From Muricea muricata (lineage: Eukaryota > Cnidaria > Anthozoa > Malacalcyonacea > Plexauridae): DNA of 64,000 nucleotides. Shown in pieces: positions 1 to 64,000 of the stretch. Numbering within the stretch: the first letter of the stretch is position 1; the number at the start of each line of letters is the position of its first letter. Where the stretch lies: positions 25,907,418-25,971,417 of the forward strand of contig OY979716.1 in NCBI GenBank assembly GCA_963855995.1, in the 5' to 3' direction. Below the pieces are notes generated by a model, which saw only the letters and a program-made list of their open reading frames with translations, was not told the origin of the DNA and did not search any database. The translations under genes and the position numbers were made by a program.

Positions 1-2
1 CC

Positions 3-515
3 GCTTCGGTAAGAAAGATAACAAGTCAAAATAAAGATAGGAGAGAAGATTTTGATGGGGAATATAGTTATAGGCTGATAGAATTTTCAAACTTAGCGAA
101 AGCATTTCAATCTTTGCATAACTGTGAATCAGGGGGAGAGTTGAGTGTTACTGATGATGAGGCTCGTAGATATGGAAATAGCGTTGTTATCATAATTGAG
201 TGCTCAAAGTGTGACACGAAAATTGAGCTTCAAACTTCTGGCAACAAAAGCAAAGGATGGAACCCTAAGAATTCTGTTGACATGAATCGCAGAATGGTTT
301 ACTCTGCAATGGAAATGGGAGTGGGGAGAGATGGTATGTCAGTGATGTGTGATGTCTTCAACATGCCTCCGCCTTGCCATCCCAATGCATGGAAAAATCA
401 TGTCACTGCACTGTACGAAGCTCACAAGAAAGCAGTATCTGAACAGTTCAAGAAAGCAAGAGATTTGTCATGTGTCAATTTTGATGTGTCAATTTTAAAA
501 ATACATCTTATGTAA
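3..515 (+). CDS. Mutator-like transposase-domain protein fragment (5' end off window)
   Basis: The reading frame is open from the left edge of the window, so the start lies outside it; the first in-window ATG is not needed. The protein shows a Cys-pair knuckle (IECSKC), then a stretch like VDMNRRMVYSAMEMGVGRDG followed by DVFNMPPP and a helical tail rich in Ala, Glu and Lys (about residues 85-165 of the visible part). This order matches, by eye, the Mutator-like transposase domain that occurs in many invertebrate mobile-element proteins, often beside a YqaJ nuclease. The last codons contain a short direct repeat (TTTTGATGTGTCAATTTT-like) and look non-homologous, so an exon end or decay near 470 is possible. 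Expected role: DNA-transposon protein. No catalytic triad can be judged in this piece. Confidence 0.55.
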   Translation, partial: ASVRKITSQNKDRREDFDGEYSYRLIEFSNLAKAFQSLHNCESGGELSVTDDEARRYGNSVVIIIECSKCDTKIELQTSGNKSKGWNPKNSVDMNRRMVYSAMEMGVGRDGMSVMCDVFNMPPPCHPNAWKNHVTALYEAHKKAVSEQFKKARDLSCVNFDVSILKIHLM

Positions 516-1000
516 ATCAAGGGAAATCTGTGCAATTATACAGGATCCCTTGCACTAATGATTTCTTTTGTATGTTTTTAATAAATTATTTTGATATAAA
601 TATACGATATTTACAATTTTCAATTGCCTAGTTTACCCATTTTGGACTGAAGTATACCTGAAAGAGAAAAGTGGGCGAGTTGTAAGAGAAAAGTAGGCAA
701 AGGGATTATTCCTGGATTTAATGTGGATGATGAGCAGGTCTCACCATTCGGTAGACTATCAACAAAGATTTTTGCAAAAGACGTATATGGTATGGTTGGA
801 TCCACAACGTAATGAATTGTAAAATCACGATTGTTTTTACCACAAAATTTTTTCACCCCTTACAAATGGAAACAGTTTGTATACAGTATGTTTCCATTCG
901 CAAAGGAACCCATATCGATTCTGGTGAATTTTTCTTTGGGATACGGTACGAAACTCGTATAAAATAATTTTATGAAATAATAGATTGTAACACGGATGCT
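516..1000. other. Intergenic, no recognisable feature
   Basis: AT-rich sequence between the transposase-like fragment and the assembly gap. I see no coding pattern, RNA gene or repeat structure. Confidence 0.5.
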
Positions 1001-1200
1001 NNNNNNNNNNNNNNNNNNNNNNNNNNNNNNNNNNNNNNNNNNNNNNNNNNNNNNNNNNNNNNNNNNNNNNNNNNNNNNNNNNNNNNNNNNNNNNNNNNNN
1101 NNNNNNNNNNNNNNNNNNNNNNNNNNNNNNNNNNNNNNNNNNNNNNNNNNNNNNNNNNNNNNNNNNNNNNNNNNNNNNNNNNNNNNNNNNNNNNNNNNNN
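1001..1200. other. Assembly gap (200 N)
   Basis: A run of exactly 200 N directly abuts a (TA)n tract. The round number suggests a placeholder gap caused by the dinucleotide repeat, so the true length is unknown. Confidence 0.97.
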
Positions 1201-1394
<194 letters not shown>

Positions 1395-1397
1395 TAT

Positions 1398-1552
1398 AGG
1401 TTATCATATGAGAGGCGAGGTGATATCAGTTTTATCGCTCGAGAGACGATATCATATTTTGTCACGAGTGAGCGCAGCGAACGAGGGACAAAATATGATA
1501 TCGTAACGAGAGCGATAAAACTGATATTACCGAGTCTCGAATATGATAACCT
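1398..1552. mobile_element. Small foldback (hairpin) element
   Basis: Two arms of about 65 bases (1398-1462 and 1487-1552) are near-perfect reverse complements around a 24-base loop. The ends read AGGTTATCATATGAGAG and its complement. Each arm contains GATATCAGTTTTATCGCTC. This is a typical short non-autonomous foldback sitting at the end of the (TA)n tract. The superfamily is not identified. Confidence 0.8.
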
Positions 1553-1553
1553 A

Positions 1554-1914
1554 TTTATCACATACTTGTGCCTTTATCTAGAGCAAAAACCAGATTATAT
1601 TTTCAAATTATTTACACTTCGAGTACATTTCAAAATGAATTCAAAATGATTGCTGAAAATACGCTAAACAGGTAAAATTAAAAAAACAAACCAAAAATAA
1701 CTTATCTTTTAATAGCTGCAAATTTCTTTGTGTTATTTTCCTTGTATTATTCAATATTTTTATTCTTATCTGTCTATCGATCCTTCAGTCGGACGGCATT
1801 TTTGTTTTGAGCGGGACAAAAAACGATATCGCAGGACAAAAAACGATATCACGGGACATATCGTTTTTATGTCACCGTGTTATCGCCCGGATAAAGGCAC
1901 AAGTATGTGATAAA
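1554..1914. mobile_element. Terminal-inverted-repeat element, 361 bp
   Basis: TTTATCACATACTTGTGCC at 1554 recurs as its reverse complement ending at 1914, giving inverted ends of about 25 bp. The interior holds repeated ACGATATC motifs (about 1831-1870) that also occur in the hairpin just to the left. The two structures may therefore be parts of one composite element. No coding capacity is seen. Confidence 0.65.
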
Positions 1915-4900
1915 TATATATATATTTACTCTTTACAATTTCATTTATTTATTTATTAAAAAAAATTTATACTCCATTGATTTTTACTCAGTTGCTATTT
2001 TATGTTATTTATAGTTACATGATATAACTATGATTGATTTATAAACATTTCCCCCCGAGGCTATTACACCATTGGCCTGTAAGATATTTTTAAGCGGTGT
2101 ATTTACATCAACCGAGTTTAATTTTTTGTTAGCGGTAGTTTCCGGAACCCCATTATTTAGCCAATTTTATTAAGCTGTAAGCTATTAATAAAATGAAGTT
2201 AATGAGGAAACGTTCTGATCAGATTACGGTTTATAATGTCTTGGTTTTGGCAAAACCAGACATGCATCCTGCATGCGGCACAATTAGGTTGTCATCATGT
2301 CAGATATACGCCAGACTCGTTCCAAGGTGCATGATTTAGAGCATGCAAATGAGTGATGCACGTGAATAACAAATAATTCTCCTCTAGCCAATGAAAACTG
2401 TGACTTTGTCAAGCGCGAAACAATAACCAATCGCAAGCGAAGCTTAACTGAATACAAAGCGAAACGCGCACTGAATTTCATTATATTGCATTTGGGCTCG
2501 CTCAAGCCGGTACGCGGCTAAAAGTTTCAACAAAAATCGTTTTTCGTAAAAACGCCAAACGGATTTCTAACCGCAATAATCGATCTCGATCAACGGCGGC
2601 AATAGTGATACGGAGAGTTTACGACGCCAATGTACTGAGAGAGGACTACCTAACCATGGACCAAAGAATGCTTTAGTCTCTCGGCTACAACAGCGCGCAA
2701 CCAGTTCGTCTTCGAGGCCAACGGTAGATGCCGCAGGGAACGAAAATTTGCCCTCTACGTCGACATTTGCTTAACGTGACAACCCACAATCTTCGTTATT
2801 TACCGAGGACCACTTGGCGCATATAAGATATGATCAATTGTTTCTCGTAGCGTGGAAGAATCGGTAGCCGTTATAGCAACCAGTGCGGCCCGTGCCGCTG
2901 TCGAAGCCATGTCCACGAATCACGATGTCTCAACAAGGTTGTTACAACAGCCGTTCTAGACGAGATCGCGGTCAACACGTACGGCAGATTCTTGTCCAAA
3001 CCCAACGTCGAGCGTCGCGTCTCAGTCCTGTAGAAGAGCTTGTATAGTGTCTCCAGCATCGTTTCAAGCATACGTGTATACTAGCTGTTGACGCAGTTTC
3101 TTCCCTGCGCTCTGGCGAGTACGGTACAGCAGATATTGCAACAACACCAACGTCTGAAGGGGATTGTGGCACCTAGTTCAGTGTCGCATCTGATATTACA
3201 TTTATCATGATGTGCGCTAGCTGTATATGGTATCGTAAGTATTCAGGGCATTCCAAAATTTTTGTTGCATATTTTGTTTAAAATCTAATCAAAATGCACA
3301 CAATTTGTCATTTGTGGTAGAACACGAGCATAAATAAGGCTTGCCAAGAGAGATTATTGTGTAATCTTACCTGATCTAATCAGCTGAATATATTTTAATG
3401 CGTTTTAGACATGCGATACAAATATGATTGCTTTCCTAGATGAGATATCTTGAGAAATATTGAGCACAAGATCTGTATTTGACACATATCAAGAAATTCT
3501 ATCCCATTATTAAGACCAGTGGAAAAAAAAATTTTTTTCTGCTTTCACAAAGGAAAATCTATTTCTTCAAACTATACTTAAATTTCAATGTTTACTTCCA
3601 AAATTAATATTAATTCTAGCGGCATTCGGCATCTTATTGGTATGGTAATGGTAATGGTTTTAATAACATATGACAATAGCTATATACAGCTAAACTATCA
3701 CATGTTTACAAGTAATATTAGAACAATAATTACCGTTCCGAACTTATATATATATATATTTACATTTTCAATTTTAAATTAGAGTTAAATTTTGACACAG
3801 TTTATTTATTTCAAATTTGTTTCTGCTAAAGTTGCATAACCAAACACTATACTGACTCGTGAGGCATATAGCGGCTTGCACAGTGAGTTAAGCATCGCTA
3901 GCTGTAAGTCTGCGCGCGCTGCTCGGAATTGCAAAGTACAAGCTTCAGTTTATCGATTAAGGCGCAGTCGATTTGTAAAACTAACGATAAAAGTTTCCAA
4001 AAATATCGAAAATGAAGACCACAGCAAAACAATGTTTTGAATATGCCAAGTTATTTTTATTCTTGCCATAAAACACAAGCATGCTGAACTGATTAAATAG
4101 TGATGAACAAATATTTCAAAAAGGCTAGAATGGTCAGCTCTGTTTTCCGTATTACCAGTGGTTTCATCATTAAGTTGTAATATAGGAGCTTTATGGGGAA
4201 GCTGCTGGATTTGTCTGGCCCCATCCAGGTTTCCTGTATCCAGGTTTTTCCCGGCCACCCTGATGATCCAGCTGTAATAAAACCAGTGGTAATGCCTAAA
4301 CAGCAAGTCTTACCATTTCCTAGCAAAAGCTGTCTTCTATATGACTACAGCTGTTGTGGGAGTTGGTTGTTCGTCTATGGGGAATACACATTCTGTGTAT
4401 TTGTGGGGATGAAACGCTCCTGATTGTCACGTTCAAGCCCATAGACTCACGCTTATTTATTGTAATGATAGATCAGTTGAATCTGAAGAACTGTCCAACT
4501 GTGTATAAAGTTGGTCTGATAGGTATTGAGAGTATAGCTATCTCCTTGGTATGCGCGTGTGCGCATATTTAACGTTCTGTCGCGTGTGCGCTTAACGGAA
4601 GGAACTGTGTGTACAGTTGCATAGCTATCTCCTTTGATATATAACAATCTAATGAACAATCTAGTATAATGTAACATGAGTCTTTGGGATGACGTTTTGA
4701 CCATATTTTGTAACCAAGACCAAGAGTGTTTCACCCCGAAACCCCTTCTCCCACAAAAGCTTGCGTGTGTGTATTTCTTATGTTATCGCGCATCATTGCG
4801 AGCCTTGACCACAGAACAGCTTTAATCATTAATACCCCATTAACCTTAATGGCTACTACTTAGACATGTTGAGACTTGTAAAATAGAATTTAACAGACTG

Positions 4901-7143
4901 GTTGCTATGGGTAAAAGTTTATATGCTTTTCTGATTGATTGTACTCCACCTTAAAAACAAAGCATCCTGCATGCTCTGTCTCTTTATCCATAGTTTTGGA
5001 TGAAATCACTTTAGGATCGGAGTGAATTAAATATACAATTCATATGTTTGAGCCACGCTTTTCTACTGGTAAAAAGAATGCAGCTAGTTGCAGTGTCATC
5101 ATTAAATTAGGTCCATTGGTTATTTTATGATTCCAGCCCTATATACTTTTTCATAAAGATTTCTTGCTTAATTAACAGCAAAGTATGTCAACATCTTCCT
5201 AGTGAATATCATATGGACAAATTCTCATGTATTCTCAATGTATTTAGCATGGTATAGGATGGATAGCTAGCTTATTTCTCAATCATAACTAAGGTCATCA
5301 TCACTCTCAATGTCATTACTCTGATTATTGGCAATTTTGCACCTTCCGAGCTCAAACTCTGACAACCAATGTGGTAGGTTAGTGAATGAATTTTTTAGAT
5401 TTCTGAAGACAACTTTCAGAGTTTAAGTTTTAAATGAACAAATAATAACTACCTAATATATGCTTTTTTTAGTGGGTAGTTTAATACTAGAGTAGTTTGG
5501 AGAGGCCCAAAATCCAATATTGACTCAATACTTGAATAGAGAATACATGGTAGAATTCTAAGAGAATGGATCTTCTTTACTTTGTGTTCTTGATATAAAT
5601 TACAGGACATTCAAAACTGTCAAATTGAAATGCAAATAAACTAACCTGAAAATTGGATTTATACAATCAGACTTTGTATTCATAAAGCAATTTGGCCCAT
5701 CGAAAACAGCTAGTAAATTAGAAAAACTATAGCAAATCGTAGTGTGGATCATAGCAACATGCTTTGCGAGCGTGCACGTGGAGTTAGACGCTCGTTGCCC
5801 ATGATGCTTTGCGAGTAGCTGTCCAAACTACCCTGTACTGTGGTTACAGATTTTTACACTGTTGTTACGGATTTTTACACTCCTGTTTGGGATTAACTAC
5901 ACTGAAATAGAGACCAATCACAGTCGAGATACCTCTCCTGGTATATTAATAATTCTAAAACCACATCACAAGACGCTTATTGTTCTGTCTATTTGTGCAT
6001 AATTTGCTCGCTTTTGTTGATTTCAATGAAACAGAAGCAAAACTGATACGCCTCACCCTTGTACTTGCCGAGCGTGAATCGAACTATAAAGATGGAGCGA
6101 CAATGTTATTCCAAGCAGTAATTCTTTTGATACAATAACTACAATGAACACGCAATTTGATTGGTCAATACCCGTGCAGGATGAGACAATCCTGTACGCC
6201 GGGAAATTTGAAAGTTGATATCGCTTCCCATTTACGAGATTGTTATACGGGTTTAAAATTGCCGACAAAAGCTATTTCGTCTTCTGGAATCATCAGATAA
6301 TGAAGGCAGAGTTAAATATTAAAGTATAAAGTAGAGAAACTAATCGTTTATGTTGTCAAACGTTTATATTGGGTTGTATACTTGTCTCCTTGTTTATTTT
6401 GGCTATAAATTTAACTGAAATACGATTTTTTGCATTCGAATTCATATATTTTTGTTTTTCTTTAAGCTGTAGCGAAGAAAAATACAACCGTTTTAATTAG
6501 CATAAAGAAACTAAGTTATATTCGCTACAATGCTTTCTAGTACGGGAACTGTACTTAAAATGCTTGTATTTTTTTAGTTTTTTTTTGCTTACATAAAAAT
6601 ACAAAATTAAAAATGAAACTTACATATCCTCTACTTTTGGCTGATCCTTAACATTAGTTTTTTACAATATCTGCTCCTCGTTTTGATACCAATCTGTGTC
6701 TCAATTAAAGTACTCTGAGATTTAGAGCAAAAGGGTACAAAACAAAAATGTTGTGCGAAATGTTTTAAACATGTCTTACGTACGGCCGAATGCCGAGAAA
6801 ATTACAGTTGACCATTCATGGAAGGATTGCGTACTTCATCAAATGCTTTAAAAATGTCAAGCGTTGTTTCAATGCAGTTATTTTATAAAACAATTACCAA
6901 ATGGCTTTTCGGACAGCGCAAAGCAAGCCGAAATCTCGCAATATTATGCAAGCATCAATCACGTTATCCTCCACAAAAAACCATTCGGTAATCCTTTAGG
7001 AAAAGGCACCACGCATACTTCATTATATTTTCATGGTTTCAATCCAATAATCAAAAAAACTTGACACCCCCCGTTATTGACAACTAGATATTTCTCTATA
7101 AATTTGGCTAATTTATTAGCTTTTCTTGGCCAAACATCAAACA
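1915..7143. other. Long stretch without recognisable genes
   Basis: About 5.2 kb of AT-rich sequence. Short open frames occur (for example 3950-4306 on the minus strand) but show no motif, no coding-like composition and no partner exon that I can defend. Minor structure is present: a repeated TAGCTATCTCCTT near 4540 and 4620, and a doubled GATTTTTACACT near 5850-5880. I see nothing else. Confidence 0.4.
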
Positions 7144-7455
7144 TCAAAACATCAACCATGACTTTATATTCACTATGTTCCGGTTTCTCGAGGATGCAAG
7201 CAATTGCTCACCTGGATCTTCTAGGATTAAATTCATTAATGCAGCAACAGGAGGATGAAGATCAAGTTTAGTAAGATCAATTTCAGAACTGCTAATATCT
7301 GGATAATCTTTCAAGAATCTTTCTTTATCTTCTACAGAAACATCTATTTCCACAAATTCCTCCAATCTCTTCTTGTGCTTTGCTTCTAGATTATCAATTG
7401 ATCCCTGGATCCAAATATTACATTGTTTTTTGCCTTGGTTGCGGTTTGAGCTCAT
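7144..7455 (-). CDS. Hypothetical protein, acidic/charged, 103 aa
   Basis: An ATG-initiated minus-strand frame of 103 residues. Its first 85 residues read like real protein: a hydrophilic N-terminus, a charged helical segment (LEAKHKKRLEEFVEIDV) and an acidic turn (DYPDISSSEIDLTKLDLHP) followed by an amphipathic segment. The last 15 or so residues look non-coding, so a splice donor near 7190 is plausible. The foldback at 7514 starts 59 bases upstream of the ATG. I do not recognise the family. A chance frame remains possible. Confidence 0.35.
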   Translation of the reverse strand: MSSNRNQGKKQCNIWIQGSIDNLEAKHKKRLEEFVEIDVSVEDKERFLKDYPDISSSEIDLTKLDLHPPVAALMNLILEDPGEQLLASSRNRNIVNIKSWLMF

Positions 7456-7513
7456 GATGGGACATGTTGTGTCTCGTTGCTTGTTTGCTGCGGAAAGAAT
7501 TTTTTTAGATGCA

Positions 7514-7863
7514 ATGGACCGTTCCCCTATTCAACAAACTTTTGAACTTGGAAAATCAATTAGCAAAACTGGAAAGGGCATTCTAAATTTCGTACAATTG
7601 TCACGTTAGGTAGTGAAATATTGTAAAATGTAGAAAATACAGTCTTGTAAAGTTGGCGAAATTTGTATACTTTTGTATTACGAACGGAAAAGCGTTACCA
7701 CTGTGTGGAAATGTGGTAACTCTTTTTCCCGCGTAATACAAAAGTATACAAAATTCGCAAATTTTACATTACTTAACAATTTCACTAAATTTAGAAAGCT
7801 CTTTCCAACTGTGCTAAAATTGTTTACGAATTTAAAAGTTTGTCTAATTGGGGAATGGTCCAT
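7514..7863. mobile_element. Foldback MITE, 350 bp
   Basis: The outer ends ATGGACCGTTCCCC and GGGGAATGGTCCAT are inverted. The whole element folds on itself, with inner arms GCGAAATTTGTATACTTTTG and its complement around about 7655-7750. A loop of about 45 bases lies between. No reading frame of interest is inside. The superfamily and target duplication are unclear. Confidence 0.75.
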
Positions 7864-7983
7864 TACTTGGAGAATAAATTGGTTGTCAGCATTCACATGT
7901 ATAGAAGTGACAAGATCTACGCAGAAACGATAGGCACTTATAGTACGTATTCCATACAAGGTAAGTGATTGTACAATATGCAA

Positions 7984-8040
7984 GAGCATATACACGACGC
8001 TGAAGAGCATTTACACGACGCTGAAGAGCATATACATAAC
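7984..8040. repeat. 21-bp tandem repeat (GAGCATATACACGACGCTGAA)
   Basis: Just under three units of a 21-bp motif. The same motif occurs in opposite orientation at about 18988-19050, so the pair marks a dispersed repeat family or the two ends of a larger, heavily rearranged structure. Confidence 0.75.
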
Positions 8041-8887
8041 GCCCGAAAATAACAACATGGCGCATACAGAGAGAGGCTCAGCCTTACTCGCCCTTCGGGC
8101 TCGCGCTTTAGCTAAATTTGCACTGCATGAAAAAAGACATATTCTAACGTATTCACATGTGAATATGGGTATGAATAAGATGCATATCAAAGGGATATTC
8201 TGATGCGCAATACTAGTCTGAATATTGTAAGTATTCGATGGTATTCCGAATGCGAATATCATTTGAATATGGCACGTATTCTATACCATAATCTGACCTA
8301 GAATATGTGACTGTGGAGATCGAATTAGTCGTCTCGGTGTTTCCATTATTTGTGATATTCTTAAATTCATGTGATATGTGATCATGTGTCAAGACCGAGA
8401 AAAAAAAAATACGGAATGCGAATGTGTTAGCAAGGAATTGTAAGGAATATCGGAAGAGACAAGGATTGCGTGAAAATGCAACTCATGCATAAATAATAAA
8501 TTGTACGGCTTGTTGCTTATATATGTTTTGTTATTTGTTTTGTTCATTTCGTCGTAATTCACGAATGTTCAATATTTGATTATCCATTTTGAAAAGGAGA
8601 TATGTCAAAAGCTGCCGGCCTGCCGCTGTTTTGTGTGGAGATTTTGTGAACAAACTTCGATCGCTGAAAATATAAAAGCTAACGTTAGTGCGTTCTTAGG
8701 TACTATATAAATTAGTATACTGTTTTTAACTTTCATGTTTTCAATATTAAATCTTGTTATTAATGTTTGTAAAGCATTGAGAAAATGGACCTGATATCAT
8801 TATTTTTACGGAATTTATTTTTATAGCTTACAAACGAATCATGTTTAGGAAACTTTATCACAGAATTGGCAAATTTATACTAGAGAC
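8041..8887. other. Intergenic with a CACTGCATGAAAAA repeat end
   Basis: CACTGCATGAAAAA followed by ATATTCTAACG starts at 8121 and is found inverted ending at about 18758. Beyond it the sequence is rich in GAATAT palindromes. No coding signal is seen. Confidence 0.45.
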
Positions 8888-9270
8888 CCCCATTATGCGT
8901 CTGGGCGCATAATGCGTCCTTCTATATTGTTCGTCTGGTATAAAGACGGGACGCATAATCCGACGAACTATCAGGTAAACCACCACAATAATTTTTTTCT
9001 GGCTTTTTGCATCATGGTTTAAAATAGCCGGATTATTGTCTGTGTTAGAATAGCCGGATTATTCGTCTGTGTGCCGTCTTTATACACACAGACGCATAAT
9101 AGCTACGTCTAGACGAACTATCGTCGATAGTGCGTCTGTTCAGACGAAGAACCGAACATAGTTCGTCCAGACGCATAATGCGTCTTGCGCCCATCTTTAT
9201 ACTACAGACGCATAATCAGACGAATAATAAAACCTTGCCCAAGTTCGTCCAGACGCATGATGCGTCTCCA
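8888..9270. repeat. Cluster of GACGCATAATGCGTC palindromes
   Basis: At least seven copies or half-copies of a 15-base palindrome, GACGCATAATGCGTC, occur near 8892, 8906, 8951, 9091, 9172, 9208 and 9253. Interspersed are (A)GACGAACTA and GTTCGTCCAGACGCAT units. Local pairs such as TATAAAGACGG and CCGTCTTTATA are inverted. The arrangement looks like nested small foldbacks rather than simple tandem repetition. Confidence 0.7.
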
Positions 9271-9313
9271 GTATAAAAACGACTGTTGATGCTTATAATG
9301 TGCCCGGAAATCA

Positions 9314-9600
9314 TAACCAAAAAACAAGCAAGGTTTAACAACGGTTTCGTATTTCGTTGCCGCTAAATTGCGCGCATTTCGCGACCGCGTGTTTGACAAG
9401 CTTTACATAGAGTCAGTTGTTTGTGCTCTGTTACAAACATACGGACTGCTCGGAAAAAGCGAAAAAGCTGGTGAGAAAGGAAGAAAGAAAGGCCAAACAA
9501 AGAGTGGAAAATGTCAAAGAAATTGAAGCTACTGTGGCAGCAAAAAGGGAAGAAACAAGCCGACAAAGACTACAAAAGTTGTCTAGAAAATATTACACGA
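9314..9600 (+). other. Possible small coding remnant, Lys/Glu-rich
   Basis: Two overlapping plus-strand frames look partly coding. One reads KLRAFRDRVFDKLYIESVVC (about 9363-9423). The other, from about 9440, is a strongly basic/acidic coiled-coil-like segment containing KKLVRKEERKAKQRVENVKE. A one-base shift near 9440-9480 would join them. I do not recognise the family and no start or stop can be fixed. It could be the broken 5' exon of an element protein. Confidence 0.25.
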
Positions 9601-10701
9601 TGTGGAAAGTAATTTGCATACATTTATTTGAATATAGTAAAGCGTGGACATGCCAGGCATATTTAATAAGCATGCCACTGGTTTGGTGGGACGTATTTAT
9701 TTTTATTTTGACACTATATACTTGTAGCTCATGGACGTGCTAATATTTAAAGGTAGGTTACAGTCGCTTCTGCGCATGTGCGATAGGTTTGTTATGAGCG
9801 AGGAGCCTCCTCATAACAAGTTTCCAGTCCCATGGCGTAAATGGAAACACGCGCGACCGTCTGAATCATTCTCTGTTGTATTGCCAGGAGCGATGGCACA
9901 TCAAGTCCTGGCATAAAAACTGTTGCTTTGAGAGTTTCAAGATCAAACAATTAATATTGGATTCTGAAAATGCGGCAAATCGCGACGCCTAAAGGTTTAA
10001 TTATTCGCGTTCGGTAGCTTTTGCTTCAGATGCTGTGGGTTTCGTTCGAGACTTCGAATCGCACTACAGAATATTCACAAGTCACGACATGCTCACAGTC
10101 ACAGGCTCTGTCATGCAGAGTGGTAAGAAATATATTGTATTACTTTTACATAATAAGGAAATGTTAAGCTAGTTACGCTAGCTGAGTTCTATTGATAATA
10201 TTCAGGATGTATTTAGAAGTTGACAAGTATGTTTAAAACATGAAACAGTGTAGAGAGGAACCTTACTTGCAATCACAATTTTGGCAGAGAACCAATGTTA
10301 TCAAAACAAAATCACGATACTGTATATCACTCAATGAGTATATTGTGGATATGATCTATAACATAGCTAGCAATACATAGAGGATATTACACACACGTTC
10401 AGATTGGAACAAGCGAACAGAGAACATATAAATCCCAGGGGAAAACAAACGCGTTTTTCAAGCGTTACATATTTTTTTCACGTCTTCACTAGTGAAAATA
10501 TGGGAGATACGAGTGTTTTAGTTTACGGTGAAACACCCATAAAGCCATAACCATGTAATAAGTGAGCTTATTCGATGGCTTACACAGATATTGAGTGCAG
10601 GCTTCAACCGCTTGTACAAGGTGTGAAATAAATTATACATTTTATGTACGCCCTGTAGAATATTCAATTAAATTGTCGTATTCTCGATTCCATTAACTCT
10701 A

Positions 10702-11372
10702 CAGGGTGTCCCAAAAAAAACGGAACCCGCATAAATTAATTATGCAGTCGTTAAAAATATTATTCACATAATGTAATTATTATTCATAGTATTGTAATGA
10801 CTTGACATTTCTGTACCTCTGGGATTTCATATTTTTGTGCAGCATATGTCAAAGCAAAACATGTTAAAAGTAATGTCTTACATTAATTCTAAATGCAATT
10901 GTTTAAAATCAGTATTGTGTATTTTTTACACACGCTTATTTCAACCATGGGAATCTTATTACAACATTATAGCTGGAAAAAATGACATTTCTTTCCTGTC
11001 TTTCATTTTTGTGGTTTTTGAACAACTGTGCGGAATTTAAGATTCAGTTCAGTGCTGTCAATCAGTGGCGGATCTAGCGTAAGTCAAAATAAATTACCAC
11101 AGCTCATTCTAGGATATATTTACATTTTAAAATACCTTCAAAGCAACTTCATTGGTTAGATTTTATTCTTTTGAAATTCATAACCTATGACATTGTTATA
11201 AAGTTATTTTGAATTTAAAATTGAACTGCTATAATTTATTTTGACTTACCCTGGATCCGCCACTGCTGTCAATTTGAGAATCATAATGCATACAACATTA
11301 ATTTATGCGGCTTTCGTTTTAAGTGCATACATAATTGATTTATGCGGGTTCCGTTTTTTTTGGGACACCCTG
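10702..11372. mobile_element. Tc1/mariner-type MITE with TA duplication
   Basis: The ends CAGGGTGTCCCAAAAAAAA and its complement are inverted and extend about 35-40 bp through CGGAACCCGCATAAAT. TA dinucleotides flank both sides (10700-10701 and 11373-11374). No transposase remains; the interior is AT-rich and carries a nested hAT MITE. It lies at the inner edge of the left arm of the 6-kb foldback and has no counterpart by the right arm, so it inserted afterwards. Confidence 0.85.
11063..11265. mobile_element. hAT-type MITE, 203 bp, with 8-bp target duplication
   Basis: The element begins CAGTGGCGGATCTAG and ends CTGGATCCGCCACTG. The 8-bp sequence CTGTCAAT sits on both sides (11055-11062 and 11266-11273). 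Inner arms AAGTCAAAATAAATTA pair as well. End sequence and 8-bp duplication are diagnostic for hAT. It is inserted inside the Tc1/mariner-type MITE, so it is the younger of the two. Confidence 0.92.
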
Positions 11373-11373
11373 T

Positions 11374-11954
11374 ATAGTATAGTAACTTTTACAATCCGTT
11401 TCCCAAACAAATTCAAAGTAATAAGTGAACTCAAAGCCGCGAAGCGAGATGCGGAAATTGCGAGTTTGAATATCCGGTATTAAAATTGTCGGTGTATCTT
11501 AGGCGTTGATGTCTCTGGAAGTGTTAATTTTGTGTTTCAAGCATAATAACCTGGAATATAACTGTTATACTGTATACAGTTTTTTACTACGTATTATAAT
11601 CCCAGATTCAATATAATGCAATACAAGCACAATATGTGCTCTCGTCGTGATATTATATCGTATAAACATGATATAATGCTCTCGTCCAGGTGCACCACAT
11701 AGGCATAGATGTGATTTTGGTTGCTTGATCGAGAATTTAGCCTGATGTTTGACGTACAGTAATTGTCGCTCATTTTCTCTTCTGTTGAATCACAACAAAA
11801 TACGCGTGTGCGAACTGCCCAATTATGTAAAAATCCTGGCAAAATTTTCATGTATTTGCACCTGGATAATTTTATTATTTTACTTATTCTGAAATTTATA
11901 TGTAGTAGTTTCATACATTGAAATATAACACAACTGTTATCTAATATCATCGTA
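11374..11954. other. 3' region of the minus-strand LINE, no conserved coding
   Basis: Downstream (on the minus strand) of the RT stop codon. A frame of 118 codons at 11594-11950 shows no LINE motif. The usual post-RT region of CR1-like proteins (the cysteine/aromatic C-terminus) is absent, so the element is probably truncated or diverged here. Confidence 0.4.
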
Positions 11955-14411
11955 CTAACCGTAGATAGATTTGTAAATAATTATTAGAGTATTATAGTCA
12001 ACTATATCACGCAATTTTCTTATAATGCTTAGACCCGAGTTAACTTTTTTCGTAATTTTGTCAACCTGGGCCGACCAAGATAAAGTGTCATCGATCATTA
12101 GACCTAGAGACTTGGCCACATTGACTTTTTTTATCTCAACACCTGCAACACAGATTGAGGGTTCTTGTTCAACTTGGCCAAGTCTTCTATTGCTGCCTAT
12201 GACCATGAATTCAGTTTTATTATTGTTCAAAGTTAATTTATTGGCCGACATCCAAGTGGAAACATTTAGTAAATCTGCGTTAAGATTCTCCAAAATTACG
12301 CTAATGTCACTATTAGATGTTGTAATTTGTGTGTCATCGGCGAACATATCTGGTTTTGTATGTCTTAAACATTTTGGGAAATCATTAATGTAGATCAAGA
12401 ACAATAATGGACCTAATCCCGAGCCTTGTGGTATTCCAGTTGTAACAGTTAAAGGATTTGACAAGTGACCATTGACTTGGCAATATTGAATTCGATCTGA
12501 TAAATAAGACTTAATCCAATTAAGTGCCAAGCCATTTATGCCATAAATTTGTAATTTTTGAAGTAAAATATCGTGGTCAACAGTATCAAACGCCTTTTTT
12601 AAGTCTAGGAATACAACTCCGTTTAGTTGTCCTACGTCTATACTTTGATACCATCTGTTGGTGATATCTAATAGCGCTGTGGTTGTTGAATGACATGGTC
12701 TAAAGCCATGTTGGGAGTTTGATAGTATGTTTGAATTTATAAGGTAGTCATATAATTGATTATATATCAGTTTCTCCATAATTTTGGAAACAATCGATAT
12801 AACAGATATTGGTCTGTAGTTTTCCATGTCATGTTTGGCTCCCGTTTTAAATATTGGAGTTACCCTCGCGATTTTCCAGTCAGATGGAAATATACCGGTA
12901 GAGATTGATTGATTAAAAATTAATGCAAGTGATGGAGCTATTACTGGAGCTGCAATTTTCAAAACTTTTGCTGAGATTCCATCCATCCCGGATGCTTTTG
13001 AGGCAACTAATCCGTGAAGTAGATTTAAAATTTCTGTTTGAGTGATATTTCTAAAACAGGTAAGCTTATTTACTGGATTTTGGAGGTCATTAAGGTAGCT
13101 TTCAGGAGCTACATGGGAATGAGGTATATTAGTCGAAAGTCTATCACCCATTTCCACAAAGTGCTTATTAAATGCATTTGTGATGGTGATCGGATCAGTA
13201 ATTTCAACTGAGTCAATTTTTATTTCTGGAATCATACTCTGTTTTTTTGAATTGTTGATTAATTCGTTAATTGTTTTCCACGTTTTTCTAAGATCACCTT
13301 GGGTATTATGTAATTTGGTTTGATAATAACTGCGGATTGTATCTTTCACAAGTTTATTATAGCGATTCCTTGCATTACGATACGCCGACCAGTCGGTCAT
13401 AGACTTTGATAATACAGCTTTACGCTTTAAATATATTTTTTCCCGTCTTTTTAAGGATAGATCATTCGTTAACCATGGTATTTGCTTATTAGATACTCTA
13501 CGTCTTTTAAGAGGAGCATGCATATTTACAGTCTCTAAAAATTTGCTTTTCCAGCTAATCCACGACTTGTTAGGATCAGAATCGATGAAATTCAATGTTG
13601 ATAACGAGGCTAAATTCCACAAAAAATTTTGTTCATTGAAATGTTTAAAATCCCGGTATTCGATAAACTTTGGAGCCTGTTTAAATGTTTTAAATTTACG
13701 AATACCATAGATCAAATAATGATCACTGATGGTCATAGCCGTCACTCCACTTGAAGTAATCAAGTTGCTGTTTGTTGTATAAAAATGATCTATAAGGGTT
13801 GAAGTATCTTTTGTAATCCTCGTAGGCTCTTTAATTAATTGCTCATATTGGTAAAGATTTGTAATAAATTTTAATTCTGAGATGAGTGACGTAGGATTGT
13901 TATCTAGGAGATCACAATTAATATCTCCTAAAATGATACTTTCTTTGTCCTCATTATCAATTAGTTTTAAACAGTTCTCAAATTTATAAAGAATGTTAAT
14001 TGTATCATTTGGCGGTCTATACCACGTGGTAATTAAAAATGGTTTGACTCTATTTTTAATAATTTCAATAGTTAAAATTTCAATGTCATCAACATTTAGA
14101 TCATGTCTAAGACAGAAGTTTATTGTATTTCTGACGTAAAAACCAACACCACCCCCAAATCTATTTCTATCCTTAGAAACCCAGTTGTAGCCATGTACAG
14201 TTACCATCTCAGGTGCAATACTGTTGTCCATTCTGCTCTCATTGATTGCAAGAACGTCAATTTCATTATTTTTCATTGCAATTCTTAATTCGTCAATATG
14301 TTTCGGTAAACTAGCTATATTTAAGCTTGCGATCTTGAAACCACGAATTGATGGTACCAATTCATTTTGTTTAAAAGGATTATTGCTTTTATCAATATTT
14401 GAGGTTGCCAT
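11955..14411 (-). CDS. LINE ORF2: APE endonuclease plus reverse transcriptase (CR1-like), C-terminus truncated
   Basis: 818 residues from a clear ATG, with no internal stop. Residues about 25-240 form the APE-type endonuclease: LNIASLPKH, the AINESRMD glutamate, GGVGFYV, TWYRPP, the ILGDINCDL Asp/Asn pair and the final TISDH. The RT follows: SKASGMDGI, NYRPISVISIVSKIMEKL, GFRPCHSTTTALLD, FLDLKKAFDTVDHDILL, TGIPQGSGLGPLLFLIYIND, then FADD in place of the common YADD, with both catalytic Asp kept. The frame stops at YKSIYG, where relatives normally continue for another 100 or more residues, so the 3' coding end is lost. The product would nick target DNA and prime reverse transcription. Its ORF1 lies 96 bases upstream. 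Confidence 0.93.
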   Translation of the reverse strand: MATSNIDKSNNPFKQNELVPSIRGFKIASLNIASLPKHIDELRIAMKNNEIDVLAINESRMDNSIAPEMVTVHGYNWVSKDRNRFGGGVGFYVRNTINFCLRHDLNVDDIEILTIEIIKNRVKPFLITTWYRPPNDTINILYKFENCLKLIDNEDKESIILGDINCDLLDNNPTSLISELKFITNLYQYEQLIKEPTRITKDTSTLIDHFYTTNSNLITSSGVTAMTISDHYLIYGIRKFKTFKQAPKFIEYRDFKHFNEQNFLWNLASLSTLNFIDSDPNKSWISWKSKFLETVNMHAPLKRRRVSNKQIPWLTNDLSLKRREKIYLKRKAVLSKSMTDWSAYRNARNRYNKLVKDTIRSYYQTKLHNTQGDLRKTWKTINELINNSKKQSMIPEIKIDSVEITDPITITNAFNKHFVEMGDRLSTNIPHSHVAPESYLNDLQNPVNKLTCFRNITQTEILNLLHGLVASKASGMDGISAKVLKIAAPVIAPSLALIFNQSISTGIFPSDWKIARVTPIFKTGAKHDMENYRPISVISIVSKIMEKLIYNQLYDYLINSNILSNSQHGFRPCHSTTTALLDITNRWYQSIDVGQLNGVVFLDLKKAFDTVDHDILLQKLQIYGINGLALNWIKSYLSDRIQYCQVNGHLSNPLTVTTGIPQGSGLGPLLFLIYINDFPKCLRHTKPDMFADDTQITTSNSDISVILENLNADLLNVSTWMSANKLTLNNNKTEFMVIGSNRRLGQVEQEPSICVAGVEIKKVNVAKSLGLMIDDTLSWSAQVDKITKKVNSGLSIIRKLRDIVDYNTLIIIYKSIYG

Positions 14412-14507
14412 AGGGGTTTCATTTTTAAGATTTGTTTTTTCAACATCATTAGTAATGTTACAACTATTGCAGATGTATTCAAAGTTACTAGCCTTTGGAA
14501 GATTTAG

Positions 14508-15010
14508 TCAATGCTTTAGAAAATCTAAATAGCTCTTTGCTAATATTGCCGTACCTGTTATATTTAGGTGTAGGCCAGAAGCATTAAGATTAGATATATT
14601 AATATTGCTATGCTGAATAATAGGCCAGTTGTAATTCATACCGAGCTTGGTTAAGAGTTTGTTTGTACTATTTATCTTTATGTTCAGTGCTTGATCATCT
14701 CTTTGGATTATTTCAGAAATAGCAACTTTAGCCAAACTGTTTGTTACTATACCTGTACATAGAGATTCTATTTCCTTGACAATTTCTTCTGGTTCTTTTT
14801 GAGGAATGTCATTCGTCCCGACGTGTAGGATAATGAGTTCAGGATTCTTTTCAAGAGTGGGTTTCACATAATGCTTCATGTCAGCAACTGATGCCCCAGG
14901 AAATGTCTTGATCACAGTCTTCTTTCCGATCGAACGCTGCAGCCTCGATGGCTTTAGCATTTTAATCATAGAGTCGCCCAAAATGGCTATTTCCTTTTTG
15001 TAAACTATTT
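14508..15010 (-). CDS. LINE ORF1: SGNH/GDSL esterase domain (5' truncated)
   Basis: The minus-strand frame reads IAILGDSMIKML (block I, catalytic Ser), FPGASVADMKHYV, ILHVGTNDI (block III GTND) and ends near SGLHLNITG (catalytic His region), about 160 residues. This is the SGNH hydrolase fold found in ORF1 of CR1-type LINEs, where it probably helps the ribonucleoprotein contact membranes or RNA. No N-terminal part (coiled coil, SAP) is present. The frame begins directly in a 61-base direct duplication at the element's 5' end, so the copy is 5' truncated. ORF2 follows after 96 bases. Confidence 0.85.
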
Positions 15011-15070
15011 AGGCGACTCTATTTAATCATAGAGTCGCCCAAAATGGCTATTCCATTTTGTAAACTATTT
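14961..15070. repeat. 61-base direct duplication at the LINE 5' end
   Basis: TTTAATCATAGAGTCGCCC followed by AAAATGGCTATT occurs at 14961 and again at 15022. Both copies run through TTTTGTAAACTATTT, separated by AGGCGACTCTA. The duplicated segment covers the GDS catalytic block of ORF1, so the outer copy is a 5' junction artefact of insertion or later slippage. Confidence 0.85.
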
Positions 15071-15727
15071 GTTTGTAAAGTATGAGTTTTTGCTTTCATC
15101 ACTGTGCTTTCAATTTCATTACTGTGTCTGTGTCTTCACTAAAAACACATTCGCTGCCAGTTAATGTACCCTCATCATGATATATAAGTCTGGAATCGAG
15201 AATACGACAATTTAATTGCATATTCTACAGGGCGCATATAAAATGTATAATTTATTTCACACCATGTACACTCGTAAATAATATCTTCGCGCCATGCACG
15301 TTGTAATATCCTCTATGTATTGCTAGCAATGTTATAGATCATATCCACGACATACTCATTGAGTGATATACAGACTAGCCTGTGATCATCTCGTGACTCG
15401 TGAATATTCTGTAATGCGATTCGAAGTCTCGAACGAAACCCACAGCATCTGAAGCAAAAGCTACCGAACGCGAATAATTAAACCTTTAGGCGACACGATT
15501 TGCCGCGTTTTCAGAATCCAATATTAATTGTTTGATCTTGAAACTCTCAAAGCAACAATTTTTATGCCCGGACTTGATGCGCCATCACTCCTTGCAATAC
15601 AACAGAGAACGATTCAGACGTCCGGGCGTGTTTTCATTTACGCCATGGGACTGGAAACTTATTTTGAGGAGGCTCCTCATAACAAACCTATCGCACATGC
15701 GAAGAAGCGACTGTAACCTACCTTTAA

Positions 15728-16085
15728 GTGTTCTTGGATTTGTTTGTTGATCTGCAGCTGGAAAGCCTTAGTATTGTAATAGTGGTCTGAAAATGTTGAA
15801 TTCTGACTAATCTCGGATTATTTGGTTATGGTATTTGAAGTACACACAGAGCACATGTCCTGCAAGTAAATCCAGCGAAAATAACTATTAATAACCAAGG
15901 TAAAAACGGAGTTTTTCCTAATATTCATCAACTTGTGTGCCTGAAAGTAGTTGTTCACCTAAAAGGATATGCAAAACTAAAAACTATAAGCTAGTTTATT
16001 ATTCATACCATACGTGCATTTAAAAATACTGACCAAACTATGAGTCACATTGGCTATAGGTAACAGTACATTCAGCAATCTATTC
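15728..16085. other. Intergenic, no recognisable feature
   Basis: AT-rich flank of the TTAA foldback. No coding or repeat structure seen before the 240-bp array. Confidence 0.4.
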
Positions 16086-16860
16086 ATAGCATATGTACAA
16101 GTTTTAAAATATAAAAATTAAGAATAGCTTGTTATTCTATTTTATAGTAGCTTGGGCTTCTAAACTGTTAAGATTTCTGTCTTTGGGCAGTTCATGGCTA
16201 AGACTTCTGTCTTTTGGCCATGAGCCCAATTAAGCTGCTGTATTTTTTGTATATCTCCATTTTATAAAGTTCACACCATACCGTACTGTAATAAATACTC
16301 AGGAAAATAAAATAATTATTAATAAAAAATTATACACAAATTTTTAAAATATAAAAATCAAGAATAGCTTGGTACTCTATTGTATAGTAGCTTGGGCTTC
16401 TAAACTGTTAACATTTCTGTCTTTGGGCAGTTCATGGCTAAGATTTCTGTCTTTTGGCCATGAGCCCAAGCTACTGTATTCTTTGTACATCTCCATGTTT
16501 ATTAGTAAGATATAAAGTTCATATACTATACCATACTGTAGTAAATATTCAAGAAAATAGAATAAATATTAATAAAAAAATCATACACAAGTTTTAAAAT
16601 ATATAAAGAATAGCTTGGTATTCTATTGTATAGTAGCTTGGGCTTCTAAACTGTTAAGATTTCTGTCTTTGGGCAGTTCATGGCTAAAATTTCTGTCTTT
16701 TGGCCATGAGCCCAAGCTACTGTATTTTTTGTATATCTCCATGTTTATTAGTAAGATATAAAGTTTATATACTATACCATATTTTAATAAATATTTAAGA
16801 AAATAGAATACGTATTAATAAAATTTATACACAAATTTTAAAACATAAAAGTTGAGATCA
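16086..16860. repeat. Tandem repeat, about 240-246-bp unit, three copies
   Basis: The landmark AGCTTGGGCTTCTAAACTG starts near 16150, 16390 and 16636, giving periods of 240 and 246 bases. A partial fourth unit (ATTTATACACAAATTTTAAAA) fades out near 16860. Each unit contains a stem-like core, CTTGGGCT ... AGCCCAAG, enclosing two imperfect copies of AAGAYTTCTGTCTTTKGGC. The rest of the unit is AT-rich. This is satellite-like organisation with no coding content. Confidence 0.85.
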
Positions 16861-18540
16861 AGCATGCAGGTTGGTACCAGAACTAGCTGCCGATGTATAT
16901 ACCCTCTGTGTAGTCACAAGTTCATTATATCAAATCTTGTTCATATACTGCATATAATATAAGCATTCAAGCAATTTATTTTATTTTTATCATGATATGT
17001 ATACCATACATCAGTACACCATAGATCTTATATATTAGATTATGTATTTACATCATGTGAGACTGTGAGTAAAATCATATAAAATTATAATACGAAAACA
17101 TTTGAACAATATGACAACTACAATGCAATGCAGCAAGTTGAGATAGAGTATTATTCAAGAATCAAAATTATCAAGTTGTAAATTTTGTGAAAAATGTACT
17201 CAATAAATAAAATTTAAAATCTAGGGTAAAGGCAACCGTAAAAGCGTTGTCTTTGCGCCTTAGTGTTCCTTTTTTTACTTGTTAAATAATTTAACAGTCC
17301 AAGGTATATATTGTTTATTGCCTGAAGACAACCAAATGCCTAAATCAAATCATTGGATTTTCAGTCGAGATGACGTCATGATGCACTTTGTTTGTTACTT
17401 TGGTGTTAGTACAAGGTCAATTTCAAGGTAATTAAGAATCATCATTTTTTATATCAATATTTTAAGTGTTGATATATATATATATATAATATATACTAAA
17501 ATATTTGAAAATGCCCAACTGATAACTAAACAGTGTTAATTGGCCAAGGAAGCTGAGAATTATCCATAAATTCAAATTTATCAAGTTTTAGCTCTAACTT
17601 CAAAGTTTTGGTTAAAGTTCTCCTACTCAATAAAATTCAAAATCTAGAATTGGATTTTGAACATGCACATAGCAAAACCACATGCAGACTGTATGAAAAT
17701 GAAATAAAATTCTAGCTGAGGAAAAGTCATGTAGGGTGTATCTGGTTCTTGATAAAGATCAATTTCAAGGTAAGAAAAAATGAGTTCCTTGTAGCATTAA
17801 AATTAATGACAATATACATTATTGTAGGTCCAGTGTACAATATTTAGAATTTGCCTAGTACATGCAGGCATATTAACACCCATTTTAATCTCCAATATTT
17901 ATTTCTGTATTTCAATAAAACTATGATTTGAAAATGATCATATGAACAGACGACCTGGGAATTGCTAAATAGGCTGTACTTCAAAAAATGGCAATGGAAA
18001 GCTGGTATACAGTTCATATGGAGTTCAGAGTCAAAATTATACCTTTTCATTGATCCTTTTGTAATCTTTTAATATATTGCTGTCACCATATCTGCAAGTT
18101 GATAATAGGTTTTATTTTCGTCTGCTTTGGGCGATTTTATATTCCGAATGTAAGTGTTCACAAACTTTGGAGGTTTGCAATAAGCCATTAAAAATTTGAA
18201 CCAAGGAAATTTGAAAGGAAGTTGCATGTTTGGCTTCAAGTCAGTGTTCGAAATTTGGAATTCCTTTCTAGGTGCTTCCGCTTTGACAATCTATTTCCAG
18301 AAAGTTTTGCTACATGTAATCAGCATGCAGTTTACTCGCTACTGTTCTCTACATTGATAGATATTTTCCACTCGAATCGCGAACCGCGCTCATTGCATGC
18401 GTAACCATATATAACAAATACAAAACGACATGCTAAAATTACCATGGAATACAAAACAATACTTGTTCCATAAAGTAAATGTTTAGGTTTGTAAAATGTT
18501 TAGGTAAATCAAACGGTAATACTGTCTATTAAGAAGCGCA
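16861..18540. other. Intergenic, no recognisable gene
   Basis: AT-rich. A short TA run near 17473-17488 and a weakly repeated phrase ATCAATTTCAAGGTAA (near 17418 and 17758) are the only structure I can point to. Confidence 0.4.
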
Positions 18541-18760
18541 AGTGTGAATATTCTGGCTAGAAAAATATTCACAGAATATTCTTACGTATTATATGTACGA
18601 ATACTAGGTGTGTCATATTCCAACATATTCACGTCTGAATACCACCAATATTCTCACAATATTCGCTGGTAATACGTCGGAATATGTGTCAATACTAATA
18701 ATATTCTAAACAGTATTCATAAGTATTCGCGTTAGAATATTGCGTTTTTCATGCAGTGTG
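18541..18760. repeat. GAATATT-palindrome-rich repeat with CACTGCATGAAAAA end
   Basis: About ten GAATATTC/GAATATT-type motifs in 220 bases. On the minus strand the segment begins CACTGCATGAAAAACGC at 18758, the same end as the plus-strand repeat at 8121. It is probably a degenerate MITE family. The second end is not clear. Confidence 0.5.
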
Positions 18761-18846
18761 GTGAAGTAGATACAGTCCTAGTGAGTGAGATTAACCCTTT
18801 TAAAGTTGAGAAAAAATATAAGAATATACGAAAAAAATTATAAAAG

Positions 18847-18925
18847 AAAAGTACGAAACCGGGCTCGAACCCGAAACAAACAGGGCTTCAGCGCACGACC
18901 TACACAATTGACCTAATGCGGCGAA
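18847..18925 (-). repeat. tRNA-like sequence (possible tRNA-derived SINE head or tRNA pseudogene)
   Basis: On the minus strand GGGTTCGAGCCCGG matches a pol III B box and T-arm. TTAGGTCAATTGTGTAGG, about 35 bases upstream, resembles an A box and D loop. The anticodon arm and acceptor stem do not pair well, so it is not a convincing functional tRNA. Confidence 0.4.
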
Positions 18926-18987
18926 TCGAAAGTTTGCCGTTAAAAACTAAATTTATACTGCTTATGTGACTTATTATATTTGAAACG

Positions 18988-19052
18988 TCGTGTATATGCT
19001 CTTCAGCATCGTGTATATGCTCTTCAGCGTCGTGTATATTCTCTTGCATATC
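18988..19052. repeat. 21-bp tandem repeat, inverted copy of the 8.0-kb array
   Basis: Three units of CGTGTATATGCTCTTCAGC-type sequence, the reverse complement of the array at 7984-8040. Confidence 0.75.
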
Positions 19053-19321
19053 AAGTATATATTAGTCCATATATGGAATACGTACGGTAACTACATATCG
19101 CAGAAACTTACCCAGCCAGATTATTTAGTCTCGCTATACAAATATTTTCTACAAATACTTCTCAAACGTTCGAACGTGAATTATTCTTTTGCGTATTGAA
19201 ATAACATAAGTACGAATAATGCAGCAAATATCTTTATGATAGTGCTTTTGGGCCCTTTGTATATTATATGTATACGACGTATAGACAATGTGTAGTCTTT
19301 CAACTTCAAACTGGCTATATA

Positions 19322-19933
19322 CAGGGTGAGTAAAAAAAAAACTGATGCCCTTTCAAATTCAAATTAGCCGCGAATTTCATTACGGAGCTTTAAGTATTCC
19401 CACAGGTATACAGAGAACAGATCGTGACTAAGTACACAGTACAGGATGAGTAAAAAAACTCATACTATTGAAATTCAAACTAGCAGCATTGCATTCTTGC
19501 AATTTGACAGACGTTGATCTAAAACAACATCTAATTCCCAGTGGAAGTTAAAATGCATAATTTTAGCCGTGCAAGAATTGTCAGAAACAAGACAAAGTCA
19601 GAAACAAGATAACATGGTGCAATTGACAACGGAACAAAGAGTCTTTGTTGTGACTATTTGAATGCAAAATGTACGAGAAGTGCAAGATGCTTTAAGATTA
19701 AGATTCCCCGACCGGAATCCTCCTTTACGAAACACAATCGTGGACAACGTGAGGAAATATCAAAAAAAGGGAACGAGCCTTAATCGAAACAAGGGAAAGT
19801 CAGGCCGTGAATTGGTTTACCTACTGTGTACTAAATCACGATCTGTTCTCTGTATACCCATGGGAACACACCGTAATGAAATTCGCAGCTAATTTGAATT
19901 TGAAAGAGCATCAGTTTTTTTTTACTCACCCTG
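19322..19933 (+). mobile_element. Tc1/mariner-type element, internally deleted, with transposase N-terminus
   Basis: The ends CAGGGTGAGTAAAAAAA and its complement are inverted, with TA on each side (19320-19321 and 19934-19935). A second end-like sequence, TACAGGATGAGTAAAAAAAC, lies at about 19443, so the element is composite. It carries the transposase N-terminal fragment listed separately, and the catalytic part is missing. Confidence 0.85.
19614..19812 (+). pseudogene. Mariner-type transposase, N-terminal helix-turn-helix fragment
   Basis: From ATG at 19614 the frame reads MVQLTTEQRVFVVTI, then an in-frame TGA (19659-19661, where relatives have Trp), then VREVQDALRLRFPDRNPP, RNTIVDNVRKYQKKGTSLNR and NKGKSGR. 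This is the N-terminal DNA-binding module (DUF4817-like) that precedes the DDE domain of a mariner/Tc1-type transposase. Directly after it the sequence switches to element end sequence, so the whole DDE domain is deleted. The adjacent inverted copy keeps only the first 13 residues. Confidence 0.8.
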
Positions 19934-19935
19934 TA

Positions 19936-20377
19936 CAGGGTGAGTAAAAAAACTGATGCTCTTTCAAATTCAAAGTAGCTGCGAATTTCATTACGGTGCA
20001 TTCCCATGGGTATACAGAGAAGAGATCGTGATTTAGTACACAGTACGTAAACCACAAAGACTCTTTGTTCCGTTGTCAATTGCACCATGTTGTCGCGTTT
20101 CGGACTTTGTCTTGTTTCTGACAATTCTTGCACGGCTAAAAGTATGCATTTTAACTTCCACTGGGAATTAGATTTTGTTTTAGCTCAACGTCTGTCAAAT
20201 TGCAAGAATGCAATGCTGCTAATTTGAATTTCAATAGCATCAGTTTATTTACTCATCATGAACTTTGTACTTAGTCACGATCTGTTCTCTGTATACCTAT
20301 GGAAATACTTAAAGTTCCGTAATGAAATTCGTGGCTAATTTGAAATTGAAAGGGCATCAGTTTTTTTTTTTACTTAC
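19936..20377 (-). mobile_element. Second Tc1/mariner-type copy in inverted tandem
   Basis: It starts CAGGGTGAGTAAAAAAAC directly after the TA shared with the preceding copy and ends with a degenerate TTTTTTTACTTAC. It is the same family in reverse orientation but more deleted: on its minus strand only MVQLTTEQRVFVV survives before joining terminal sequence. The junction CACCCTGTACAGGGTG is a perfect palindrome. Confidence 0.82.
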
Positions 20378-20535
20378 AAATTTCATCAACCTGCTACCTG
20401 AACTTGATGTACTAGTTAAAATATAAGCAGCTAAATTAATTATTCAGCATGACCGCCGGTTTATATTTATTGTGATTCCAATTTTATTTTTTCCTGCCAA
20501 CCTGGCGACTTCACTCCACACTTCCATCAACGTAT

Positions 20536-20580
20536 AAAAATATTACCAACACAGTATTATACTGTGTTGGTAATATTTTT
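20536..20580. repeat. Perfect 45-base hairpin
   Basis: A 22-base arm (AAAAATATTACCAACACAGTAT), a single T, then the exact complement. ACTGTGTTGG recurs once more at about 20589. It could be a cruciform-prone site or the remains of a tiny foldback. Confidence 0.9.
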
Positions 20581-20789
20581 TGTAATAATACTGTGTTGGA
20601 TATCAATCGATTGTTTATAGATACGATGGATTGTGTATGGATGGGCAACGATGTTTTTTTGTGCCAACACGTATCGTTCAACATATATTTGTCGCAGGAA
20701 AATTGCTTTACGATATGAAGTATCGTTTGCTATCGTCAGATCTACTAACCGTGGACTGATCTGCTTGGCTCTTCCATCGAAGTTATTTG

Positions 20790-21852
<1,063 letters not shown>

Positions 21853-22330
21853 CTTTATTAGGATACTCAGAAACACCCGTCTGAGTTTACAGTGATAAAA
21901 TAGTTAAGTCTACAGTATGGTTAAAACGAATTAACTAGTATATTTACAATCAATTTAAAAAAGACTCTCACTGTATTGCGATTATTAAAAACAGTAAATT
22001 GTTGAGACACGTTAGGATCTAAACTAAGTCGAACAAACAACGATTTACAAACGACCTTTTATAACTTTCTGTTCTTACTAGAGGCAGTTCGTAATCGTGC
22101 CCTCTTGGCCTAAGTTTCTTGTTCCTTTTTCCCGGCAATAGCTCAAGCAATGCATTGTCACCAGATAATGTTATTTTCCTCCATAGTCTCTTATCTCTCT
22201 TGTCACGAATTTCTTTGATGAATATTCTGGCCTTGGTCGTTAAGGAGGTGGAACGGGAGTCCTTTACAAAAATCGCATTATTACCACTAGCTGAAATGGC
22301 AGCGCTTAATTACCATCTTTCGAGTACTCC
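21853..22330 (-). pseudogene. LINE ORF2 C-terminus and 3' UTR, 5' truncated
   Basis: The minus-strand frame from about 22312 reads SASGNNAIFVKDSRSTSLTT, then RIFIKEIRDKRDKRLWRKI, then LLPGKRNKKLRPRGHDYELP and TESYKRSFVNRCLFDLV before a stop near 22035. This pattern (basic helix, PRGH, ELP, KRSF.NRCLF) is the C-terminus typical of LINE ORF2 proteins. About 180 bases of 3' UTR follow, ending in AATAAA and the (ATT)n tail. Nothing of the RT is present, so this is a 5'-truncated insertion. Confidence 0.65.
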
Positions 22331-22486
22331 GAATGGAGCATTAGAGCCGGTACCAAACGCCTTAAAGTAATCATCCCCAAGCCGCAGCAGAAATTGCTGC
22401 ACGGGCGAAGCCCGGGGCGAGGATTACTAATTCTGAGATGCTAAAGTCATCCGCCATTTTGTGTTGGTTTCGTTTGGACGTTCGAC

Positions 22487-24109
22487 CTTTTTGCTTATGT
22501 CATTGAATTCCGAGGGCAGATCGAAATCATTAAAAAACAATAAAAATAGATCAAAAATACGGAAAAGACGACGAAAAACGCGCCAACAGAAGGAAGCAAG
22601 AACGGAAACGTACATAAAAAGTGGCCATATTCAGACTATTCAGCAGCTGTAAGGATTCCACACTTTAATTTCGAAGTTTACGTTTCTTTGTTTGTAAAAG
22701 CAAGACTGTAGTTTTCTTATAAGTGCGAAAATAATTTACAGGTAAAAAACACGATCGTAGCTATTTCAATGAAAAATGCATGGCTTAAAATGGTTTTTAT
22801 TGCAAAACAAAGATTTAATATGTTGATGTGACTCGGTGCAGACGTGTCTTTCTGAGCTCCCAATATTTGAGATATTTCATTTTCTACGAGTTAGTTCTTT
22901 TATGAGTGAATTAACTCTGAAAAGATTGTATAGTTACAAGTTCCTGAACTTCGATCTGAATTTTGCAAATTGAAAGTAAAGGGACGAAGGCTGATCTATT
23001 GGTGAGATTACTGTCCGCCATGAACGGTATGAAGCTTGACAAAGACCTACGAGACTCTTCTGTCAACATGGCACCCGCTTTGGGAGTGAGCCCTGTCACA
23101 TTAACGAACAACTAGACAAGCGAAGAACACTCTCAGCCATCGCAAACCGACGACGACGATGACTTGCACGAAGTCATAAACTTAGAGTCTTCGTTAACCG
23201 AAGAGGGCAAACAAACGGATAGCTATTCAGAAATCGAAGGCAGACTAAAAGCAGGTTTACATGAAATTGAACAGAAATTGTTTTGGGAATTTGGGAAATT
23301 GAGATCAGAATTTGCAATTAACAATGACCCTAGTCTTTCCACGAGGGAAAAACCTGATCACCGAAGCAGAACGATTGCGAAAGGCGAATAATGACCTTGA
23401 GCAAAGGCTTCAGCGGAGTTTAAGAAGCTGAAAGAGAAGACGCGCGCTCTAAGCGAGGAAAAAAGAAGCTTTGTGAGCCTTAACGAGAAAAAGCGATGTA
23501 TCGAAGGCGAAGACAAAAATTCCAAAGAAAAAGAAAAAGAACAGGACAAAGAGGAAAAATCCTGAACAAAGTTGAAGAAAACAAAACTCATGTCAATTTG
23601 GAAAAAAAAACAGTCGTCATTCTTGGTGATTCTATCGTATAGAATGTTCAAGAATGGAAACTACCAAATAACTCAAGCTCCAAATCATTGGTGAAAGCTT
23701 TTCCTGGTGCAAAGGTCAACGACATGTTCCATTACGTACAAAGCCAACGCTAATTCATTATCCCGATGAAATTATCACCCACGTTGGAACTGATGTAAAG
23801 CATTCAAGCCCTAAATTAATTGCTGAACTTATTACAGATCTTGGTAAATGTATTGTCACCGACTCTCCTGAAACTAAGGTATCAATCTTTAGTCTATTAT
23901 GTAGATCTGATGACCATTCTCTAGACATGAAAGTTAAAGAAATAAATAACCATTTAAGTACATTTGGCAGTCAAAGTGGGTGGAAATATATTTCCCATTC
24001 TAACATTAATGGTGTACACTTAAACGCTAGTGGTTTACACCTTAATCATCTTGGTACTGAAATTCTAATGAAAAACTTTACTAAGCATGTACACAATACA
24101 GGTAATTGA
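22487..24109 (+). pseudogene. LINE ORF1 remnant: basic N-terminus, SAP domain, coiled coil, SGNH esterase
   Basis: A start candidate, ATG at 22499, leads a very basic segment (KIRKRRRKTRQQ) that ends at a possible donor near 22650. After a gap, VPELRSEFCKLKVKG (about 22943), one base shift, then TKADLLVRLLSAMNG and MKLDKDLRDSS form a SAP-like DNA/RNA-binding motif. A charged coiled-coil region follows (about 23164-23580) with several frame breaks. The SGNH domain then reads VVILGDSIV (stop after it), FPGAKVNDMFHYV, THVGTD (the usual GTND has lost its Asn) and SGLHLNHLGTEIL, ending at a stop at 24107. It parallels ORF1 of the minus-strand LINE and extends further upstream. Confidence 0.65.
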
Positions 24110-24128
24110 CTGGTTGGCTTTTCACTGA

Positions 24129-26900
24129 GTGCATGCTGTTGCTGACGTATCTAACAGCAGAATTCATCTGTCTCTTAGTTCTCCTGGGAATTTGTTTCTC
24201 CCTAAATCACAAGGTTTTAAAATTGCTTCGTTAAGTATTACAAGTCTTCCCAAGCATATCGACGCGCTAAGAGTTTTGTTTGACAAAAACCCTGTTGACG
24301 TATTAGCAATTAATGAGACAAGGCTTTATTCTTCTATTAGGGACGGTGAAATGCATATTTCTAATTATGTTTTAGACCGTCGGGATCGAAGTTTAAATGG
24401 AAGATTTGGTGGGGCTGTTGGCTTTTACATTCGTGAAAACAGTAATTACACATTACGCCCTGACCTTTTTGTGGATCAGCTCGAAAAACTTGCTATTGGA
24501 ATACGTAAGCCACGATTCAAAGCCTTTTCTCATTGTGACTTGGTACCGACCACCCAACTCGACTGTTGACAAATTTAAGCTCTTTGAGACATTGGTTGGC
24601 AGGATTGATGCTGAGGGAGTGGAATTTTATATACTGGGTGATATGAATTGTAACTTAGTAGCTTCTCCACTCGATCATAATCCAAGTCAACTAATCAATA
24701 TAGCAGACTTGTACGGCCTGCATCAGTTTATTTGTGAGCCTACTCGTGTTTCAAATTGTTCGTCGTCTTTGATTGATTTCATATTTGTAATGATATTAGT
24801 ATGCAGAGTTGGAACCACATAAATACTTATGACGACCGGAATTAAAGGTGGTGTGCTTGGAAAAACATATTTTCTACTGTAATTGACAAGCATGCCCCCC
24901 CCCCCCCTCATGTCTAAACGTCTTCGGTCTTCAAAATCACCTTGGATTACATCGCATTAGTTTAAAACAGTGTATGCATGAACGGGATATTTTGAAAAAA
25001 AAGCTATCCGATCAAATGATCCCAATGACTTGGCTATTTTCACGAAATATCGCAACTCTGTATATAGCGAAATTAAGCAAGCCAAAGAGAGTTATTATGT
25101 AAATTCATTTAGAGAGAATGAGAGCAGCTCACGCAAGACATGGAACAATATTAATGAAATAACTTCGAGAGAAATAAACAATTCGCATATAAAAGAAATC
25201 AATCAATGCGGTATTTCAATTAGAGACCCATTGAAGTTATCTGAAGCTTTTAATAACAATTTTGCCAGTGTTGGGCCAGAACTTGAAAATGAAATCCCAT
25301 GCACTGCTAATGATCGATCACACCTCAGTAATCTGACTTGGGTGAAGTGTGATAGCAAGTTTAAGATGAAGCCTACCAATTCCTGTACTGTTCTCTCTCT
25401 ATTGAGAAAATTATAGAAAAGCAAGGCTACTGGTTTGGATAAAATTTCAGTCAGACTTATTCATGAATGTGCAGATCTGATTGCAGACTCCCTTTGTTCA
25501 ATTTTTAATTGCTCAATAGCCACCGGAATCTTCCCTGACGATTGTTATACTTCGAAAGTTATACCCTTATTTAAGCAAGGTGATCGTTCAGATTTAAATA
25601 ACTATCGTCCGATCTCAATTATGTCTGTAATTGCAAAAGTATTCGAGAGGGTAGTCTACGACCAGATATTTACATTTTTAAATGAAAATAAGTTGTTATC
25701 TCCTCGCCAATCTGGGTTCCGTTGCCTTCATTCTACGGTCACTGCTTTATTTGAGGCTACTGATAGCTGGGCGTATGATATTGATCGCGGTAATATTAAC
25801 GCTGTTGTTTTCTTAGACCTCAAGAAGAAGTTCGATACTGTTGACCATGAAATTCTATTATCTAAGTTAAACAAGTATGGCAATGAAGACATGGAAAAGT
25901 GGTTCAAATCGTATTTGAATAACCATAATCATTAATGTTTTGAGAATGGTTGTCTTTCACAGAATCGTTCACTAGCATGTGGTATTCCTCAGGGTACAAT
26001 TCTGGGACCTTTGATTTATTGTTTATTCTGTATATTAATGATTTACCTAACTGTCTTTCTTATACACAGCCTCGGATGTACGCTGATGATACGAATCTAT
26101 CTTTTGCCAGTGATAGTATTGGCATCATAGGACATAAAATGAACCATGATCTCGTTGATATTAAGGAATGGCTCATCGCGAATAAGCTTACTCTTAACAA
26201 ATCGAAAACAGTATTTATGCTAATTTGCTCTAGGCAGAAACTGCGAACTTTTGATAAATCACCATCATTAATCATTGGTGGCGCCCCATTAAATAGAGTA
26301 TCAAATACCAAATCTCTAGGATTGGCCGTTGATGAAAACCTTTCATGGGGCGAACATATAAGTAGACTGTGTAAGAAGATTGCCAGCGGTGTCGGAGCAA
26401 TAAAACGAACCAGATCGCTTTTCCCACGTAGGACGCTGCAGTTGGTATATAACTCGCTTGTACTATTGCAACTTGGTGTGGGGCAATTCTTGTAAAACGC
26501 TTGCTACCAAACTTCAAAATTTGTAAAACCGTGCAGCCCGGGTTTTGACTTTTTCTGGCTATGATATTAGTGCTGACAATCTATTTAAAGTTCTTGGCCG
26601 GAAAAATTTCGAATGTCAACGTCAAATTGGTGAATCTGTCATGGCTTTGAATAGACTTGCTCCAGATTATCTAAGTTCGAGACTTGTTGACCGTAGCAGC
26701 GTCACCAATTATCAGCTCAGAAAAACTGAGGCCAGCCTTGCTACTCCATTGCCACACACCAATTTCATGAAAAATAGCTTTTGCTATAGAGGTGCTGTTC
26801 TTTAGAATAGTCTTCCTATTGGGTTGCGATAAGCACAAATTTCATTTTAAAATAAATTTACTGTATTTTATCAAATAATTTTCAAAGATCTATATAATAT
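24129..26900 (+). pseudogene. LINE ORF2 remnant: endonuclease plus reverse transcriptase
   Basis: The endonuclease is recognisable: GFKIASLSITSLPKHID, VLAINETRL, GGAVGFYIREN, then a frame break near 24510, TWYRPPN, YILGDMNCNL and SSLIDFIF. The segment around 24800-25030 (with a C run at about 24895-24907) is scrambled. The RT follows: KATGLDKISVRL after a stop at 25414, NYRPISIMSVIAKVFERV, SGFRCLHSTVTALFEA, FLDLKKKFDTVDHEILL (usual Ala replaced by Lys), a break near 25935-25950, MYADDTNLSF with YADD intact, and the C-terminal LAPDYLSSR. NSLPIGLR near 26805-26830 has two stops. It is dead, but clearly of the same CR1-like lineage as the minus-strand copy. Confidence 0.85.
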
Positions 26901-27489
26901 TTATTAGTCTAGTAAACCTCATCCGCATATTGACTTTGTATTATATTTTTTTTCTTTTTGTGCAAGTTCGTTGTGCTCTTAAAAATTTATTAAAGTTTTT
27001 GACCATTTCCTCTTGCATGTTTATTGGTCTCGTTAAAGTGTTTGCAACGTTTATCTTTTCTTTGTGCATGTTTATCTTCTAATGGTACACTAATTAGAAT
27101 TTATTCCACTTCAACCTTTTTTTTTGTTTGCAGTATCCATATTGTGGGCTTGGGCCACATGGTAGATTGGACAGATTGGTACTCCCATGTCCAAACACAG
27201 GACAGTTTCTTGGCGTGCGACCCATAGCGTAACTCCTCACTTGATCAAGCTAGGTTTTTGAGCATTTGAAAATTTTCTCCAAGTCACAAGTTATTTTTAT
27301 GACCTTCTGAGGCCCGACTCCACCGGACTACTTCGAATGGGCCGTTATTCCTGTGCAAGTATGTGGCTACAAGAATAAAGTAATTCTGTAACATTTCACA
27401 ACGTATTGGTACGAGGGGTCTCACTGAAAGTTATTTTCAATAAATTTTTTTTATGAATAGCTGCCTCTGGGGCTTTTTCTGGATCGAAT
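26901..27489. other. LINE 3' flank, no recognisable gene
   Basis: Pyrimidine-rich and AT-rich sequence downstream of the RT remnant. It may be 3' UTR of the LINE. No clear tail or target duplication was found. Confidence 0.35.
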
Positions 27490-27953
27490 TTATTATAGTC
27501 ACAAACGCTTCTTTCGTTTTCATAATCTGTTTGTGTATTGGGTTTGCTTCATTTGTGCGATCTACATCAGGCGGTCTAGATAACCGTACGTGCTGTAAGT
27601 CGTTTCGAAGCTTCAGTAGAATAGCTAAAGTAAATATGCATTGTCTTTAGCATTTTTTCTTCAAGACAATTTGAAGTAAAGTTCTGCCATAACTCTTCAA
27701 ATTCTGTCAGATTTTTTCTGCTGCTTCTATTTTCGACGTTTGCCGCCAGGAATCGCTTTTATCTTCTACTTCTTGCTTGTCATCTACATTATATTGTCTG
27801 AATTGTCTAAATCTCTTTCTGAGGAGGAGTCATCAGTGTCTTCACTTTTTCTCTTTGTGCTCATACCAGAGTCAGATTCTTTTGATGAATTATGATTTTG
27901 AAGTGGACAATATTCAATTTCGTGTCTTCTTGGATTAAAACCACGATTGGAAG

Positions 27954-28120
27954 CAGGGGCGTAGGAAGCAACGTGAAGTTGGGGGGCACTACATTATAAG
28001 GACACCTTTTTCATTAAAAAGGGCATTTTTCCCATTGTTTTATCTTGAGAAAAGGGCACTTTGGGGAAAAATTGGGGGGGGGCACATACCCCCAATGCCC
28101 CCCCCGTTCCTACGCCTATG
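27954..28120. mobile_element. hAT-type MITE, 167 bp, with 8-bp target duplication
   Basis: It begins CAGGGGCGTAGGAAGC and ends GTTCCTACGCCTATG. ATTGGAAG flanks both sides (27946-27953 and 28121-28128). The interior is G-rich on the plus strand (GGGGGGGCAC). It is inserted in the spacer of the 1.6-kb foldback. Confidence 0.92.
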
Positions 28121-28334
28121 ATTGGAAGATTTTCGCGCCAAATCTACAGTTCATACCCTTATCGCAACAAACAAACTAATGTTGTAGCTTATAAAATACC
28201 GAAAGTTACGGGTAAATTCTTTGACATTGACTAATTACACTCTGTTGTGGCTTATCTACACTTACCACTGCACAGGTGAAGATGCACTGACCAAGACTGA
28301 TAGTGACAAATCACGACTGATCGAGTCAAATAGG

Positions 28335-28736
28335 GACATGCTAAAGTCCTTTTTGCGAGCATGAGCAAACATTATGAGCAGGAGCATGAATTTTTATGAT
28401 CACTTCGTTGCTACTGAAAGCTTTTGCTCATGCTCATAACTGATCGGATGTAACTTTGATATTTCGAAATTCTAGTGCATCGCGTGAACATCGAACAATT
28501 ATGCATACATGAATGTAAATTATTTGTTAGTTATAATCGGAAAGATAGACAGTGTGTGTGTTGTAAAAACTTCGTTAGAGAACATCAAGATTAATAAAAC
28601 TTTGTTAGAGAACATCAAGATTAATAAAAGTTAAAATAAAATCGTTTCGGCTTCGAACCACATAACTGATAATAAAAACTCATGCTCTTGCTCAAAAAGT
28701 GCGTTCTTATGCTCGCAAAGGAACTTTAATATGTCC
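28335..28736. mobile_element. MITE with GGACATGCTAAAGTCC inverted ends
   Basis: GGACATGCTAAAGTCCTTTT (28335) is mirrored by AAAGGAACTTTAATATGTCC (ending about 28736). Inner arms contain TGCGAGCATGAGC and its complement. A 27-base tandem duplication (AACTTCGTTAGAGAACATCA and its repeat) lies at about 28568-28627. No coding content. Confidence 0.7.
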
Positions 28737-29169
28737 TATTTTTGACTTTATCAGCTTCAATTTGTCCCAATGAACGCAAAGAGAAAATATACGGACACTG
28801 ACGACTCCATCTCAGAAAGTGATTTGAACGATTCGTAAAATATAGATGACGGGCAAAAGGTAAAAAATGAGAGCGATCCCTGGGAACCTGGCAAACTTTG
28901 AAAATAGAAGTAACAGGAAAAATCTGAAAGAATTCGAAGAGTTATGCAAAAACTGTATTGCAGATGGTCTTGAAGAAATAGAGGCTAATGGAAAAGTATA
29001 TTTAACCATTCTATAAGCCACCTGAGCTTCAAAAAGACTCACAGCACCTTTATCTAGACCGCCTGATGTGGATCGCACAAATGAAGAAAGACACAATACA
29101 CAAGCAGATTATGGTTAATAGTAAAATGTATTTGAAGATGAAAAGAGTTAAATTGTTTTAGAAATCTGT

Positions 29170-29345
29170 CCAAGTCACAAGATTTAGCTAAGGCTAAGTG
29201 TTACAGTGTCGTCAACATATTATAGAAAGCAATAGTACCATTGTTAATCGGTGGTTGAATGATGTTTTCAAATTCTGTCATAGTGATGTTAGCTAGTGTC
29301 GGTCCTAATGGCGAACCCACAGGAATGCATAGGAGCCCCGAACCT
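29170..29345 (-). pseudogene. Penelope-like element reverse transcriptase fragment
   Basis: The minus-strand frame reads IPVGSPLGPTLANITMTEFE, the signature RT block of Penelope-like elements (usually GVAMGSPLGP.LAN). After INNGTIAFY a one-base shift gives YVDDTVTL (about 29206-29220), the catalytic YVDD motif. The upstream minus-strand sequence to about 29560 has only faint similarity (RLTKIHK near 29350). The fragment is isolated, with no GIY-YIG endonuclease seen nearby. Confidence 0.75.
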
Positions 29346-29877
29346 TATGAATTTTAGTTAGACGATGTGCGATGGCAGGATTAGTTGAGATAGGTCTCAT
29401 GTTTTGAAATGCAAATTAACAAGTGAATTCACTACGGTTTAGTAATGTTCGTAGGTAGGTTTGGAGAAAATCGTGGTTTACGTTCGAAAGTTTAGTTGCA
29501 TCAGAGAAAAGGGCCACTACCAAAGAGCGATATAACGATACAGCGATACACGGAGCCAAGTCTTGTGCCGGAGCCATAATATTTTAGGACATATAATTGA
29601 CAATATATCTGGTAATGTAAAGATATGAACGGACAGTATTTAGAGCAAGACTTTTATAACGGGTTGAAATCTGCCTCCTCCGCAGGCTCTTAAAAATAAG
29701 GCCAATATGATATTTGATGCACATACAGTAGATATCAAGATCAGCGCTAGCAAAGATAAACTATTGAGATGCACGATGGGAAGGCGAAGAATGAAAAATT
29801 AAGAGCCTGCCAAATCGTGGTTCGAAACTCTGTCAAATTGTTCGAAACTCTGGCAATGGGCTAGTAAGTTTTATAAA

Positions 29878-30299
29878 TGGCGAAATTGTTGGACAAAACT
29901 CGTCATTTTATGATTTTGGAGGATTATCTGCGTGATAGCGATGACGAAGACCTTAAGGCATCGTTCAGGAACTGCATTTTTCATTTACTTACGAGTTTAC
30001 TCTGTGCGAACAAAATAAGTTGCAAATTATAAATGTACATCAATGCATACATAGGTGGCAAACCTTGTGGACGCCAAGTTTTCGAGCGGAAAAGAGATCT
30101 CGAATGCTGGATAAAACAGGCATTTCAAGTGCAAGAAGGATGTGAAATGAGCGTGGAATCTGTTTTATCTTGTCTTGATTTTGGACCAGATAAAAGAATA
30201 TTTATTTTACGCCACGCAAAGGAATATTACCCTGGCGTTTATACAAGACGTGAAAGAAGGGGAAGTTGTAAACAGTATCCTTTTCAATGTACCTTATAG
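29878..30299 (+). CDS. Two short hypothetical ORFs (51 and 88 codons)
   Basis: ATG at 29878 opens a 51-codon frame (MAKLLDKTRHFMILEDYLRD, then an acidic DSDDEDLK) that stops at 30031. Another ATG at 30033 opens 88 codons containing GGKPCGRQVFERKRDLECWI and FILRHAKEYYPGVYTRRERR, ending at 30299. Both look compositionally like protein rather than shadow frames. They could be exons of a single gene, with the second continuing past a donor near 30270. I do not recognise a family, and they could equally be an element gene. Confidence 0.35.
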
Positions 30300-31640
30300 T
30301 TTATTCATTGCCATTTAACATAGTAAACTTAATGTTACTAAATTTTTTGAGGCATGTAAAGTCCAGAGGGGGGGGGGGGGGGGGGGCTCTCTTGTAGAAT
30401 TAAAGAACTCCTGATATCCCATTTTTTTTATATTTGTTGTGAAAAATGTTCAACTAATTAAGTCTAATTGTTGACCTGTATGCAGGGAAATTAACAAGTG
30501 CATGTAGAGCTTTACAAGTTACAGTAGCCTGTCAAGGTAAAAATTCTCAATACAGCAGTGGAAGCAGCGACATCAAGTGATTTTGTTAGTCAAACAGTGG
30601 TGTGTACTCACTATAGTCTTTTTCATCCCCTAGAGGTTTCATGCTGCACATGCAGTATTTAAAGGTTACAACACAGCATCTTTAAACTTATATATGAATG
30701 TTACTAAAAGTGAAGTTAACAATTCTGTCGAATCATAAAGGAGACCTGAAAAGAGATCTGATACCTGAAAAACTTCAAATTAATGTGATCAGCTCTATTT
30801 ATACTTTCTCCATGATACCCCATTTAAAGAAAGAAGGTCATGTACATGTACAGACTTCAAACAAAAATGTCTAGAAAATATATCTCATATATAATACTTA
30901 ATACACTAGTAGATAATAATAATTTGTGATATATTTTCCTTCACTGTATTTATAACTTATTAATCAAATTTGGCAATGAAGTACAAAACATGTGAAACAA
31001 GCCATTCAATTTATCAGGACGATAACTCGGTTCCATCTGGTATGTTGCAATGTTCAATTTAACATTGAGTTTACAGCACAATAGCAATTTGCCTTATGAC
31101 ACATATTTGGTCCATTTATGAATTAGTCTTTAATAAGTGTTTCATCTTATAGCAGTTTCATCAAAATAGCAAACTTCCTTAATTTCTCTAAAATTATTAA
31201 ATTTCATTAACAAGGATCTTCTAGAATTAATTAAAACCATAAATTTTAAATATGTTTTTACATTAAGATTAATAACATAATGTTGATTAATGATTTTAAT
31301 ATCATGCATTGCTACTGTTTTTAGATGATTTATCAAAACTGGTTGAAAGTTTAAAAACATCCAATGGCATTGTGGATGAAATTTGTAGCCGACTTTTGTA
31401 AAAACACACAATGAAGGTGGTGATATCACAAAATTCTTGGTGATTATCACCATAAGCCGATACGCTTTCATTAAGACTGGTGTGGCGGTAACTGCACTGT
31501 ATTGTGATTGCACGCGTGCGTTCTAACATGCGTACTCGATCTGTATAACTCGATCTCGAATTAAGTTTGATAGTCTTGATGCACGTGATGGTGGTTATCG
31601 AATAGAGAAACTAAATTATGCGTATGTCATGCCCATTTCG
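30300..31640. other. Intergenic with a 20-base G run
   Basis: A run of G from about 30367 to 30386 is the only notable feature. The remaining sequence is AT-rich, without defensible genes. Confidence 0.45.
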
Positions 31641-32060
31641 TTTGGATCGAAATGTGATGATGGTCATGACTCAACAACCTCTACGACCAGCACCATCAAC
31701 AGCACCACCATCCGATCATCACCACACCACTACCAGCACCATCCGATCATCATCGCCATCACGCTCATCTCACCACCAGCTCCGATCCACCACATCATCA
31801 CCACCAGCACCACCATCATCATCATCATCACCACCAGCTCCACCATTATCATCACCACCAGCACCACCATTGCATCACCACCACTGTCATCATCGCCACC
31901 AGCACCACTATCATCATCACCACTAACATCATCATCACCACCACCACCATCATCACATCACCACCATTGGATCCCCACCACCGTCGTCATTGCCACCAGC
32001 ACCACAATCATCATCACCACCAGCACCACCATCATCACCATTACTGAAAAAAAATTAAAA
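31641..32060. repeat. CAC/CAT-rich triplet array (plus-strand pyrimidine/A sense)
   Basis: Degenerate (CAC/CAT/CAG)n over about 400 bases. Higher-order phrases such as CCACCGTCGTCATTGCCACC and AGCACCACAATCATCATCAC recur. Apparent His/Ser/Pro-rich proteins in several frames are repeat artefacts. Confidence 0.9.
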
Positions 32061-32267
32061 TCGTTCTAGACTTGCGAAGCGGTGCTGGTGATCGGATAGT
32101 TGTGATGATGATGGTAATGATGATGATAATTAGGTTTTCAGCAATTATGTATGCCACATAAAATCCCGGCAAATGCCTTCGTTTTCAAGAGCAAGTACGT
32201 AAAATTCGTAACATAAAAATTGTCACATACTGTAATATAAATTAAAACAATTTTCTTGAATAAGCAC

Positions 32268-33365
32268 TCATGGTGGTGGTGGTGGTGGTGATGATCGTAG
32301 TGCTCATGGTGATGATGATGGTCGTGGTGATGATTGGATGGTATTTGGTGGATTGGATTTGGTGGATTGGTTTGATGGATTGGATGGATGATGTTGGTGG
32401 TGATGATGATCGTAGTGCTGATGATGATGGAGGTGATGGCGGTGATAATCATTGTGATGCTTTTGGTGACGATGCTGGTAGTGATGGCGGTTGTGATGAT
32501 GATGGTGGTGTTGGTGGTGATGATGATGGTGCTGGTGATCTCATAGTGGTGGTGGTGGTTATGATGATGATGAGGCTGGTGATTGAATGGTGGTGCTGGT
32601 GGTTATGATGGTTGTGGTTATGATGGTGATGATGGTGGGGTGGTTATGATCGGATGGTAGTGGTGATGATGATGGTGGTAGTGGTGGTCATGATGATTGT
32701 GATGCTGGTGATGATGATCATGATAGCGGTGCTGGTGGTGATGATGCTTGTGGTGCTGGTGACAATGACTACGGTGGTGGTGATCCGATGGTGGTGCTGG
32801 TTGTGGTGGTGATGATGATGGTGTTCCTGGTGATGATGGTGGTGGTGACAGTGGTGATGGAGGTGATGATAGCGGTTGTGATTATGATGGTGGTGGTCGT
32901 GATGATGTATGGTGGTGCTGGTGGTTGTGACAGTGGTGATGATGGTGGTGCTGGTGCTGATGATGATTGTGGTGCTGGTGGCAATGACGACCGTGGTGGT
33001 GATCCGATTGTGATGCTGGTGGAGATGATGAGGGTGGTTCTGGTGGTGATGGTGGCGGTGATAGTGGTGATGGCAGTGATGGTAGTGGTGGTAATGTACT
33101 GGTGATGATGGTGGTGGCAGTGATGCTGATGGTGATGGTGATGATGGTGGTGCTGGTGGTGATGATGATTGTGCTGTTGGTGGCAATGATGACGGTGGTA
33201 GTGATCCGATGGTGGTGATGATGATGGTGGTGATGATAATGGTTGTGTTGTTGGTGGTAATCATGGCGGTGCTGGTGGTGATGATGATGGTGGTGGTGAT
33301 GATGATGGTAGTGGTGATGATGATGGTAGTGGTGATGATAGTGGTACTGGTGGCGATGATGACGT
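32268..33365. repeat. GTG/GAT-rich triplet array (complementary sense)
   Basis: About 1.1 kb of degenerate (GTG/GAT)n, the reverse-complement sense of the array at 31641-32060. It contains the complementary higher-order phrases (GGTGGCAATGACGACCGTGG and GGTGGTGATCCGAT) several times. The two arrays therefore form inverted arms around about 200 bases of ordinary sequence. Confidence 0.9.
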
Positions 33366-33721
33366 ATACACTCCATAAAACTTATAAGTTTGGTTACATA
33401 CAAGATGTAAAAGTGATTTTTTAAATTTGACTTAACCACTGTTTAAGCTAAACGCCTTTGATACAGCCTGCCCCTGTAGCGTAAATGCACTAAGTGTGAC
33501 CGAACACTGATCTAGGATCAACCTAAGATCATGCTTTTAGGCCGGCCATTACAGGTGGCCTGAAAACATGGTCTTAGGTCAGCCCCAGATCTCTGGTCAT
33601 CCCCAGTCTCTGGTTATTAATTAAAAAGAACATGTTGTACCATGGTCAGGTAATTCTCATGTAAAGGTCATGGTTAGTGATCTTCAGTCTCTTGTGTAAG
33701 CATGGCTTCGATAAATCCATT
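33366..33721. other. Intergenic, no recognisable gene
   Basis: Sequence between the triplet array and the HECT gene. A short repeat of (C/T)AGGTCAGCC-like and ATCTCTGGTCAT/AGTCTCTGGTTAT phrases is visible near 33570-33620. Confidence 0.4.
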
Positions 33722-36339
33722 TTATTTAATCTCTATATAAATGACAATAAAATAGCACACAGTATATAGTTTTTTTGCAAAAGCAAAGTCATAAAGGTTA
33801 AAGAGCAGGTCAGATTCTGGTATAGGAATAAGAGCAGCTGCATGAGGTAATACCAAGGAGCATATGCAAGTGTTTGCAATAGGCATGAACTTGTCATGAG
33901 CCTCCACTTCTGCAAATGTAATTCTTGGTGAAATTGTGAACCCTAGTAATGGTTCTTCATCAGCACATGTAACAAACATGAGAATATGAGCCAAGCTGAC
34001 TACACCCCTTCTTCCACCTAGAAAGAATATGTTAATTGTAGCATTAGCTTAGCTCTATTCTAATTCACTTTTTAGATTTTAATTGTGTTACATTGCAGTA
34101 ATTATTTACTAGCAACGAGTCGTACATACTTCATGAATTGAGCATAGTTTCATTCTCAAATCTTCTACGATTTGAACCCTCTTCACTAAACCTTGGTTTC
34201 AACAAACCAACCAAACTCTTCACTGTCAGTGTGTATGGCGGACGCTTGAAAATATCCAAAAAAGTTGGGAGCAGACAACCAAGCTGTAAGATACATAAAA
34301 AGTCATGAAAGCTAGTATTACATAGCACAACAATGTGCTGAAATAAAATATCAAGTTAATAAATATGAAACATGAATGAAACCAAAATAAAAAAAAACTC
34401 AAAAAATGTTTATTTAGATACAAATTCATAAGTTACAATCACTCACTTGGTAAATTCCAACTTTTTTGAAACCTTCTTGTAGCTCAGCAATGCATGCCTC
34501 AGATGATGTGTCCACACTGAAAACCTTGTTTATTAGTTCCTCATTCAGGAAGAGTGGAATTTTTCCATTTTGATTTATGCTTAATCCTATGAAACGAAAT
34601 GTCAATTGAAAATTTATCTTGCAGTCGTTATGGGCAGAGAATCTGAGATTTCCTGTTCACTTTTATTGGCATAAATTGACTCCATTTTTTCCCTCATTAT
34701 TACTAACAGTGTAAATACATACACTGTAAGTTTTTAAACTTACCTAATATTATGCTAATTGTTACATATTTTTCTCTCAACATTACTCTTAGGCCATTGT
34801 CGAAGTAGATCTCCTTTATTTGTTCTAAGACCAAGCGAAAAAACTCTTTTCGTGGCCCTCCATAGTCTTGGGCAACCTGGTTTGTTAAAATGAATACAAT
34901 ATTAAATAAAGGGCAATTACATGTACATCAGATAAAATTATTGACTGGGCTGAGAACATTTAATTACTCTCATCTGATTTTTTTAAAAACTAACCAAGGT
35001 ATTAACCCATTAAGTTGCAGACCTTATCAGATAATACAAGGCGTTTTACGTACTTCACCATAAAATTGAACCTCAAGCGTCTTCCTGTATTCATTCAAGA
35101 ACTTTACCTCCTCAAAGGCAGTTTCAATAAGGTTATTGCGGTCAACATTAATATAGTTAGTTTCTCCTTCAACTGCTTGAGCCACATTCTCGACTTCCAG
35201 GGATCTTCCAACGATCACTTTTTGCTGAAAGCACCGCAGGATTTCAACCTGACCCAAACCAGAATTTTCATTGCAGTATTTTAACTGTGTCATTCACTGC
35301 TTCATCTAATGTTTGACTCAAGTGATTTTCTTCAGGTTGGGTAAGATCAACTGTTTCTAATACTTCTGAAGATTGCTGTGAGGCAATTGCTGGTAAATCA
35401 GCAGGTGGTGTCGGTAAAGTAATTATTGGATCGGAATTGGGTGTTTGCAAGATAATTTGTGCATTAGGGGATGTTTGTTGTGGTATTTCAGATGTGTCAG
35501 CAACAAATGATGGACTGCCCAAGGTTGCATTTGTTAAAGTTGTGGAAACATTACTTGTCTCTGAGATAACATTAGTAGTTGAGGTGTTTTCATCATCTTC
35601 TGACTGTAATCCTTCTGTGCAAGACCACAAATGGTCTCGAAGTCTACGAACAAGAATTTCCTGGTTGCACATGTGACACTTTTCTTTCACCTCACACTGA
35701 CTTTGTGCCACCAGAGGTTGAGTCGATAATGACTTTTGGATAGGACGCAGGTAAATCTTTCCCTGCCCACCGCCCAAAGCAGATCGTAAATCTTTAGCAT
35801 TCCAGGAACAGCTAATGACGCTCAGATCCCGGCAGTTTGCCGTACATCGCAACAACTCAACCCCCCCCCCGCATTCTTTTAACTGTGGAAATCCCAAAGA
35901 GTTTCCGGTGGCATCTGGCGTTTCGGATGTGATTTTGCCCATCACTGTCTGTTCGTCGTCTTGTAAATCAAGTTTGATTTTTTTTAGCCCCAGGCCAGCT
36001 TTACACAGAATTTGCTTCTCTATCGCCGACGGTGCTTTCGACGCCGTAGAATCAGCTAAACAGAAAAACGTTGGCGTCCATGGATGGCTTTTGGACGCTC
36101 TTCTGTTTGCGCCACTGGTGGTACTCCTCGCAGCAGCACGTGCGTTAGTGCGACTGTTATGCCTTCGAGGATTAAAAATTGACAGTCGCTCTTCTCGTGC
36201 AGCTGACTGTTGATTTGGCAAAGCAGCGTCATCATCAATTTTCTTCTTACACGCGTCTCGTAGACGAATCCGATCGCCAATCGTGGTCACTCGGATGCGG
36301 CCAGGGTGCTCTGCGGCTCCATCCTTTGCGCTCGAAAAC
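33722..36339 (-). pseudogene. HECT-domain E3 ubiquitin ligase-like gene, copy 1 (G2E3-like), near-complete but with frame breaks
   Basis: Predicted minus-strand exons: about 36339-35054 (with one frame slip near 35280), 34876-34744, 34586-34449, 34283 to about 34127 and 34017-33722. All introns are GT-AG and phases agree. Order of parts: VTTIGDRIRLRDACKK (end of a SAM-like domain), a Lys/Arg-rich linker, a Cys/His zinc motif CHMCNQEILVRRLRDHLWSC, an acidic Ser/Thr linker, then the HECT domain (VDRNNLIETAFEEVKF, TLEVQFYGEVAQDYGGPRKE, QLGCLLPTFLDIF, KPRFSEEGSNRRRFE). The C-lobe keeps ANTCICSLVLP with the catalytic-type Cys. A second slip lies near 34134 (NS before MKYVRLVA). It would accept ubiquitin on the Cys and pass it to substrates. 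The first SAM exon was not found. Assembly indels could account for both slips. Confidence 0.75.
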
Positions 36340-36650
36340 GGTTAAAAAGCGTTTCCATTTGTAAAGATCGAAGTATCTCTTCCATCGTAAAACGTAAAAG
36401 GATAAAACAATATAAAACAGTTTGTTAATAGAAAATATCGTGTTAGTACACCACTGAATTTTGTGTTCCTCGCTAAATATTTTAATTGGCATCGAAAGCG
36501 AACCACGCTTCAATACGCACAGAAATGCAAAATTGTAACATGATACAGTTGTTACATGACGCAAACCTACCGCTGTCCTAACACACTGTCTCACCACCAC
36601 CACATAACAACAAAAGCACCGAACGAAATGATTGCACCACCGCGTATAGT

Positions 36651-36845
36651 ATGAAAGTACATCATGCGTTTAAAGCACCACACATAATGTTGAAACCACC
36701 GCATATAATGTTTAAAGCACCGCACATAATGTTCGAACCACCTCGTATAATGTTTAAAACACTGCATAAAATGCTTAAAGCTCCACATGTAATGCAAGAA
36801 ACACCACATATGATGATAAAAGCACCAGATGAAATGACGTTTGAT
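36651..36845. repeat. 24-bp minisatellite (AAAGCACCACACATAATGTT-like), about 8 units
   Basis: Units of 24 bases resembling AAAGCACCGCACATAATGTT plus four bases repeat about eight times with substitutions but without indels. In one plus-strand frame each unit encodes eight residues close to KAPHIMFK, so a continuous frame with MKVHHAFKAPHIML runs to 36896. The repeat lies upstream of the HECT copy (its 5' side). Coding is possible but unproven. Confidence 0.8.
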
Positions 36846-36949
36846 CACTTAAGACAGCTAGGGCTTTCCATAGGATTGCATTTTTTAGAAATTAATTAGT
36901 GTTTATCAGCATGATCATCAAGAGCAGGAAATGCTTAAATGCTCTGCCT

Positions 36950-37480
36950 AATGGAATATAAACCAGATGTTATTTTGGTCAAAGAGTATATAGTTTTAAC
37001 AAAATAAACCATTCTCGAACCCCGAGAGAAAAGCTATCTAGAACCTATGGCTAGTTGTGGTTAGTTGTGGCTATCAAAATGATGGTAGTAAACAACGCCA
37101 ATTTAATATAGGTATGAACACCCATGTTCGCATCCGCATACAGTAATTCTGTAAAATGTATACAGGCAAGTGAAACGAATTTGAGCTAGTTTTATGATAT
37201 TAGAAACAATGAGAATAATAAAACATTCAAATTGTAAACTATACTGCCTGTCGACGCCACGGCCCTCTGATATTCTATCAACAGAGCTAAGAAGTTCTAA
37301 ATTTCAACTTGCAAGCTGCGCACAATCCGATTATCTTCCAGTCATAGATGCACGCAAAATGTGCAAAATAGCAGTATGTTAATGCAAAATGCTCATTATC
37401 GTTGAAAATGGACGCATTTGTTGTATTAATATAAAAGCCACAGTGAAAGCATTAAGTATATGACTACCTTTAGCTAACTT
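36950..37480 (+). repeat. Direct repeat block, copy 1 (about 0.5 kb)
   Basis: Landmarks in order: ATTCTCGAACCCCGAGA, ATACTGCCTGTCGACGCCAC, GATATTCTATCAACAGAGC, TTGCAAGCTGCG, GCACGCAAAATGTGCAAAA, ATGCTCATTATCGTTGAAA and ATTAATATAAAAGCCACA. The same series recurs twice downstream in the same orientation. Confidence 0.85.
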
Positions 37481-37899
37481 AAGCATGATATTATTTTAGT
37501 TAAATAATGCTTAGTTATATATATACAGACATAAGCTATTCTCGAATCCCGAGAAAAAAGCTTTTTCGAACCTATGGCTTTTAGAATCAATATTAAAGTT
37601 TTATGGCTATACGAACATGAAGTTAATAGGCATAAACGAGTACCTTTTAATTAGCAGCAGCATACTGTGTGCAGGCAAGTGAAACTAATTTAAGCTATAA
37701 TATTATAATATTAGAAGTAATGAGAATCATAGAACCTTCAAATTTTAAAGTATACTGCCTGTCGACGCCACGGCTCTCTGATATTCTATCAACAGAGTTA
37801 AACAGTTCTGCATTTCGACTTGCAAGCTGCGGCAAGATCCGATTGTCTTCATAAAAGCACGCTAAATGTGCAAAATTACGGTGGCCATATATGCAATGC

Positions 37900-38340
37900 A
37901 CGACAATATTTGTGAACGCACGTAAATATTTTGCAATGCACAACAATATTTTCTCAGTGCACTACAATATTTTCCCAGTGCACAACAATATTTCTCAGTG
38001 CACGACAATATTTTCTCAGTGCACAACAATACTTTCTCAGTGCAAACAACATTTTCTCCGTGCACAAGAATGTTTTCTTTGCTGTGCACAACAATATTTC
38101 TCAGTGCACGACAATATTTTCTCAGCTTTGCACAACAATATTTTCTCCGTGCACAAGAATGTTTTCTTTGCTGTGCACAACAATATTTCTCAGTGCACGA
38201 CAATATTTTCTCAGCTTTGCACAACAATATTTTCTCAGTGCACAACAATGTTTTCTCAATGCACCGATATATTTTTCGATGCACCGATATATTTTTCGAT
38301 GCACCAATATTTTTTTCGAAGTGCGGATATATTTGTCGAC
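37900..38340. repeat. Tandem array of about 20-21-bp units, left arm
   Basis: About twenty units of the form TCAGTGCACAACAATATTTTC, with variants lacking one base (TTTCTCAGTGCACGAC) or adding GCTTTG. Toward the inside the unit grades into CAATGCACCGATATATTTTT. The right arm at about 39355-39700 carries the complementary array. Confidence 0.9.
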
Positions 38341-38452
38341 ATTTTCCCACATGCTTCCATTTCGAAGTGGTAACACTGTTTCTAAGCATCTAAGTCGCGC
38401 GTAGCTTATGTTTTCATAATTTTCAAGTTTCAACTTTCATTTGTCGGCCATA

Positions 38453-38889
38453 GACGAACTACTGAAAGATTATTTCATCAAAGGCTTTTCGTATCAGAAA
38501 ATACTTCAATTGTTAACAAAAAAAAACACGGCTTTAATATTTCGATGAGAACATTGCAACAACGACTGTACAATTTAGTTTTAAAACGAAGAAACGTCGA
38601 CTATATAAATAGAGAATAAGTCAGTACGGGTATCCGGTCATTTCGCCAACGAGTAGTTTCGCCAACTGTCAGTTCGCCAACGTCGCGTAGTTCATACTTA
38701 AATCACATTTTTAAATAAATAGTATTTGTTACTGATGTCCTTGCATTTTGAAAATTATTCATTGAACACGTGAAAAATCTCGGGCTATACCACTGGACTA
38801 TACACGTTGGCGAACTGGCAATAGACGACCGCAATTCGGACAGATAATGGAACAGAAAACACTGTTATGGCATCTGTTCAAAGCTATCT
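38453..38889 (+). pseudogene. Integrase-family transposase remnants inside the foldback
   Basis: From 38453 the frame reads DELLKDYFIKGFSYQKILQL. After a slip in an A run near 38520 it continues HGFNISMRTLQQRLYNLVLK and RRNVDYINRE, stopping at 38619. This aligns by eye with the N-terminal helix-turn-helix region of the integrase gene at 51.0 kb (ESLIKYYFTRGFQYDAIVYF, then MSERTLRSRLRSYGLKRR). At 38832-38889 the frame AIRTDNGTENTVMASVQSYL matches the second-Asp motif of the same integrase, here with Asp intact. The region between, with the first Asp, is deleted. The right arm repeats the N-terminal part inverted (about 39235-39050 minus, NLGLKRRNIDYNRAEVRE). Confidence 0.75.
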
Positions 38890-39855
38890 TTGATCAGACA
38901 GTCAAGATGAACATGCAAGCATTTTTCAATGCTAATTTCTGATTTGTACATGTGGCTGTTTTTAATTGCCTGTTTTTAAGGAGGTGCTATTGGCACGGGC
39001 TGGCTTGCCATAAGCCACTGCTTCTCACGTTATTGCAATAACTTATTATTCCTTCCCGTACTTCTGCTCTATTATAGTCGATGTTTCTTCGTTTTAAACC
39101 TAAATTGTACAGTCATTGTTGCAATGCTCTCATCGAAATATTAAAGCCGTGTTTTTTTGTTAATTAACAATTGAAGTATTTTCTGATACGAAAAGCCTTT
39201 GATGAAATAATCTTTCAGTAGTTCGTCTATGGCCGACAAATGAAAGTTGAAACTTGAAAATTATGAAAACATAAGCCACGTGCGACTTAGATGCTTAGAA
39301 ACGGTGTTACCACTTCGAAAGGAAATTTCCTTCAAAGTGGAAGCATATGGGAAAATGTCGACAAATATATCCGCACTTCGAAAAAATATTGGTGCATCGA
39401 AAAATATATCGGTGCATCGAAAAAATATATCGGTTCATTGAGAAAATATTGTTGTGCACTGAGAAAATATTGTTGTGCACAGCTGAGAAAATATTCTCGT
39501 GCACTGAGAAATATTGTTGTGCACAGCAGAGAAAATATTCTTGTGCACTGAGAAAATGTTGTTGTGCACTGAGAAAAAATTGTTGTGCACTGAAAAAATA
39601 TTGTCGTGCACTGAGAAATATTGTTGTGCACTGGGAAAATATTGTTGTGCATTGCCATTGGAAAATATTTACGTGCGTTCACAAATATTGTCGTGCATTG
39701 CATATATGGGCCACCGTACAAAATGGCAGTAAATAAATGCAAAATGCTCATTATGGTTGAAGATGTGCGTATTTGTTGTATTAATATAAAAGCCACAATA
39801 TAAGCATAAAATATCGTCGAACGTGATTTTTAAATATATATGACTAGCTTTAGCC

Positions 39856-40230
39856 AACTTAAGCATGATTTTATTTTGGTCAAATAATATATAGTTATAT
39901 ACCAAAATAACCTATTCTCAAAACCCGAGAAAATAAGCTATTTCTAATCTTCAAATTTTAAGGTATACTGCCTGTCGACACCACGGCTCTCTGATATTCT
40001 ATCAACAGAGCTAAAAAGTTCGAAATTTCGACTTGCAAGCTGCGGCACGCGCGTACGCGCCGATTGTCTATAAGGCTTCCTAAGCACGCAAAATGTGCAA
40101 AAGAGCGGTAAAATGCTTAGTATAGTTGAAGATGTGCGCATTTGCTGCATTAATACAAAAGCCACAATTAGAGCATATCAAAGCTACAATTACTATATGA
40201 ATATCTATATATGTATTCAGCCAATTTAAA
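39856..40230 (+). repeat. Direct repeat block, copy 3
   Basis: Same landmarks as copies 1 and 2 (ATACTGCCTGTCGACACCAC, TTGCAAGCTGCGGCACGCG, GCACGCAAAATGTGCAAAA, ATTAATACAAAAGCCACAA), slightly shortened between the first two. Confidence 0.8.
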
Positions 40231-41820
40231 ATTAAGCATGTAATGTGTATATAATTGTAAACTGCGTGGTCGAAGGAGCGCTTGAATTTAAGCGATGAAC
40301 TTTCTCTAAGTTTTGTCTACACGGACAGTGCATGCAAGCCCGCAAACTGTATGGTATTCAGCCAGCCAGCTCTGTTTCGTCATATATAAGTGTATGTCTA
40401 CATTGCGTAAATTTTAAAATGAAAATGGCAACGAAATGCGCCATTCATTTATCAGCAATTTCGACGCACTCGTTGACAGACTAGCGTCTCATGAAACAAA
40501 CTAGGGAACACATATCATGCTTAATTCATTCAGATAGCCCTACTTATGTTGTATAACATATCTATCACATTATGACGCCTAATTCCAGTTGATGCAGTAT
40601 ATATTTTCAGTAATTCCACAATCTTCGATTGCCATATTGAACACGCATGGTATATCTTCCCGCCTTTGAGCGCGCATCTGAAATACTGTAGTTTGGAGAC
40701 ACAATCATACTAAAACCACGTAGAAAATCAGTCAACCACTTATAAAATCTCGGTTGTTTGAATAGCTACCCTGAATTGAGACATTCTTTCTCAAAACTTC
40801 TGTAACATGTTGATGTGTTGAATGTATAAAAATAACTGCAATTATATTTGGTTATAGGTTGCATCGAACATGTCATTATGCCAATTGTCACAGCAGGAAA
40901 CTTATGTTAATCATGCCATCATAATGTAATTATCTTTGTCGCGAATGCAAAATGAGCAATATAACCGTGTATTATGCTAAATGTACAATGTGGTAGGACA
41001 ATGACATATATAATTATGTAGATATGTAGGTCGTGTCACGGCTCAACATTTTTTATCACTGTCCGTACAAAATGCGCTGAGTTTTACGTAGAAATTTTTA
41101 GCTATTAGACATAAAGTATAAAAGACAAAACAATTGCAACTAGCTAGTGAGATTACAACGTTAATGAATTTTCAGTGACCTTCAGTCGTCGAAAGAGAGA
41201 TCGTACAATGTAGTTGAAACGTTGTCATAAAATTTTTTTATATACCTGGAGCGTGTATTGTTTGAAAAGTCAAAAATTTTCATCTTGTGTACACTTTGTC
41301 AATCTATTTTCAAGAGTATTAAATAACAGTAATATAGTAATCAGTTATTTTGGAGTAGTTTCCGTGAAATAATACTTAATTAAGACTGTTTTGCAAGTAA
41401 GTGAATAAAGAAAACACGCCCATCTCATGAGCGTATGCAGATTGTTATTCAACGCTTTGCGCATGTACCGCCACAGGATCCAACAATAACCCAATGGCTG
41501 TGTGTGAGTGCAACAATAGAAAATTTAATTGGTACACAGATGCCGAAGAGTTTGACAAATTATTTTACAAATCTTACAAATATCAAGCAACTTTTTTTAC
41601 ATCATGAATATACGTATGTTCAGTACATTTACAAGCATGTTTTATAGGTTTTGGTTGTTACAAATGGTATTTTTTTGGTAAAATTTTGCTATAAACAATT
41701 TCAGTGCCAGAGGATTATAGCTAAAGAACGCGCAAAACCGGTAAAATGCATGATGTATCATAAAATATTCAAGTTCTGGCAAAAATGGTCCGGCAAATGG
41801 GGGTACCAAAAAGCATGTTT
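40231..41820. other. Intergenic, no recognisable gene
   Basis: AT-rich sequence between the direct repeats and the next foldback. No defensible coding or RNA feature. Confidence 0.4.
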
Positions 41821-42451
41821 ACTTACCATATCGAGGGACAATTTCATTTTGGTTTTATCTTGTTCCTTTAAGGTTAGTAAGAATATTTCGGAATGTTGGC
41901 CGCGTTGAAATTTCTTGTGGGCTCTTGCCGACACGTTTTTATACGATGTTACTATAAAACTGTATTACTGTCGAAAAGGGTGATATTTCAAGTTCAATTT
42001 TAGAAAAAATAACTTGCATAACAGAAAGCTCGTAAAAAATTAAATATAAGACAATTAAATCGCATCCTAATTTTTTTCATTTCTTAGTGAGTTATTATTA
42101 GCTTTTGAAAGCATATTTTTACACGAGTGCCCAGGTTTTTGGTGCGATTTTAGCATTTTTTCGTAGTTTGAAGGATCAATAACTTTAAAACCGCTTCAAA
42201 AATCGAGGTGGCCATTTAAATGTCTTATATTTCGTTTTTACGAGCTTTCTGCTGATGCGAGTTATTTTTTCTCAAATTGAACTTGAAATACCACCTTTTT
42301 TGACAGTAATACAGTTTTAGTAATATCGTATAAAAACGTGTTGGCAAGAGCCAACAAGAAATTTCAACCCGGCCAACATTCAGAAATATACTTACTAACC
42401 TTAAAGAAACAAGATAAGACCTAAATTGAATTGCCCCTTGATATGGTAAGT
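41821..42451. mobile_element. Foldback MITE, 631 bp
   Basis: ACTTACCATATCGAGGGACA at 41821 is mirrored by TGATATGGTAAGT ending at 42451. The arms are about 240 bases (to about 42061 and from about 42215) and include ATTTCATTTTGG, CACGTTTTTATACGAT and AGAAAGCTCGTAAAAA. The end phrase TATCG(A/G)GGNAACAATTYCATTTTGG is shared with the next foldback at 42.8-44.7 kb, so they are one family. Confidence 0.82.
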
Positions 42452-42837
42452 ATATCGGCCTCTATCTGCCGAACTAAAAGTACAAGTAATAATTTTTAAT
42501 CAGGCAAAAGGCATATCCTGGGTTTTTTGAAACCTTAATCTCCAAAGTTACAGACACGCATTTTACGCATTTTGACAGGCTAACATCGTATTGTCTCACG
42601 TCTGTACAGTCCGTGCACGTTTATGTCGATCAGTGGCTTGATCCTTTTTTGACCTCCTCTTTTGTCTGTTTGACGGCACATTTTATCTTCCTCTTCCACC
42701 TCTAACCTTTATCTAGTGAGAAAGACATAATTGATTATAACTAAAATAATAAGTTAACGTTGTTTTTTTGGCGGAGTTCATGACACCGTTTACAGTTTCC
42801 TCAATTGCAGTTTATGCAGTTTGATACTCTGTCCGCA

Positions 42838-43415
42838 GCTGGAGAACGAAAATAACTGAAACCTCACCCTATCGGGAAACAATTCTATTTTGGCTTTATA
42901 TGGTACCTTTCGACCTGGTAAACGTATTTTTTATGCTACTAGCCTTCAGATTACTTATGGGTCAAAGGAAACACGTTTTTCCTCCGATTATTTTTATAAA
43001 ACTATTATATAGCCAGAATTAGTAAAATTGCATATTCGTTTATTGAAAAAAACTTCGTCAGAAATTTCATAAAAAAGCACACATAAGACATGATAAAGGT
43101 TACCATGGTTTTTTGAATTTCTGTGGAGTTATATGTGAGATGTTGAAAACGCATTTTCTAATGGAGTAGTTCCCAGGAAAGTTGGCGTCGCTTTACATTT
43201 TATGAGATCTTAATGGACAAATCGCTCTGTAACTGACTGAAAAATGAAAAAAGAGCATTGACAATAAAAATTTTTATTCTTTCATGCGAAAGAGCATGAA
43301 AAAGTAAGCTAATTGGCCGTTTACTGTAAAAGACAATCTCTGTTAGTTCCGAAGTTATTCGCAAAAATGTGCAAAATATAAACTGCTGATTCAGCAAAAG
43401 TTGTGACGTCACTAC

Positions 43416-43455
<40 letters not shown>

Positions 43456-44735
43456 GCCAAAAACATTTAACAGATTTACATATAGACATCTACACAATAA
43501 ACATAGACAAGAATGGCAGGGACACCACAACAGTGTAAGCCAATTACTGTGGGCCCTTTATACAAAAATACACACAATTATAATAACATACACACACAGT
43601 ACATGGACAGGAGACTACTAAAAACAACAAGTTAGCTTGGAACGTAAGTGTCGACTAGTGTTACACTTCAGACATATAGTCTTCCATGTCCTCGGATCTT
43701 CTTCGTTGAAGCATTCTCTTAGGGCTATCAGGTAGTAATTTTGTAAATCGGTTTTAAATTGTCTAATATTAATGCCAGGAGATCTTAGTATAGTTGGTAA
43801 AGAGTTCCAGGTTCTAGATGCACGAATGAAGAAGGAGCGTTGGGTAAGTAGGTTTAATAAATACATAAACGAGCATAGCTCAGTTATGATTCATTCAAAC
43901 TCAACAACATTTTGCACACAGATACTACATGACAAGACGCATCAAAAAACATTTCTAATTTTGTTACCAAGGTAACAATGCCGTCCCCAGGCCCCTGTTA
44001 CGAAATTTCTATAACTTGTTGTATTTATCCACGTGGACATTTTTTTCGAACAATGATCTTCCCATTGAACTTTAGGCATGCATATGTATAGCAGACAAAC
44101 TTCTGATATCATGTTGTTATAACCAGTTTCACTATACAGCTATTTTATAAAAATTCTGTGTGGAACCTGGGTACGAGAGTGTTACCATAGCAACGACGTT
44201 AGAAATGCTGCAATGTAGTATCTGTGTACAAAATTTTATTGAATTTGAGTTCGTAATAACTGAGCTGTGCTCGTTTATGTATTTATTAAACCTACTTACC
44301 CAACTAGTGACGTCACAACTTTTGCTGAATCAGCAGTTTATATTTTGCACATTTTTGCGAATAACTTCGGAACTAAAAGAGATAGTCTATTACAGTAAAC
44401 GGCCAATCGGCTTACTTTTTCATGCTCTTTCATATGAAACAATAAAAACTTTTATTGCCAATGTCCTTTAATAATATCTTTTATGGCTTTCTTTCAACTT
44501 TCTAATGATACAAGCTATTTTTCAATAATCGAACATGAAATTCCATTCATTTTGGCTCTGGAAGCTAGAGTTTTATACAAAAAATGAAGAAAAACATGCA
44601 TGTTGCCTGGAGCTTACAAGTAATTTAAAGACTACCAACATACGGAAATACATTTTTAGGTCTACAGGCAAAATATAAACCCAAAATGGAATTGTTGCCC
44701 GATAGGGTGGGTTTTCTTCTTCCAGCTTTCTGGTT
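42838..44735. mobile_element. Larger foldback of the same family, split by a LINE insertion
   Basis: The outer ends AGCTGGAGAACGAAAATAAC and ACCCTATCGGG(A/C)AACAATTC are inverted at about 42838 and 44735. The left arm continues through AGTTGTGACGTCACTA to 43414, is broken by a LINE fragment (43415-43838), and resumes GTTGGGTAAGTAGG to about 43925. The right arm (about 44217-44735) is uninterrupted and shows GTTGTGACGTCACTAGTTGG on the complementary strand. There is no coding content apart from the LINE. Confidence 0.82.
43415..43838 (-). pseudogene. LINE ORF2 C-terminal fragment with (TAAA)n tail
   Basis: The minus-strand frame reads SFFIRASRTWNSLPTILRSP, then IRQFKTDLQNYYLIALRECF, then DPRTWKTICLKCNTSRHL, ending CCF stop at 43618. 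WNSLP plus the FK..L..YY helix and a Cys-rich end are the usual ORF2 C-terminus. A short 3' UTR follows, then a (TAAA)n tail, seen on the plus strand as (TTTA)n at 43417-43450. The insertion is 424 bases, strongly 5' truncated, and shows no target duplication against the empty site in the other arm. Confidence 0.8.
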
Positions 44736-47448
44736 AAAACATCCTTTTATGTATTTAGCATACAGCAGCTAGGTACTTTTAAACTCTACATACCTGAGTT
44801 TTGTTTGATTCTTTTGGTTCTTTTAGGAACTCTTTTAGTTCCTCTCCTATCCGACCACTGTACTAGTACTGTCTAATCACTAGCAATGTGGGATGTCGAG
44901 CATGGAAGATTTTATAACAGGTTCACCTCGCAATTATCGATCGGTGTGTTTCAAAATATTCCATTCTTTACTAAACTACTTCATGTATGGGTTCTTGCAG
45001 TCTTGGCCCTATTCCGAGTATAGGCCGGATCTGCTTCGATTTTTCCACGATAATACTTACAGAATAATAGAGGGTCTATGGAAGTCTGCATAACGTAAGC
45101 CATATCCTTCGTCAACTTACTCAAAAATTCGTTAGACATAAAGTGGACTTATGTCATGTTTCATTTTAAACGTTAGAATTGCTATATCTTGCAATCGTCT
45201 GTAGGGTAGAATGGTTAGCTATCAGTTTGATAAGGGTTAAATATGGCTCTGAATGCACGTCTAGCACTTTTTCTAAGTTTCATGAGTGATGCTTTGCAAA
45301 AAATGCCTGACTATATGAATGTAGTTTCTCTGATATTTTGTTCTGAGTTCTCCGCCATCTTATTTTATTAAAACAAAAACAAATAAAATTACATCACGAT
45401 CAGGGTATAGATCACATTAAACTTAACAAATGCTTTTACCGTCATAGATAACCGAAGTGAATGCATGTCCAATATAACAATTGCAATTTGAAAATCTTCT
45501 TCTAAATTTTTTACTACCGTACATATTCCCTAGATTCATCCACATAGGTGCGTAGTCTCATTAAATTTTAAACAGGAAATGCAAAGGCCGAAAATTAAAC
45601 CATGGACGTGTACCTCGTCAGAAACTTTTATATACGACATAACTGGCTTTAGCTAAGTTTAAATTTCACTATGATTTAACTCCATAATGAAGACTTGTTA
45701 CAAAAACAATAATCAGTTTAGCTGCACTAGAACTATTTTATGATTTGTTTCGAAGAGAATTAAACTACCACGATTCAGTGCGTTCTATGTTAAGACGAGG
45801 GCAGCAGACATTTACAACGAAGTGTCAATGTTTGATAACTATTCATGTGGATATAGTTTAATAATCTTGTAATTGCTGAGAATACGTTTTTGCTATAATA
45901 ATCATAGTTCACTCTGGCTTTGCATTGGTCGAGAACCGTGATCTAATGGAGGACGGTGACAAGCCACAATCACAACCATTTCAGAATTACCAACAGCCAA
46001 AAGTTGGCTTTATTTTGTATAGATCATGATCACGTCAATTAGCACACTACAAAGCTTATTTTGGCAAAATTTTCAACTTTTTTTCCACAAAACAAACAGA
46101 TAACATTTTCCCGTTGTAAGAACATCAGTGACGCACTCGCCTAGATGAATCGTGGGTCACTTTTTTTGTTCTTGCTACATTATGACGTCATACCGTGTAT
46201 CTATAACTGAACAGACAACGCAACCTCGTTCCCAGGGCATTTTTCTTGCTCAGGAATTGGGCAGAATTTTATCTAATTTATTTTATTTTATTTTGTTTAA
46301 TATATCACATGTTGCCGTTGTATTGATAACGTAGGCGTATGACATGAAATGCGAAACTATTTACAGAAGCGATTGTTAAGCGTAAGAATTAAACGCAGTT
46401 TAGCATGTATGCTAAAATATTAAAATAGTTATTAAAAAAGTATTAAAAAAGTTTAAAAAATATTAAAAAAGTTTTTTAATCGTGCAATAACTCTCACTCG
46501 CAATATTTTGAAACGGCAAATTTTGTGACATTGTCGTCATTTGTCGCGAATATAGCTAGACCGCGAAAGTGAGATGTCAGCGTAGGCGGCGATAAAGTCG
46601 TGATGTTTCCGTTGTTATGCACGTTAACAAATTCCTATTTACTAAAAAACATCTACGAAACTAACTTTTTAACGCCGGTATAGTAAAAAAAAGCGACAAG
46701 ACGGTTTCAATGTTTAACAACCAACAGGAAATGTGTTACAAATTGCAATGACAAATTCGGAGCAATCAGTTTAGTTGCGAAGTTTTAGAAGCAAAAGGAG
46801 CTCCAGTCTTGAATTACACAATAGACAATGTTTGGCGGCATACGAAACAGTAACCCTGTGGCTTGTGAAACTTTTTACTTTACTCTTTAACTCAATTTAT
46901 CATGGATCTTTTGCACCGTGTAATGACATAGTCCAGCTTTAGGCGACTAGTGAAGACCTAGCTTTTACGTCTTGAGTACAAGCTGGCAAGCCGAGTGAAC
47001 GCCATGTGTCTTGTTCAATTATTGTTGTCTTTTGAAAGCAACTAAATTTGTAAGTAATTTTCCTATGTGCTCTCGATGCTGTTCCAAATAAATAATTCCG
47101 TGTTCAGAGGTGAAAATAAGCAATAATCCGTCATCCCTTGCGCGCTCATAGTTTACCGTTCACGCTTTTGCAAGGACAACCTTTATTGAATAATTGCATT
47201 TTCAATGATACTGAATTGTTTTACTGTTTAACGAACAACGAAATCATCTTGAAAGACATATTTAAAAATCACTTTACTTCGAGTCTAGCGTGTCGTTCGA
47301 GATACAATTTCCTACAAGAAATTGAATCGGAAGTGATCGCATACACACGACGCACGAGCGAGGGGCATTTGATCTGATAAAGACCAACTCGTTAAGAGCA
47401 TATTTCCATTTTTCCATATCACAGAACGATGTTGTCACGAGTCACGAC
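44736..47448. other. Intergenic, no recognised gene
   Basis: AT-rich. A frame at 47138-47377 (79 codons, containing CRSRYNFLQEIESEVIAYTR) has some coding-like composition but no recognised family and no splice partners. Nothing else stands out. Confidence 0.35.
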
Positions 47449-47612
47449 CAGTGGCGTAGCCAGCCCGACAGTTTAATCCCGCTATGCAAACTTCAGGCTA
47501 TTTTCAAATTATTATCATTATTTATTTCTTTAGAAATTAATTGTTTTCACAGTCAATGAACGGGAAAATATTTGCATAGCGGGACTGATTCGTCGGGCTA
47601 GCTACGCTACTG
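47449..47612. mobile_element. hAT-type MITE, 164 bp, with 8-bp target duplication
   Basis: It begins CAGTGGCGTAGCCAGCC and ends GCTAGCTACGCTACTG. GTCACGAC flanks both sides (47441-47448 and 47613-47620). Inner arms ATCCCGCTATGCAAA pair too. It lies about 90 bases upstream of the second HECT copy. Confidence 0.93.
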
Positions 47613-47705
47613 GTCACGACATGATTTTTCTTGATTGAATTAATGAAATCTTTCCTACCCTAACTGCTTGGCCAGTCATATTTCGTGACAGCTTTAAAGT
47701 AACCA

Positions 47706-50310
47706 GTGTTTGTAGAGTGTGCCTGTCATTTGGAAAATAGCTTTAAATTTTGCCCGAAATGTGGATTAAACCTATCCCAGCCTCTGAATAAAGAAATGAG
47801 TGCACGAAGCGTTGAAAATGACCAACGCTCTCTCTTTGCGAAGCCCAGGAAATCAACTCAGCGAGCACGGCTTATGCGATCGAATGCGACAGTTCCCCAG
47901 CGTGTATCTTCTGCTTCATCATCAGGCGCTATTGTTCAGACCAGACTTCACCTCCCTGGTTTTTCAATCTACAATACCGAAAAAGAAAAGGAGCGGCGAG
48001 GATTCAATTTTCGGGGGAAAGAAAAAAAACGACGCGTTGAGCCGCAGCACGTGGTTATTTCAGTGGGAATCATGGTAGAAAACGAGAAACCAAGGCGAAG
48101 CGAGACCCTTCCAGTAAGTGTTGAAACCACTGCTGCTGCTGAATCGATTGTCGAAGCTGCAATTTCCAAGCATGTTGCATTCAACAAGCGTTTTGATAAA
48201 CGACATAGCTATCGTCTTTTGTACAAGGATGGATCCCGTGTATTGTCCATTCCTGGCACTAGTCCCCTGGAACCATTTACTTTATTGGGATATAAAGAAG
48301 CCTCCGGGTTTGGTTGGTCTAAAATAACCTTTTACTTGGGTATCCGAGATCTAGTAAATGATCTACAGCGTGCTATTGAATCTGATTCCGGTTCAGAAAA
48401 TGATGATGACACTGTTGTTGGGAGCTCTTACCTGCCTGCTAGTCAACACCTTGATAAACCAGCTACCTCCAGCTGCACTGAAGTCAGAAATACTAGTGAA
48501 GAGTCTGATGTCTTGTTGATGGTGAACTGCCCCACATGTCATGAGAGGTATCCTGTCACTGAAATAGAAGAGCATGCAGATCTCTGTGCAGATGATGCTT
48601 CAGTGGAATTTCCTAATCCATTTGCACATAACAATTCAAGTAGTAGTGTTGATGCAAAAGGTAATATTGATGGTCCTAATGTAGCTATGCTGTCTATGAA
48701 ACTGATGTTTGAATTTAGAATTAAATATATAATGGAATTTATTTTTTTCATGTTTAGATGAAAGCAAGTCAGTCAAATCTCTTAAAAATGAAATTATGAT
48801 TTTAAAGAACTCAGTAAAAGCAGATGTCATCAGGGTCACTGTCAGACGCAAGCATCTTTAGCAAGACTATACAAAAGCAAGACAAAACAGTTACAATCCA
48901 TCTAACGTTATCAAAATTACTTTTTGTGGGAATCTGCTCTTGACGATGGGGGCCCTAGACGAGAATTTTTTTCTGGTGAGGAAAAGTCAGTTCAGTTAGT
49001 TATGATTGTTTGATTAAAAAGGGTTGCAGTCAAACTAAATATACAGTATTCCGTACAACTATTAAGTGTGATGTAAATTATATCGTTTTTTTGTAGAAAT
49101 GATAAGCTTCTGCAGATCAAGGCTTTTTTCAAATGGGTGCCCTGTTAATTCTGTGTTGGCTTTGGCTAATGAAGATTTCAGAATTGCTGGTGAGTTAATG
49201 GCCATGTCTGTTATTCAAGGAGGGCCAGGTCCATATCTTTTCTCCTCTGTTGTATACAACATTATCAGCAAAAATCTTCATATTGAGGATTGCAAAACAA
49301 GTTTCTTGAAAGAAACCTGTGTTAAGGTATAATATTGAATAATTAATTCATTAATATACTGCTAATTAACATACATAGTGTTTTTCCAGAAAAGAACAAC
49401 CCCCCCCCTCCTATAGATAATATTAGCTGTTAAATGAGTAGTATGATATTGTAAGTTGCTATTTGAAAATTAAATTAATTATGTCTTAAATGCAAATATA
49501 CAATATTATTTAAAATAGTTGCAAGAAGCTGATGATAATGAAATTAAACAATTACTCATGGAAGACAAAGTCCTTGATATTTTGGGTACTGAAGGAAACA
49601 ATGGTGTTCCATCTCGGGAAAACAAGAATTCGATCTGTAAAGAAAATCATTGAGTAATTCTTCAAAGTGATGGTAACACTATTAAAATAGAGAGGTTTTC
49701 AACTGGATTGTTGAAAAATGTTTACTTGGTTGTTTAAGTTTGCTCGTTCGGGATGATTAGTTTATTGAATTTGGTGGTTACCAATAAATGTAAATGTATT
49801 CATTGCGATTTAGTGGTGCATTTTTCTGTAGATAGTGGACTTTTCCAAAAGAGTTAACCCAATGCATAGCAAGTACAAATAAATTAAATTACCACTTTTT
49901 CAATATGATTTATGGTTGTAAATAAACTGTGTAGTTTGTACATGCATTTTTCCTGTTTTATAGATCAATTTGCCTATATGATCAAATACCCGAGGGTACA
50001 ATGCCAATGATCTTGCAGATAATTGAAGGCCTGAAAATTTATGGCCTCCTCTTAGCTATCCAGAATACTCCAGATATCTGGAAACCCCTCTTTGTAAAGG
50101 AAAGTATGCCTGTGATTACACCAACCGCACTCCTTGATGAAGTTGAGGCAATTTACAGTGATTCACAGCTAGTACGAGAAAAAGAAAGTGATGTTTTTTA
50201 TCAATTTTCTTCTGTTGTTGATTCCATGACAAATGAGGAGTTGCAAGTGCTTTTCAACTGGGTGACTGGTTCAACAACAATGCCACCTCTGGGCTTTTGT
50301 TCAAATCTTT
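47706..50310 (+). pseudogene. HECT-domain E3 ligase-like gene, copy 2, truncated before the catalytic Cys
   Basis: Predicted exons: about 47718-48660, 48758-48975, 49097-49326, 49519 to about 49652 and 49964-50310; GT-AG borders and phases fit. Parts: a zinc ribbon (CACHLENSFKFCPKCG), a basic linker, a ubiquitin-like or RA-like stretch (RHSYRLLYKDGSRVLSIPGT), a CPTCHERYPVTEIEEHADLC zinc finger, then the HECT N-lobe (DVIRVTVRRKHL, DDGGPRREFF, ANEDFRIAGELMAM, MILQIIEGLKIYGLL). Damage: TAG where Trp is expected (about 48857), a one-base loss near 48930 and a shift near 49630. The protein stops at GSTTMPPLGF, where it meets the convergent integrase gene. The C-lobe and its catalytic Cys are missing, so it could not act as a ligase. 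Confidence 0.72.
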
Positions 50311-51063
50311 GAAGTAGTTGATCCACCATGTCGATCTACTTCTTCTAAATTGGGAACACCATGACTCTATTCTCTGATTGGCAAAGGACGTTCCAAAAAA
50401 GTGGGAATCAGAAGAGGATCGGAATTCGCACTGAAGTGCCGCAATGACCCCATTCTCCGTGCCACAATTAGTCCTTAATTCTACAGGGCATCCATACTTG
50501 GCCACACTTTCAATATAAAACTGCCCTGGTACCAGCGGATTGTTGTTTGATTGTGCTACACGAAGCCAAATGATTTTCCGGCTCCATCCATCAATACATC
50601 CATGGACCGGAAAACCATATGGCTTTACCTTGTCGTAACCATCGGTGTGCCAGCAATAGTTAGGACCTGGAACACGGTATGTCATTCGCCGCAAACGCCT
50701 GGAACGCCGAATTTCGATTCCTTCTGGGTCCAATTCTCTCATTAGTTGTTCTACAACACGTCGAGGTACTTGATAACCACTTATTCGGAGGGCATGCCAA
50801 ATCGAACGGTACCCTCCCATACACGCAGGACCTCTTAATTTCTCTTGAATGAGTTCACGTATTTCATCGATGTTGTAATCTGGCTGCCTTCTTTTTAAAC
50901 CATAGCTACGTAAACGCGATCGTAGTGTTCGCTCAGACATATGTACCCCATGCCGTTTCGAAAGAAAATAAACGATTGCATCATATTGGAACCCTCTTGT
51001 AAAATAGTATTTGATTAAGCTTTCCTCGTCGTCTTCTGAATCACTTTGATTTCCCTCGTTCAT
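50297..51063 (-). pseudogene. Integrase-type (DDE) transposase, 3' truncated, second Asp replaced by Asn
   Basis: Start at MNEGNQSDSEDDEES (ATG 51063), preferred over an upstream frame start because the acidic N-terminus follows it directly. Helix-turn-helix region: YYFTRGFQYDAIVYFLSKRH, then MSERTLRSRLRSYGLKRR. A linker contains ACMGGYRSIWHALR. The core reads CWHTDGYDKVKPYG (first Asp), GCIDGWSRKIIW, then LRTNCGTENG where relatives have LRTDCGTE, and finally NQRIESW (Glu). The family resembles integrase-core genes widespread in cnidarian, sponge and fish genomes; IS3EU-like is my best label. The frame runs in without a stop but loses homology after WWINYFKDL, at the junction with HECT copy 2. 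Asn for Asp predicts no strand transfer. Confidence 0.75.
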
Positions 51064-51099
51064 TTCACAAAACACTAAAACTATGTGCAAAGGCAGCAA

Positions 51100-51389
51100 A
51101 AGAGCAAAGCACTGCTATACCCGCGAATACTTCATGTATCCGGTGTAATCGGTAAACCCACTGAGTTTATTTTAAATGGTAAACAAACAATTTCGCTAAC
51201 AAAAAATAATATTGTCAAAAAACAAATTTCTCTTAAAGAAAAAAGTTTATTTGGCGAAAAAAAAATTTTGCTCGAAAATAAATTTCGCTGCCCGGGCAAC
51301 TGGTTACGCAGTCATTTGCTCAAGTGGTAACCAGTAGTCTTGCCACATGTTTATATGAAAAAGCACTTAACTGGCTAGGCAGTTCTCTC
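51100..51389. other. Upstream flank of the integrase gene
   Basis: Contains A-rich AACAAA/GAAAAAAA phrases and no gene. The transposon end expected here was not identified. Confidence 0.35.
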
Positions 51390-51527
51390 GCGAAATGTAT
51401 AGGTTCTCTCACTGCCTAAAACGATAAAAGAAAACCTACTAACTCCCGACGAAGGACCTTCGCTCGAAACGTCGGATTTTCCTTTATCGTTTCAGGTAGT
51501 GAGAGAACTTATACTTTTCGCGTATCA
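51390..51527. mobile_element. 138-bp foldback with GACGAAGGACC...CGAAACGTCGG core
   Basis: The arms CGCGAAATGTATAGGTTCTC and CACT(G/A)CCT(A/G)AAACGATAAA are inverted (about 51390-51437 and 51478-51527). The middle reads CCGACGAAGGACC, then TTCGCTCGAAACGTCGG. It forms a CCGAC/GTCGG stem enclosing a CGAA/TTCG stem and the GAAAC box. This resembles the hammerhead-like motif in long repeats of Penelope-like elements, but the core CUGANGA is degenerate (CCGACGA). Confidence 0.5.
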
Positions 51528-53772
51528 TTGAATACTCTACCCACACTAGCAACGTTCGAGATATTAAGGCAGTTCTCTGACTACACAGCTTGTACTGGCT
51601 ATGTACGTCATCTATGCAGTTTGAACTTACTATACGCGGTCGAGTGTGATTTTTGGAAGGATGGCGCAACCTAATTTTTGATTTAATTGTTCTAATTGAG
51701 AAAAAGATAGCCAGTGTAATATAAACGATAATTGTATCATTGTTACTTTGAACTGTGCGTCATAAAGCATGGTATGCTAGACACGAAGCGAATAGTGTAT
51801 CATTAGCGGTAACTGTGATATTGTATAATTGTTATATGTGTAATATACGTCCGTGGTAATATGAACGTATAAACGAAGAAAACATATATGTAAGTGTGAT
51901 ATGAACGACAATTGTAAGATAGCGTAATATGGTTTGATTACATGTATGTGCGTCGTAATATATACGAGTGCCGAGTGGACATTTGCAATTTGTAAAACAT
52001 GCTACATATATAGGTTTTCTTGAGGCACATTGTTAGTGTAATACCGTATGATTTAATATTCACTGCGCAGCCAGCCTTTACCAACAGGCCACAAACGCGA
52101 CTCAATAGTCGGCTATATAGTGGAAACCTATACAGAAGATTCGAAGTCATTAAACTATTGTATATTTTAGTTAAATGGTCGAAGACCAAAGATGATCCAG
52201 ATCCTATTACATTATGGCTATTGGCCAATGAATTCATCGAGATTTCAACTCACATATTAACATAAAGATTAGGATTGATGCTTTGCTACTTCGCTTCAGG
52301 CTCGCTCGCTGTAGCAGTAAAAGTTAAACCTCAGAAGTAAGACACTAGTGCCCTTTTCAAGTGGCTGTCCCCGCCGGTTTAAATTCTTCCGGCTCCTCTG
52401 GGTACATGCTGCTACCATTTGAATTACTAGCAAACTCTCTAAACACCTACGAATATCAATTTAAGCATCCTAGAAAAAACAGCAGTGTATTATATTAATC
52501 GCACATGATGCATAGTTCTTCCGTATCGCTAATCATTATTTTATTCTATTCAAGTTTTCTAGCATGATTGTAAAACTAAAAGGTACGTAATCTTTCATGC
52601 AGGCTGATGCGCAAGTACAAACTGATATGTACCACTTCTTAACCGACAATGATTATCCAAGAAACAATAACGTGAGACCTGGCACATGGCGGGAAGCTGT
52701 TATGGCTCTACGTGGTGAAATGGCTACCCACCCCACAATCGTGTCTTCAGCACATTTATTTTTTTTTGGAGATCAATATTGTTGACTGGCAGGGGTAGGT
52801 CAAAGCATCTCAGCTATGATTGCTTGCAACAATTGCCGTTGATGCAATAAATCACGTTTTTTGACACGTAAATCCTGTAAAAACCGACATGGATATGTTT
52901 AAAGACAGGTGAAGATACAAGGGCCATTTCATGGTCACTTCAAAGCTGGCTCACCCTAGTCGTCTCTTTGATAAAAAAAACGCGTGGGGAGAGATAACTG
53001 GGAGATCCTGTGTCGAAACTCTGCATTTCTTAAACTAAAGATTTGCCATGAATATGCAGTGACTTAATCCATGTACTTAAACGCAAGAACTGGAACCAGT
53101 TTAGAAAAGCAACGAAAAATACAGTACTCCGCGTGTTTGATTTATCATATAGACGACTGGAGACGTTGCAAACTCCATAGTACCCAGAAGTGGGGATAAC
53201 AATTCTGGATTACTATCTAAGAATTGGACAATATCTATAATATCAGAGGGGTGCATTTTGCCCTTCAATTTTAAGGCAAACGAATTTCTTTTTAAATCTG
53301 CGTGCGAAAAATAAAAAAATGTAATATTCTCTAGAGGTTGACTAAAGAGACACCTCCGACAGTTTATTCAACTTGTGACAAGATATTTCTTGGTTACACT
53401 GGTTGTCACTACATGCTATTCAAATATTACGACGACGTTGTATCTACTTCCCAATCTGTTTCACCAATTGTTTATGATGTAAGATAATATTCTGTATGCT
53501 TTAATATTGGATGATGTCATGAATACTCACTCTTCGCCTTGTAAATTCTATACAATCATGATAAGACAATGGACTGTGCAAACACTTTCACATTATAAGA
53601 CATGCAGATATATTTGAAACAGCATTGTTTGTGTGTCCTGACTCTTAATTGCCAAAAATAGCTGTATTAATTTTCAGCTGTCTCATTTGATACAAAATGC
53701 AATATTTCTTTAAATTGATCCGACGTGTTGTTTTCTTTTCCTGTTCTTATTTTGTTCTTATTGTGTAGGTAG
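51528..53772. other. Intergenic with one possible exon
   Basis: A frame at about 52602-52785, preceded by a good acceptor (TCTTTCATGCAG), reads ADAQVQTDMYHFLTDNDYPR and RPGTWREAVMALRGEMATHP. It looks coding but I do not recognise it. It could be an upstream exon of the SWIM-type gene that follows, or unrelated. Otherwise no feature. Confidence 0.3.
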
Positions 53773-53893
53773 CTTATTTCGTCGTCGCCATCAACTACAA
53801 CAGACGAAGAAAGCTCAGATGAATCCGACTGCATACTTCATTTTTCAATGACGGAACCTTTGACGTCACCGGTATCACCATCTACTTCACTAA

Positions 53894-54064
53894 AGCCCGT
53901 TTTCCACTTGGCGAATTTGTTCGCGCGAACAGAAAAATAAGTAGGAACGGTTCCTACTTTTTCGCGGCGAATTTTTTCGCCAACCAATGTTAACCAATCA
54001 CGTTGCCGAATTCTTGTTTTCGCTTCGCGTCGCGCGAAAAAATTCGCCGAGTGGAAAACGGGCT
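53894..54064. mobile_element. PIF/Harbinger-type MITE, 171 bp, inside a coding exon
   Basis: The ends AGCCCGTTTTCCACTTGGCG and its complement are inverted, with TAA on both sides (53891-53893 and 54065-54067); a 3-bp TWA duplication is typical of PIF/Harbinger. Inner arms GAATTTGTTCGCGCGAA pair partly with TTCGCGTCGCGCGAAAAAA. It sits inside the first recognised exon of the SWIM-type gene. Confidence 0.9.
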
Positions 54065-55606
54065 TAACGCATCTCCAAACAGACGTAATTGTGATCTCAT
54101 CCGGCGAAGATGACAACATTACCGTTGTCTCTGTAGCGGCAACAAAACAAAGAACAGAAAAAAGGAGAAGGTAATGTGGCCATTGACAAAAAGCTTACTA
54201 TAACCTTACAGCAGAAACGCAACAAAACGCATGTTCCTGGTAATATGCATAAAATGCATGTTCATAGTTAACGATAGAATACAGTGGTCACATACTGCGT
54301 CAACTATACTGTATTTTCATGTTTTGAATATGTTTCGTCAAAACTTAGGGTTTTAATGATGAGACAGATAAAAGACGTCAGCCTACATATTAATTAAATA
54401 TAAAAATCTTCCAATGAGACATTCATTCACAATTTACTCGTCTTGTAGAGATTATGAACCATCTGCTTATTCCACGGATTCAAGCGACGATGACCTATTT
54501 CCGCGTGTGAAGCAAGTTAGGTTTGGCCCCCTGTTTTGGGATGGCGTAAAGGTGGAAAGAGTTACTATCATACCAAATGATATCAACGGTCGAAAAGTTT
54601 ATGAAGTTGAGAGTTCAAGGTCAAAATTGTCATCAGTTCGTGATGGACGTAATTGGAAAAAGGGCTCGGAAACGCAGTGGTGTGGGTTTTCTAAAGTAAG
54701 ATATTCTGATTGCGCAGGCTCACACGAGTGCATTAACCCCGACTGTGACTTCAAGTGGGAATATGGAGTGGTTAATCGAACTCAGTTTGACAAGACACAT
54801 AAATGCCGGGTATGTCATCAACAAGGAAGGAATGTGCCATGTTCGGCCCGTCGCTATGTCGCCTTTCTAAGAAAATCGATCCGCGTATATCGCTATGGTA
54901 AACACACATGTCCAGCAAAATCAGCTGTACAGAAACCAGAAAGCGAAGTAATACGGCAGTTAACCGAGAACCCAGCACTTACTCCCTCGGCAATACAAAG
55001 CAACTTGATTGTTTCACAAATGAGACAAGGTAATAATAGCTCTTTCTGCATGTCTTTCTGCCCTTTTTAGCACAATGGTGAAGTGCTTTTGGCTAGTTTA
55101 AAATCTTTACAACTTGAACAGGACTTAGCTAATTGCCCAACATGACAATGACTGTGTGTCATTGCTTATAATTTACCTGTTTTGTATAGGGAAAGACTGG
55201 AGCTCCATTGACGATATGTCATGGACAAAAGATGGCTATCAAACGAAAAGCAAAAGATCAAAAATTTTGATGAACAGCACGGTCATAATTATGAAGCCGT
55301 CGCTCATTTTAAACAATATGCTGATCAAAGAGACCCATTCTACATTTACACCATGAATGACCGTCGTGGAAATCCAAACAAGTCTTCTTATGTTTTCAAA
55401 TCAAGTAAATTGAAGGCACAATTCGCTTTAAATATGGACTGCGCTTCGTCCGAAAACAAGCTCAGCAAAGAGTTTTGTTATTTTGACGGAAAGGTGAAAC
55501 GATGTCGTGGATTGGTTTCTTTAACTGCCAGTGTCTACCACCCGATCCTAAAGAAATTGATTCCATTGCACTGGATGAAAAATTGAATTTGCCCCAAATA
55601 TGCCTG

Positions 55607-55765
55607 GTGCAAATATGTTCTAAATATGAAATTTGCAAAGCTTTGCAACCAGTGCAAAGGTGGCAATGGCCGAATTTACCCGTTTTTGTGGCAAATTCGG
55701 CCATTGCCACCTTTGCACTGGTTGCAAAGCTTTGCAAATTTCCTATTTGCAACATATTTTTAAGG
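55607..55765. mobile_element. Foldback with a perfect 50-bp hairpin
   Basis: The arms 55628-55677 and 55693-55742 are exact reverse complements (GAAATTTGCAAAGCTTTGCA ... GGCCGAATTT) with a 15-base loop. Weaker pairing extends to GGTGCAAATATG and CATATTTTTAAGG. GGTGCAAATATG also occurs at the end of the MITE at 58769-59071. It occupies the position where the catalytic core of the SWIM-type transposase should continue. Confidence 0.9.
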
Positions 55766-57236
55766 AAAGTGGTAATCACGATTGTCAATTTAATCCTCGC
55801 GGTTGAATAACAGATATGGCTGGCTGTAACATAGAAACCTTAAAGAGAGTTTTCGGTAATGATACTGTGAAGCGCATTAAGACCTGTGAATTTCATTTCA
55901 AAGAGTGCCGTAATCGTCAGGCACGAAAGCTTGGTGATGATGACCGCAGAAACTTTAAACGTCTATGCAACAGCCTCCTGCAAGCCCCAACTCCAATTAG
56001 CTATGATAAAGCAAAAGAAGATCTAGAATCATTCATTGCCGAAAGTTCTGAACGTCAAAGTCTTTCCACTTGGCTAGATGGTGGCACAAGAGGAGAGCAT
56101 TTGTTTTCCCGGCTTTCCTTGGCGTTTCTGGTGGCTCTAAAATGAACTTAGCTGAAGTCATACTTGCTAGCTGGGTTAAACGAGACAACGGAAACATGTC
56201 ACTATTAGATGCGGCGTACGCTGATGCTCGTGATAACGCCCAACTGGAAGTCGAGTACGAAGCTTTTCGCACCGGCGATTGGCGAAGCGGAACGGGTCCT
56301 TCATTACAAGACAAAGCCATCCAAGGAAGTTCAAACGAGTTACGAAGGGCTCGTGCTCTTGGGCAGGAGCTAATACGTGAAGACATAACAGACATTGAAA
56401 GGACTGTGTCAACAAGTCCCTCTTCCGCAACGTTCAGTTCGCCATCGGACAAGCATAACGCTAGCGTAACAAGCTTGTGTGAAAGAGCAACGAAGAGTAG
56501 ACTGGGCCGTTACAGATCGTCAAGAAGTAAGGCGTTTCTCGATCGCCTTGAAAAAGCAAAAAACGAACGAAATTCAATGAAAGTGAGGTCTATGAATGCT
56601 AATCGAGAAGAGACGGCCGGACTTACATGTGCCTTAGCTACTTCAAGATATACGGATTATCACGTTCATATTGGTAGCCAGCATTCATGTGACTGCCAAG
56701 ATTATGACTTTGTCAAACATCGTGGAAAACAAGCCTGCAAACACATAATTTGGACGTTACTTTTCGTATGTGGTATCCAGGAAGATAGTGACATACTACA
56801 ACAAGTATCTCTGACCGTGGAGGAAATTCGTCAGATTGTAACCAACACCCAAAACGACATTCCTGACCCACTGAAGATTACGAATAATTCTACTCATCAG
56901 AAGCAAGCCAGAAAGGAAGTTACAACGAATCTTTTCGAAAATGATTTTCGGAAGAGTAGACCGTAAATCTGGTATCTTGAACGAAAGGGCGTGAAAAGAG
57001 GGCAAACTCCGAGGTGCAGAGGATGCCGGAAAGAACAGAAAGAGGGGGAGCTTTGTTTATCGGTTACAGGCCTTTATGTATCGTATGGACAAAACTTTGT
57101 TGTGGAGACCAATTTTTATTTTTGTCCAAACGTCTCATGTATACCTCGAACACCTCCATGGACAAATCTGAAACAACCACAAATGGCTCATGCCAATCAT
57201 CAGTGTCAGATGAAGACACTCGCAGGCTTGATTTAG

Positions 57237-58768
57237 GGCAAATCGGATTTGTTACATCTGGCCACTGAAACTTCAAACGAAAGAGCAGGTATATGCAGAT
57301 GCCAAGTTAGAACGTTAATTAGGTGTGTGTGTGTGGGGGGGGGGGGGGTAGGGGTAGGTGAAGATTCTTATATTCATGTTTTGTGCGACTGATTTGTTTT
57401 GAAACAATCTTATTTCAAAAGAAATTAGCCGAGCAGAACCTCATTTATTACTGAGTCAACCTAAATTTTCCCCAGCTTAGCCCCTGGGTATATGAATGGG
57501 CCAGTTAAAACCAGCAGAAAAGAAAATGATTTTAATAGCATTATGCTATACTTATTTTAAATGACCATGGAGCATTTATCATTTCTTGAGAATTGCCTTA
57601 TTGGGTTTATATTTTACTATTGAGCATTTTCCAGAGGGACATTTATTTCAACTTTTTTGTCAATGTGAACAAAATTTTCCATATTTTAGCTTTGTCATGT
57701 AGTGTAAAATGACATACCAAATGTTTTTTGCATGCAGTACCTTTATAAAGTTCTGTGTAAATACAGGTCAGGTGTTTGGTGGGGAGGGGAGAAATTCCCC
57801 CCAAAATTAAAAAATCCAACCTGATAATTGATAGTTAAAATTTAATGAAGAACACAGCTATATTGTGATGTTATTGTTTTTGCTACGGTACAACTTATAT
57901 TTAACAAGTTATAGTTTTGTTGACATTATAAATACTGTTATTTATCATTATAAGTTGATTCTTATGGACAAGGTATACGTTAGCTACGGTAAAAAATTCC
58001 GTGTTAAACACAGTCTTCTCAGTTACTGTTTGACTGCAATTCTCCAATTTGGGTGAGGCAAATATAGTTATATTATAAATACTCAATTACATGTAAATTA
58101 CTTTTTAAACCTGATAGTAGACTAGTACCATATATTTCTCAGGAATGAATCAGGCAACAGTATAAGCTCAATATTTGTTTAGATTGCTTTGAAATATAGT
58201 ATAATTGGAAGTTTTAAGAAATGTTGTCTTGGTATAATAACTAAAGGTTATCTTGCCATTAAAATTATGTCCAAAACTACATTTGTTCAATATTGCTCTC
58301 AAAATGCAGGAAATAGCACTTCGTGGACACAACCATGTAAGGTAATCAGGAAGAGGCATGCCCCAGACCCTCTGAAAAATGATGAGCCATTTCACATTCA
58401 GGCCAAGTTTCCCAATCTTTGTTAAACACGGATTTTTTTTTACTTGTGGCTAACACGCTGATGAACCAATTGTTGTTAGAGTATAATGTAAAAGTGTATC
58501 TCTGTTATTACAGTAATATGTATCTCTATAGTTGTTACAAAGACATCAACTTCAACGTTCATTACAATGCTCATGAGGTATCGAGGTTATATACAGAATA
58601 CTATTATAGTAACTGTGTAACTGCCAAATACATCCTGCATTGTATGTGTTCAGTATAATGCTTCTAGGCATTCAAATACATACAATAAGAAGGTAAACAT
58701 TTCTGGGGACACCCCATAATTAGTTTTGGCCAAAGACTGTACAAGAATCACAGGATGAAAATTCAGAA
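57237..58768. other. Intergenic, low-complexity patches only
   Basis: A GTGTGTGTGTGGGGGG run near 57325-57348 and a GGGGAGGGGAGAAATTCCCC palindrome near 57781. No gene recognised. Confidence 0.45.
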
Positions 58769-59071
58769 TGCACTACATTTGCACCCGGTGCCAAAATGCA
58801 AATGCCGCGAATGCAGCAGATTATCTATAGTGCAAATTCATATGCAAATGTATCTAAAACACATATATTCTCTACCTAAAAATCATTTTTTGTCATGATG
58901 CCATAATTGAATGGCAAAATTACATCAGGTGTAGTGAAATATCAACCCATTAATCAGTGGATATTTTTAAGCAGACATTGCTTGAAACATTTGCACATGA
59001 ATTCGCACTATAGCAAATGTGTTGCCTCCACGGCATTTGCATTTTGGCACCGGGTGCAAATATGTAGTGCA
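58769..59071. mobile_element. MITE with TGCACTACATTTGCACCCGG inverted ends, 303 bp
   Basis: Left end TGCACTACATTTGCACCCGG, right end CCGGGTGCAAATATGTAGTG plus CA. The arms run on through TGCCAAAATGCAAATGCCG and inward to ATTTGCATATGAATT, about 95 bases each. Unassigned superfamily. No coding content. Confidence 0.85.
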
Positions 59072-60803
59072 AATATGATTTTTCGTCAAGTGCGATATAT
59101 TCACATTGCTTTAGCCAGACCAAGTACAAGTTCTCATAAAGTCAGGCTGGCTATATGCCATTCTATATTTGGCCCTTATGACTGTTCTACCACGCTAATA
59201 GTAATATGTATACTGACACTAATTGAAATCCCCCATTTATCCAACTGCTGATATGCATACTGCCAGGGTCAGGGTTACAGTTGACAACAGGGGCCTGTTG
59301 TTTATCAGCCCACTTAATAACAAATAATCATGATCAACTGTCAAGTTTTTCTCTGATTCAAAGTTCAGTGCTATTTACAAACACTTATAATTCAATGAAG
59401 ATATGATCTTTACAGCATTTAACTCAGGGTTTAATAATATTGTCAGCATAGTCTCTAATAGTCTACGACTAAACAACAGGCCTCCAAAGCCGGTGCACAT
59501 TTTGCATTTCATATCCGCAAACTGTACATAATTTGTCATTTCTGCATTAATTTATTACTTGCGTTTTATGTTCATCTCAACCGATTGTAATGCCTCATGG
59601 TCTTATACAAGACGATGTAATTAAAAAATTAAACCACGGTTTCTTACCGTTCAGGTTTGAGTGTTTGACGTTTGTACGACCTTGTATTGATAAATGGATC
59701 AACATTAGTTATGAAAAAGCACTACATTTCAATATCAAAATCCAGCGTATATCAATAAAATACTAAAAATTAAACCTTATTTTGAAAACAATAGAACCGA
59801 CTGTGAGTCGATGTTTCATTCAAAACATCCCCCCCCCCCGGAAAGAATCGTGTAACAGAAAATTAAGACCTCGGAAAAAAACACCCGCGACAAAAACCCA
59901 CGAAATTATACCCGCGAAAAAACCCGCGATTCTAGTTAATAACCCGCGACAAAACCCGCGACCTGCGAAAAAAACCCGCGACCCGCGACAATTTGTTTAT
60001 CTCTACAATTTAACTGCTATGTCAAATATTTTGGACAATTAAGACACTGTTTTATTAATATTGCACTTTTAAATGGTGTTTTTTTAGGCAGACAACACTT
60101 AAAGCAAGCGGAATTCTGTCAGTGTATTAGTGATTCTGCAACTCTGCTGAAACTTCATCTGTAGCCAGGATATCCAACAAAACCTAAAGTAGCTTTTCAT
60201 GTCAACTTCATGGATCTTGCTGAGAAGTTTTTTTTGGAGAGTCATGTATCTTTGCAAAAGTTTTGCAGTTCAATTGAAATTGAATATCAAGACATGTTAC
60301 CTAAGCTGGTATGTACCGGTAATTATTATACAGTGTCGTTATGTATAGTTGTTCAGGATGATGCCAATCATGTACATGTACAATAAACCTATTGATCTAC
60401 AAAGTATCAAAAACTATAATTTTTACACTGGCAAAAACATTTATGCAATATTGGATTCTGAATCATTTGATGAATATCTGTAAGACAAGATACAAATGTT
60501 TGGTTGAAATTAAATTAGTATTTATAAAAACTTAATCAGTTCCATACCAAGTTTCCTATCAAAAACTAAAATTTTTCTTCGTTATGGAGTACATGGAATT
60601 ACAGTTAATAGAAATGGGATGGTTAGGCTAGACGGCAAGCTTCAAGGGGATCGCAAATATATGTCGGGAACCACTTTTTATTCTCACACGTGACCAATAA
60701 GCGGTATCATACTGCGAGCGCTTGATAAAAAACATATGAGTGAAGTTTGATACAATCTTGTTATTCCAAAATATTTCCTGTGAAAGCAAGCAAAACACAC
60801 GAC
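59072..60803. other. Intergenic with a CCCGCGA repeat patch
   Basis: Only the small tandem patch at 59876-59990 (listed separately) and a C run near 59830 stand out. No gene recognised. Confidence 0.4.
59876..59990. repeat. Degenerate AAACCCGCGAC repeat
   Basis: About nine copies of (A)AACCCGCGA(C) with variable A-run lengths in 115 bases, an unusually CpG-rich patch in AT-rich surroundings. Confidence 0.75.
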
Positions 60804-61281
60804 ATGGAGAGCTGTAAGGTGGCTGATATTAAGGAGAACGTTGAATTACCTAAGGAAAGTCTACAGGAGAATTTGTGAGTATAGGCGAACAGGATTCCGT
60901 AGTTGAATCGATTTTCGACTTGAAAGACGAAGAATACGATGCTTTTAATCTAGATGTTTCGCTCACACTTTTAGATACGGAAACTGAAGAAGTAGGCGCA
61001 GAGTTTCTCGAAGCCCTAACAGAAATTGAAGGCAAAAATCGTTTCCCTGCCCGAAATGCATTAAAATTTGCAAGTCGAAAGGAGGCTTGACAAGACACAC
61101 GAATTCAAAACATCGTGAATCAGATCAGAGTTGTCAACCACCTTCTTTGTTGCTCTGCATGCTCGCATGGCGCAGTTTGAAATTCGTCCTGTTTCTGGTT
61201 TTTCTGATGTCAGAAACAAGTCTCCTGATCATGGGTGATACCGCTGATAGTACCGTGCTAGCCCAGAGCAAAACATTTTAA
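60804..61281 (+). pseudogene. C2H2 zinc-finger protein fragment with frame breaks
   Basis: ATG at 60804 starts MESCKVADIKENVELPKESL. A one-base slip near 60870 leads to SIGEQDSVVESIFDLKDEEY and a long acidic stretch. A second slip near 61035 (after EGKNR) gives FPCPKCIKICKSKGGLTRHT plus NSKH, a classic C-x2-C-x12-H-x4-H finger at about 61043-61110. Beyond 61130 the frame is hydrophobic and probably intronic. The finger spelling (KSKGGLTRH) recurs in many invertebrate element-associated proteins, but the family here is not identified. Both slips could be assembly errors. Confidence 0.55.
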
Positions 61282-64000
61282 CTCATTTTCTGGACAAATA
61301 TCTCGACAAATTACACATTTTAAGATGACGTATACTGAAATATCTGAACGGCAACAAGATTCTGCGTGGAAGAATTCTCGATCAAATATTTCAAAATCAC
61401 ATATTTTGCCAGAATTTTTACAGATTCATCGCGAAACATAGATCGTGCGTGCCGAGATCAACACAACTTTTAGACTTTCATTTTCTTTGCAAGGTTCTTT
61501 GAAAAACTTGTCGCATATAGACATCAAATAAGCAAGGATTGAAGTTTTGCATTGTTTTCGTAATTTGTCGTAAAATTTTTAACGTCGATTAAACTTAAAC
61601 TCAAACTGTTTTTAACTGCAGCGGTGACACCAAAGGCGGCCATGCCTGGTTGTGGCAATCAAAAATTTTGCTCTCGGTAGTTTCTATTTTTGGTTGCTAT
61701 GTCGACTTGGCCAAGTCAATAAATGGACAAATTCATACCCGCATGTTTCAAATATATTTATTTGACATTTGAAGACAGAAAATGTTAAATACTACAGTGT
61801 TTATTTGTTTGTGCGAGTGTAAGAATCAATTCAAATTTATTAAGCATGCAAATTATGAACTATTAATAATTCTTTCTTACAATTTAAACTAATGAAAGAG
61901 AAATGGCAATAAAGTAAGAAAACATTATGCAATCCGCCATCCTAAACACTCATATCTGTTGTTGGATATGCTTGACGTCAGAACTTCATTTTGTATCTTG
62001 AAAGAGTCTCTGACGATTAAAAAATCAGATATTTTTACTCCTTTCATGTCTAAATTATGGAAACGTCTCATGTAGGTTTTCTATTTCCAACCTGTACCTG
62101 CAGTTGTAGAACATCTAGCCCAGTTGGGGCGACTTTTAATTAGATCTAATTCTTGGCAAGATGGCGGGTGGTAGAACGCTTTGTTTTGAAATATCTCATC
62201 ATGTTGGAAAACTTTAAAGAACACATGCATCCTGTTTAAAATCTCAAGCACAAAATTTTTGCTGCCATTTCTCTTTGACCACAAACGTTAACAAGAATTC
62301 TCAACCTATCAGAACTTTACAACAGCATTCAGGTCCATATCACTCTGACGTTTTAATTTATCTTGGAATAACACGCATGAGGGCTTGAGTTTTGCATGAT
62401 TGCTTGTTAATACTTTTGTGACACACTATTTGCAGCCAGACGTGAGGCTGTTTCATTTTATTGCCATGAAAACTTTAGTCCTAAATATGATCGGCATGTA
62501 TAGTATCGTTTTTTTCTCCTTATATAACAATAAAAGCTCCTTGCTGAATGATTATTTTTGGTTAGAAAACAATGAAGTTATAATACAAAAGCCTTGCGAT
62601 CCCAAATTAAAACGTTAGATTTGAACCACAATCCTTGAGGGTTGTCGTACGGATTACTCAAAATCAAGACGCTACTCATTCACTCGTATCATGTGTTGTG
62701 CATCTCTTTTACTATATTTAAACAGATATAGATTTTGCATATCTTAAAATCGTATTGACCAATTCGGTATAACAAACACCGCCTCCCATGAGCAAATTCT
62801 GTAATAGGTTTTCATTGACCAAAGCTCTGAAGCTGCAATTATTTTGATCAAACGACATACTTACATTGCAGGAAATTTGCATTGGTCTCAATCTTTAAAC
62901 ACAAACACTCATAATGGAGTGTCCTTAGCATAAATATATTGCAAGACGAAACAAGCAAGGTCGAATTAAAATGTATTGATGTTTAACGATCATTTTTTGT
63001 TTGTTAATGTAAGATATTTTGCTTTGTATACTGTATAATAGCATTGGATTGGTCACCGTCACGCATCACATCACTGACTGTTTTGTTGGCGTATCGCTTG
63101 GGCAGGTCCAGCGACTTATTTCTCAAATCAGATAAAATAAAGATGTTATCAAAAATATTTTGATGCCAAATTGTTCAATCGAGTTTGTAGCAAGTAATTG
63201 CATGCGAAAGATGCCAACACTATGCAACATGTAACATGTCTCGAGCGAGAACGTAATGTATACATTCGTATCAAATGTATTTTATGAGTGTTGTTATGAG
63301 TGAAATATGTTATATTTCTGTGCAGATATGAACAAAACGGATCTGAATGCTGCCTGACTCCAATTAGTTTTACGAAAGGAGAAGAACTTATATTATTCTA
63401 ATTCTATCGCCGTGCGGGACTACAAATGGTTACATTTTTAACATTTTACTGATTCTACGATATGCATTTTTTAAATGAAGACACGACAACTTTTCCTAAG
63501 ACAAACCCGCGATAAACTGCCGTTCTGAGTTTTAATTAATAGATTTCATTCCTTTATTACATTCATTTTGAAATCAATGGTGTTTCCTGCAATCTGATTG
63601 GTTAAAAATAGGGCGATTAATCCCCAAAGGGCGCCATTTTGAGTGCAATTACACATTAATCACACTATCTCATAAAATCCAATCAAATGAAACATTTAAG
63701 TTGAACCAACCAGTCAGCTTTAAGTTTAGGAACACAAAAAAACCCATAAAATTAAACTTTTTCAAGACAAGTAGTTTTCCCAAAAGTTAATTTCTATACA
63801 AAATTGCTGAATTTAAATTTGTTTTCAAATACTGTAAATATTCAAATAAACAAACAGAGATGACAACAAAATACTAAAGAATGATTATAAACAAAATATT
63901 ACAGAATTAATTTGGAAATTGTAATGAAAGAGACAGATATTTTCCGACAAGGAATTGTAGAAGTGCGAAGAATATCGCACAACTGAAGACAACTAGACAA
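61282..64000. other. Intergenic, no recognisable gene
   Basis: AT-rich to the right edge. Short frames (62081-62284 minus, 62400-62618 plus) show no motif. No repeats or RNA genes seen. Confidence 0.4.

Follow-up and report, generated by a model that had tools for sequence, protein, structure and literature searches.

A non-autonomous foldback element probably derived from an IS3EU-type transposon in the genome of Muricea muricata

Most foldbacks appear to be Mutator members, according to the available part of the report on Tetris, a foldback of Drosophila virilis that consists of a repeat-bearing outer domain and an inner domain and whose repeats seed satellite arrays (PMC4079207). In Galileo, as far as the available text goes, the long terminal inverted repeats (TIRs) hold tandem repeats in numbers that are unequal between the arms, and have been extended by recruited internal sequence (PMC3573991). 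These repeats contain additional binding sites for the THAP domain of the transposase, as stated in the accessible part of a further report (PMC3688188). Complete IS3EU families are described in the portion available to us as always carrying TA..TA termini and usually a 6-bp target site duplication (TSD), and IS3EU and GingerRoot as forming one lineage with 99% bootstrap support (PMC10045372).

Here, we analysed a 64,000-nucleotide stretch (the window, C1:25907418-25971417; C-numbers denote contigs), in which a 1,842-bp element occupies positions 37877-39718. Our reading, to which we give a probability of roughly 0.88, is that this is a non-autonomous, IS3EU-derived foldback of the Galileo/FB-like kind, which arose by palindromic duplication of a 5′ end and was presumably mobilised in trans. 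The sequence features behind it are TA..TA termini, 6-bp TSDs, dispersed copies, integrase remnants in two arms, and a centre and deletion junction shared between copies.

Structure and class of the element

The element begins with TACGGTGGCC and ends with GGCCACCGTA, the left terminus being one C shorter than the right. The initial annotation had placed a foldback at 37879..39716; the element is real, but these coordinates omit the terminal TA pairs. The TA that had been described as flanking both ends is therefore the element's own TA..TA terminus, and the actual duplication is the 6-bp CAAAAT, read directly outside both ends (37871-37876 and 39719-39724). The insertion splits a direct-repeat block, as had been noticed: the flanking blocks are 92% identical over 102 bp and 85% over 68 bp. 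A neighbouring, unoccupied copy of the block represents the empty site. Aligned to this copy, the joined flanks show CAAAAT opposite CAAAAG, and the unoccupied block has a 10-base gap a few bases from the insertion site.

The inverted arms measure approximately 650-730 bp (left arm, 37877-38605, plus strand; right arm, 39073-39718, minus strand; inverted-repeat comparison), close to the 650-740 bases of the first estimate. They were paired by blastn over 653 columns at 87.7% identity, unit-level gaps included, with a score of 799 bits, compared to a best inverted match of 37.4 bits after shuffling in 6-base blocks (20 versions). A gapped alignment showed the aligned bases to be 95-97% identical up to position 38608, with 15 transitions and 11 transversions. 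The outer arms are indeed tandem arrays, with units of 20-21 bp such as GTGCACAACAATATTTTCTCA, which extend over 37892-38339 (plus strand) and 39363-39702 (minus strand) when TRF, repeat and unit comparisons are combined. The longest TRF rows lie at 37925-38264 and 39439-39651, with 15.9 and 10.0 copies, respectively, of a 21-bp unit. Given this unequal copy number and an additional 89-bp duplication in the left arm only, the arrays of the two arms have changed independently. Long inverted arms, outer tandem repeats and an inner domain together make this a foldback-type structure.

Owing to a unit length close to 21 bp, several frames stay open through the arrays, with stop-to-stop stretches of 123-175 aa at 37855-38404 and 39299-39829. 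Two database proteins, P0027 and P0033, match the translated arrays of the element's relatives, and some predicted proteins may thus be read-through of such arrays.

In both inner arms, tblastn with 120 listed relatives detected the helix-turn-helix (HTH) start of PF24764 (rva_4) integrases, running from about aa 27 to 100 at 38432-38605 (plus strand) and from about aa 103 to 27 at 39014-39248 (minus strand), with a broken frame on either side. The best match, to P0077 (48% over 50 aa, E 1.2e-12), lies in the right arm; that in the left arm is weaker and split over two frames. Near the centre, an integrase core fragment (about aa 217-245; 38834-38920, plus strand; tblastn) includes RTDNGTEN, the second catalytic-Asp motif, around which the similarity reaches at best 71-75% over 28 aa (38834-38917). 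The translated search therefore bears out the initial annotation, which had recognised an HTH start in both arms and RTDNGTEN between them. With HTH and core fragments only, in broken frames, the element contains no intact transposase.

Between HTH and core, the spacer holds an unrelated, MITE-like repeat some 200 bp long (38625-38831, DNA search, right boundary approximate) and contains TTCGCCAAC motifs. It was found in at least 23 other genomic places at 80-95% identity (DNA search, query 747-905 plus fragments), and its left junction is common to a copy of the element at C1:100.79 Mb. Further inward, blastn and alignment delimited the spacer at the palindrome centre (38937-39015), also present in a copy on C13, and an internal deletion junction (39015-39019), common to the copies on C70 and at C1:100.79 Mb.

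The remnants had been assigned to the family of an integrase at 51.0 kb in the window. This integrase belongs to Pfam PF24764 rva_4 (83.9 bits, cut-off 26), with HTH_21 scoring 26.1 bits, under its cut-off of 28.1. Its relatives P0001-P0003 (93-94% identity; P0001, 94%) reached 37-40 bits against the element, and P0077 reached 50 (tblastn, 120 listed relatives); hence, the listed relatives include one that is closer than the 51-kb family. We accordingly rejected the 51-kb copy as the parent, and it represents another IS3EU family. The named integrase relatives come from Dendronephthya, Oculina and Nematostella. Placement of the element in IS3EU/GingerRoot is probable from both structural hallmarks, TA..TA and a 6-bp TSD, and from the Pfam match of the 51-kb relative.

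Other traces of transposons were observed in the window. The 51-kb integrase (50254-51114, minus strand) and second-gene matches at 47.7-50.1 kb are the remains of a two-gene IS3EU element, around which no TACGGTGGCC was found within one mismatch. Several IS3EU elements have such a second gene, which runs towards the integrase in convergent orientation, in the window at 47703-50312 (plus strand), and it was also located at L067:1827-3053 and L040:3626-4117 (both minus strand). It comprises a zinc-ribbon-like start, a UBZ-like finger and a HECT-like stretch with ..STC..GFHLL at the far end. As all its Pfam scores are under the cut-off (HECT 19.0-19.9 vs. 23.9; Zn_Ribbon_1 23.6 vs. 25; UBZ 12.8-18.2 vs. 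25.6), they give a hint, and not a demonstration, of a transposon-borne HECT-type ubiquitin ligase. One second-gene protein, P0135, had no PDB match, and a literature search, judged by title, returned no relevant report. Another 21-bp array, at 36668-36836, has units like GTTTAAAGCACCACATATAAT and resembles an IS3EU end array; the adjoining ORF (35268-36341) did not match second-gene proteins. A near-identical 21-bp unit occurs in opposite orientations at 7982-8036 and 18988-19045, 11 kb apart, and may mark the two ends of a further long element. The ORFs at 54372-56966 (plus strand), one with a SWIM zinc finger (PF04434, 20.2 bits, cut-off 19.6), are perhaps a degenerate Mutator-like transposon.

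Copies of the foldback elsewhere in the genome

We searched the element's own genome (453 Mb, 74 contigs) for the terminus TACGGTGGCCCATATATGCAATGCA with up to three mismatches. This yielded 36 matches, part of which were followed, against none for the reversed control. Both ends and a matching TSD were found for four foldback copies: that in the window (CAAAAT) and those on C13 (3,543 bp, AATTTT), C70 (1,227 bp, GTATAC) and C3 (1,082 bp, GGTAAC, right terminus diverged). The four TSDs are all different. Three further places (C7:11792928, C1:115886574 and C1:100789900) were partly read, with one end each. The C3 copy gave no HTH match, and only weak matches to P0027 and P0033 inside its arrays, which, with its diverged terminus, counts against the preferred reading. 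The initial annotation had proposed looking for full-length copies with an intact integrase: dispersed foldback copies exist, but no intact autonomous copy of the element's own subfamily was found, a point against the preferred reading.

The probe CGGTGGCCATATATG suggested for that search has just two exact places in the genome, since the left terminus lacks one C of the right terminus. The other exact place (L002, L003) carries the terminus and about four 20-bp units, and its 10 kb contain no second terminus (up to one mismatch), TSD partner or match to seven integrase queries. The pattern TACGGTGGCCATATATG, with up to two mismatches, gave 30 matches compared to 33 in the control; its 28 two-mismatch places look like background, as the window alone among the 30 loci matched integrases or the element. 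In viral contigs, a pattern search gave no stretch, and a protein search indicated one stretch, unconfirmed by tblastn.

In the C13 copy, fragments of HTH and core, reaching to about aa 245, are present on each strand around a 161-bp spacer. Its left arm is broken by an inverted repeat at 417-1227, which is probably a nested insertion. The reverse complement of the window element aligns collinearly with the C13 copy; it retains 79 bp of that copy's spacer, core sequence having been lost on both sides. The less-deleted palindrome retained on C13 agrees with the initial proposal that an integrase transposon underwent palindromic duplication and internal deletion. In the copies on C70 and at C1:100.79 Mb, the sequence continues uninterrupted across the deletion junction of the window element; as this junction is shared and the TSDs of the window and C70 copies differ, the deleted form itself seems to have spread.

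Palindromic chimeras are a recognised class of artefact, and an assembly or cloning error was therefore weighed. The arms differ by about 3-5% and by unit-level indels, several loci have the same centre, and the TSDs are different wherever both ends were read, which leaves this explanation a negligible probability. A second possibility is that the second arm is not a copy of the element's own 5′ end, but a second IS3EU element inserted head to head, followed by deletion. IS3EU copies are numerous (at least 109 protein matches) and nesting is possible. Against this, the two arms belong to the same subfamily as judged by their aligned bases, the inner arms of the C13 copy match at 96.6% around a single short spacer, the TSDs enclose the whole unit, and no inner TACGGTGGCC was found inside the window element with up to one mismatch. 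We consider such an insertion quite improbable, and retain palindromic duplication of the 5′ end as the preferred reading.

End arrays of IS3EU families and a possible route to satellite

The IS3EU matches mentioned above were obtained in a search of the genome with protein P0087 (102 of 1,385 candidates scored), many of the best being in open frames of approximately 385-460 codons. Thirty of the 109 integrase loci were cut out, forming 14 families at 80% DNA identity, and a 5′ terminus was recognised in 13 families (28 loci) of this set. In 11 of the 13 families (26 of 28 loci), TRF detected an array with a period of 17-25 bp in the segment from terminus to ORF, compared to none of 13 for downstream and three of 13 for upstream control segments. 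No array was detected by TRF in L052 and L054 (two of 13 families), which, like the arrays in the three upstream segments, counts against the preferred reading. These counts use the outer 5′ end and periods of 17-25, criteria that were changed after the first result was known. The first count was 20 of 28 loci, with seven of 28 in the upstream control, and was lower because the 5′ end of L059-L063 had been placed at an inner TACGGTGGCC and the period had been capped at 24. Most families are known by the 5′ array only, as the loci ended 1.5 kb past the match.

One complete element, of family A (C1:24653066-24659515, 6,450 bp), has TIRs of 415 and 417 bp at 99% identity, an array inside them at 163-345 from the end, an integrase and a convergent second ORF; its TSD agrees at five of six bases (AGTTTC/CGTTTC), which also counts against the preferred reading. 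Loci L059-L063 belong to one family and are >99% alike (pairwise with L059), with the outer 5′ end at 500, 520, 560, 600 and 620; the differences in length are multiples of 20 bp. The nearest parent-type element read, L076 (C1:86646990-86654758, TSD CTCAAT), has 206-bp TIRs at 90% identity with GTGCAC-type 21-bp units, broken integrase pieces at one end only and a second-ORF remnant at the opposite end. L054 (C8:7348462, 1,975 bp, TSD GATATT) has TIRs of 501 and 513 bp at 95% identity and an open integrase frame of 454 codons, the first 66 of which lie within the TIRs at both ends. As L054 is a family of its own at 80% DNA identity, a 5′ end was probably copied onto the 3′ side more than once, and L054 is probably an independent precedent.

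A 21-bp unit related to that of the element forms an array of 91.9 copies (93% match) at C1:122342561-122344496, with further matches between 122.33 and 122.54 Mb on this 124.18-Mb contig. Satellite-scale growth is seen here, at a locus outside the window, and a satellite expansion peculiar to the element is not supported, given the arrays in 11 of 13 IS3EU families and, in family A, inside the TIRs. A related unit capable of satellite life could mean that the arrays are an unrelated captured satellite with no part in transposition. The arrays of the IS3EU families differ in sequence from one family to another while keeping their place between terminus and ORF, and an IS3EU-like terminus, TACGATGGCCC, is located about 63 bp from the large array, a proximity from which the direction would be from transposon end to satellite; capture is accordingly unlikely. 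The oyster Crassostrea gigas satellites CgiSat35 and CgiSat47 have been annotated as DNA/IS3EU, so that IS3EU-linked satellites are already on record; in the available part of that report, their monomers are 690 and 129 bp, with no stated link to 20-21-bp end repeats (PMC8268682).

Returning to the 5′-end duplication, we envisage that the 5′ end of an IS3EU element, comprising the terminal array and some 245 integrase codons, was copied again in inverted orientation while the element was being repaired or replicated, this second copy replacing the 3′ half together with the second gene located there. The palindrome would then have transposed and lost most of its centre, after which the deleted form would have transposed again. 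An IS3EU integrase produced elsewhere would act in trans; putative binding of its HTH to the 20-bp repeats would offer multiple end-binding sites, and repeat number may be altered by unequal exchange. One genome here contains intermediate stages, namely a parent-type element, a fuller palindrome, a deleted palindrome and a satellite, and makes it testable whether transposases bind the end-repeat arrays and whether satellites originate from them. More speculatively, and in our view less likely than not, IS3EU in this genome may be iteron-type: most families would carry end repeats of their own, of 17-25 bp, that are recognised by the HTH of the family's integrase; foldback parasites with DNA-binding-domain code in both arms would arise repeatedly by 5′-end copying (in the window family and, independently, in L054); and the repeats could escape as satellite towards the chromosome end.

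Comparison with known foldbacks

The element shares TA..TA termini, the usual 6-bp TSD and an integrase-type DDE transposase with IS3EU/GingerRoot (Repbase; PMC10045372); the available portion of that description makes no mention of tandem-repeat arms, foldback derivatives or a second gene for IS3EU. Galileo, of the P superfamily in Drosophila, is alike in its tandem-repeat TIRs, unequal arm counts and recruitment of internal sequence, as far as the accessible text describes them (PMC3573991), but has a THAP-domain P-type transposase, whereas the element has IS3EU-type integrase remnants and 6-bp TSDs. Tetris differs in having 220-bp repeats and, in the part of the report available, no transposase found (PMC4079207), in contrast to the element, whose repeats measure 20-21 bp and whose arms hold transposase remnants. 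Mutator-type foldbacks such as Tm1 (PMC3169594, available in part) are alike in their long inverted repeats and foldback class. Judged by the arm remnants, which match PF24764-type integrases, the element appears to have neither the Mutator-type transposase of this group nor the THAP transposase of the P superfamily.

The initial annotation knew of no described foldback of such composition. Foldbacks with tandem-repeat arms are known (Galileo, Tetris), but a foldback based on IS3EU was not reported among the literature matches listed. The kinds of components are known, and their combination looks new. It would seem that Mutator- and P-type elements, from which the foldback design is known, are not its only source, and that it also arose in another superfamily, with an integrase-type transposase.
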